Assembly: GCA_025055035.1 (NCBI GenBank)
Contig: JANWZB010000014.1
Span: forward strand, 1-40,067
Reading direction: 5' to 3'
Origin: Candidatus Kapaibacterium sp.
Lineage (GTDB): Bacteria > Bacteroidota > Ignavibacteria > Kapaibacteriales > UBA4661
DNA: 40,067 nucleotides
Part shown: positions 1 to 40,067 of the stretch, piece after piece
How the letters are laid out: the number at the start of each line of letters is the position of its first letter
Position numbering within the stretch: the stretch's first letter is position 1
The notes under the pieces: model-generated
What the model was told of the DNA's origin: nothing
What the model saw: only the letters and a program-made list of their open reading frames with translations
Databases searched by the model: none
Translations under genes and position numbers: made by a program

Positions 1-3000
1 TATCTGCTGACGGTCAATACACTGAAGCTGTCATGGAAAAAAGCTGCTGATTTTGTGATTGATGATAATGTAGGGACAGTAGATAACGATGAGGCGCACC
101 ACAGTGTTGCATCTCTACCTTCAGCTCATCTGTGGGCAAATGGCTGGATAGATTTCCAACAGCGTGATGCTCCTGCATATGCATTCGACATCCGTGCTCT
201 ACACCTCGATATAAGCCGTTTACTACTGATGCCCGAAGCTGCAACTGACGCGTCGTTTAGACTGAATTTCGCTGGCAAAGGTTTCTCGGCTGATAGTATA
301 CGGGGAACGCTATATTGTGTGACTCAGGAGTTACATACTCCGAAGAAAGCATTTGAGCCTTTTACAGTAAGCGTGCGTCTAGAGCACATCCCAAAGTCCT
401 ATAATCCTCAGTATCGTGAATTTCATCTTGTGTCGGATCTGGCAGAAGCGCATATTGCTGGCGTGTTCACGGTACAGGATATCATCGCATCTATTGCTCA
501 AACGATTGATAACACAGTACTCGTTGTACGGCGGAAGTATCATAGCATTCGTGATTCACTTCGGGCTTCTACCTACGAGGGGCTCTATATCCGGCGCCCT
601 GAGTATGCACGACCGCTTGATGCAACATTCGTACTCAAACCACGTGATATAAGCATCGCACGCTTGTTTACTGGTTTTGTGAAGGTGCAGTGTATTGGCG
701 ATATACATGGCTCCCTACGAGGAACAACGCAAGACTATATGTTGAGAATAGACTCGTCGCATATCCGAGAGTTTTTCTATACCGACGGACTAACGCAGGT
801 GGACTTTGCTGATACATGGCTTGAAGGAACGTTTCATACAACAGTACAAGGCGACTCTTTGAATATTGTTGCAGCGTCGGCACGTACGTACAGTGATTCT
901 GTGTTCCGTCTAAATGACTGGATATTTCGCCATGCACATGCTGCTGCGGAATACAGGAATGATGTTTTTACGTGCGATATTCATTCCGTCTATGATGACA
1001 GTTTGCTGGTCTTTTATACAAGAGCACGGTGTGATATGACAACAAGCAATGCAACCGTGCAGCTTGATACCGTATGGTTATTATATCGCCGAGATATGGA
1101 GTGGCGTAGTGTGGGTGGTGTAACAGGTGTCCTGAACAAGGAGGGATTGCTGCTGGAGCACGTGTCGCTGCAAAGACCGGGAGCAGAAACAGTCTATATG
1201 AATGGCTTAATATGGTTCGACCATTACTCGAATGCACTGCTAATTGTCGAGTCTATGCCACTTCAGGATATCAATCGTTTGTTTGCACCAGAGCGTCGGA
1301 TGGCAGTGCTACAGCCGCTCAAAGGAATGCTAGAACGCGTAGAGTGCCGGTTATCTGGCACTCCTGAAAATCCTGATATATCCCTCCTTGTGAATGCATC
1401 GAACGTTGTGTATAACGGTACATATCTGGGTAGGTGTGCGATTTCTGCTACACATCAAGATTCCATTGTGCGTGGTGTTGCTACCGTGCAGAATCCTCTT
1501 CTGCAGAATGACACATTGCACACACTGCGCGTAGTTGCACGGGCACTGCCTCTTAATCTTGCTTTTGTCAATGCACCAGAGCGTATAGTTCCAAATAGGA
1601 TGATAGATGTAACGTTCGACGCCGAGCAGTTACCCTTAGGAGCGCTCAACGTGTTTGTTCCCGGCATCACGAATCTACAGGGGTATGCTGATGTCCACTT
1701 TTCAGTGAAAGGGCGAACGCTCGACAGTATACGATATACTGGGCATGCTGTGATTCCACGTTCATCGTTTATTTTCGATGCAACAAATCTTAAGTACTAT
1801 GCTGAAGTACAAGCAACATTTCTTGACAGTACGGTAACACTTGAGCGTGCAACACTTGCGAATGATCCGCTTGATTACGAACGTGGGCGTGCGTTTGCAC
1901 AAGGTAGAATAACGGTTAATGGTTTCAGTATTGCAAGGTTCGATATAACGGCTCATATTCCTCAGCAAGGCCTATTTGTGCTTGGTCTTGCTTCCCGCAT
2001 TCCGAATCCTCAGCTGTTTGGCGATGTTATTATTTCAACAGGGGTACGACCGATTCATTTCTATGGAACGCTCGAAGAGCCATACCTACGTGGTGATATC
2101 AATATCTTGAGTGCTAAAATCAATTTTCCTGAGATACGCAGCGTACGAACGGAAGGTAAACTGTTCTGCTTTGAAATTATTAGCAAAGAGCGCGGTGGGC
2201 GGGTTATTACAGCACGTGATTGTCAGCAGCACGAGTATGCACAGCATATGCAGCAGCTTGTACGCCCCCAACAAGAAAATATGCAGAAAATGTCGTTTGA
2301 GGAACTTGCCTATCTTTCGGCAGAACGTGTGATATCAATCCAGCATGACACAGCCAACTATCAGCACACAGCTATGCAGGATTCTGTGCTAGCAAATAGC
2401 AGTGCCTTCCGCATGATGTCTGATGAGCAGCTGCGCAGAGTGGCGAGTGTGGAATCTGTGCTGAGTAGTCAAAAGGCTATAGACAAGGATAAAGCAGAGC
2501 AACGCTCGCGGCTCGGTTTTGCCCACAAGATTGATTATGCCTTGGACGTACACCTGCGAGGAAATTTCTCGGTAACGATGGACTGGGGACCGTTTGAGCA
2601 GCTAGTAGCAAACCTTGCACAAGAAAATCCCGAACAGCCGCTGCGGTATATCAAAACACCTGATAAACCATACGAGCACAGACTGTTTGGCGACCTTATA
2701 CTACGCGAAGGTTCGACGTACAAATACTACCGTATCTTCAACGCTTCTGGTAAGCTTTCCTTTAACACTGGCACAATGAGTAATCCGCGCCTAAATATTC
2801 AAGCAGTGCTTCGTGGTCAGCGTACAGTGGCAGAACGTGGTGGCACAAGTGAGTATCGTGTGCATCTGGATATTGGCGGCACGAAGCAATCCCCGTCGCT
2901 GAAGATGCGTTATTGGCTAGATAATGTTCCGGGTGTTGGAGACTCAACAAAGATTCAAAACGATGCAATAATGCTTTTGCTGTTTGGAAGAACACAGGAT

Positions 3001-3417
3001 GAGTTCGCGCTTGGTACTGGGCTGGGGAGTGTAACGCAAAATACATCATCGTCGTTGGCATCGCGCTTGCTCACCGACCTGCTCCAAGGAACAGGTATCG
3101 TTCGTAGCGCCGATATTTTGTTTAGTAGTGGTAATCGTAGCGGAGGAACGTTCGACCTTTCGCAAGCACGTGTTCAGGTAACAGGTGAAATCAGTAATCT
3201 TGGGGTACTATGGCAGCTGGCAAATGATTTTGGTTCGAACACAGCAAACACAACGAGTTTCTCAATTGACATTCCTTTTCGTTCGTTTCTCGACCAAGAA
3301 TTGTTCCGAAATATTGTGCTTCAAATTACGCGCTCAGCGGCAATTGCAAATTCTAGTGTGTTCTTACGTCAGCAGCGTGAATGGGAAATAAAGATTGGTT
3401 CGCGCAACTCGTGGTAG
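1..3417 (+). CDS. TamB-like translocation/assembly protein (DUF490), 5' partial
   Basis: The frame is open from base 1 to the stop at 3415-3417, so the gene begins upstream of the window; about 1138 residues are visible. The protein is long and beta-rich with no catalytic motifs, as expected for the AsmA/TamB superfamily, whose members form periplasmic bridges between inner and outer membrane and are linked to lipid transport and outer-membrane protein assembly. The last ~350 residues match the TamB C-terminal domain pattern: repeated short strands, the stretch MLLLFGRTQDEFALG, an SLASRLLTDLLQG helix, then alternating strands ending in KIGSRNSW. A lower-complexity, charged, Gln-rich insertion (about codons 735-835) interrupts the strands. 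The partner TamA/Omp85 is not in the window. The family call is confident; the exact substrate is unknown. Confidence 0.85.
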   Translation, partial: YLLTVNTLKLSWKKAADFVIDDNVGTVDNDEAHHSVASLPSAHLWANGWIDFQQRDAPAYAFDIRALHLDISRLLLMPEAATDASFRLNFAGKGFSADSIRGTLYCVTQELHTPKKAFEPFTVSVRLEHIPKSYNPQYREFHLVSDLAEAHIAGVFTVQDIIASIAQTIDNTVLVVRRKYHSIRDSLRASTYEGLYIRRPEYARPLDATFVLKPRDISIARLFTGFVKVQCIGDIHGSLRGTTQDYMLRIDSSHIREFFYTDGLTQVDFADTWLEGTFHTTVQGDSLNIVAASARTYSDSVFRLNDWIFRHAHAAAEYRNDVFTCDIHSVYDDSLLVFYTRARCDMTTSNATVQLDTVWLLYRRDMEWRSVGGVTGVLNKEGLLLEHVSLQRPGAETVYMNGLIWFDHYSNALLIVESMPLQDINRLFAPERRMAVLQPLKGMLERVECRLSGTPENPDISLLVNASNVVYNGTYLGRCAISATHQDSIVRGVATVQNPLLQNDTLHTLRVVARALPLNLAFVNAPERIVPNRMIDVTFDAEQLPLGALNVFVPGITNLQGYADVHFSVKGRTLDSIRYTGHAVIPRSSFIFDATNLKYYAEVQATFLDSTVTLERATLANDPLDYERGRAFAQGRITVNGFSIARFDITAHIPQQGLFVLGLASRIPNPQLFGDVIISTGVRPIHFYGTLEEPYLRGDINILSAKINFPEIRSVRTEGKLFCFEIISKERGGRVITARDCQQHEYAQHMQQLVRPQQENMQKMSFEELAYLSAERVISIQHDTANYQHTAMQDSVLANSSAFRMMSDEQLRRVASVESVLSSQKAIDKDKAEQRSRLGFAHKIDYALDVHLRGNFSVTMDWGPFEQLVANLAQENPEQPLRYIKTPDKPYEHRLFGDLILREGSTYKYYRIFNASGKLSFNTGTMSNPRLNIQAVLRGQRTVAERGGTSEYRVHLDIGGTKQSPSLKMRYWLDNVPGVGDSTKIQNDAIMLLLFGRTQDEFALGTGLGSVTQNTSSSLASRLLTDLLQGTGIVRSADILFSSGNRSGGTFDLSQARVQVTGEISNLGVLWQLANDFGSNTANTTSFSIDIPFRSFLDQELFRNIVLQITRSAAIANSSVFLRQQREWEIKIGSRNSW

Positions 3418-3467
3418 CTCGTGCTCTCCTAATAGAAGAACAATCTGGTCGTGTGTAGACAGAAACA

Positions 3468-3497
3468 CAAGAGCGCCGAAACTTATCGACGCTCTTG
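3468..3497. terminator. Bidirectional hairpin between convergent genes
   Basis: An 8-bp perfect stem (CAAGAGCG at 3468-3475 with CGCTCTTG at 3490-3497) continues after one mismatch into CGA/TCG and closes on a 6-base loop. It lies between the stop of the TamB-like gene and the stop of the convergent T9SS cargo gene. Neither side has a strong T-tract; the minus-strand side is somewhat T-rich. It probably serves both transcripts. Confidence 0.6.
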
Positions 3498-3528
3498 CGG
3501 GAATGTGCTTGTGATACTTGCGGGTATA

Positions 3529-5577
3529 TTATCGAACAACACTGAATTTCTGTGTTACGATGCCTTGTGCTGTGTGCACGTGGACAAAGTATACACCGGA
3601 GGCAAGGTTCTGTGTGGTAATCTGAAATTCATAGACACCTGCTTCCTGGGGTTCATTAGTTATAACAGGGGCAGCGAGGGCACCAAGAGCATCGGTAACG
3701 CGCACTGTTACATGAGCAGGACGGTCGAGGGTATAGCGCACGAAAACTTCATCCGTTGCTGGATTGGGTGCAACACCTACACTGCCAACGTGCACATTAC
3801 GTTCTTCGCGTACGCTGACAAGTGTGCGCCCGGCAGTTTGTCCTGCGCGGTACTCGTAGCTTTGAGGGTCATATTCAGCCCATCCAGCATCCCAGCGGCG
3901 TGCAACACCAGAGGCTGGAAATGCACCGCGATAGCTCACACGCTCGAAATATGGGTCTTCGATGTTGACAGCAGGATTCGTGTTGCGAAATGCAGCGTTA
4001 GCAAGGTACGGTGCATTGGGAAGTGGGCGCGGGTCGAAAGCATTTGTTTCAGTGCGAAACGGATCACCAAGCAATGCATTACGTGGTGAGGAGCGATCGA
4101 TGACGTTGTTGAATTCTGGGCGTTCGAGCCACTCTGCTGGAATAGCTGGAGGTGTACCATCGCGATTGAGAGCAACACCCTTGATGCCGTAGAAGCTACA
4201 GTTGCGAATCTGCAGTGAGTCGCGCGATGCAGCAGTCTGACCCGGAGCGCTCAAGATATCTATGCCACGAGGCCAGCCTAGAAAAACCGAATTGAAAATG
4301 GAAGCACGGGCGTTGCGGCGTATTTGTGCTGCTGCGCCGAATAGCGAATTGAATTGATTCGCTCCTCGTCCTGTTGTCCATGAAGTGTCTTGCAGAGGAC
4401 CGATAGCAGTGATATTCGAGAAGATAGGTCGTGTCAGAGGCTCGCGGAATGAACCACTTGCATCGTTGTCAATTTCGAATGCTTGGCTCACAGACACATC
4501 AGCACGCTGTGCAAAGCGTTGGACAAGACCAAATTGTACACGGCCGCTCCAGCCGTTATCGCCGTCGAAATCGTCGTCGAGTGCTCCAGTAGCAATCAGA
4601 TAGCGACCATTGACTGTTCCACCAAACCATTCGAATGAGTCGTCGTTCCCGAAGCTGCATTGAACATACTCGATGGTTGTTCCACGACCAACACCGCCCA
4701 TAGTTAGCGAGTTGAGTTCTTGATTTGGTGCTGCAGCAATACCTGCAAACTCAATGCGAACGTACCGCACAACGCCACTATTATCATTGTCGTCATTGCC
4801 GCCAAAGAATCCTGCGCTATCGAGTGCTGCATTGGCAATGCCTCCTTCAAGAGCAGCAACGCCACCTGGATGATTTGTGCGTGCTCGCCCACAGATCAGC
4901 AAACCACCCCAGTCGCCGGCTTGACGCTGCCCAGGAGGCGCAGAACTTGTCATGACAATAGGACGATTGGGTGTGCCCTCAGCAAAGATTTGGCCACCAC
5001 GATTGATACAAATGGCAGAATTTTGACCTACAGTATCACCAAGAATGACTGTTCCGGGAGGAATACGCAATACCCCGTTAACGTAGTAGTATCCGTCAAG
5101 CGCATAAACAGAATCTGCCGACAGTGTCCGCGTCTGACCACGTGGAACAATCCCACGAAGGACAGCGTCGAAGCGTGTTGGCAGCGGGCGGACAATAGAC
5201 ATCGGTCCATTAACTGCTTGAACTCTACTTTGCGAGCCATCAGGGTTTTTGAGTACCATGCGCACAAACAGGGTGCGTGTTTCGATGGAAGGAACACGGA
5301 AGCCTCCGTTGAAGCGCCCGCGTGGTGGAGCTGAATCGAGGCGGTTAGTAACGATGGCTGTCCACGGACCATTTTCTGAGGTAGCAAATTCAAAATCAAA
5401 GCGGCTGCGGAATGTATCTGTTGTATCCCACACTAAGTCAACCGATGTGCCAGCACGCAGCATGCTGCCAGCAGCGGGTTCTAGCAAACGTAATGACGTT
5501 GGCTGTGCTAGAGCAGTGCCTAGGCAAGCAAGAGCTAGTATAGCGAATCTGCTCAAGAAAGGAAAGCAATTGTTCAT
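3529..5577 (-). CDS. Secreted beta-helix-like protein with T9SS C-terminal sorting domain
   Basis: A protein of 682 residues starting at the ATG at 5577; the longer frame would need a TTG two codons upstream. It opens with a signal peptide (hydrophobic segment FAILALACLGTALAQ), followed by an Ig/FN3-like domain (about residues 28-130). Residues 140-520 form a central region with parallel beta-helix character, with motifs such as PPGTVILGD, GDWGGLLICG and DDDFDGDNGW as in many large secreted Bacteroidota proteins. The last ~80 residues carry a typical T9SS type-A sorting domain (GVAPNPATDEVFVRY, then an ASGVYFVHV strand, ending QKFSVVR). It is predicted to be exported by Sec, passed through T9SS and attached to or released from the cell surface. 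Acidic Asp/Asn-rich loops could bind calcium (inference). No catalytic residues are recognisable, and no T9SS machinery genes lie nearby. Confidence 0.88.
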   Translation of the reverse strand: MNNCFPFLSRFAILALACLGTALAQPTSLRLLEPAAGSMLRAGTSVDLVWDTTDTFRSRFDFEFATSENGPWTAIVTNRLDSAPPRGRFNGGFRVPSIETRTLFVRMVLKNPDGSQSRVQAVNGPMSIVRPLPTRFDAVLRGIVPRGQTRTLSADSVYALDGYYYVNGVLRIPPGTVILGDTVGQNSAICINRGGQIFAEGTPNRPIVMTSSAPPGQRQAGDWGGLLICGRARTNHPGGVAALEGGIANAALDSAGFFGGNDDNDNSGVVRYVRIEFAGIAAAPNQELNSLTMGGVGRGTTIEYVQCSFGNDDSFEWFGGTVNGRYLIATGALDDDFDGDNGWSGRVQFGLVQRFAQRADVSVSQAFEIDNDASGSFREPLTRPIFSNITAIGPLQDTSWTTGRGANQFNSLFGAAAQIRRNARASIFNSVFLGWPRGIDILSAPGQTAASRDSLQIRNCSFYGIKGVALNRDGTPPAIPAEWLERPEFNNVIDRSSPRNALLGDPFRTETNAFDPRPLPNAPYLANAAFRNTNPAVNIEDPYFERVSYRGAFPASGVARRWDAGWAEYDPQSYEYRAGQTAGRTLVSVREERNVHVGSVGVAPNPATDEVFVRYTLDRPAHVTVRVTDALGALAAPVITNEPQEAGVYEFQITTQNLASGVYFVHVHTAQGIVTQKFSVVR

Positions 5578-5583
5578 ATGCAA

Positions 5584-5914
5584 CGCAAAAAATGGTGAAA
5601 GATATAGATTACTGACCGTGCAAAGGTATCACGGCAACGTTACCTGAGTGTTATCTGTAGTGTTAAAGCTGCGTAACATCAGAGAGGAGCAAGATGAAAA
5701 AACTTTCCCATACGTATTTTCTCGCCAACTTTTGGCACAGAAAGTGTAGGAATTACTCTGATTTCTCTGTATATTTCACGACTATAGCTTCAAATTGTAG
5801 CTATCTCTTCGCAGTATGCTATACATCATTTACCGATGCTGCATGTACCTATATGCTTCGGTATGCACTGCGCAATCCTAAGCCTTCCATTTTTAGTTGG
5901 TGTGAGTACCCGCT
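5584..5914. other. Intergenic region between divergent T9SS cargo gene and histidine kinase
   Basis: About 330 bases between the starts of two divergent genes. The left part should hold the promoter of the minus-strand cargo gene. The right part (from 5684) holds a GGAG-type ribosome-binding site and an open frame of 74 codons that runs into the kinase start. I see no tRNA, strong hairpin or full TTG/TAnnTTTG promoter on the plus strand. Confidence 0.5.
5621..5628 (-). promoter_or_regulatory. Candidate -7 element (TACCTTTG) for the T9SS cargo gene
   Basis: On the minus strand the sequence reads TACCTTTG, a full match to the Bacteroidota -7 consensus TAnnTTTG, about 44 bases before the ATG at 5577. 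No TTG is found at the -33 distance, so it is a weaker candidate than the promoters near 14324, 31817 and 31938. Confidence 0.35.
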
Positions 5915-5918
5915 ATGA
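5694..5918 (+). CDS. Possible small ORF (74 aa) overlapping the kinase start
   Basis: This ATG is preceded by AGAGGAG with four bases of spacing, one of the best Shine-Dalgarno sequences in the window, in a genome where most starts lack one. The frame runs 74 codons and its TGA overlaps the ATG of the histidine kinase by four bases (ATGA). The predicted peptide is rich in aromatic residues and cysteine and looks like no family I know. It has no clear signal peptide or transmembrane helix. Its composition is not clearly coding, so it may be a leader ORF that couples translation to the kinase, or chance. Confidence 0.25.
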   Translation: MKKLSHTYFLANFWHRKCRNYSDFSVYFTTIASNCSYLFAVCYTSFTDAACTYMLRYALRNPKPSIFSWCEYPL

Positions 5919-7831
5919 GCGCTCCTATTTCCTCAACAATGCACGAATCACAATACATTAATAGCGACCACAGTATTGATATCTCAAGGCTCGGCGAGAT
6001 TGGTCAGAGCATAACATCGAGTCTCGACCTTGAAACCATTCTGACGACTGTTCACAAGAATGTTCGAGAACTGATGCCAGCAGATATTTTTGGTATCGCT
6101 ATTTATCGCGAGTGGGGAGAGATAGAGTACCAGTACTATGTAGAAGCTGGTAAACTTGAGTATATGCCCTCGGCGCTCATGGATGAGAAGAACAGCTTTG
6201 CTGTTTGGGCAGTAGAACATTCCAAGGAAGTCGTTGTCCAGAATTGTGCTGAGGAGTATAAACGTTATGTCGAGACGCTACGCCCTGAAGAAACAAAAGC
6301 AGCCTCGCAGATGTATTTCCCTCTGATTACAAAAAACCAACCCTTAGGGCTTATCACCGTTCAAGCGTTTCAGGAGTCTGCTTATACCGATAGGCATATT
6401 GCCATTCTTCGTACTATTGCTTCCTATGCTGCTGTTGCGATTGATAACCTGAATTCCTATGCCCGTCTAGCAAATGCTGCTGCAGAGATGGAGGTTATGA
6501 ACCATTCGTTGCGCGAGCTAAATGAAAAGATGCAGAAAATCAATCAAGATATTTCGACGCTCAGCGCTATGGGGCAAAAGATAACCTCAACACTTGATTA
6601 CGAGACAATCTTGAGTGCAACCTACCAGAGTGTATCGGAGCTTTTGGATGTTGCAACATTCGGTCTTGGTGTGGCACGAGATAACGTGATTGAGTACTTG
6701 CTGTTTATGGTCAATGGTCATCAGAGCTATCATGTACCAATTTCTCTTGACGATGATACAAGCCTTGCTGTTAGGAGCATACGAGAACGCAGAGAGATTG
6801 TGCTGAATGATGTGCAAAACGAATATACGCAGTACGTTCCGCGTCTCCGTGCTGAAGAAGCATACGCTCAGTCCCTTGTGTATTTTCCACTTGTTGTGAA
6901 GAATCGTCCTGTCGGTGTATTGACTGTACAAAGCACTAGTGTGAATGCGTACTCGAAATACCAGATTGACATGATGCGTACGATTGCGACATACACTGCG
7001 ACAGCAATTGACAATATTTATGCCTATTCCTATCTAGCAACAGCATTTGCTGAGACAGAAAGCACACGAGCAGAAATTGCTCAGCTCAACAAGCATCTTG
7101 TTGAGCTTGATAACGAAAAGAATGAGTTTTTGGGTATTGTTGCACATGATTTAAAAAATCCTCTGTCAGGAATTCGCATGTTGGCAAAGGTGCTGTACGA
7201 TCAAGGAGATATGTTAGAGCCCAAAGAGATTAAGGATCTCTCGAACGATATTCTGAGTTCTGCAGGTCGTATGTTCGACCTTATTACAAACCTTCTCGAC
7301 ATTAACGCTATTGAGCGCGGGGCTGTGAAGGTGTATCTCTGTAATTTTGATTTGACTTTGATTGTCAAAGCGTTGTGTGATAACTATTTTCAGCGCGCTC
7401 AGGCAAAAAATATTACTATTCACTTTCACGCCGAAGAGCATGTGAAGCATGTGTTTGCTGACCAGAATGCGACAATTCAAGTGCTCGACAATCTGATCTC
7501 CAATGCTGTCAAGTATTCACCCTATGACAGAAATATCTGGGTGCGCTGCTCAATGCATGGTGACAACTTTGTTCGCTGTGAAGTCAAGGATGAAGGACCT
7601 GGTCTGACTGAAGAGGATAAAAAGAAACTTTTTGGTAAATTTGCACGACTTTCTGCACAACCAACTGGTGGTGAGCATTCCACGGGTCTAGGCTTGTCTA
7701 TTGTCAAAAAAATGGCTGAAGCAATGGGCGGGCGCGTATGGTGCGAAAGTGAGTATGGGCACGGTGCATCGTTCTTTCTGGAACTTCCTGCCGCTCAAGA
7801 GACGCTAGAATCTGTCGAGGATAAAGCCTGA
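5915..7831 (+). CDS. Sensor histidine kinase with tandem GAF domains
   Basis: A 638-residue cytoplasmic sensor kinase with no transmembrane helices. Two GAF domains (about residues 25-180 and 215-370) are visibly related to each other: both contain ITS(S/T)LD.ETIL and end in TIA.Y.A.AIDN. A short coiled coil leads into a HisKA domain with the phospho-acceptor His411 in VAHDLKNPLSGI. The HATPase domain has an N box (NLISNAVKYS), a G1 box (DEGPGL) and a G2 box (STGLGLSIV), so it should be active. The GAF domains should sense a soluble ligand, light or redox signal that cannot be inferred from the sequence. No response regulator is adjacent, so this is an orphan kinase. The downstream FKBP and DUF58 genes are close enough to share its transcript. 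Confidence 0.93.
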   Translation: MSAPISSTMHESQYINSDHSIDISRLGEIGQSITSSLDLETILTTVHKNVRELMPADIFGIAIYREWGEIEYQYYVEAGKLEYMPSALMDEKNSFAVWAVEHSKEVVVQNCAEEYKRYVETLRPEETKAASQMYFPLITKNQPLGLITVQAFQESAYTDRHIAILRTIASYAAVAIDNLNSYARLANAAAEMEVMNHSLRELNEKMQKINQDISTLSAMGQKITSTLDYETILSATYQSVSELLDVATFGLGVARDNVIEYLLFMVNGHQSYHVPISLDDDTSLAVRSIRERREIVLNDVQNEYTQYVPRLRAEEAYAQSLVYFPLVVKNRPVGVLTVQSTSVNAYSKYQIDMMRTIATYTATAIDNIYAYSYLATAFAETESTRAEIAQLNKHLVELDNEKNEFLGIVAHDLKNPLSGIRMLAKVLYDQGDMLEPKEIKDLSNDILSSAGRMFDLITNLLDINAIERGAVKVYLCNFDLTLIVKALCDNYFQRAQAKNITIHFHAEEHVKHVFADQNATIQVLDNLISNAVKYSPYDRNIWVRCSMHGDNFVRCEVKDEGPGLTEEDKKKLFGKFARLSAQPTGGEHSTGLGLSIVKKMAEAMGGRVWCESEYGHGASFFLELPAAQETLESVEDKA

Positions 7832-7966
7832 CCTTGAAGGTATCCCTCTTGCCACTGCTCTTTCGCTTAGTTTTCTTGCATTATTGTCTGTACGCACGCT
7901 ATGATGTACCCTGTACATTGCCGTTTGTGCAGCTTTGTTGTAGTGCATGCAATCAGAAGCTCTTTT

Positions 7967-8698
7967 GTGAAGTGCTTCAAGCATTTGTGCATAGGTGTGC
8001 TTCTCGTACTATGTACGACTGCCTGCCTGACGACAGACCCTCCGCTCGATATGAGCGGAGAGCTGAAGATAGAAGATATAGTTATTGGCACAGGAGCTAC
8101 TGTTTCGCTTGATACCAATGTTGTAACGCAGCTCGATGTTCTGTTTAGTGAACGTCTGCTGAATGGTACATTTACCGTTGGTACATTAGCAACGCAGCTG
8201 CTAGTTGATAACTTCACACTCGTTCCCGGACTTGACCAAGGTCTACGCGGTATGCGTGTTGGAGGGAGGCGCATCATTACTGTGCCGCCGCGTTTAGGAT
8301 ATGGGAATCGTCAGGTTGGGAATGTGCCACCAAACTCAACAATCATCTATGATATTACTCTGCGTGGCACGGAGCTTTTCTTAATTGAGGATATCCAGAT
8401 AGGAACAGGCGCCGAAGCAAAGTTTAATAGCACTGTCAGTGTGCGCTATGTAGGACGTCTGCGCGATGGAAGAATCTTTGATGCAACAGCTGCTGGCGAC
8501 CCGCCGTTCTCGTTCCGTATTGGTGCTGGCAGTGTTATTCGTGGCTGGGAGATCGGTGTTAATGGAATGAAAGTCGGTGGCAAACGGCGCTTAACAATAC
8601 CCTCGCTACTTGGTTATGGCAACAGGCAACAAGGAACTATTCCACCGAACTCGACGCTCATTTTTGATATCGAGCTGTTAAGCGTTTCCTCGCTGTAA
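7967..8698 (+). CDS. Lipoprotein with two FKBP-type peptidyl-prolyl isomerase domains
   Basis: FKBP-family protein predicted to assist folding of exported proteins. I chose the GTG at 7967 because it gives a 20-residue lipoprotein signal ending in the lipobox CTTAC with Cys20 as lipidation site; an ATG at 7901 would add 22 residues to the n-region. Two FKBP folds follow, about residues 31-135 and 140-241. The second keeps the usual active-site set (Tyr161, Phe171-Asp172, Val190-Ile191, Trp194, Tyr217, Phe233). The first lacks the FD pair and has Leu89 in place of Trp, though it keeps the GYG..........PPNST segment, so it may be a non-catalytic binding or dimerisation domain. It probably sits in the periplasm, anchored to a membrane. 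The DUF58 gene starts 27 bases downstream. Confidence 0.88.
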   Translation: MKCFKHLCIGVLLVLCTTACLTTDPPLDMSGELKIEDIVIGTGATVSLDTNVVTQLDVLFSERLLNGTFTVGTLATQLLVDNFTLVPGLDQGLRGMRVGGRRIITVPPRLGYGNRQVGNVPPNSTIIYDITLRGTELFLIEDIQIGTGAEAKFNSTVSVRYVGRLRDGRIFDATAAGDPPFSFRIGAGSVIRGWEIGVNGMKVGGKRRLTIPSLLGYGNRQQGTIPPNSTLIFDIELLSVSSL

Positions 8699-8725
8699 TG
8701 CCTGCTACGATTATTGTTGCTAACT

Positions 8726-9601
8726 ATGGAAACAGCAGAGCTTCTGAAGAAAGTTCGCCGCATTGAAATTAAGACACGTGGGTTATCAAGCCAAGTTTTC
8801 TCAGGGGAATACCATAGCGCATTCAAGGGTCGGGGAATGGCATTTAGTGAGGTTCGTCAATACCAACCCGGAGACGACGTCCGAACGATAGATTGGAATG
8901 TTACTGCACGATTCCATGAGCCTTTTGTCAAGGTTTTTGAGGAAGAGCGTGAGCTTACAGTCATGCTTCTTGTTGATGTCAGTGCGTCCAAGGATTTTGG
9001 AACAACGAAACAGTTGAAAAAAGACCTTGTTACAGAGCTATGTGCCATTCTTTCGTTTTCAGCAATCCAGAACAACGATAAGATTGGCTTAATGCTGTTT
9101 AGCGATTGTATCGAGAAGTTTATTCCACCAAAGAAAGGAAGAACTCATATTCTTCGCATTATTCGTGAGCTACTCGAATTTAGACCGCAGCACCGCCGTA
9201 CACATATTGCTCAGGCTCTGCAGTATTTGACGAGCGCAATCAAGAAGCGTAGTATTGCATTTGTTATCTCGGATTTTTTTGATAAAGGCTTTGAAACTGC
9301 ACTCCGCGTTGCAGCACGAAAACATGATGTCATCGCTGTGCGTGTTTTTGACAAGCGAGAGACAATGCTGCCAGATGTCGGTCTGATGCGAGTGTGTGAT
9401 GCAGAAACCGGTGAAGTATGCTGGATTGATACTGCACATCCAAAAACGCGTGCAGAATACCGCTCTTGGTGGACACAACACGAGATGATGCTTTCCACAA
9501 TCTTTGCAAAAAGCGGTGTAGATGTTATCAGTATTGAAACTGCGGCCTCCTACATTGCCCCCCTACGAGCCTTCTTCAGAGCCAGAGAACATAGGCGATA
9601 G
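8726..9601 (+). CDS. DUF58 domain protein (vWA-like fold)
   Basis: A 291-residue soluble protein starting at ATG 8726. It has the DUF58 signature G.GM.F.EVR.YQPGDDVR.IDWNV.AR, followed by a vWA-like core with a metal-site motif DVSAS (LLVDVSASKDFG) and a later ISDFFD strand. DUF58 proteins usually stand beside a MoxR-type AAA ATPase and BatA-type vWA proteins and are thought to act in metal-cofactor insertion or complex assembly. No MoxR or Bat gene is in this window, so the function here is open. It follows the FKBP lipoprotein gene closely and is probably the last gene of that transcript. Confidence 0.9.
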   Translation: METAELLKKVRRIEIKTRGLSSQVFSGEYHSAFKGRGMAFSEVRQYQPGDDVRTIDWNVTARFHEPFVKVFEEERELTVMLLVDVSASKDFGTTKQLKKDLVTELCAILSFSAIQNNDKIGLMLFSDCIEKFIPPKKGRTHILRIIRELLEFRPQHRRTHIAQALQYLTSAIKKRSIAFVISDFFDKGFETALRVAARKHDVIAVRVFDKRETMLPDVGLMRVCDAETGEVCWIDTAHPKTRAEYRSWWTQHEMMLSTIFAKSGVDVISIETAASYIAPLRAFFRAREHRR

Positions 9602-10014
9602 TTGAGCTACGCTTAGCTTTTGCTTGCTATGCTAGCATTTATGTGCTAGATTCGACAGACTACGTCTCATGCACAACTCTGAACTTATCTCCACGTACCG
9701 CCCTCATTCACACTTTTATTTGTTATGCCCCTCCTCCAAAGTGCAACCTAACTTGATCATTATTTTGCATTTTCAGTCAGAATACTCAGAATTGCGCAAG
9801 ATGCACAAAATCAATGGAGTTAAGCTATATGTTACTAAAATTTAACATAGACTCTTATGCTCAGGTAATCTTTGTGTCGTAGTTTTGCTTGCTCGTGTTA
9901 TATCATTGACGCCACAAAAACCAGAAAAAACAGTGCTTAGTAATTCTTGCGCTGTGCAGTTGCTCCTGTAAAATACATTCCTCACACTTTTCCTTGTTAT
10001 ATCGTACGCATCAT
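9602..10014. other. 413-base non-coding region upstream of the TonB-dependent receptor
   Basis: An AT-rich gap without a plausible gene. Near its left end a weak hairpin (CTAGCA 9632-9637 with TGCTAG 9644-9649, loop TTTATG) may end the DUF58 transcript. A TAGTTTTG at 9880-9887 matches the -7 consensus TAnnTTTG and would leave a leader of about 120 bases. I looked for a cobalamin riboswitch and a Fur-type box and could not recognise either. Confidence 0.5.
9880..9887 (+). promoter_or_regulatory. Candidate -7 element for the TonB-dependent receptor gene
   Basis: TAGTTTTG is a perfect match to TAnnTTTG, but no TTG stands 17-21 bases upstream. The element lies about 128 bases before the receptor ATG. 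Confidence 0.3.
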
Positions 10015-12885
10015 ATGAAGATTGTACTACTACGCCTTCTTTATTCTGCCCTCCTTCCTTTGGTGAGTTGCTGGTTGCTCTGTAACACTACGTTTTCGGA
10101 CAATAGTTATGCTCAACCATCGCTGGGCGGCACAATATCCGGTACTATTCGTGATAATGAAACTGGCGAGATTCTGCGCGGTGCCACAGTACAAGTCCTA
10201 GATACAAAAAAGGGTGCAATTGCTGATGTCAAGGGAACGTACACTGTTAAGGGCTTACCGGCAGGAACATACGCTCTGCGCTTTAATTATGTTAGCTTTA
10301 AGCCGAAGATTGTCGAGGGTGTTACTGTTGCCGATGGGCAAACAGTGGTAATCAATGTTGTGCTTGAATCAGCAATCAAGAAAACGGAAGAGATCGTTGT
10401 ACAGGCATCGCGTATCAACGACAACGCTGCTGCGATTCTAGCACAGCGCAAGAATGCTGCTCAACTCAGTGATGGTATTAGCGAAGCAGAAATCAAGAAA
10501 TTACCTGATGCTGATGCCGGGCAAGCCCTACGGCGCGTTCCGGGTGTAACGCTTGTTGGTGAAAAATTTGTGTATGTGCGCGGCGTGAGTGAGCGCTATA
10601 ATAACACAACCTTAAATGGCGCTGCCTTATCGTCAACCGAACCCGATAAGAAGGCATTTGCGTTCGATATGTTTCCTTCTGAGTTTCTGCAGAATGCCAA
10701 TGTGTCAAAGTCGTTTACTCCAGACCTTCCGGGGAACTTTGCTGGTGGTCTTGTTCAGCTCAATACTGTGGATTTCCCCGAAGGATTTTCGCTGCGTTTT
10801 AGTGTCTCCTCTGCTTACAACACGAATGTTACACTGCAACCAGACCGCTATTTTAGCGCTCCTACAAGTAATCGGGACTGGATTGCTGATGGGGCAGCAT
10901 TGCGAGCGTTGCCCGTAGATTTCCCTGAAAACCGCCGCGCTATGAATGAGCTACTTGCTGGTGTTACGCGTGGAGATGCTGCAGCAATTCAGCGCTGGAC
11001 AACACTGGGGCGCTCCATGAACGCAAACGCTTGGCGCACAGAACGGGCGACTGCTGCACCAAACGCCGGATTTAGTATTTCGTTCAGCAATGTCTATACA
11101 CTTGGAGACAATGACTTAGGAGTTATTGCCTCATTCAACTATGCGAATAGCTACGGACTCGACACAATTGTGCGCGATGGTATTCTTGCAGACCGCTCGC
11201 CACTATTCCAGACATCGGGATACAGAGCAAACCGCTCTGTGAATTGGGGTGGCTTATTCAACGTTGCGTACAAGATTGGCGACCATTCTTCAATTAGTTT
11301 CAAGAATATCTACAATCGCTCTGCTGATGACGAGAGTGTTATTCTGAACGGCCAGGACGTCGGCTACCAATTTCTTGATTTGCAGATGCGAAGTTTCCAG
11401 TTTGTGCAGAAAGATCTCTATTCGGGGCAGCTTGTCGGTGAACATACTATCAAGGAGGCGAATAACCTCCTTATAGACTGGCGAGCTGGATATTCGGTGT
11501 CGCAGCGTGATGAACCAGATTTCCGCCGCATTCGGTATGCTCGCCAGCTTGCAAATCCTAATGATGACTTCGAAGCACAGGTTATTCAAAGCCAGCAAGG
11601 TGATGGTACTCGCGCAGGGCGCTTCTTCTCGTATTTGCAAGAGAGTGCGATAACCGGGGCTATCAATGCTACGCTCCCGATTCCACAGATGAATATGAAG
11701 GTCAAAGCAGGTGGGCTGTTTGAGCAACGAAGCCGCAGCTTTAATGCTCGCTCAATAACGATCATCGAGCCACGCAACGGGGGAATCAATGTAGACTATG
11801 CAATACCGATTGACAATCTCGACAGATTGTTCTCTCCAGCAAATTTCCGCATCGACGGCATTGGAATATCAGAAGACACACGGCTCAGCGACGCCTATAC
11901 AGCGGGAGAAACTCTGATTGCTGGCTACACTATGGTTGATATGCCGATTGAGGTGAATGGCGTAGAGCTGCGCCTAATTGGTGGAGCTCGCTTAGAGTAC
12001 AATCAGCAGCGCTTGAATGGCTTTGCTATCAACGATGCTCCCGTCGAGGTTAATCGTCCATTTCTCGATGTACTACCCGCCCTGAATATTATTTACAAGC
12101 TTGATGCTTCAACGAACATTCGCGTCTCTGCCTCGCAGACTCTGACGCGTCCATCGCTTCGTGAATTTGCGCCGTTCGCATTTTTTGATTTCCAACAGCA
12201 AGCGCTCACGCAGGGGAATCCAGAGCTGATTCGCACATTAATTCAAAACTATGATATTCGTTTGGAGACCTTCCCGGCACCAGGCGAAGTGCTTTCTATT
12301 AGCCCTTTCTACAAAGTGTTCACGAATGCTATCGAAGAAACCATTTTCCCGCAACAAAGCGAACTTACGCGAACATTTACCAATGCGCAAGGCATAGCAT
12401 ATAATTATGGTGTAGAGCTGGAAGCTCGCAAAAACCTCAGCTTCTTATTTGGCGATTACGGACAGAACTTTGTGCTAAGTGCAAATCTCACACTTGTACA
12501 GTCGCAATTATCTGTTGCGCAAGGGGGAGTTATTGACACTCGCTCAATGTGGGGTCAATCACCGTACGCTGTGAATGTAGGAATATTCTTTACTGAACCA
12601 ACAACAAAAACATCGTTCAATGTTGCTTATAACATCACAGGACGCCGTATTATTCAGGTTGGGCAGCGTGGTGCATACGCCTTTGCTGACCCCCATATCT
12701 ACGAACTGCCGCGAAATGTAATAGACGTTTCCATTCTCCAGCCTGTGCTTGATGTTCTAGAAATTAAGTTTGCAGCACGTGATATTCTCAACCAACCGCT
12801 TATTTGGGAACAGGGCGGTGTAACAGTTGCTTCGACAGTGCGCGGCGCTACGTACAGCTTAGGAATAAGCTATCGCATACGGTAG
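10015..12885 (+). CDS. TonB-dependent outer membrane receptor with CarboxypepD-reg-like domain
   Basis: A 956-residue receptor starting at ATG 10015, after which a signal peptide is visible (LLRLLYSALLPLVSCWLL ... SYAQ). Residues about 40-115 form a carboxypeptidase-regulatory-like beta-sandwich (GTIRDNETGEILRGATV, GLPAGTYALRF), common in Bacteroidota receptors. The plug domain follows, with LRRVPGVTLVGEKFVYVRG and PGNFAGGLVQLNT. The remaining ~700 residues are an amphipathic beta-barrel ending in SLGISYRIR. It should import a bulky substrate (siderophore, vitamin or oligosaccharide) using TonB-ExbBD energy. No SusD-like lipoprotein or TonB gene lies next to it, so the substrate cannot be assigned and a glycan-utilisation locus is not supported. 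It appears monocistronic, with a hairpin after the stop. Confidence 0.93.
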   Translation: MKIVLLRLLYSALLPLVSCWLLCNTTFSDNSYAQPSLGGTISGTIRDNETGEILRGATVQVLDTKKGAIADVKGTYTVKGLPAGTYALRFNYVSFKPKIVEGVTVADGQTVVINVVLESAIKKTEEIVVQASRINDNAAAILAQRKNAAQLSDGISEAEIKKLPDADAGQALRRVPGVTLVGEKFVYVRGVSERYNNTTLNGAALSSTEPDKKAFAFDMFPSEFLQNANVSKSFTPDLPGNFAGGLVQLNTVDFPEGFSLRFSVSSAYNTNVTLQPDRYFSAPTSNRDWIADGAALRALPVDFPENRRAMNELLAGVTRGDAAAIQRWTTLGRSMNANAWRTERATAAPNAGFSISFSNVYTLGDNDLGVIASFNYANSYGLDTIVRDGILADRSPLFQTSGYRANRSVNWGGLFNVAYKIGDHSSISFKNIYNRSADDESVILNGQDVGYQFLDLQMRSFQFVQKDLYSGQLVGEHTIKEANNLLIDWRAGYSVSQRDEPDFRRIRYARQLANPNDDFEAQVIQSQQGDGTRAGRFFSYLQESAITGAINATLPIPQMNMKVKAGGLFEQRSRSFNARSITIIEPRNGGINVDYAIPIDNLDRLFSPANFRIDGIGISEDTRLSDAYTAGETLIAGYTMVDMPIEVNGVELRLIGGARLEYNQQRLNGFAINDAPVEVNRPFLDVLPALNIIYKLDASTNIRVSASQTLTRPSLREFAPFAFFDFQQQALTQGNPELIRTLIQNYDIRLETFPAPGEVLSISPFYKVFTNAIEETIFPQQSELTRTFTNAQGIAYNYGVELEARKNLSFLFGDYGQNFVLSANLTLVQSQLSVAQGGVIDTRSMWGQSPYAVNVGIFFTEPTTKTSFNVAYNITGRRIIQVGQRGAYAFADPHIYELPRNVIDVSILQPVLDVLEIKFAARDILNQPLIWEQGGVTVASTVRGATYSLGISYRIR

Positions 12886-12910
12886 AAACTTGTTCATTTA
12901 AAAGAAAAGC

Positions 12911-12944
12911 GAGCCGCTCTGCACCAGAAATGGTAGGGCGGCTC
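12911..12944. terminator. Strong bidirectional terminator hairpin with GAAA loop
   Basis: GAGCCGC (12911-12917) pairs with GCGGCTC (12938-12944), extended by a G-T pair and two further pairs. After a GC bulge, ACCA/TGGT closes a GAAA tetraloop at 12927-12930. On the minus strand the stem is followed by GCTTTTCTTTT, so it is best suited to end sucC transcripts; the plus-strand side has only a weak T-tract. It lies between convergent receptor and sucC genes. Confidence 0.75.
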
Positions 12945-12996
12945 ACGTTTATTGTACTTTCAGTTGTACGAGTGGGAGGGTATGTGTTGTGCACAC

Positions 12997-14247
12997 CTAG
13001 CTACTACACAGTGCATCTACCGTTTGTTTGACTTTCATCGCTGCTTCTTCTAGGGTAGAACCAACAGAAAACTGTAAACCCGATTGTTCAAGAATTCTGC
13101 GAGCTTCTTGAGCATTAGTTCCATCAAGGCGAATGATGCAGGGAACGTGAAGATGCACTTCCTGTGAAGCCTGAATAATGCCGTGAGCAACACGATCGCA
13201 GCGCACAATACCACCAAAAATGTTAATGAACACAGCTTGTACGTGGGGATCCGAGAGCATAATCCGAAAGGCATTGGCAATGCGATGAACATTCGCTCCG
13301 CCACCGACATCAAGGAAGTTAGCAGGCTTCCCGCCTGCAAGCTGAATAACGTCCATTGTTGCCATTGCCAAACCAGCACCATTTACCATGCAACCAACAT
13401 TCCCATCGAGCTTGATATAGTTGAGGTCGTATTTCGAGGCTTCAATCTCAAGTGGTTCCTCCTCGTCAAGGTCTCGTAGCTCATTGTATTCGGGGTGTCG
13501 GTAGAGAGCATTGTCGTCGAAATTGACTTTCGCATCGAGCGCAATAAAGCACTGGTCTGTTGTGCAGACGAGAGGATTGATTTCGAGCAACGAGCAATCC
13601 ATTGCTTCGTAGGCAGTATATAGCTTTTGAAGGAAGTCTACAAAGCTTTTCAGAGCATCGCCCGACAGACCTAGCCCTATACCTAAACGGCGTGCCTGAA
13701 ATGTGCGGAAGCCAATCACGGGGTTGATATGTTCACGCAGAATTTTCTCGGGGTGCTGAGCAGCAACTTCTTCAATATCCATACCGCCTTCTGTAGAAGC
13801 CATGATGAGATTCTGCGAAACGCTGCGGTCAAGGAGGATACTGAGGTAATACTCTTGAGCAATATTGACTCCCTGTTCGATAAACATGCGCCGAACGATC
13901 TTGCCTTCTGAACCTGTTTGTACGGTAACAAGCTTATTATGAAAGGTTGCCTTCGCAATTCTGTACGCGCGGTCAGCAAGATTCCCCTCGCTGAGAACTG
14001 TTACTCCGCGTACCTGCTTGCCATCGAGTTCGATCGGTGCGTGCGAGTGAACATCATGCACAGTCCCTTTCCCGCGCCCTCCAGCGTGAATTTGGGATTT
14101 GAGGACAATAACACTGTGACCTTGCTGCACGAAGTCTCTATAGGCTACTTCTCCAGCATGTTCTGGCGAAAACACAGGAACTCCTGTCGGAACAGGAACG
14201 CCATATTGGCGTAAAAGAGCTTTGGCTTGGTACTCGTGAATATTCAT
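12997..14247 (-). CDS. sucC: Succinyl-CoA synthetase (ADP-forming) beta subunit
   Basis: A 416-residue protein that begins MNIHEYQAKALLRQYGVPVP, the classic SucC N-terminus. The ATP-grasp domain occupies roughly the first 240 residues (HAGGRGKGT, LEINPL), and the C-terminal CoA-ligase domain carries GGGAN and FINIFGGIVRCD. With SucD it converts succinyl-CoA, ADP and phosphate into succinate, CoA and ATP in the TCA cycle. Its length is close to the family norm of about 390 residues, with small insertions. sucD is not adjacent, so the two subunits are encoded apart, as in several FCB genomes. A clear promoter lies about 75 bases upstream, and a strong hairpin follows the stop. Confidence 0.96.
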   Translation of the reverse strand: MNIHEYQAKALLRQYGVPVPTGVPVFSPEHAGEVAYRDFVQQGHSVIVLKSQIHAGGRGKGTVHDVHSHAPIELDGKQVRGVTVLSEGNLADRAYRIAKATFHNKLVTVQTGSEGKIVRRMFIEQGVNIAQEYYLSILLDRSVSQNLIMASTEGGMDIEEVAAQHPEKILREHINPVIGFRTFQARRLGIGLGLSGDALKSFVDFLQKLYTAYEAMDCSLLEINPLVCTTDQCFIALDAKVNFDDNALYRHPEYNELRDLDEEEPLEIEASKYDLNYIKLDGNVGCMVNGAGLAMATMDVIQLAGGKPANFLDVGGGANVHRIANAFRIMLSDPHVQAVFINIFGGIVRCDRVAHGIIQASQEVHLHVPCIIRLDGTNAQEARRILEQSGLQFSVGSTLEEAAMKVKQTVDALCSS

Positions 14248-14323
14248 ACAAGAGAAAGAAGCTTGAGTGGGGAAAGAACGTAACTATCGCATACTAGTGT
14301 CAGAAAAAGAATATTAGGACCTG

Positions 14324-14355
14324 CAAATTTACAAGACCCAGCGCTGAATGCCAAA
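14324..14355 (-). promoter_or_regulatory. sucC promoter: TTTG-N20-TAAATTTG
   Basis: On the minus strand a -33 TTTG (14352-14355) is followed after exactly 20 bases by TAAATTTG (14324-14331), a full match to the Bacteroidota consensus. It would give a leader of about 70 bases before the sucC ATG. Confidence 0.65.
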
Positions 14356-14405
14356 CTATTTGCGTCTGTGGGAAAGAGACATATGTTTGTTCCTATGGGC
14401 TGTAG

Positions 14406-15146
14406 CTATTTGATCTGGACATGGGGTAAAAGCTCGCGGATGCGTTGCATTTCTACATCGGGGAGAAGATTACCACTCAAGCGTAGTTCCTTCAAATTGA
14501 CAAGCTGCTCTATTCCCAAGGGTAAGGTTGTCAGATTGTTTCCTGTAAGATCAAGAATTCTAAGCGCGGTGAGCTTCGTAATTTCTGGTGGTAGCGTCTC
14601 GATTTGATTGTTATCAAGGTAAAGCTCGCGAAGATTACGCAACCACCCAATGCTGGGTGGAAGATAGGTGAGATAATTGCGGCTAAGATACACGATAGAA
14701 AGGTTGGTCATATTTCCAATAAGCGTGGGAATATCTTCCAACTCATTATCGCTGAGGTCGAGTATACGCAGTTGCGAAAGTTTCGTAAGCTCAAGAGGAA
14801 GCTTTGTTATGCGGTTTCTGCGCGCATAGAGAACCTGCAGTAATGAAAGATTGCTAAGAGACGCTGGCAAGCTACGCAAATTGTTGCGGCTGACATACAG
14901 TTCTTGAAGATTATAGAGTTCCCCAATACTTGCTGAAAGCTCTGTGAGTTTTCGCACATCGAGATTGAGGCGAACGACGTTATCACGCTCCTCGAGTGCT
15001 TTTTCAAGAGATTTGTACACTGGCAAAGCAGCTAGCTGTGCTGAGTCGAGAAGTGGAAGAGCTTGTGGTTTCTGTTGTCCGTACATACATATTACTGATG
15101 CGGCAAGCACTGCACTCGACAACGTTAGGGAACGACATGCATTCAT
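14406..15146 (-). CDS. Exported leucine-rich-repeat protein
   Basis: Starting at the ATG at 15146 gives a signal peptide (MNACRSLTLSSAVLAASVICMYGQ); an ATG at 15173 would add nine residues. After a short linker there are about seven to eight LRR units of 23 residues with the plant/bacterial pattern L..L.L..N.L..LP..I..L (for example LRELYLDNNQIETLPPEITKL), ending in a short cap. The regular array suggests a protein-protein interaction solenoid in the periplasm or on the surface. There is no T9SS sorting domain or lipobox. It is the last gene of an apparent operon after the PilM-like gene and creD, with only 12-40 bases to the creD stop. Its ligand is unknown. Confidence 0.85.
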   Translation of the reverse strand: MNACRSLTLSSAVLAASVICMYGQQKPQALPLLDSAQLAALPVYKSLEKALEERDNVVRLNLDVRKLTELSASIGELYNLQELYVSRNNLRSLPASLSNLSLLQVLYARRNRITKLPLELTKLSQLRILDLSDNELEDIPTLIGNMTNLSIVYLSRNYLTYLPPSIGWLRNLRELYLDNNQIETLPPEITKLTALRILDLTGNNLTTLPLGIEQLVNLKELRLSGNLLPDVEMQRIRELLPHVQIK

Positions 15147-15185
15147 AGCGTTAGATAGGCAAGCATGAAACATAGAACATTACTG

Positions 15186-16547
15186 TCACTCTGAAGCCGG
15201 GAAGTTTGGCTGTTCTGGCTTACCTATGGCAAACCAATCAATATTGCGTGTTGTGTACATCACGACCGCTAAAATACCAAACAAACCGATGCTACCAAGA
15301 AGCAATGCGTAGTCTTGCAGTTGCAGAATGACGAAGAGAAAAAGATACAACAATGTGAGGATGCCACCAATAGCAAACGTCGCCTTTGGCTGCGCTACAA
15401 CACTACGTGTGTAGAGCGTGATAAGAAGAATAGTGAGAGTACTAGCGATAGTGTATGCGAAAGTAAAGCGTATTTGCTCGGATAGTGAAAGTAGAAGCGT
15501 GTAAAATACAACAAGGGCGAGACCAATCAAGACATACTGAATAGGATGCAGTAAACGCCGAGCTAGTATTTCCACCATAAAGAACGAGAGAAATGTCAGT
15601 GCTACAATCATTATTGCGTACTTTGCTGTGCGCATTGTTTTCTGGTATTCGTCAATGCCCGGAATAAGGCGAATGCCAAATGTAGATTCTGCTACTGTGT
15701 AGGAGCTTCCCGACCACACTTGGGGATAGCGCCGATTAAAGTGGAAGACCTTCCACGAAGCGCGAACAAGAGAGTCTGTTACAGTGCGACGTTCTGGTAA
15801 ATATGCCCCAGTAAAGCTAGGATTCCCCCATGCTGCTTCTAACTGAACGTCTGTCTCACGACCAACGGGCACAAATAGCAGTTCCGAGCTGCCATGTAGA
15901 CTGATATTGCTTGAAAACGTGTGCTGTCGTGCCTTTTGGAAAGGTGGTCGAATACTAATGCCGTGCTCTATCACATATTGTGATAGTACTCCGGGGTCTG
16001 CCGCATACAGTGTGGTGTCGTAGCGTACAGTAATTGCTGATGTAATGCCTTTGACATCACTTATACCAAGAACGACGGCAGCTTCATCCCAAAGAATCTT
16101 ATTGCTTGCTATGCCAAGCTCTACAAGTGATGGAAGTGTGAAAGTTGCATTGATATGTATCCGAGAGCGGTAGAGAATAACTTGGTATATGCCTCGATGC
16201 CGCACTTCTGGTACCATGTGTGCTTGGATTATGAGTTGCTCGGGCAAGATGTGCACATATTCTTTTGCCTCGTATATCACCGGTGATGCATCGTGCTTGC
16301 TATCTGGTGTAGTAGGTGTTGTCCCTTCTTTGCGAAGAGTAGATATATAGGGAACTTGAATTATCGGCCCGGTGATAGTTTGAGAGCGACCCCACTTGCT
16401 GCTTACCTCGTCAATAGCTTCATCTCGTCGAGCTTGGCGTTCGGTGATAAGTCCCTCAATGAAGGACATGGGAATAAGAAGCAAAAGAACAAGTGCTACA
16501 ATGATAGCCATGCGTAGCCCGACGGAAGAGCTGATTCTTGATGTCAT
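15186..16547 (-). CDS. creD: Inner membrane protein CreD
   Basis: A 453-residue protein from ATG 16547; the longer open frame overlaps the upstream gene and adds no conserved sequence. It has one N-terminal transmembrane helix (MAIIVALVLLLLIPMSFIEG), then the CreD-typical sequence RQ.RRDEA..EVSSKWG..Q...GP...VPY. A large periplasmic beta domain follows to about residue 300, then five to six transmembrane helices. CreD is linked in gamma-proteobacteria to the CreBC regulon, envelope integrity and beta-lactam response; its biochemical role is not settled. No creBC genes are present here, and it sits between a PilM-like gene and an LRR gene on the same strand. Confidence 0.92.
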   Translation of the reverse strand: MTSRISSSVGLRMAIIVALVLLLLIPMSFIEGLITERQARRDEAIDEVSSKWGRSQTITGPIIQVPYISTLRKEGTTPTTPDSKHDASPVIYEAKEYVHILPEQLIIQAHMVPEVRHRGIYQVILYRSRIHINATFTLPSLVELGIASNKILWDEAAVVLGISDVKGITSAITVRYDTTLYAADPGVLSQYVIEHGISIRPPFQKARQHTFSSNISLHGSSELLFVPVGRETDVQLEAAWGNPSFTGAYLPERRTVTDSLVRASWKVFHFNRRYPQVWSGSSYTVAESTFGIRLIPGIDEYQKTMRTAKYAIMIVALTFLSFFMVEILARRLLHPIQYVLIGLALVVFYTLLLSLSEQIRFTFAYTIASTLTILLITLYTRSVVAQPKATFAIGGILTLLYLFLFVILQLQDYALLLGSIGLFGILAVVMYTTRNIDWFAIGKPEQPNFPASE

Positions 16548-16587
16548 AGGATGAAAAAGTACTGTGGATACAAGAGTGTGAAGGTTC

Positions 16588-17598
16588 TTAAGCAACCTGA
16601 CGCTGCTGTGGAACGCGCGAGGACAGAATAATGCCCGGAAAAACTTCCGGTAATATAGCGCCAACATTCGGAACAAGCATATGAGCAATTCTTGAAGCAG
16701 AGCGTTGCACACTGGCACTTAGCCCCGAACGTAACTGTCGCAAAGGGTTATAACGTTTTGCTGCTGTCGGGAGTGTGGTGGAAAGCGTATCGAGCAAGGC
16801 TTTTGTTAAACCGGCACCGAAAAAGTATGCACTATCGAGAGATGCTTGAATCTCGTCTGTGGCTTGCTGTAAGGCGTTGGAGCATGATTTAGCAATAACT
16901 GCTATGCGTTGTTCTTCCAATAGGTTGTCGCACGATGGTGTGCTCGCTGTTGATAATGGGAAAAGTTGTGCTGTTGATGTGTGAAGCAGTGTTGTTCCAC
17001 GAATAATGCTGATATCGATACAGCTACTGTCGATACTGCAAAGAGCGATGTGACCTCGTTCTTCTGGGTAGTTGTGAAGGAATGCATTGTGAGCAGCAGC
17101 ATGCGTACTAATACAATGCTGTATATTTGCTTGAGATAACGAAGCAATGTGCTCTACAACATTCGTTACTGTGTGTGGAATCAGAACAGCAAGTGCGGTA
17201 AACGGTGTAGAAGAAAAACCATACAGTGGATAGATGGAAACAAGAAAATCTGAGGGGTCAAATGTTGGCAGGTGAGAGCTCGCTTCTAGGCGTATAATTC
17301 TGCGAAGTTCATCGGTTGTCAGGGTAGCAGAGTAGGGAATGTGATGAGCCAAAAGACAGTGCATCGGTAAGGCGATACCCAGCGTACGTACTGTGCCCTT
17401 CACTGGGCGAAGAATAGTTTCAATTTCTTGCATTGCTGAGGATGTGATTATCTCCTCAGTAGAATGCGTCCAATTCAGCGGTTGTGATGTGGCATTGATA
17501 TATTGCAGAACTATGTCCCCATCGCATATCTCAAATGCGGTGCAGTACGTTCGGTGAATGTCGAAATGCAGTGATGCTATCGTTGAGTGTACAGGCAT
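16588..17598 (-). CDS. PilM-like actin-fold protein (tentative)
   Basis: A 336-residue cytoplasmic protein without a signal peptide. Its layout resembles PilM/SHS2-containing actin-fold proteins: an N-terminal LHFDIH.TYC segment like the first phosphate strand, then ELRRIIRLEASSHLP, which closely resembles the PilM motif (el..ai..ea...iP), then ALAVLIPHTVTNVVEHIASLSQANI, a second core strand (ALCSIDSSCIDISIIRG) and a C-terminal NPLRQL. The phosphate-binding loops are poor in glycine, so nucleotide binding is doubtful. PilM normally recruits PilN/PilO in type IV pili or type II secretion; none of these is in the window. It appears to be the first gene of an operon with creD and the LRR gene. 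Confidence in the family is moderate. Confidence 0.5.
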   Translation of the reverse strand: MPVHSTIASLHFDIHRTYCTAFEICDGDIVLQYINATSQPLNWTHSTEEIITSSAMQEIETILRPVKGTVRTLGIALPMHCLLAHHIPYSATLTTDELRRIIRLEASSHLPTFDPSDFLVSIYPLYGFSSTPFTALAVLIPHTVTNVVEHIASLSQANIQHCISTHAAAHNAFLHNYPEERGHIALCSIDSSCIDISIIRGTTLLHTSTAQLFPLSTASTPSCDNLLEEQRIAVIAKSCSNALQQATDEIQASLDSAYFFGAGLTKALLDTLSTTLPTAAKRYNPLRQLRSGLSASVQRSASRIAHMLVPNVGAILPEVFPGIILSSRVPQQRQVA

Positions 17599-17707
17599 GG
17601 CTCACAATCCTCGTTATACAGTATGGTCGTGGAAACAACAAAGGCAGATGCGAGTACATACCTCCTAGAGTGCTAGTGAAGACATGCTCTAAAATACTGC
17701 TTCTTCG

Positions 17708-17735
17708 TTGAAATCCCTTGTGAAAAATACTTTTG
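17708..17735 (+). promoter_or_regulatory. Candidate promoter TTG-N17-TACTTTTG for the beta-barrel gene
   Basis: TACTTTTG (17728-17735) matches TAnnTTTG, with TTG 17 bases upstream (17708-17710). It lies in the 288-base divergent gap between the PilM-like gene and the beta-barrel gene and would give a leader of about 150 bases. The spacing differs from the N20 seen at other promoters here. Confidence 0.35.
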
Positions 17736-17886
17736 TACGAAACTTCTTTTGTGTATGCTTGCAGCAGTATCGTGAACGTGATTGTGCTAAAAATGTATGC
17801 CAAATTTGCCGTGAAGTACAAGTATGTATTGCGCATCTGTGTAATTGTTTCGTTGACATTTCTGTAAATTCGGTACATGTCTATAT

Positions 17887-18522
17887 ATGAGCTGGGCTCT
17901 GATCATGGAACACTATAGGTATCAGTATGTATGCATGTGGTGCAGTATCATACTCTGTGCAGGTATGGTATCAGTAGATGCGTATGGTCAATACTGGCGT
18001 GTGGGTATATATCAAGGTGTTGCAGTTCCAACAACTGTCCTCACCGCAAATTCTCCTGCATGGAATTGGACGCCCGGAGCTAGTGTTCACTATTTTCCCA
18101 GAAACAATGCATTGATTATTGGTGGTGCGGTATCTCTTCAGTACTTTGGTCCTACGTACGCCGCACGGCAACAGGGAATGAACTTTGAGTACTTAGGGCT
18201 ACCTATATCGCTATGCTTTATGCGTCTTCTTCTGCCAGACCCACCGTTTCGTCCTTACTATGGTGCTGATATAGGAGTTACATGGTTTCGGTATCGTTTT
18301 TTCGAGCGAGAGATTTTCCGAGAAATGTATAGCAATGTTGGAGTGTTGGCAGCACCAAATGGCGGTATCAAAATCGAAATATTTGAGGGTATAGACCTTG
18401 ACCTCAATATCCGCTATCAATTGCTCCTGCATGAGCGTTTTGAGTGGGAAAGTAAGGTATTCTCTGGCTACAACATGATAGGAATATCACTAGGACTGAA
18501 TTACGCAATCTTTCGTCAATAA
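17887..18522 (+). CDS. Outer membrane beta-barrel protein
   Basis: A 211-residue protein with an N-terminal hydrophobic export signal (YVCMWCSIILCAGMVSVDAYGQ). ATG 17887 gives the longest form; ATG 17905 gives a more compact signal peptide. The mature part alternates hydrophobic and polar residues with many aromatic residues (VSLQYFGPTY, YYGADIGVTWFRYRFF, LNIRYQLLL) and ends in a strand (MIGISLGLNYAIF) close to the C-terminus, typical of an eight- to ten-stranded OmpA/OmpW-type barrel. No peptidoglycan-binding domain is present. Function unknown; small barrels of this kind are common in FCB genomes. It is divergent from the PilM-like operon and about 90 bases before panC. Confidence 0.75.
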   Translation: MSWALIMEHYRYQYVCMWCSIILCAGMVSVDAYGQYWRVGIYQGVAVPTTVLTANSPAWNWTPGASVHYFPRNNALIIGGAVSLQYFGPTYAARQQGMNFEYLGLPISLCFMRLLLPDPPFRPYYGADIGVTWFRYRFFEREIFREMYSNVGVLAAPNGGIKIEIFEGIDLDLNIRYQLLLHERFEWESKVFSGYNMIGISLGLNYAIFRQ

Positions 18523-18612
18523 CAAAGTAAATATTGGGCTCGCTGCTTTCTACATTCCTGAGTAGGACTGTGAGCGTATAGTGCTCGGTTATCATATTCT
18601 CTATGTGATACG

Positions 18613-19461
18613 ATGCAGCAGATTACTTCAGCGCACGATATTCAACGTGTTGTGTTGGCAGCACGCCGAGAGGGTAAGCGTATTGGTGTAGTTCCAACAA
18701 TGGGCTATCTGCATGATGGTCATGCTTCACTGATGCGAGCTGCTCGTGCTGCGTGCGATATTGTGATTGCAACAATTTTCGTCAATCCTTTACAGTTTGC
18801 ACCAAGCGAAGATTTCACGCGTTACCCCAGAGATATAGAGCGCGACCGTCAGATTGCAGAAGAAGCAGGTTGTAACATTCTGTTTACGCCGACGTCTGAA
18901 GAGATGTATCCAGAAGGCTTTAAAACAACTATTTCTGTTGGCGGCGTTAGTGCTCCATTTGAGGGTATCTTTCGCCCAACGCATTTTAATGGTGTTGCCA
19001 CTGTGGTAACGAAGTTGTTCATACTGACGCAACCAGATAAAGCCTTTTTTGGGCAAAAAGATTATCAGCAATGCTTAGTTGTGAAAAAGCTCGTGCGCGA
19101 CCTTGCTATGCCAGTGGAAGTGGTTATGTGTCCGACGCAGCGCGAGAGTGACGGGCTTGCTATGAGTTCACGCAATATGTATCTTTCGGCTGAAGAGCGC
19201 AGTCGTGCAACAATTCTTTATGCAGCCCTTCAAGCAGCACAACAATTCATTATGCAGGGTAACCGCACACGACTGAGCATCGAGGCGGTGCTACGTGATG
19301 TACTACTGAGTGTGCACGATATAACAATTGATTATGCTGCTGCTGCCGATAGCGAAGATTTATCGCAACCTGATGAATTTGCTCCACAACAAGGAATTGT
19401 ACTTCTTGTAGCAGCACGCATAGGCTCGACCCGTCTAATCGACAATCTGCTTGTACGGTAA
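18613..19461 (+). CDS. panC: Pantoate--beta-alanine ligase
   Basis: A 282-residue cytoplasmic enzyme of full family length that joins pantoate and beta-alanine with ATP to make pantothenate, the precursor of coenzyme A. The nucleotidyltransferase HxGH motif is present as GYLHDGH (His34, His37), preceded by VPTMG. Other hallmarks are FVNPLQF, RYPRD, FGQKDYQQ (the pantoate/ATP pocket) and the KMSKS-like MSSRNMYL. The start at ATG 18613 fits the family N-terminus. panB and panD are not in the window. The HAD phosphatase gene begins about 60 bases downstream. Confidence 0.97.
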   Translation: MQQITSAHDIQRVVLAARREGKRIGVVPTMGYLHDGHASLMRAARAACDIVIATIFVNPLQFAPSEDFTRYPRDIERDRQIAEEAGCNILFTPTSEEMYPEGFKTTISVGGVSAPFEGIFRPTHFNGVATVVTKLFILTQPDKAFFGQKDYQQCLVVKKLVRDLAMPVEVVMCPTQRESDGLAMSSRNMYLSAEERSRATILYAALQAAQQFIMQGNRTRLSIEAVLRDVLLSVHDITIDYAAAADSEDLSQPDEFAPQQGIVLLVAARIGSTRLIDNLLVR

Positions 19462-19524
19462 GTCTGTACCCAAGACTCTGTCTAGTGGCGTGCACATACA
19501 TCAAACCTTATATTGCTTATAGCA

Positions 19525-20235
19525 ATGCGGCTTCTCCTATTTGATATCGACGGTACATTGATATCGGTTGAACGTCGAGCGTCCCGTTCTATGCTCCGAC
19601 GTGTTATCGAAGAGGTATTTGAGCTATCAATTCCCCAAGAGTTTGATATTCAGCTTGGAGGCAAAACTGACTACCAAATTATGACCGAAACCGCTCAGAA
19701 GCTTAATCTACCTGTACATGTTGTTGAAGAAAAGCGTCAGCACATTCACGATCTTCTCACCGAACGTACTGCTCAGCTTGCAAGTACTGCAACTATCCGT
19801 ATGCTTGAGGGAGTCAAGGTTCTACTGCAGGAATGCTCAGAGTGTGAGGATATTGCACTAGCTCTACTCACAGGCAATCTTGAAACAACAGCGTATCTGA
19901 AGCTACGACCACATGGCTTAGATGTGTACTTTCCAACAGGGGCATTTGGCTCAGATCATACAGACCGTGCAATGTTACCACCAATTGCGTGGCAGCGTGC
20001 ACAAGAGCATTATAGCTCGATATATGGATATACTCTGCAGTTTCATGCAAAGAATACGCTTATTATTGGCGATACACTCAACGACATTCGATGTGCAAAG
20101 GCACATGGAATAAAGACGCTGGCAGTAGCAACCGGACCACATTCTACCGAAGAACTCTATGCCGCAGGAGCAGAGTTTGTTGTAGAAAATTTTGCTGATG
20201 TACGAACAATTATGGATATTGTGCAGTACTTCTAG
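19525..20235 (+). CDS. HAD-family hydrolase, phosphoglycolate-phosphatase-like
   Basis: A 236-residue HAD hydrolase starting at ATG 19525 (MRLLLFDIDGTL). All four HAD motifs are visible: DIDGT with the nucleophile Asp, the motif II Thr in LALLTGN, a Lys upstream of motif IV, and GDTLND. An alpha-helical cap of about 90 residues lies between motifs I and II, as in the Gph/PGMB group. It should dephosphorylate a small phospho-metabolite; the substrate cannot be told from sequence. It lies between panC and cmk on the same strand, and the cmk start follows its stop by one base, so the two are probably co-transcribed. Confidence 0.9.
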   Translation: MRLLLFDIDGTLISVERRASRSMLRRVIEEVFELSIPQEFDIQLGGKTDYQIMTETAQKLNLPVHVVEEKRQHIHDLLTERTAQLASTATIRMLEGVKVLLQECSECEDIALALLTGNLETTAYLKLRPHGLDVYFPTGAFGSDHTDRAMLPPIAWQRAQEHYSSIYGYTLQFHAKNTLIIGDTLNDIRCAKAHGIKTLAVATGPHSTEELYAAGAEFVVENFADVRTIMDIVQYF

Positions 20236-20236
20236 C

Positions 20237-20971
20237 ATGTCCTCAAATTGTATATACCACTGCATGGATGCCTCTTCCGCGGTCGAGAATCAGAAGATTG
20301 TTATTGCAATTGACGGACCTTCTGGTTCTGGCAAAAGCACCACAGCACGTCGTGTTGCCAAAGAGCTAGGGTATTTGTACATCGATACAGGAGCGATGTA
20401 CCGCGCAGTAGCACTTGCTGTGCTCAGGGAAGACCGTGCGCTGACAAATTATGACGTGGAGCCAATTGTGCGGGATTATCGTTTGGAGCTTGTTATCACA
20501 CCCGAAGGACAGCGTACTATCTTAGGCCGAGAAGATGTTACCGAAGAACTTCGTTCTCCAAAAGTAACGCAGCTTGTGAGCGCCGTCAGTGCTTTGCCTG
20601 TAGTCCGTGAGGTGCTATCGAAGCGACAACGCGAGATGGGGCGGCATGGAGGTGTTGTGATGGACGGTCGTGATATCGGTACTGCTGTGTTCCCCGACGC
20701 CGAACTAAAGATTTTTCTTGTTGCTTCCCTAGAAGAACGTGCACGGCGGCGCTTAGCCGAGCTAGGCGATACGTCGCTTACTCTGGAGCAAATGTGCCAA
20801 CAGCTATACGAACGTGACAAGTATGACTCTGAACGCCTTATTAGCCCACTTCGGCGAGCTCCCGATGCTGTAGAGATTGATACATCGGAGATGAGTATTG
20901 AAGAGCAGACAGAGCGTATTGTACAGCTTGCACGCGAGCGTATTGCTGCAAAAAGCCGCTCAGTCGTGTAG
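20237..20971 (+). CDS. cmk: Cytidylate kinase
   Basis: A 244-residue nucleoside monophosphate kinase that phosphorylates CMP and dCMP. The P-loop GPSGSGKS is at residues 27-34, followed by KELGYLYIDTGAMYRA. MDGRDIGTAVFPDA and RDKYDSER.ISPL are diagnostic for Cmk. The start could be ATG 20237, one base after the HAD stop, or ATG 20264, which would remove nine residues that are not conserved. It is convergent with xseA 48 bases away, with no strong terminator between them. Confidence 0.96.
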   Translation: MSSNCIYHCMDASSAVENQKIVIAIDGPSGSGKSTTARRVAKELGYLYIDTGAMYRAVALAVLREDRALTNYDVEPIVRDYRLELVITPEGQRTILGREDVTEELRSPKVTQLVSAVSALPVVREVLSKRQREMGRHGGVVMDGRDIGTAVFPDAELKIFLVASLEERARRRLAELGDTSLTLEQMCQQLYERDKYDSERLISPLRRAPDAVEIDTSEMSIEEQTERIVQLARERIAAKSRSVV

Positions 20972-21019
20972 GACATCTACCTACGTAGGGTAATGAGCAT
21001 GGTACAGAGCTGCGTGTTA

Positions 21020-22249
21020 TTACATACCGATTTGTTCCGCTGGTAAGGAAGTTGGGGAGGTGTGCTGTACACAGACTGTTGCAGTGTCGCACTTGCGGAC
21101 AAGCGTAAGAATATTGCCTTCTTGAAGTGTATCGGCTGCCGATAGTAGACGGTTATCCCGCTTTATCAGGACAAAGCCTCTATCGAGAGGCGCAAGAGGG
21201 TGTAATGACGTAAGGTGCTGGTGCAGGCGCTCAAGGCGCTCACGATGTAGCGCGAGAAAGCGTGCAGGCGCAGAGTGAAGCCGCGTGTGGAGTTCGTCAA
21301 GTTGCTGCTGCAGTTGCTGAATTGTGTGAGGAAATTTGGTAAGAGCGCTGCGTTCAGCAAGAAAAGAGAAACGCTGTTGAGCAGTGTTTATGCGCTTATG
21401 AATAATACTGTTGAGGAGAGCCTGTTTATTCAGTAGGTGTTGGTGTATTTCTCGGCAGTCTTGCACGGCAAGCTCTGCTGCTGCGGTAGGCGTTGGGGCG
21501 CTGGAATCGGCAACAAGGTCGGCTATTGTTCTGTTGATTTCATGTCCAACAGCAGAGATAATGGGTATGCACGAATGAAAAATTGCTTCGGCAACGATTT
21601 CTGTATTGAATGCCCAAAGATCTTCAATTGAACCGCCTCCACGCCCAACAATCAGAACGTCGCATTGTGTACTCTGGAACTCTCGAATTGCTTGGGCAAT
21701 GTCCTCTGGAGCATTGTCGCCTTGTACAAGTGTTGGTCGTATTATAACTGCTGCAGCTGGCATACGCCGCTCGAGAGTTGTCAGAATATCTCGTACTGCT
21801 GCACCTGTGGGAGATGTTACGACCCCAATAACCTTTGGATATCGTGGCAAAGGCTTTTTGTGGCGAGCATCAAGCCAGCCGCGTTCGTAAAGTTCTCGCT
21901 TTAGGGCTTCGAATGCAAACTGCATATCTCCTATGCCAGCAGGTTGCATAGAGCGACAATCAATCTGTACCGTTCCCTGTCGAGAATACATTTTAATTGT
22001 ACCTTCTACAATAACGTTCATGCCATTCGTAGGTGTGAAGCTCAGACGAATGTTGCTCCACATAACAGCTTTGAGCTGCGCTTTGCTGTCCTTCAGCGAA
22101 AAATACCGATGTCCTGATGAGTGTTGTACATAGTTCGAAAGCTCACCCTGTATTACAAGAGTGTTACTCAAGTGTTGACTAAGAGCGGTTTGCACTGCAT
22201 CAGCAGCTGCACTTACCGAGAGGATTTCTCTATTACTTGCTGCGAGCAT
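21020..22249 (-). CDS. xseA: Exodeoxyribonuclease VII large subunit
   Basis: A 409-residue protein from ATG 22249, which puts LSVSAAADAV at the usual distance from the N-terminus; longer forms (ATG 22303 or 22312) are possible and stay clear of the scpB stop. The N-terminal OB fold (GELSNYVQHSSGHRYFSLKD) binds DNA. The catalytic domain contains GVVTSPTGAAVRDI, VGRGGGSIEDLWAFN and ISAVGHEI(N)RTI.DLVAD..APTPTAAAE, all diagnostic. A long coiled-coil region (about residues 270-360) and a C-terminal RGFVLI segment follow. With XseB it degrades single-stranded DNA into oligonucleotides. xseB is not beside it. It lies directly downstream of scpB and is probably co-transcribed. Confidence 0.96.
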   Translation of the reverse strand: MLAASNREILSVSAAADAVQTALSQHLSNTLVIQGELSNYVQHSSGHRYFSLKDSKAQLKAVMWSNIRLSFTPTNGMNVIVEGTIKMYSRQGTVQIDCRSMQPAGIGDMQFAFEALKRELYERGWLDARHKKPLPRYPKVIGVVTSPTGAAVRDILTTLERRMPAAAVIIRPTLVQGDNAPEDIAQAIREFQSTQCDVLIVGRGGGSIEDLWAFNTEIVAEAIFHSCIPIISAVGHEINRTIADLVADSSAPTPTAAAELAVQDCREIHQHLLNKQALLNSIIHKRINTAQQRFSFLAERSALTKFPHTIQQLQQQLDELHTRLHSAPARFLALHRERLERLHQHLTSLHPLAPLDRGFVLIKRDNRLLSAADTLQEGNILTLVRKCDTATVCVQHTSPTSLPAEQIGM

Positions 22250-22328
22250 AGATTCACTGTATAGGAGCAATGGTGGTGTGAGAACGAAGTGCTTGGATAT
22301 CATGAAAACCATACAATGATGCGTTGTG

Positions 22329-23117
22329 CTAGACGGTGTCAAGAATGTCGGGGTGCTCAGCCATAAGCTCCTCAAGTTCGCGCGGTTTGGGTAAATCAGC
22401 AAGGCTGCGTAGGCCGAACAATCGCAAGAAGTCGTCCGTTGTGCCATACAGCAGTGCTCTGCCTACGCCTTCGCTACGGCCAACAATCGTAATTAAGTTC
22501 TTTTCGAGCAGGCGATTGATTGTTTCACTTGAGCCTACACCACGTATAGAATCTATTTCAGGCTTGGAAATTGGTTGTCGATACGCAATAATAGCCAGGG
22601 TTTCTAATCCTGCTTTGGATAAGCGCTTTTTCGACTTTGATTTGACAAGCCTTGTGAGCAGCTCGCCATACTCTGGAGTTGTTGCAAATTGATATCCCGT
22701 CCCGCCCTCGCGTGCAAGTTCCACGATACGAAAGACACGACCACTTGCTTCAAACTCTTCATTTAGCTCGTCAATCAAGCCTTGTATGAACGCTTCGGGG
22801 GATACTTCCGATGCAGTACCGTTCTGTGACTGAGATAGTGCAGACACTGTTGTACGGGACTCGAGAGCTTCAGTGTCTGCAGGTGTACTTATAGTACTTA
22901 TAGACTGCTGTTCGTCTGTTCCTTGTAGGAGGCTGTAGAGAGTTGTTGCGGAAAGAGGCTCTTCCGACGCAAAAAGGAGCGCCTCAAGAGCACGAAGCTG
23001 CATAGTACGGGACAAACTAAGGATATTGAGAACTGTTGTTGATTCGTCGATTGATTGGTATGGGCAGGAGCCTTGGCTTGTTGAGTGTTGTGAAAAAAGC
23101 GATTCAGATGATTCCAT
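22329..23117 (-). CDS. scpB: Segregation and condensation protein B
   Basis: A 262-residue kleisin-associated winged-helix protein that works with ScpA and SMC in chromosome condensation. The first winged helix begins at MQLRALEALLFASEEPLS, and the second carries the signature KAGLETLAIIAYRQPISKPEIDSIRGV. ATG 23003 would give the standard N-terminus; ATG 23117 adds a 38-residue Ser-rich extension. A low-complexity Ser/Thr/Glu-rich stretch of about 45 residues (about residues 68-110) is inserted inside the first domain, where most ScpB proteins have a short loop. scpA is not adjacent. xseA follows on the same strand. Confidence 0.93.
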   Translation of the reverse strand: MESSESLFSQHSTSQGSCPYQSIDESTTVLNILSLSRTMQLRALEALLFASEEPLSATTLYSLLQGTDEQQSISTISTPADTEALESRTTVSALSQSQNGTASEVSPEAFIQGLIDELNEEFEASGRVFRIVELAREGGTGYQFATTPEYGELLTRLVKSKSKKRLSKAGLETLAIIAYRQPISKPEIDSIRGVGSSETINRLLEKNLITIVGRSEGVGRALLYGTTDDFLRLFGLRSLADLPKPRELEELMAEHPDILDTV

Positions 23118-23291
23118 AGGAACGGTAATCGTAGTTATACGAAAGATACACAGCGCAAATTACGAAATCTGCTAAGAACTCTTGTAGGAAAGTAGCCGAA
23201 AAATCCGAAAGATTTTTGTAGATTGCTGCCCCACAATAACTGGGAAAAGATAAGGTGTTAGTTGTAGTGTAGTGAATCGTCTCGTAGAAGC

Positions 23292-24995
23292 ATGAAGTTT
23301 TCCGAAATACCGTATAAGCGCCCTGATATTGCAGCACTACAGGAGTCATATCAAGCATTATGGTCGCGTATTGATTGTGCTGCGTGTGCTCGTGATGTAT
23401 ACGATGCTGTGCATGAGTGGAATGCTTTGCGCATAGAGTATATCACAATGGAAAACCTTGCAGAGACGAAGTTTACACAGAATGTCAAAGACGATGATGC
23501 CAAAGCGGAGAAACAGTTTTACATCGACACAAGCCCGACAGTAACTGAGTGGAACGAAGAGTTTTCGAAGCGACTGATACAATCAAACTTCCGCGCTGAT
23601 GTAGAAACGCAATACGGTTGGCTATTTCTGCGCCGATTAGAAGATGCATCGAGAACATTCAGCCCTGCTATTAAACCTCTACTTGTGGAAGAGGCAACAA
23701 TTGGGCAAGAATATACAGCGCTTCTGGCAGAATTGCAGATTCCATTTCGAGGGGAGATATACAATCTTTCGGGGATTCGGAAATTTGCGGAAGATACAGA
23801 CCGCATGACACGCCGTGAAGCTTCAGAAGCACAGCAAGAGGCACTTATGACAGTTGCAGAAACGCTGGATAGCTTATTTGAACGTCTTGTGCGTGTGCGC
23901 GATGAGATTGCCCAAAAGACCGGCTTTGCAAACTTTATTGCGTTCCGATATACACAAATGGGGCGTATTGAATATACAGCTCGCGATGCTGAACAATTCC
24001 GTTCTGTAGTTCGTGATACTGTTGTTCCTCTTGCTTTAGAGTTGCACGACAAGCAAGCTCGGCGCTTGGGGCTTCGTGGTGTAGAAGAGTTGTATTCATA
24101 CGACGAAGCATTGAATTTTCCTGATGGGAATCCACAGCCAATAGGTTCGGAGGAAGAGATTATTGCGGAAGCGCGAGAAATGTACCATATGCTTCATCCA
24201 GCAATAGGGGAGTTCTTTGAGTACATGATAAATGGTGGATACATGGACCTAACAACGCGACCAAACAAAGCGCGAGGGGGATATTGCACATATTTTCCGA
24301 AGTTCGGTATGCCATTTATCTTTTCAAATTTTAATGGCACAGCCGATGATATTCGCGTGCTGACCCACGAGGCAGGTCATGCGTTCCAAATATACTGCAG
24401 CAGCCGAGAACAAAAGCTTCTAGAATACTTTTGGCCCACGATGGAAGCCTGCGAGATTCATTCGATGAGTATGGAGTTCCTCACTTGGAATTCAATGGAA
24501 CGGTTCTTTGGAGTAAAAGCGCCGAAGTTCCAATGTGTACATCTAGAGGAAGCGCTGACGTTTCTCCCTTATGCTTGTGCTATCGATGAATTTCAGCATT
24601 GGATATACACGTATCCTCATGCTACTCCGAAAGAACGGAAAGAGCAGTGGCAGAAGCTAGAGCGTATATATTTGCCATGGCGTAAGTATCAGAATGCTCC
24701 AATGTATGAATCTGGTGCACTATGGCAAACCCAACTTCATGTCTATCTCTATCCGTTTTATTACATTGATTATGCCTTGGCGCAGCTGTGTGCATTACAA
24801 TTCTGGCACCGCCAGCAACAAAATGACGCACGCGTGCTCGAAGATTACATTGCTATCTGCCGCATTGGGGGCAGCAAGCCATTCCTAGAGATTGTGCGTG
24901 AAGCTCATATAAACTCGCCGTTCGACAAGCAAACAATGCACAATGTAGTATCAGCTGCAGCATCATGGCTTGATAAGCAAGATGAGCAGCAATAA
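23292..24995 (+). CDS. M3-family oligoendopeptidase (PepF-like)
   Basis: A 567-residue cytoplasmic zinc metallopeptidase. The HExxH motif is THEAGHAFQ with zinc ligands His359 and His363 and catalytic Glu360; the third ligand is probably Glu388 in EACEIHSMSMEF. The preceding ARGGYCTYFP and FSNFNGTADDIRVLTHE are typical of the PepF branch of family M3. The N-terminal half is helical and forms the lid over a deep channel that limits substrates to peptides of roughly 5-20 residues (family knowledge). Its role is peptide recycling. It is divergent from scpB, with a 174-base gap that shows no convincing promoter match. Confidence 0.93.
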   Translation: MKFSEIPYKRPDIAALQESYQALWSRIDCAACARDVYDAVHEWNALRIEYITMENLAETKFTQNVKDDDAKAEKQFYIDTSPTVTEWNEEFSKRLIQSNFRADVETQYGWLFLRRLEDASRTFSPAIKPLLVEEATIGQEYTALLAELQIPFRGEIYNLSGIRKFAEDTDRMTRREASEAQQEALMTVAETLDSLFERLVRVRDEIAQKTGFANFIAFRYTQMGRIEYTARDAEQFRSVVRDTVVPLALELHDKQARRLGLRGVEELYSYDEALNFPDGNPQPIGSEEEIIAEAREMYHMLHPAIGEFFEYMINGGYMDLTTRPNKARGGYCTYFPKFGMPFIFSNFNGTADDIRVLTHEAGHAFQIYCSSREQKLLEYFWPTMEACEIHSMSMEFLTWNSMERFFGVKAPKFQCVHLEEALTFLPYACAIDEFQHWIYTYPHATPKERKEQWQKLERIYLPWRKYQNAPMYESGALWQTQLHVYLYPFYYIDYALAQLCALQFWHRQQQNDARVLEDYIAICRIGGSKPFLEIVREAHINSPFDKQTMHNVVSAAASWLDKQDEQQ

Positions 24996-25103
24996 GTGTA
25001 TGCGCCGTGGCATACATATCTGTGTCTACGCAATACTTGCACGCAAGCGCCGCAATAAACAAAGCTCAACATCCATCGTTAATTTGTCTATTTCATAATA
25101 CGT

Positions 25104-26378
25104 ATGAAAATGAGGTCATTACTTGTTGCGCTCATTCTAGGTATTGCTGGCATTATATGGTTTGTGCCAAGCATACAGTCTGGACTCCTAACATTATTTG
25201 GTCGTTCTAGTAACGAATCGCATGCACATCTATCTGAACAACCGCACTCGCCATCTTCTGCTGTTGCTGGCGAAGCAGCAGTGCCAGAATCATTGCCTGC
25301 ACTACAGCAGGAAATTAATAATTCACGGCGCAATGCTATTACCCGTGCTGTTGCACAGTGTAGCCCAGCGGTAGTTGGCATTAATGTTGTAGAGGTGCGT
25401 GAGTATCAAATTCGCGACCCCTTTGCGGACTTTTTCAACGACCCGTTCTTTGGGCAATTTTTTGGGTACCGTTCCCAGCAGCCACAGACGTATCGTCAGG
25501 AGGTTGCAGGATTGGGCTCTGGGTTTTTGATTTCGTCTGACGGATATGTTCTCACTAACGACCATGTTGCGGGGCATGCTTCGAAAATTGTTATTACGCT
25601 GACAAGCGGCGAAAAGTACAATGCAAAGCTCATTGGTACAGACCGCACAAGCGACATTGCACTGTTGAAAATCGATGACGAGAGTGCGAAAGGAGTTGTA
25701 TTCCCTGCACTACGCCTTGCAAATTCTGATGATATCATTATTGGTGAGTGGGTTATTGCATTTGGCAATCCCTTCGGTCTTTTTGATGTTAATGCGAAGC
25801 CAACAGTTACTGTAGGAGTTGTCAGCAATTCGGGTGTCAATATGGTGCAGGAAGGGCGGGTATATCGGGGTATGATACAGACCGACGCAGCGATTAGCTC
25901 AGGAAATTCAGGGGGTCCGCTTGTGAATGCTCTTGGAGAAGTGGTTGGGATGAACACCATTATCTATTCTACTGCGCAAAGCAGTTCAGGTGCAGGGAGC
26001 ATCGGTATTGGTTTTGCCATTCCAGCAAACCGCGTGCGAAGAATTATGGAGCTTCTTAAAAAAGATGGTTCAATCAATCGGGATTTCCATGTTGGATTGC
26101 GCGTGCAACAGGTCGATGAGCGTATTGCCCGATATCTCGACCTGAAAAAAGTCCAGGGAGTTGTAATTAGTGAGATTGCTTATGGCTCGGCAGCTGAGCG
26201 AGCGGGATTTGAGCCAGGAGATATTATTCTAGAGATCGACGGTATCAAGATTCGTCGCGAGCACGATGTCCTAACGATTATCAATGATGGCATTGTTGGG
26301 CAGACACTCACATTCACGATTCAACGGGGAGATAGAACCCTAACGAAGCAGCTTACCCTTGAGAAGAGGAGAAAGTAG
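25104..26378 (+). CDS. HtrA/DegP-type periplasmic serine protease
   Basis: A 424-residue trypsin-like protease with an N-terminal signal or anchor (LLVALILGIAGIIWFVPS). The catalytic triad is His154 (TNDHVAG), Asp184 (TSDIALL) and Ser269 (SSGNSGGPLV). The LA-loop region (PFADFFNDPFFGQFFGYR) is Phe-rich as in DegP. A single PDZ domain (about residues 325-420, YGSAAERAGFEPGDIILEIDG) makes it closer to DegS/HhoA in layout than to two-PDZ DegP. It should degrade or refold damaged envelope proteins. It is convergent with the acylase gene 35 bases downstream, without an obvious terminator. Confidence 0.94.
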   Translation: MKMRSLLVALILGIAGIIWFVPSIQSGLLTLFGRSSNESHAHLSEQPHSPSSAVAGEAAVPESLPALQQEINNSRRNAITRAVAQCSPAVVGINVVEVREYQIRDPFADFFNDPFFGQFFGYRSQQPQTYRQEVAGLGSGFLISSDGYVLTNDHVAGHASKIVITLTSGEKYNAKLIGTDRTSDIALLKIDDESAKGVVFPALRLANSDDIIIGEWVIAFGNPFGLFDVNAKPTVTVGVVSNSGVNMVQEGRVYRGMIQTDAAISSGNSGGPLVNALGEVVGMNTIIYSTAQSSSGAGSIGIGFAIPANRVRRIMELLKKDGSINRDFHVGLRVQQVDERIARYLDLKKVQGVVISEIAYGSAAERAGFEPGDIILEIDGIKIRREHDVLTIINDGIVGQTLTFTIQRGDRTLTKQLTLEKRRK

Positions 26379-26413
26379 TAGTCTGTGGTGTGCAGGGTAT
26401 AACAATGGAATTG

Positions 26414-29329
26414 CTACAGCGTTTCATCTTTGGGGCGGAGCACTAAAACTGTATCGAATGAGCTGTGAGGAGTGCGTCGTATCGACAGAGGAAGCATATT
26501 CCCATTGTGCCAGAGTTGATGTTGGTCGGCATAGTTGCGCGTGAGAACCTCTCCGCTATTTCCAGAGGGAAGTATCATATACGCAACGCTGTCGCTCATA
26601 TCGCATACAAAGCGCAGTGATGCTCCAACAGTAACTGAAAACGGAGCATTCAATGACCACTCCCCAAGAGAGATTGTTGTCGCATCTCCTCCATATTCTA
26701 TAGGGCGAAAGTTTATGACATTCTGCAATGACCGTGCTGTCCATTGCTTTCCTGAGCTAAGAACATGGCGTATTGATGCTGTATGCAGTAGCCCGTAGCG
26801 CCATAATTCTGCTGAATCAGGTGTAAATTCTGTTAGGGGAAATGCTTGTTGAAGAGCTGCTACGGCTTCGCGAAAGCTTTGTCGTATAATATCGTCGCGT
26901 GATTCGATCTGTGGTGTTGTGCGATTATCGAACCACGTAATACTCGAGTCTGTTGGAGTATATTGTTGTGTAAGCGCTAAGATTACTTGCAGAGGTAAGC
27001 GCGTAATGCTACAATACTGTTGGTACAGATGATCACCAAGCTCATCAGCGAAAGTATTATGCATGTAGCGTTCGAGAAATGCAGCATACACCGAAGCTGC
27101 TGCTGATGTGCTTTCTAGAGCACCATTCCACGACGCTAGTAGCCGTAAGAAATACTGTTCTGTGAATGTAAGGTTATAAGAGGGGGATAGCACTTGGGCT
27201 GTAGCTTCAGTCTGTGATGCAAACGCACGTATGATGTAGGGTGTTATTCGTTGGGCATAGTGAGAAACAACATCATTTTGTATGATTTGCATTTCGAGGA
27301 CTGAATAGTGCTCAACGCTCTCCAAGCACTCGCGAATGCGTGCTGCTCGCAACGGAGTGTCCCAAAGGTATGATATGTGCAAAGGCGTATTGTAGAGACT
27401 TGCAGAGCGTGCTATTGGATTATTCGCAGCAATAACACGACCACTCGAAGGATTATATACTCCTGCAAACACAGAAGATAGGTGTACAACGCCTTGCCAT
27501 TCGTCAGCACGCTCTGAGCCATTGCGCAGAAAGTTAGGATGAGTTGCTCTAGGCGTGGTGTTGCGATAAGGTACAAACCCTGTAGGAAACACTCCAACAC
27601 TGCCATCGCTACAAGCTATGACGCAATTGACTGCCGGTGTACCAAAGCGCTGCATTGCTGTGCGTGCTTCGTTATACGAATAAGCTTTCGATATATGAAG
27701 TAGCGCGTGAATCTCATCGGACATATAGTGTCCTGTCCAGCGCAATGTTATGCACTGCTTACGGAGAAATTTGTACACGTTGGGATGTTGTAAAAGAACT
27801 GTGCTGTCTGTCAGCGTGTGAAGAATGCTAGGGGAATATAATCGACTGTTCCAAGATATTGCATTCTTGAATCCTGGGTAATGCCGAAGACCGAAGGGTA
27901 TATCGGACAGCACACATGAGCGCTGTGTATAGCGCATGTCGATAACAGCGTTGCTGGAATCTTTAACCTTGATAGTGTCAGTAGCGATGTGGAAGCGTTC
28001 TATGGTTAAGTTACCAGTACTGTTGAGTCTGTAGTACTGGCGAAGGTCAGTAGAATCAATATACTCTAGGAAAAAGTCAGTATCGTCAACCATTGCATTG
28101 ACAAGGCTCCACGAGATGGAGTCATTGCGCCCGATAATCATGCAGGGTATGCCGGGTAGTGTAAAGCCGAGAACATTGAGTGTCGGTGAAGAAAGGTGTG
28201 CTTGATACCAGCGAGCGGGTGCTGATAACGCGCCATGCATATCAGTAGTAAGCAAAGCGCCGTGATGGTACTGTGTTAAAAAGGTATGATGCTGCGCTAT
28301 CCGTGGAGAATCCAAGAATGACGATGAGCGTACAGCCCATGCATTGCTACCAAGCGATGAACCATACATCTGCGAAGCTGTGCGCATACGCTGAACAGTT
28401 TGGCAGAGGTGTAATCCTAATGCTGAGAAAGAGTTGATGCGATAGGTAGAGTGGTATGGCTGCGGCAGCTCGGATACTGAAGTGTCACTTGGTGATACAT
28501 CTGTCGACGGGCGAGGAATTGGTCGAGGAGATACAAGTGGCGATGCGGCTCTAGAAAGAGCTTGCTGTCCCAAAGAATCTAGTACACACAGAACATCGCT
28601 AGAAAGCGAAGAATGGTAGGGAAGCAGAGCCAGTGCCTGTTCTTGACCGAGCGTATCGGCAATTGCGCTGAGGACAAGGTCGGCAGCGAAGTCTGTACTG
28701 AGTTCCCATGCCCAGAGGCGTAGGAGAAGAAGACAGTCTTCGACATGCCACAATCTAGGTTCATATTCTAGTGCGTCAAACTCGACAGCAAGTCTACCAC
28801 GATGATTAGTAATATAAGCATTAACACCGCGAGTATATGCCTCAAGCACAGCGCGAGATTCTGGAGAAATGGAGCGAAGAAGAGAACAAGCGATGGAATC
28901 GAAGCGCATTGCACGCATGAAGATATCGTGTTCGAGTGTAGAACGACCGAAGATTTCAGAGAGTTGTCCTCGACCAACGCGTCGAAGAAAATCCATTTGC
29001 CAAAGACGGTCTTGTGCGTGAGCATATCCAAGAGCAAAGTACGCGTCGTTATCAGTTGCAGCGGTGATATGAACAATCCCATACTGATTTCGGTAAATTT
29101 GAGCCTCAAGCCCAAGTCCGTGCACATCTTCGGCTCCATGACGACCAAAGGTGGAGCGTACGGCGGTAAATATTGCAAATATGCAAAACAGCAGGCTCAG
29201 AACACTACCAGAGACAATGATACCCCATGCATGATTTGGTGCTCGGCGTGCGAACGTCAGGCGCCGAGCATCGGATATAATTGGCTCTGATATCCATGTT
29301 GAACGCTTCCGCGTGAAGTTTAAAGCCAC
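26414..29329 (-). CDS. Penicillin acylase family Ntn-hydrolase, membrane-anchored
   Basis: A 971-residue protein starting at GTG 29329, overlapping the end of the SDR gene by 10 bases. A transmembrane helix (about residues 35-57) anchors the rest outside the cytoplasm. The alpha-chain part has YFALGYAHAQDRLWQMDFLRR and GRGQLSEIFG. The N-terminal nucleophile Ser328 lies in SSLGSNAWAV; autocleavage before it should give alpha and beta chains. Later parts such as PGIPCMIIGRNDSISWSLVN and ISWNSR match the family. Family members hydrolyse beta-lactam side chains, acyl-homoserine lactones or other amides; the substrate here cannot be told from sequence. A Pro/Ser-rich linker (about residues 243-290) precedes the nucleophile. 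It is the last gene after the amylase and SDR genes. Confidence 0.92.
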   Translation of the reverse strand: MALNFTRKRSTWISEPIISDARRLTFARRAPNHAWGIIVSGSVLSLLFCIFAIFTAVRSTFGRHGAEDVHGLGLEAQIYRNQYGIVHITAATDNDAYFALGYAHAQDRLWQMDFLRRVGRGQLSEIFGRSTLEHDIFMRAMRFDSIACSLLRSISPESRAVLEAYTRGVNAYITNHRGRLAVEFDALEYEPRLWHVEDCLLLLRLWAWELSTDFAADLVLSAIADTLGQEQALALLPYHSSLSSDVLCVLDSLGQQALSRAASPLVSPRPIPRPSTDVSPSDTSVSELPQPYHSTYRINSFSALGLHLCQTVQRMRTASQMYGSSLGSNAWAVRSSSFLDSPRIAQHHTFLTQYHHGALLTTDMHGALSAPARWYQAHLSSPTLNVLGFTLPGIPCMIIGRNDSISWSLVNAMVDDTDFFLEYIDSTDLRQYYRLNSTGNLTIERFHIATDTIKVKDSSNAVIDMRYTQRSCVLSDIPFGLRHYPGFKNAISWNSRLYSPSILHTLTDSTVLLQHPNVYKFLRKQCITLRWTGHYMSDEIHALLHISKAYSYNEARTAMQRFGTPAVNCVIACSDGSVGVFPTGFVPYRNTTPRATHPNFLRNGSERADEWQGVVHLSSVFAGVYNPSSGRVIAANNPIARSASLYNTPLHISYLWDTPLRAARIRECLESVEHYSVLEMQIIQNDVVSHYAQRITPYIIRAFASQTEATAQVLSPSYNLTFTEQYFLRLLASWNGALESTSAAASVYAAFLERYMHNTFADELGDHLYQQYCSITRLPLQVILALTQQYTPTDSSITWFDNRTTPQIESRDDIIRQSFREAVAALQQAFPLTEFTPDSAELWRYGLLHTASIRHVLSSGKQWTARSLQNVINFRPIEYGGDATTISLGEWSLNAPFSVTVGASLRFVCDMSDSVAYMILPSGNSGEVLTRNYADQHQLWHNGNMLPLSIRRTPHSSFDTVLVLRPKDETL

Positions 29330-30306
29330 TTGTTCTCCTTATACCATGCGATAGTTTTGGGAATGCCACATTCTATGCCAAGTTGTGATGTGTAGCCAAA
29401 ATCACGATGTGCCTTTTCTACTGAGCAAATCCAGTACTTCTGTATGAAGTCAATGCCTTTCTCATAGTTAAATACTGGGGGCTTGGACGAAAACTTTCCG
29501 ACAAATTCCGACAGTGCTGCTGCGCCAAGAACAATACTATGTGGTACGCGGAGCGTAACGACATAGCGTTTTTGCAATGCTGCCTTAGTAACACTCGTGA
29601 TTTCTACCCACGAATAGAAGGGTTCATCTGCAACGAAGTATGTTTCGCCAATTGTTGTAGGAGATTCAGCTGCATCAGCAAGACCACGTGCAAGGTCTTC
29701 GACATGAATAAGGCTTAAGCGCTTATCATCGAAGCCAATGAGTGCAGCAATACCCCAATTGACCGCCTTAAAGTAGTCGAAAATAGCTGTATCGCGTTGA
29801 CCATATACAGCAGGAGCACGAATAATAGTGATCGGCATGACAGAGCGCATAGAATTAACTTCATCTTCAGCAGCTTTTTTGCTTTCGCCGTATGCGGTTA
29901 GAGGCTTGCACGGGTCTGATTCAAGTAGTGGTCGGTCGAGCGATTGTGCAGGACCGCAAACTGTCAGGCTGCTCAAATGAACGAAGCGTCGAAGGTGAGG
30001 AGCAGCAGCACGAGCAGCTTCAAGTAAATTCTTTGTACCGAGATGATTGGCTTGAAAAAATTCTTCTCGATTACGAGCTGCGGTCAAGCCAGCAACGTGC
30101 ACAATGACATCCACGCCACTGACAGCCCTCTCGAGAGAATTCTTGTCGAGAAGTGAGCCTACAGCGCGTTCTACGGGTAGTCCTTCAAGCCACTGTAAAC
30201 TACTTGTAGCTCGTGTGAGGCAGCGTACCGTGTAGCCACGTCGTAAAAATTCTTCGGCAACAAAGCTTCCAACAAACCCTGTTGCTCCAGTGACAAACAC
30301 TATCAT
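29320..30306 (-). CDS. NAD-dependent epimerase/dehydratase (extended SDR)
   Basis: A 328-residue Rossmann enzyme starting at ATG 30306. The nucleotide-binding motif is TGATGFVG (Gly7, Gly10, Gly13). The catalytic set is Ser112/113 in HLSSLTV, Tyr139 and Lys143 in YGESK. The C-terminal region (LSLIHVEDLARGLADAAES) fits extended SDRs acting on nucleotide sugars or on sterol/dihydroflavonol-like substrates. The substrate is unknown. It lies 81 bases after the amylase gene and overlaps the acylase start by 10 bases, which points to translational coupling with the acylase. Confidence 0.9.
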   Translation of the reverse strand: MIVFVTGATGFVGSFVAEEFLRRGYTVRCLTRATSSLQWLEGLPVERAVGSLLDKNSLERAVSGVDVIVHVAGLTAARNREEFFQANHLGTKNLLEAARAAAPHLRRFVHLSSLTVCGPAQSLDRPLLESDPCKPLTAYGESKKAAEDEVNSMRSVMPITIIRAPAVYGQRDTAIFDYFKAVNWGIAALIGFDDKRLSLIHVEDLARGLADAAESPTTIGETYFVADEPFYSWVEITSVTKAALQKRYVVTLRVPHSIVLGAAALSEFVGKFSSKPPVFNYEKGIDFIQKYWICSVEKAHRDFGYTSQLGIECGIPKTIAWYKENKWL

Positions 30307-30387
30307 ACAAATTCTTGCGAGTAGTGCAGAACGAAATTGTTGCAAAATTGCATGGACAAGGTATGCAGGATTGTCAGGATGCTGCTG

Positions 30388-31725
30388 TTACTCCTGTGGT
30401 ATGTATACAGCGTAGCCGCGCGGAGGCGCCCAGAATTCACCCCGACCACTAGCATCGGTTGTCTGCTGTTGTGGTGCACCATCGGAGTTTTCTGACCATG
30501 CAATCGGGGTAAATGAGGTATTCCGCCATCGAGTTTGCACTCGTGCTCCATTCCAACCCTCTCCATGAGGTTTGCTGTTCAGGACATAGAGTAGCCCCTT
30601 GTGTTCGCCCCAACCATGTCGTTGCATGATGTATAGCGTATTGTCCAGGTAGATGACAGAGCTGATACCGCCGGCATGATTATGGTGCATTGTAACAAGC
30701 GCTGCAATTCCATGCGGTGTGCCTTCTTTGGCAAGATTCCATGTAAAGTAGTCCTGCCAGAAGACGCACGGATAGCCTTCATGTGTCAGAATAAATGAAT
30801 ATGCCATAAGTTTGTCGTTGATAATAGGATTTTCGCGGACGGTGTCATGGTTCTCAACAAATGTTACTGCGTCGGTGGGACGGCTTGTGAGAAGTGTACC
30901 GGGATGCGGAAGATTCCGTAGCGACCATCCCGGTGTATCGCACATGTCTTTGAGGCGCCCACGCAACGGAAAATCAAAAGCACGTACTGGATTGTTTGAA
31001 GTTGCGTTTGCGCGGTTGAGCCAGTCTTCAATCGCATGCTTGCTGTCCCAGCACTCTCCCACACCAAAGGGCTGAAACGGCTGACCATGTTTAGTATAGC
31101 GCATTCCTTGTATTGCATCAATCAGCCAAACGCCAAAGCCCTTGACGAAATCGTATCGAAATCCGTCGAATCCGATGTCTTCTATAAGGAAGCGAGCAAA
31201 GTTGAGAACTTCATTGTACACTGATGGATTGTAGTGGCAGAGCTCTGGAAGACCACCAAAGGATTGTTCGTCATGCACGCGGTAGCGAGATGGATAGAAT
31301 GATTCCCATGTACGAAGAAATTTCCCACTTTTGGGCGTGAACACTGTCCAATTCTTTGTTCCTGTTAATGGATTCACTTCTTCAGCATCTGCTCCGTTGT
31401 TATGGTTAAGCACAAGGTCGGCGTAGACTTGCATATCGTGAGTATGAGCAGTAGCAATAAGCCGAAGTAGTTCTTCTTTTGTACCGAACCATGTGGGAAT
31501 AGAGCCCTTCTGGTCGAATTCTCCTAAGTCGTAGTAGTCGTAAGGGTCGTAGCCCATGGAAGGACCTCCAATGTTCGCAGCTTTGCTAGCTGGGGGAAGC
31601 CACAATGCTGTGAATCCTACAGTGCGCAGGCGCGGAACAGCTTCGGTGATAACATTCCACCATGCATACTCTTTGTGTTCTAGTCTCGGACAGTCCCAGT
31701 AAAATGCTTGCATCATTGCGCCCAT
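30388..31725 (-). CDS. Cytoplasmic alpha-amylase family enzyme (GH13)
   Basis: A 445-residue GH13 enzyme. The start at ATG 31725 is chosen because AAGGAG stands six bases upstream, one of the few strong Shine-Dalgarno sites here, and because the conserved MQAFYWD follows; the frame extends to 31812 but without conserved sequence. Conserved regions: I DLVLNH (103-108), II DGFRYDF with nucleophile Asp192, III GVGECWD with acid/base Glu224, IV FVENHDT with Asp294. It has no signal peptide, so it should act on intracellular glycogen or maltodextrin. The C-terminal beta domain is short. It is the first gene of a three-gene transcript. Confidence 0.94.
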   Translation of the reverse strand: MGAMMQAFYWDCPRLEHKEYAWWNVITEAVPRLRTVGFTALWLPPASKAANIGGPSMGYDPYDYYDLGEFDQKGSIPTWFGTKEELLRLIATAHTHDMQVYADLVLNHNNGADAEEVNPLTGTKNWTVFTPKSGKFLRTWESFYPSRYRVHDEQSFGGLPELCHYNPSVYNEVLNFARFLIEDIGFDGFRYDFVKGFGVWLIDAIQGMRYTKHGQPFQPFGVGECWDSKHAIEDWLNRANATSNNPVRAFDFPLRGRLKDMCDTPGWSLRNLPHPGTLLTSRPTDAVTFVENHDTVRENPIINDKLMAYSFILTHEGYPCVFWQDYFTWNLAKEGTPHGIAALVTMHHNHAGGISSVIYLDNTLYIMQRHGWGEHKGLLYVLNSKPHGEGWNGARVQTRWRNTSFTPIAWSENSDGAPQQQTTDASGRGEFWAPPRGYAVYIPQE

Positions 31726-31816
31726 ATCTAACTCCTTAGCTTTGTTCTTTGTGTAGGTAAGCGTGTATGCCTCGTGGGAATGAGAGGCTTCACGCTGCTG
31801 TAATTCACACACGGCG

Positions 31817-31847
31817 CAAAACTACGCACGCCTGAGCAGAAAACCAA
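31817..31847 (-). promoter_or_regulatory. Amylase operon promoter: TTG-N20-TAGTTTTG
   Basis: On the minus strand TTG (31845-31847) is followed after 20 bases by TAGTTTTG (31817-31824). The expected transcript start near 31810 lies inside the longer open frame, which independently supports the amylase start at 31725. Confidence 0.65.
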
Positions 31848-31913
31848 CGTTTTTCCTATATGTAGAGAACTGTCATGCTTTTTCACAAAAGGGGATAGTC
31901 TTCACAAATCGTG

Positions 31914-31945
31914 TTTGCTTTCTTAGTGAAATTTCTCTAATTTTC
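31914..31945 (+). promoter_or_regulatory. Promoter of the T9SS beta-propeller gene: TTTG-N20-TAATTTTC
   Basis: TTTG (31914-31917) is followed after 20 bases by TAATTTTC (31938-31945), a seven-of-eight match to TAnnTTTG. It is divergent from the amylase promoter in the same intergenic gap. Confidence 0.5.
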
Positions 31946-32059
31946 GCGGCGTTGATTATCGACTTCCTAGATTGCCTAGTTGCTGTGCTCTATGCCTGCG
32001 AACGTTCCTGAATGTTGCGCGGAACTACTTATCCCTGTCATCGACTAAATTTTAAATCT

Positions 32060-34417
32060 ATGAGTATGGTGCATTGGGTGCTTTTGCGATGGTTCAGTGC
32101 GTTACGCTATTCTGCCATTGTACCTCTTGTGCTAGCGTGTGGATATAAAGGATATACCCAGATAAAAACACAGCCATACCGCCTCATTGAGACGGTGTAT
32201 ATCGGTCAGAAAATGGGACATATATATCCATCGATCCTTCAACCTTCCAGTGTTGCTATCGATGCAGTCCGCCATCGTGCATACTGCTCGTCCAGACTAT
32301 CACCATTTCTTGGAGTGTTTCGCACCGACAGTATTGTACAGCAGGTTGGTATTGTTCACGCGCCATTTACACCTCAGGGGGAGCATATTCAGCTGGTTGC
32401 CTACCCGGGACATGAACTGGTGTATCTTTCCCCTATCAACCCCAAGTACAACACATCGAAGATACTCTACGCAATTGATAGTAGAACTAGCCAAGTGAAT
32501 ACGACGGCAACATATTCGGCAAGCATTGCTGACATGGCGCTTCATGCACGTCAGCGCCGCCTATACGTGGCTGATGGTCAACTTCTCAAGGTATTCGATG
32601 CAATCACGTTGATACAGACTGACACTATTTCTCTGCCGTTTGTTCCAAGCTGTATAGTACTTGATTCTGCCCATAATCATTTGTATGTCGTCGCAAAAGA
32701 ACCTGTGCAAGGGCAAGGTCGATTCTTGCTCTACACCCTGACACCACCCTATACTCTGTTGAAGTCACTTACCTTTCCAGCAACGATGCCAGTTGTCCGA
32801 GCGTTTGTTGATACGAATTGGAATCGCTTTCTTGTAGCAATGTCTTCTGCAATTCGTGTCATGCAGCTAGAAAGTAATGCCCATGTACGTACAATCCCGC
32901 TACACGGTACATATACGCACTTTGTGTACTCTCCGTCGACAGCACAGTGCTTTGCTTTAAGTGCAGTAGAGAATGGTTCATACATCGAATCCGGCAATTT
33001 AGGAAAGCTGCTGGCACTTGGAGTAGTAAGTGATACACGCGATTCTTTGTGGCTCGAGCATAAACCTTGTTATATGGCACTTGATGATGGAGCAAAGCGT
33101 CTTGCCATCGCGTACCAACGGCAGGCTACCCTATCATGGCATAGTATAGACTCTCTCAAATCCTCATACACATACACAGACCTTGCGCTACACTTTGACG
33201 ACATGGTACTGTCGCCTGATGGACAGGCACTATACATGGCAAGTCATCTCGGTGGTAAGCACTCTATTGCAGTGTATCACTTTCCGGAGCAACAACTAAG
33301 TTACATACCCTCAGGGACATGGGTACCAGCATTTGCAACAGATTCATTACAGCGAAGAATATTTGCCCTATCGCATCAAGCAAACACAATTTTTATTATA
33401 TCTATGCACTCACGTGCTGTCATTGGTAAGATTCCGCTTTTTGGTTTCAAGGAACAGCGAGGTGATATACTGTCAACGATGTGCTACGATAAATTTCGGC
33501 AGAAAATGTATGTTGCACTGCCCGAGCACAAAAGCATTGCTGTTGTGGATTTGAGTACTGGGGCTACACAAAAAACGCTGAAACTGTTAGGATTTCAGGA
33601 CGATACAAAATACAGCTTTGTGGGAAGAATTCAGATGGTTGTTGCGCCGGAGGTCAATAAGCTCTATGTTCTACGGGCTGCTCAAAAACGCCTTAATATT
33701 TATAATCTCAACTCATACACGCTCATAGATTCCCTCAATGTAGCATCACATTGGTCGTCGGCTATGGACATGTGGACAGAAAATCTTCTTGCGTATGATC
33801 CCGTCGATAGGCGTGTATATGTGGGAGGAATTGCAATTGACTGCAACACAAATAAGGTGGTTCAGGTCCTTCCGGGTGTTGCTCGATTTTTAGGATATGA
33901 TGCGAAAGAAACAGTTGCATATTCGGTAGGGCAATCCGGGTCAGTCATTCTTGTTCAGGAGCATGAACCTAATAAATTGGCTGTAACTGCATCGCGAGCA
34001 CTATTTGTTACCAACGAGCCAATATCACCCTTGGTAGCTCTCGATACAAAGCGTAATCACCTCTACTTTCTCGACCGTCTAGCTGGAGCATTGCGTCGAT
34101 ATGATCTTAGGAGCTTTAGTGGTGCAGGAATTGCAAAAAGTGCCGAAGAAGAACAGGTAACACTGTCGATTTACCCTACAGTAGTCAATAGTCAAGCTAC
34201 AGTGCGCTTTGGCGTGAAGCGAAGAGAGCGAGTGCGATTGTCTGTGCTTGATGCCAGCGGCAGAGAAATTCATGTGCTTACTGATAGCGAGTACGGACCC
34301 GGTACACACACAATTACACTTAAGGTGGAAGGCTCAGTCTACTCAACAGAGCTGTATACCTTACAGCTTAGGTCTCCAACGATGTTTTATACCAAAACAT
34401 TTCAGGTGCAACGCTAG
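32060..34417 (+). CDS. Secreted beta-propeller protein with T9SS sorting domain
   Basis: A protein of 785 residues from ATG 32060, which places a signal peptide (WFSALRYSAIVPLVLACGYKGYTQ) near the N-terminus; ATG 32012 is also possible and adds 16 residues. The body (about residues 40-685) consists of repeated four-strand blades in the YVTN/WD40-like style, with recurring units such as RRLYVADGQLLKVFDA, NHLYVVAKE, KMYVALPEHKSIAVVDL and NKLYVLRAAQKRLNIY, each ending in a strand with an Asp/Asn turn. The last ~85 residues form a T9SS type-A C-terminal domain (LSIYPTVVNSQATVRF, LSVLDASGREI, ending KTFQVQR). It is predicted to be surface-bound or released. Function unknown; propellers often bind proteins or glycans. 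Confidence 0.88.
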   Translation: MSMVHWVLLRWFSALRYSAIVPLVLACGYKGYTQIKTQPYRLIETVYIGQKMGHIYPSILQPSSVAIDAVRHRAYCSSRLSPFLGVFRTDSIVQQVGIVHAPFTPQGEHIQLVAYPGHELVYLSPINPKYNTSKILYAIDSRTSQVNTTATYSASIADMALHARQRRLYVADGQLLKVFDAITLIQTDTISLPFVPSCIVLDSAHNHLYVVAKEPVQGQGRFLLYTLTPPYTLLKSLTFPATMPVVRAFVDTNWNRFLVAMSSAIRVMQLESNAHVRTIPLHGTYTHFVYSPSTAQCFALSAVENGSYIESGNLGKLLALGVVSDTRDSLWLEHKPCYMALDDGAKRLAIAYQRQATLSWHSIDSLKSSYTYTDLALHFDDMVLSPDGQALYMASHLGGKHSIAVYHFPEQQLSYIPSGTWVPAFATDSLQRRIFALSHQANTIFIISMHSRAVIGKIPLFGFKEQRGDILSTMCYDKFRQKMYVALPEHKSIAVVDLSTGATQKTLKLLGFQDDTKYSFVGRIQMVVAPEVNKLYVLRAAQKRLNIYNLNSYTLIDSLNVASHWSSAMDMWTENLLAYDPVDRRVYVGGIAIDCNTNKVVQVLPGVARFLGYDAKETVAYSVGQSGSVILVQEHEPNKLAVTASRALFVTNEPISPLVALDTKRNHLYFLDRLAGALRRYDLRSFSGAGIAKSAEEEQVTLSIYPTVVNSQATVRFGVKRRERVRLSVLDASGREIHVLTDSEYGPGTHTITLKVEGSVYSTELYTLQLRSPTMFYTKTFQVQR

Positions 34418-34469
34418 TTTGCTTGCGTATGGTATTAAACTTTGCACTGCTGCAACAATACTTTATTCC

Positions 34470-34997
34470 ATGGAAAAAGAAGCTCTTGCCTACGAAATAT
34501 TCCGCGTTGCTCACCTAACAGGGAGATTTACTTTGCGCTCTGGAGCCACAAGCACAGAGTACTTCGATAAATACTTGTTCGAAGGTAAACCAGAACTGCT
34601 TCGTGAGATTGCGCGACATCTTGCCGCACTTATTCCTGAAAACATCGAAGTGCTTGCGGGATTAGAAATGGGGGGAATTCCAATTGTTACTGCTCTTTCA
34701 TTAGAGACAAACATACCTGCAGCGTTTGTTCGTAAAAAAGCAAAGGAATACGGAACACAAAAGCTTGCCGAGGGAACAAATGTTACAGATAAACTAGTGC
34801 TTGTGGTAGAAGATGTGATTACGAGTGGTGGTCAGGTTATTGCAAGTGCACGTGATTTGCAGGGTGTGGGGGCGAATATTCACTCTGTTCTCTGTGTTAT
34901 CGACCGCGAACAAGGTGGTCGCGAAAAGCTTGCAGAATCAGGACTGTATATGCGAGCACTATTCACAATGAGTGAACTCAAAGCTTCCTATGCGTGA
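34470..34997 (+). CDS. pyrE: Orotate phosphoribosyltransferase
   Basis: A 175-residue enzyme that makes orotidine 5'-phosphate from orotate and PRPP in pyrimidine synthesis. ATG 34470 is chosen because the family N-terminus (AYEIFRVAHLTGRFTLRSG) follows directly; the frame extends upstream into the T9SS gene without conserved sequence. The orotate/PRPP motifs are visible: YFDKYLFE, LEMGGIPIVTALS, FVRKKAKEYGT and the PRPP loop VVEDVITSGG. It is slightly shorter than the usual 180-215 residues, at the compact end of the family. It may have its own promoter or be read from the upstream gene 52 bases away. Confidence 0.95.
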   Translation: MEKEALAYEIFRVAHLTGRFTLRSGATSTEYFDKYLFEGKPELLREIARHLAALIPENIEVLAGLEMGGIPIVTALSLETNIPAAFVRKKAKEYGTQKLAEGTNVTDKLVLVVEDVITSGGQVIASARDLQGVGANIHSVLCVIDREQGGREKLAESGLYMRALFTMSELKASYA

Positions 34998-35022
34998 TTG
35001 CCCTATGCAATAGTTATTCAAC

Positions 35023-35625
35023 TTACCCGTGCATGGCTGGCTGATTTGTGAGGGATTGTACGATAGTTGCCTCGTAGGAAGCTATCTCCTCAAGGCGCTG
35101 GTCAACAAGATTGGCAGGAAAATAACGCTTCGCGATAGCAACAAACGTTGTGTAATGACCTTCTTCGGAAGCCATAAGCGTGTGATAGATACCGCGTATA
35201 TCTGGGGGTATTGACTCGCAGCCCGCGAGGAGTGTAAAACGCTCACACGAGCGAGCTTCAATAAGACAGTCTACAAGCAGCGAATCTAGAAGACGCATAG
35301 GTTCACGCTTTGAGATGATTGATGAAAGCTGTTGTGCGTAAGGATTGCCTGCATCTATCCCAAGCGATAACCCTCGTTGTTCAAGTTCTCCTAAGATAAG
35401 CTTAAAGTGTGCAGTTTCTTCTTCGAGAATCACAAGCGCTTCACGCACAAGGTCATGCTTATCGGGGTAGCGCATGATAAGGTTTAGAGCATTGAATGCT
35501 GCTTTTTTCTCACAATGAGCGTGGTCGCGCATAATATCTGCTATATGCGTGGCAGCAACATGAACCCATTCTGGATGGGTCGGGGCTTTGAGGCAAAGCA
35601 TATAACTTAGTAGGGAAGCTATCAC
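35023..35625 (-). CDS. miaE: tRNA-(ms2io6A)-hydroxylase
   Basis: A 200-residue ferritin-like di-iron monooxygenase that hydroxylates the isopentenyl group of 2-methylthio-N6-isopentenyl-adenosine at position 37 of tRNA. The di-iron ligands are visible: Glu39 in DHAHCEKKAA, Glu70-x-x-His73 in EEETAHF, Glu123 in IEARSCERF and Glu154-x-x-His157 in SEEGHY. The IEARSCERF motif is highly specific for MiaE. The start is a GTG whose last two bases and the next A form the TGA stop of the upstream methyltransferase (GTGA overlap), so the two should be translationally coupled. miaA and miaB are not in the window. Confidence 0.94.
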   Translation of the reverse strand: MIASLLSYMLCLKAPTHPEWVHVAATHIADIMRDHAHCEKKAAFNALNLIMRYPDKHDLVREALVILEEETAHFKLILGELEQRGLSLGIDAGNPYAQQLSSIISKREPMRLLDSLLVDCLIEARSCERFTLLAGCESIPPDIRGIYHTLMASEEGHYTTFVAIAKRYFPANLVDQRLEEIASYEATIVQSLTNQPAMHG

Positions 35626-36470
35626 ATAGAATACCGCTGTTCAGAATGCACTGTTGAACTAGCTTCAGCAGAAGAGGAATAGAGCGTACTCCGCAGAATA
35701 TAATTTGCTTCGAGACTGCAGTACTCTTGTATGCCCGGAATCCAGCGTAATGCTGTGAGGGGTACAACTGGCAAGCCGAACTTTATGTGAAATACAGGGC
35801 GTAACAGAAAGTATTGTTCTCTGTCGATGACGTAGTGAGCGCTCTGAGCTGCTTGCTTGAATGCCGATACTGTCAGGCGTATTCTTGCAAGACGCTGTAC
35901 TTCATGAATATCAACAGGGTGCCAACCTGAGAGGGTCATGCGCCGAAACAGCGCTTCGGGAAGTAGGTGAACATACGGCAGCTTACCCCAGAAATTGCGT
36001 AGTAAGTGCTGATGACCACCGTAGGGCGATGTGTAGGGAGGGAATTCAATAAAAACACACCCTCCGGGCGCAAGCAAATGTTGGATAGTTAAGAGAGCAT
36101 GATAGGTATCATCCAGATGCTCAATAACATCACGTAAGATGACAAGGTCGAAGGCACGATGCCAGTGATTGGGTATGTCGTCGGAGAGAACATTATGAGT
36201 TGATAAGCTAAGCGGAAGGTGGAGAGTGTGTGCGATCTGCCGTGCATAGTGAAGGCGCTGCTCCTGAATGTCTGTACCGAGAACATCAGTCGCACCTGCT
36301 TCGATAAATGCCATCGCGACGCCTGCTTCAGCACACCCTATTTCAGCAATGCGAGCACCAGACTGAAAAGCTCCGTGTCGTTGAAGGTATGGAACAAGGA
36401 ACTCTCGCGCGAGCCGATACTGATAGCCCCAGTAATACTTTGTATGATTGGGGAGCGTTGTATCGTGCAT
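35622..36470 (-). CDS. Class I SAM-dependent methyltransferase
   Basis: A 282-residue enzyme from ATG 36470; a GTG at 36524 would add 18 residues and start just after the upstream stop. The SAM-binding core has motif I IAEIGCAEAGVAMAFIEAG, a GTDI acidic strand, FDLVILRDVIEHLDD (motif II/III) and LLAPGGCVFIEFPPY. This resembles the UbiE/Methyltransf_11 group, but the substrate is unknown. The C-terminal ~80 residues look like a substrate-binding extension. It lies in an operon-like row behind the Popeye-like gene and overlaps miaE by four bases, so a tRNA- or membrane-linked role is possible but unproven. Confidence 0.88.
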   Translation of the reverse strand: MHDTTLPNHTKYYWGYQYRLAREFLVPYLQRHGAFQSGARIAEIGCAEAGVAMAFIEAGATDVLGTDIQEQRLHYARQIAHTLHLPLSLSTHNVLSDDIPNHWHRAFDLVILRDVIEHLDDTYHALLTIQHLLAPGGCVFIEFPPYTSPYGGHQHLLRNFWGKLPYVHLLPEALFRRMTLSGWHPVDIHEVQRLARIRLTVSAFKQAAQSAHYVIDREQYFLLRPVFHIKFGLPVVPLTALRWIPGIQEYCSLEANYILRSTLYSSSAEASSTVHSEQRYSM

Positions 36471-36528
36471 GATAGTAGTATAGGCTGTCGAAGGCGGTAA
36501 ACAACATGAAGACTGTATGCTCACGTGC

Positions 36529-37203
36529 TTATACGTTTTCTTGGGAGTGATGAGTATTGTACTTGGAAAGCTTGTTGGCGAGGTCGTAGCTGAAGAGAGT
36601 TTGTAGACCAGTTTTTAGCTCAGGTTCTTTGAGCATTAGGTCATAGAGGTCATTTTTTCGCCACATGACAAGACGCATGGTCGTTGCTGCTCTAACGGTA
36701 GCAGAAGCAGGGTTACCTGTGAGAAAGCTCATCTCACCAACAAAGTTGTTATCTCGTAAATATGCAATCGCTTGGTTTTGAAGATATACGACAGCGGTGC
36801 CGTCGTAGATGAGCATCAAATGTTCCACATCATCATGTTCAGTGATCAAGACCTCGCCTTTATGTACCGTTTTCCATTCGGCGATAGCCATGAGCTTCTT
36901 AAAAACAGCGTTGGGCAGACTACGGAAGGCTGTAGATTGCAAGTATCGTTCTTCGTCGCTCCACGAATCGTCATAGCGCTTGCGGTATAAGGCAATAGCT
37001 TGGGCAACATTGATAAGTAGTAGCATGCCTGCACCAGCTACGTGAATGTACTGTACCTCACGTGGAACATATACCCAATATAGAAGCTCTAGGGTGAAAC
37101 CAAGAACAAGGCATGTGCGCATCCACAAGGGTGGCGTAAGAAGAAACGCCCACGCTTGCACGATATATGGGAACAGTGTTAGTATGATAGATACAATACC
37201 CAT
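36529..37203 (-). CDS. Popeye-like membrane protein with cyclic-nucleotide-binding fold
   Basis: A 224-residue protein with three predicted transmembrane helices (about 3-22, 29-46, 53-72) followed by a cNMP-binding-type beta-barrel (about 85-205). The order, the YRKRYDDSW..EERYLQSTAFRSLP linker and the C-terminal MWRKNDLYDLMLKEPELK....LFSYDLANKLSKYN closely resemble Popeye-domain (POPDC) proteins, better known from animals but with bacterial members. The phosphate-binding cassette reads GEMSFLTGNPASATV: it keeps GE but has Ala166 where CRP-type proteins have the Arg that contacts the cyclic phosphate. Ligand binding may therefore be altered or lost. There is no DNA-binding domain. It probably leads the methyltransferase-miaE operon. 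Confidence 0.75.
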   Translation of the reverse strand: MGIVSIILTLFPYIVQAWAFLLTPPLWMRTCLVLGFTLELLYWVYVPREVQYIHVAGAGMLLLINVAQAIALYRKRYDDSWSDEERYLQSTAFRSLPNAVFKKLMAIAEWKTVHKGEVLITEHDDVEHLMLIYDGTAVVYLQNQAIAYLRDNNFVGEMSFLTGNPASATVRAATTMRLVMWRKNDLYDLMLKEPELKTGLQTLFSYDLANKLSKYNTHHSQENV

Positions 37204-37250
37204 TACTAGAGAACGCGAAAGAATTCAGGACAAACAGCGCATGAAATGAG

Positions 37251-37258
37251 CAAATATA
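37251..37258 (-). promoter_or_regulatory. Candidate -7 element (TATATTTG) for the Popeye-like gene operon
   Basis: TATATTTG on the minus strand is a full TAnnTTTG match, about 48 bases before the ATG at 37203. The -33 position at N20 reads TTT instead of TTG, so the match is partial. Confidence 0.45.
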
Positions 37259-37267
37259 TGTAATTTC

Positions 37268-37286
37268 TGCTGTGCATGAAACAGCA
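37268..37286. terminator. Small hairpin after the OmpA-family gene
   Basis: TGCTGT (37268-37273) and ACAGCA (37281-37286) form a 6-bp stem with a 7-base loop, about 20 bases after the stop of the OmpA-family gene on the minus strand. No clear T-tract follows, so its role as terminator is uncertain. Confidence 0.3.
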
Positions 37287-37306
37287 AGTATCCCCTGCGT
37301 GTTCAA

Positions 37307-39457
37307 TTACTGCAACGGTTCTTGAAACTCAATATAGACAGCACGATTAAAGAAGCGCCCTTCGGGTAATGTCGCATCGCACTGCAACAGAGAAAGAATA
37401 CGGTTGCGAGCTTCTGTGGAGAGCTGCAAGCGCGTGTTCTGGACACCAAGCACTGTTGACAGCTGCTGCAATACACCTGTATGAGAGTATGAGTCGAGAG
37501 CAACCTGTGATTGTGGCGTTAGCCGAGCACGGATACTTTGCAGTATAGCCTCAGTCTGCGGGTGATTATCTGAGAACACGAGAGTATAGAAAACAAGCTT
37601 TTTGTCAGGCGATTGCGTACGTTTTTTATCAGTATAGCGGCGAACTTCGACAGGCACAGAAATAATCGGTGCTTCAACTTCGCGGTTATCAACATCGGTG
37701 GCAGATAGCCGTATGTCCATACTTCCTGGAGAGAGTGGAATGGAACGCTGGTCAGCATCGATATTCCAAATATAGTTCTCAGGATACGTATTCCCGCCTA
37801 TAAATCCGTGAAGAAGGCGTTCTTCTCGTCCTTCAAAGGTGTTAATTTCGAGCGACCACTGTTTGAGACCACTCCCTGCAAGAATATTCAACCCCAGTAC
37901 AAGTGTTGGTGGATCGACAGTAAGCTGCATTCCTTGCACAGTCAGTGGAGCGAGAAGTTCAGGAGACGAAGAGCTTAGCTCTACTCGGCGGTTTTCTGCA
38001 TGTGCTTCTTCGCTTGTGAGAGTCGAAGAAGCATGCGATGGGCGCTCCGGTAAATCGCGCTTTTGCACAATAATCCGTCGAGCAGGAATTTTCCAAACGT
38101 CCTGAAGATAATCACTGATAGCTTGTGCACGCTGCTCAGAAAGGCGTTGATTCCCTTGCTCGCTGCCGCTGGTGCAGCCAGTAACAGTCAGTATAGCAGA
38201 TGGATACATTTCCATGCGCTTGCCGATAATATTCAAAATCGTGTAGTAGATTTCTATAGGTTTCATGCGCTCAAGCGCCTCGAGGCGAAAGTTTGCGCGG
38301 TCATTTGCTGTAAGGCGTTTGTAGCGTCCGGGTATAACCGAAGAGTTTTCGTTAAAGAAGATATATGGCAGAAGTTGAATAGAACGCTCTGCGCGAAATT
38401 CTTCAACGCGTACTGTGGGATTCAATACATCCGTTGCATTATGGGCAGTGATACCTTTCACTGTAGTAATTTTTGCCGAGAGCCCTGATGAACGCAGTTC
38501 GCGTAGTTCCATTTGTATGCGGCGACGCTCTTGGGCAATTTCTTTTTCTAATGCCTGAAGCCGTTGCAATTGGTATGCTTCAGCATCGAAGCGTGCGGCG
38601 CGCGCTGGATACCACCGCAGTGTCAGCTGTGCCTGTGCATTATCCAGCTTCCAGAAGGAATCACGGTCGAGGCTTGTATACCAAATAACAACATTTGTGA
38701 GTCCATACGCACCAAAAACCTCAGGTGCAAGTGTTAATGAACGCGACGCATTGATAGGGAGCTCGTAGCCGATACCAGTCATAAGTGCAAGACTAAAATT
38801 TGCTATGCCAAGCGCCCGTACAATCGGAATTTCGCCAGAAAGTTCATTCCGTGTTCGAAAGAATCCTGCAGGTAATCCGTCGACAAATCGACCATAACTT
38901 GGTTCTAAAAGTCGCTCGACTTGGTAATATTGCTTCCAAAATGTCAGGTGTGTTCGTGCTCCCAGAAAGATATTGAGATTAGCCGTAGGGGAAAGGGCCA
39001 GAAAGAACTGCATTCCCGCTGACGCGAGTTGTGCATCGAGAGTGCGTTGAAATTTCCCGATATCAGAATTCCCATCGAGCGTGCCGACAGGTACAATCTC
39101 AGGAATAGCACGGAGCGTGTGGGATTGCTGAAGAACAGTAGCACGAGCACCGAAATGTAGCCATGGTGTTACAGGTAATTCAATAAGGAATCCTAACGTT
39201 CCTCCGTAGCCATTGCCTTCGATAAATGGTGTTTTGTTGCCCGACAGGTTAAAAAGCTCGTAGAAATGAACACGGGCGCGTGTGTACGAGCCACCAAGAA
39301 ATCCTCCGATCCGAATATCCATGCGTTCATCGGGTGGTGAGAGGTGGCGCACAGAGTCCTGCTGTGTCGAATCAAGCACTGCCCATGCATAGAGCGGTAG
39401 CAATGCTATGGGGAATTGTAGGGCACAGAAATACAATATGCGCGACATCGAAAGCAT
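37307..39457 (-). CDS. OmpA-family outer membrane protein with two OmpA-like modules
   Basis: A 716-residue protein with a signal peptide (ALQFPIALLPLYAWA). Residues about 48-283 form a beta-barrel-like domain, 287-324 a charged coiled coil (LQRLQALEKEIAQERRRIQ), and 362-494 an OmpA/MotB domain (YIFFNENSSVIP, TGCTSGSEQGNQRLSEQRAQAISDYL, AENRRVEL). Arg443 and the NRR motif are kept, but the Asp of the usual GHTD is Ser430. A beta-sandwich linker (about 500-610) precedes a second, eroded module at 619-712 with FYTLVFSD, SYSHTG, LSTEARNRILSLL and FFNRAVYIEF in the same order. The protein should link outer membrane and peptidoglycan, although peptidoglycan binding may be weakened. It lies 42 bases after anmK on the same strand and may share its transcript. 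Confidence 0.85.
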   Translation of the reverse strand: MLSMSRILYFCALQFPIALLPLYAWAVLDSTQQDSVRHLSPPDERMDIRIGGFLGGSYTRARVHFYELFNLSGNKTPFIEGNGYGGTLGFLIELPVTPWLHFGARATVLQQSHTLRAIPEIVPVGTLDGNSDIGKFQRTLDAQLASAGMQFFLALSPTANLNIFLGARTHLTFWKQYYQVERLLEPSYGRFVDGLPAGFFRTRNELSGEIPIVRALGIANFSLALMTGIGYELPINASRSLTLAPEVFGAYGLTNVVIWYTSLDRDSFWKLDNAQAQLTLRWYPARAARFDAEAYQLQRLQALEKEIAQERRRIQMELRELRSSGLSAKITTVKGITAHNATDVLNPTVRVEEFRAERSIQLLPYIFFNENSSVIPGRYKRLTANDRANFRLEALERMKPIEIYYTILNIIGKRMEMYPSAILTVTGCTSGSEQGNQRLSEQRAQAISDYLQDVWKIPARRIIVQKRDLPERPSHASSTLTSEEAHAENRRVELSSSSPELLAPLTVQGMQLTVDPPTLVLGLNILAGSGLKQWSLEINTFEGREERLLHGFIGGNTYPENYIWNIDADQRSIPLSPGSMDIRLSATDVDNREVEAPIISVPVEVRRYTDKKRTQSPDKKLVFYTLVFSDNHPQTEAILQSIRARLTPQSQVALDSYSHTGVLQQLSTVLGVQNTRLQLSTEARNRILSLLQCDATLPEGRFFNRAVYIEFQEPLQ

Positions 39458-39499
39458 AAATTACGCAGAACAGTAAGAAAGAAATACAAAGAAGAGATG

Positions 39500-40067
39500 C
39501 TATCGTGGGAAAGAAATCTTTCCCATAGAAATAGTCGGTATACGAGCACGCATACCAAAGTCAATGTTTCCGCCACACAAAGTCTCATTAGCGAGAACAG
39601 CAAAAAGCACAGCCTCTTTAGCATCTGGAATAATGCCAAGTGCATCTGTCGTATTGATTGGCACATTCGGTAAGTATTCTTTTAGTGTTTGCACAAGTGC
39701 TGGATTATGAACACCACCCCCACTCATATACACGGCATACGATGCTGCGTCTGGCATAGTACGCTTAATGGCATCAGTGATAGTTTCTGCGGTAAATCGA
39801 ACAAGTGTTGCCATCACATCTTCTGCCGGCATAGCGCTTAAAAATATGTGATGTCGTTGTGCTGCACGGTCGAGATACTCCATATTGAAGAGTTCCGGTC
39901 CGGTTGTTTTAGGGAATGGAGCATCGAAAAATGGATGGTCTTTCAATGCATGGAGCAATTGAGGACTATACCGTCCTGCGAGGGCTATGGAGCCATTTGT
40001 ATCGAATACTTTACCGTACATCCGCCGTGCGTAGGCATCCAGCATAGTGTTGCCTGGTCCAGTATCA
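39500..40067 (-). CDS. anmK: Anhydro-N-acetylmuramic acid kinase, 3' part
   Basis: About 188 C-terminal residues are visible; the frame stays open to the window edge, where it reads DTGPGNTMLDAYARRMYG, a signature of AnmK. Later segments include FDTNGSIALAGRYSP, FPKTTGPELFN, YMSGGGVHNPALV and IIPDAKEAVLFAVLANETLCG, all conserved. AnmK phosphorylates 1,6-anhydro-N-acetylmuramic acid released during cell-wall turnover, allowing its recycling to MurNAc-6-phosphate. About half the gene lies outside the window. The OmpA-family gene follows on the same strand. Confidence 0.95.
   Translation of the reverse strand, partial: DTGPGNTMLDAYARRMYGKVFDTNGSIALAGRYSPQLLHALKDHPFFDAPFPKTTGPELFNMEYLDRAAQRHHIFLSAMPAEDVMATLVRFTAETITDAIKRTMPDAASYAVYMSGGGVHNPALVQTLKEYLPNVPINTTDALGIIPDAKEAVLFAVLANETLCGGNIDFGMRARIPTISMGKISFPR

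Follow-up and report, generated by a model that had tools for sequence, protein, structure and literature searches.

A bacterial POPDC-like protein as a candidate membrane-bound cyclic-nucleotide effector with a non-canonical pocket

The window, i.e. the whole 40,067-nucleotide stretch of DNA that we analysed, carries on its minus strand a gene for a 224-residue protein (36529..37203, with the stop codon at 36529-36531) whose bacterial family has members in records from a number of phyla. Judging from its sequence, we call it a POPDC-like homologue rather than a POPDC protein, and we propose, with a probability of roughly 0.55, that it is a membrane-bound cyclic-nucleotide effector with a non-canonical pocket, for which cAMP would be the first candidate ligand. 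Animal Popeye proteins sense cAMP in heart and muscle. A bacterial family that combined a membrane part with a cyclic-nucleotide (cNMP) domain in this layout would push the origin of POPDC back, and would supply small proteins for the main structural question about POPDC, i.e. how a cNMP pocket works without its arginine. Through the link to Apyc1-type enzymes described below, these bacterial phosphodiesterases would also gain a function in the cNMP signalling of their host, as PMC9117128 suggests they might have.

The reading frame is not a chance ORF, because relatives exist in 22 other genomes of its own order, at 26-67% identity over the aligned length; plus-strand frame 1 over 36529-37203 translates with many stops. 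An AlphaFold model built from 23 sequences (pLDDT 87, pTM 0.65) placed helices at residues 3-19, 25-45 and 52-78, followed by a short helical link, a cNMP-binding domain of helices and strands, and a C-terminal helix at residues 194-222. The hydropathy of residues 1-75 is consistent with membrane helices, and the first three helices (37147..37197, 37069..37131 and 36970..37050 respectively, all minus strand) are therefore predicted to span the membrane. The C-terminal helix contains the motif DLANKL (residues 207-212; 36568..36585, minus strand). The initial annotation had described a three-helix membrane part, a cNMP fold and a DLANKL-type C-terminal helix, and each of these is seen in the model. 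In its predicted topology, with three membrane helices preceding a cNMP-type domain in the cytoplasm, the protein has the POPDC layout. The core of the cNMP-binding domain (residues 111-191; 36631..36873, minus strand) matched PF00027 (cNMP_binding) with 54.6 bits against a cut-off of 27.5, and the structural matches over residues ~81-224 were cNMP-binding domains of CRP/FNR proteins, kinases and channels (Z up to 18.4), so the window protein has both the fold and the profile score of a canonical cNMP-binding domain. The POPDC1-3 model (PF04831) gave 26.0 bits, just under its cut-off of 28.1. The profile search that had been proposed as a check therefore placed the protein above the threshold of the one family and slightly below that of the other.

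In its own order, the family is represented by one match per genome (E<=1e-5) in 23 of 61 genomes, i.e. the genome of the window and 60 relatives. When a genome-contig collection was queried with the single protein, 47 pattern stretches were returned, none of which was confirmed as a relative; the alignment query returned 106 stretches that encode relatives, of which the best 80 loci were kept. The record titles of these 80 loci name Ignavibacteria, Kapaibacterium, Bacteroidota, Planctomycetota, Lentisphaerae, Myxococcales, Nitrospinota, Alpha- and Gammaproteobacteria and Bdellovibrio, among others. The window falls inside a fully supported clade of seven rows, all from its genus, in a tree of 84 rows, where the two Lentisphaerota rows and seven of the eight Planctomycetota rows also form clades; the labels Bacteroidota and Ignavibacteriota are scattered, partly through naming and misbinning. 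One contig titled Bradyrhizobiaceae (L056) groups with Ignavibacteria loci, has neighbour genes in common with them and is probably misbinned. Two POPDC-like genes (L092 and L094) lie on one 13.6 kb contig (JAGRKZ010000158.1) of a Bauldia MAG. Three loci from Bdellovibrionales (L081, L085 and L088), which sit on a long branch of the tree, matched the query from residue 82 onwards, i.e. in the cNMP half only, and their N-terminal half appears to have diverged. By eye, the part before the cNMP domain also looks different, and longer, in Sulfidibacter corallicola (L091).

The likeness to Popeye proteins that the initial annotation had seen in the window protein is supported at the level of the family, and there it lies in the membrane half. 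All 23 proteins of the order-level alignment matched the POPDC1-3 model at E<=1 (best 8.5e-12), and nine of ten members, picked for diversity from the 75 family proteins that could be aligned, scored over its cut-off, with up to 59.0 bits (the tenth had 27.6). When 44 proteins, likewise chosen from the 75, were split in halves, the membrane half matched the model in 35 cases (best 1.3e-9) and the cNMP half in only eight (best 0.0083). The membrane halves thus match alone, which means that the likeness goes beyond the shared cNMP fold and could not be given by a generic CRP-like domain; the explanation that the POPDC match reflects the common fold only was rejected on this result. The membrane half of the window protein, searched alone, gave no POPDC1-3 match at E<=1. 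In its own genome, the model found two matches, the full window protein (E 1.8e-5) and a place that is not one of the six with a cNMP domain (0.38), and the other five of these six places gave no POPDC1-3 match at E<=1. No POPDC match was found at E<=1e-4 in 14 control genomes; at E<=1 the model matched in six of the 14, in no case over the cut-off.

Two features of these searches limit what the profile match can say about ancestry. In the literature, PF04831 is a cytoplasmic Popeye domain of ~150 residues, whereas most of the 140 positions of the model that we used align to the membrane part of the bacterial proteins; for this reason, and because a match would also depend on the sequences from which the model was built, the match alone is no proof of descent shared with animals. 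When the PDB was searched with a profile of the membrane half, no hit was significant (best E 1.2), and there was no POPDC chain among the 60 listed of 211 family-profile matches or among the listed structural matches, an absence that excludes nothing. The window protein shares with animal POPDC1/2/3 (PF04831) the order of three membrane helices and then a cNMP-type domain in the cytoplasm, the profile similarity in the membrane region and a non-canonical cassette from which the canonical Arg is likewise missing. However, the animal motifs F(L/I)DSPE(W/F) and FQV(T/S) (DSPE/FQVT-type; PMC6562197, PMC5872366) are absent from it, with residues 154-170 reading FVGEMSFLTGNPASATV, and it differs further in that its GEM...ATV retains the CRP-type Glu, in having no long C-terminal tail and in its score under the Pfam cut-off. 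Because of this score and the absence of DSPE and FQVT, the name 'POPDC protein' would be too strong.

The phosphate-binding cassette of the window protein, GEMSFLTGNPASATV (residues 156-170; 36694..36738, minus strand), keeps Glu157, and when the family profile was aligned to PKG domains Ala166 (codon 36706..36708, minus strand) fell at the position of the PKG Arg, which agrees with the earlier observation that GE is kept and that Ala stands in place of Arg. The absence of Arg is thus genuine, yet it characterises the bacterial family as a whole and not the window protein in particular. Among 75 aligned proteins, i.e. the window protein and 74 of the 80 loci (L040, L044, L049, L100, L101 and L109 were left out because of an inner stop, masked bases or truncation), the position is occupied by A (49), T (14), P (8), S (3) or V (1) and never by Arg, which is found one residue further on in two of the proteins. 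Glu157, Ala168 and Asn65 of membrane helix 3 are invariant in all 75, and Arg29 of helix 2 and Lys211 of the DLANKL motif are present in 71 and 70 respectively. The cassette, with the pattern GEM-(S/A)-F...A-x-V, is the most conserved stretch of the family. As the search pattern used to collect the 80 loci, F[IV]GEM[SA]F[LV][ST], contains GEM, the conservation of GEM among them follows in part from the selection; the pattern does not extend to the Arg position. Two sets are independent of the cassette pattern: the order-level set, with GEM in 23/23 and Arg in none, and the PF04831 matches elsewhere in the phylum, where GEM is present and Arg absent in all nine that are readable, the frame of the tenth being broken. 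The POPDC-like reading frame of L127 (genome G312) is broken inside the cNMP domain.

Animal POPDC proteins bind cAMP without a canonical cassette (PMC5872366, PMC6952887), so the absence of Arg does not exclude binding. Judged by their conservation, the basic residues at positions 103, 150, 177 and 211 are candidates for a contact with the phosphate. Compared with CRP/FNR-type and PKA/PKG-type domains (PF00027), the bacterial protein has in common the fold, the GE of the cassette and the Ala-x-Val after it, but lacks the cassette Arg, has three predicted membrane helices in front, and contains no DNA-binding or kinase domain that we found. Elsewhere in the same genome, cNMP domains on contigs C66 and C111 (L024-L026, two of them in tandem on C66) keep the canonical Arg, and these, rather than the window protein, could be the real cAMP receptors. 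The idea that the window protein holds the sole Arg-less cNMP domain of its genome was not supported, since by eye the domain on contig C166 also has no Arg at this position.

A genomic association more telling than that with a methyltransferase and miaE links the POPDC-like gene, in its own order, to PF23023, the family of Apyc1-type (class II MBL) phosphodiesterases; Apyc1 and its tested bacterial relatives cleave cyclic mononucleotides (PMC9117128). Across the 61 genomes of the order, 23 have both genes, none has the POPDC-like gene only, two have PF23023 only and 36 have neither (Fisher test, 8e-15); counted by genus, the same table reads 12/0/1/14. The observed agreement of 59/61 was reached in none of 20,000 within-family shuffles. 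Of the two genomes with PF23023 and no POPDC-like gene, G002 belongs to the genus of the window and G008 is 70% complete. There are four genera (g11, g20, g21 and g23) in which one species is without both genes and a sister species has both; two of these four genomes without the genes are 92-93% complete and the other two 99%. PF23023 adjoins the POPDC-like gene in ten of the 23 genomes (G011, 17, 19, 26, 33, 37, 42, 56, 59 and 60), and because of this adjacency joint loss could explain part of the co-occurrence. In the other 13 the two genes are on different contigs, and in the genome of the window both PF23023 genes are on contigs other than that of the POPDC-like gene. Among the 80 loci, many of which have short flanks, 19 also encode a metallo-beta-lactamase-fold protein next to the POPDC-like gene, and the one of these 19 that was scanned is an Anti-Pycsar_Apyc1 protein in Pfam (97.3 bits, cut-off 50). 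A universal link was rejected, as PF23023 was present in none of the ten POPDC-like genomes elsewhere in the phylum; one of these, G089, has a PF23023 match below the family cut-off.

Class III cyclases (PF00211) are present in all 23 POPDC-like genomes of the order and in eight of the other 38. The ten POPDC-like genomes elsewhere in the phylum all have PF00211, and in a sample of 296 genomes from the phylum (two samples taken as one set) it was found in 24/24 POPDC-like genomes as against 127/272 others, where the 24 comprise 20 PF04831 genomes and four found only by the order-level search, and further ones below the reach of the model may be missed. This co-occurrence is weaker evidence, because PF00211 is common in the phylum (151/296). 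PF00211 matches are notably numerous in G032 (45), G015 (37) and G033 (31), which are genomes of 3.0-3.7 Mb; G015 has its 37 matches with neither a POPDC-like match nor PF23023. In at least eight further genomes of the 23 (G000, 1, 3, 4, 5, 6, 7 and 9), and also in G002, PF23023 lies within 300 bp of PF00211. In the genome of the window such a pair is found on contig C218 (L132:4087-6274), where a response regulator fused to an adenylyl-type cyclase is directly followed by an Apyc1-type phosphodiesterase; a PF00211-PF23023 pair is seen again in the rest of the genus and in G009. The closest solved structures for the C218 phosphodiesterase are Apyc1 (7u2r, 1.2e-34), a putative metal-dependent hydrolase (7e-34) and a second Apyc1 (7u2s, 6.3e-33). 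It differs from Apyc1 in its setting, i.e. on a bacterial contig beside a response-regulator cyclase and, in relatives, beside the POPDC-like gene. In some genera, then, PF23023 goes with the POPDC-like gene and in others with a cyclase, and it thereby connects all three. Four of the 13 cyclase places of this genome were read, and all four carry a Lys/Asp pair, which we take to be adenylyl-type base contacts.

The computed features are the predicted architecture, membership in the family, the missing Arg, a conserved cassette, and a phosphodiesterase and cyclases that co-occur and are linked with the gene; from these we infer ligand binding, the identity of the ligand, a movement and a partner in the following scheme. 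The three membrane helices would anchor the cNMP-binding domain on the cytoplasmic side of the inner membrane, and class III adenylate cyclases would raise the level of cAMP or a related cNMP. The pocket would then bind the nucleotide via Glu157, which is retained, and the strongly conserved cassette GEM-(S/A)-F...A-x-V, in which the Arg is missing. This might shift the long C-terminal helix and so alter contacts with a putative membrane partner, and in the order of the window an Apyc1-type metallo-beta-lactamase-fold phosphodiesterase would end the signal. Findings that count against the effector reading include the missing phosphate-binding Arg, the absence of PF23023 outside the order (0/10), the Arg-bearing cNMP domains elsewhere in the genome and the score of the window protein under the POPDC cut-off.

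In one rival reading, ligand binding has been lost and the cNMP-like fold is kept as a structural or dimerising module behind the membrane anchor. Arg is absent from all 75 aligned members, and proteins of this fold that have neither the Arg nor the Glu bind ligands other than cNMPs (PMC5872366). However, the Glu is kept in the bacterial family, the cassette is its most conserved stretch even in the sets that were not gathered by the cassette pattern, the gene is kept or lost in its own order together with a family of cNMP phosphodiesterases, and the animal proteins bind cAMP with a non-canonical cassette of their own, all of which make this explanation unlikely. The pocket might instead hold another ligand, e.g. 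a metabolite, or a nucleotide that is larger or carries a different charge, in which case the phosphodiesterase link would be an indirect one through overall cNMP signalling. We regard this as rather improbable. In its favour, no aligned member has a charged residue at the Arg position (A, T, P, S or V in each case) and the phosphodiesterase link fails outside the order; against it, the Glu that is invariant in 75/75 contacts the ribose in canonical domains (PMC5872366), and Apyc1 and the bacterial relatives that have been tested are phosphodiesterases of cyclic mononucleotides (PMC9117128).

A further explanation is that the protein is a phage-defence effector of the Pycsar type, with Apyc1-like enzymes as its off switch. 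PycTM has a transmembrane domain (PMC11224242), and the POPDC-like protein shares with PycTM and PycTIR a cNMP-binding domain joined to an effector part, here the membrane helices. Its cNMP half matched the PADLOC profiles for TIR-effector (1.3e-11) and PycTIR (1e-10), a PycTIR cNMP domain ranks near the top of the structural matches (8jsk, Z 17.3), and relatives have Apyc1-type neighbours. These PADLOC matches (PycTIR, TIR-effector and PycC) are, however, confined to the shared cNMP domain, and the membrane region is of the POPDC type. No cyclase match was found in the four ORF products scanned around the gene (35023-35625, 35622-36524, 37307-39457 and 39500-40045), the gene occurs as a single match in each of the 23 genomes of the order that have it, and the four cyclases read in its own genome look adenylyl-type. 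A defence role is therefore very unlikely, and a cyclic-nucleotide effector at the membrane remains the reading that we prefer.

Reviews place POPDC in animals, two of them also in protozoa (PMC5872366, PMC4918794, PMC6562197, PMC4080823), and give CRP as the nearest non-POPDC relative, one of them inferring an independent origin (PMC5872366, PMC4918794, PMC6562197). In the portions of text available for PMC6952887, PMC8706714 and PMC4973886, bacteria come up solely in connection with CRP, and PMC6726836, searched by word, does not mention them. Our literature search, which had most subscription journals outside its range, did not find a description of bacterial POPDC members; such proteins may already be filed under POPDC in sequence databases, since many of them score over the cut-off of the Pfam model. 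The origin of Popeye-type sensors may lie before that of animals. In the heart, POPDC1 scaffolds adenylyl cyclase 9 (AC9) and is also part of complexes with PDE4 (PMC9724675, PMC8986152), and the parallel between these complexes and the bacterial links to cyclase and phosphodiesterase is suggestive as an analogy but is no evidence of descent. It is conceivable, and we put it forward as a speculation that is more probably wrong than right, that Popeye proteins began as ancient bacterial membrane cAMP effectors complexed with a cyclase and a phosphodiesterase; the AC9-PDE4-POPDC1 assembly of the heart would then be a late descendant, and the bacterial cassette, with Glu kept and Arg lost, an intermediate between the CRP type and the POPDC type.

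The immediate neighbours of the gene in the window appear to be a local matter. Downstream, after a gap of 4 bp, lies an ORF for a SAM methyltransferase (35622..36524, minus strand), which overlaps by 4 bp with an ORF for a MiaE-like tRNA hydroxylase (35023..35625, minus strand; PF06175 MiaE, 162.8 bits). This close arrangement fits the methyltransferase-miaE operon of the initial annotation, but it is limited to close relatives: relatives of the methyltransferase are near the gene in five of the 80 related loci and those of MiaE in three, i.e. in six and four loci when the window is counted, all but one of them in its genus. The pair is therefore no feature of the family, and was rejected as a family-wide functional context. 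Other neighbours recur among the loci, e.g. an M20 peptidase, a flavin reductase-like protein and a beta-propeller protein, as well as a topoisomerase in Bdellovibrionota and a protein with weak cytochrome matches in Planctomycetota.
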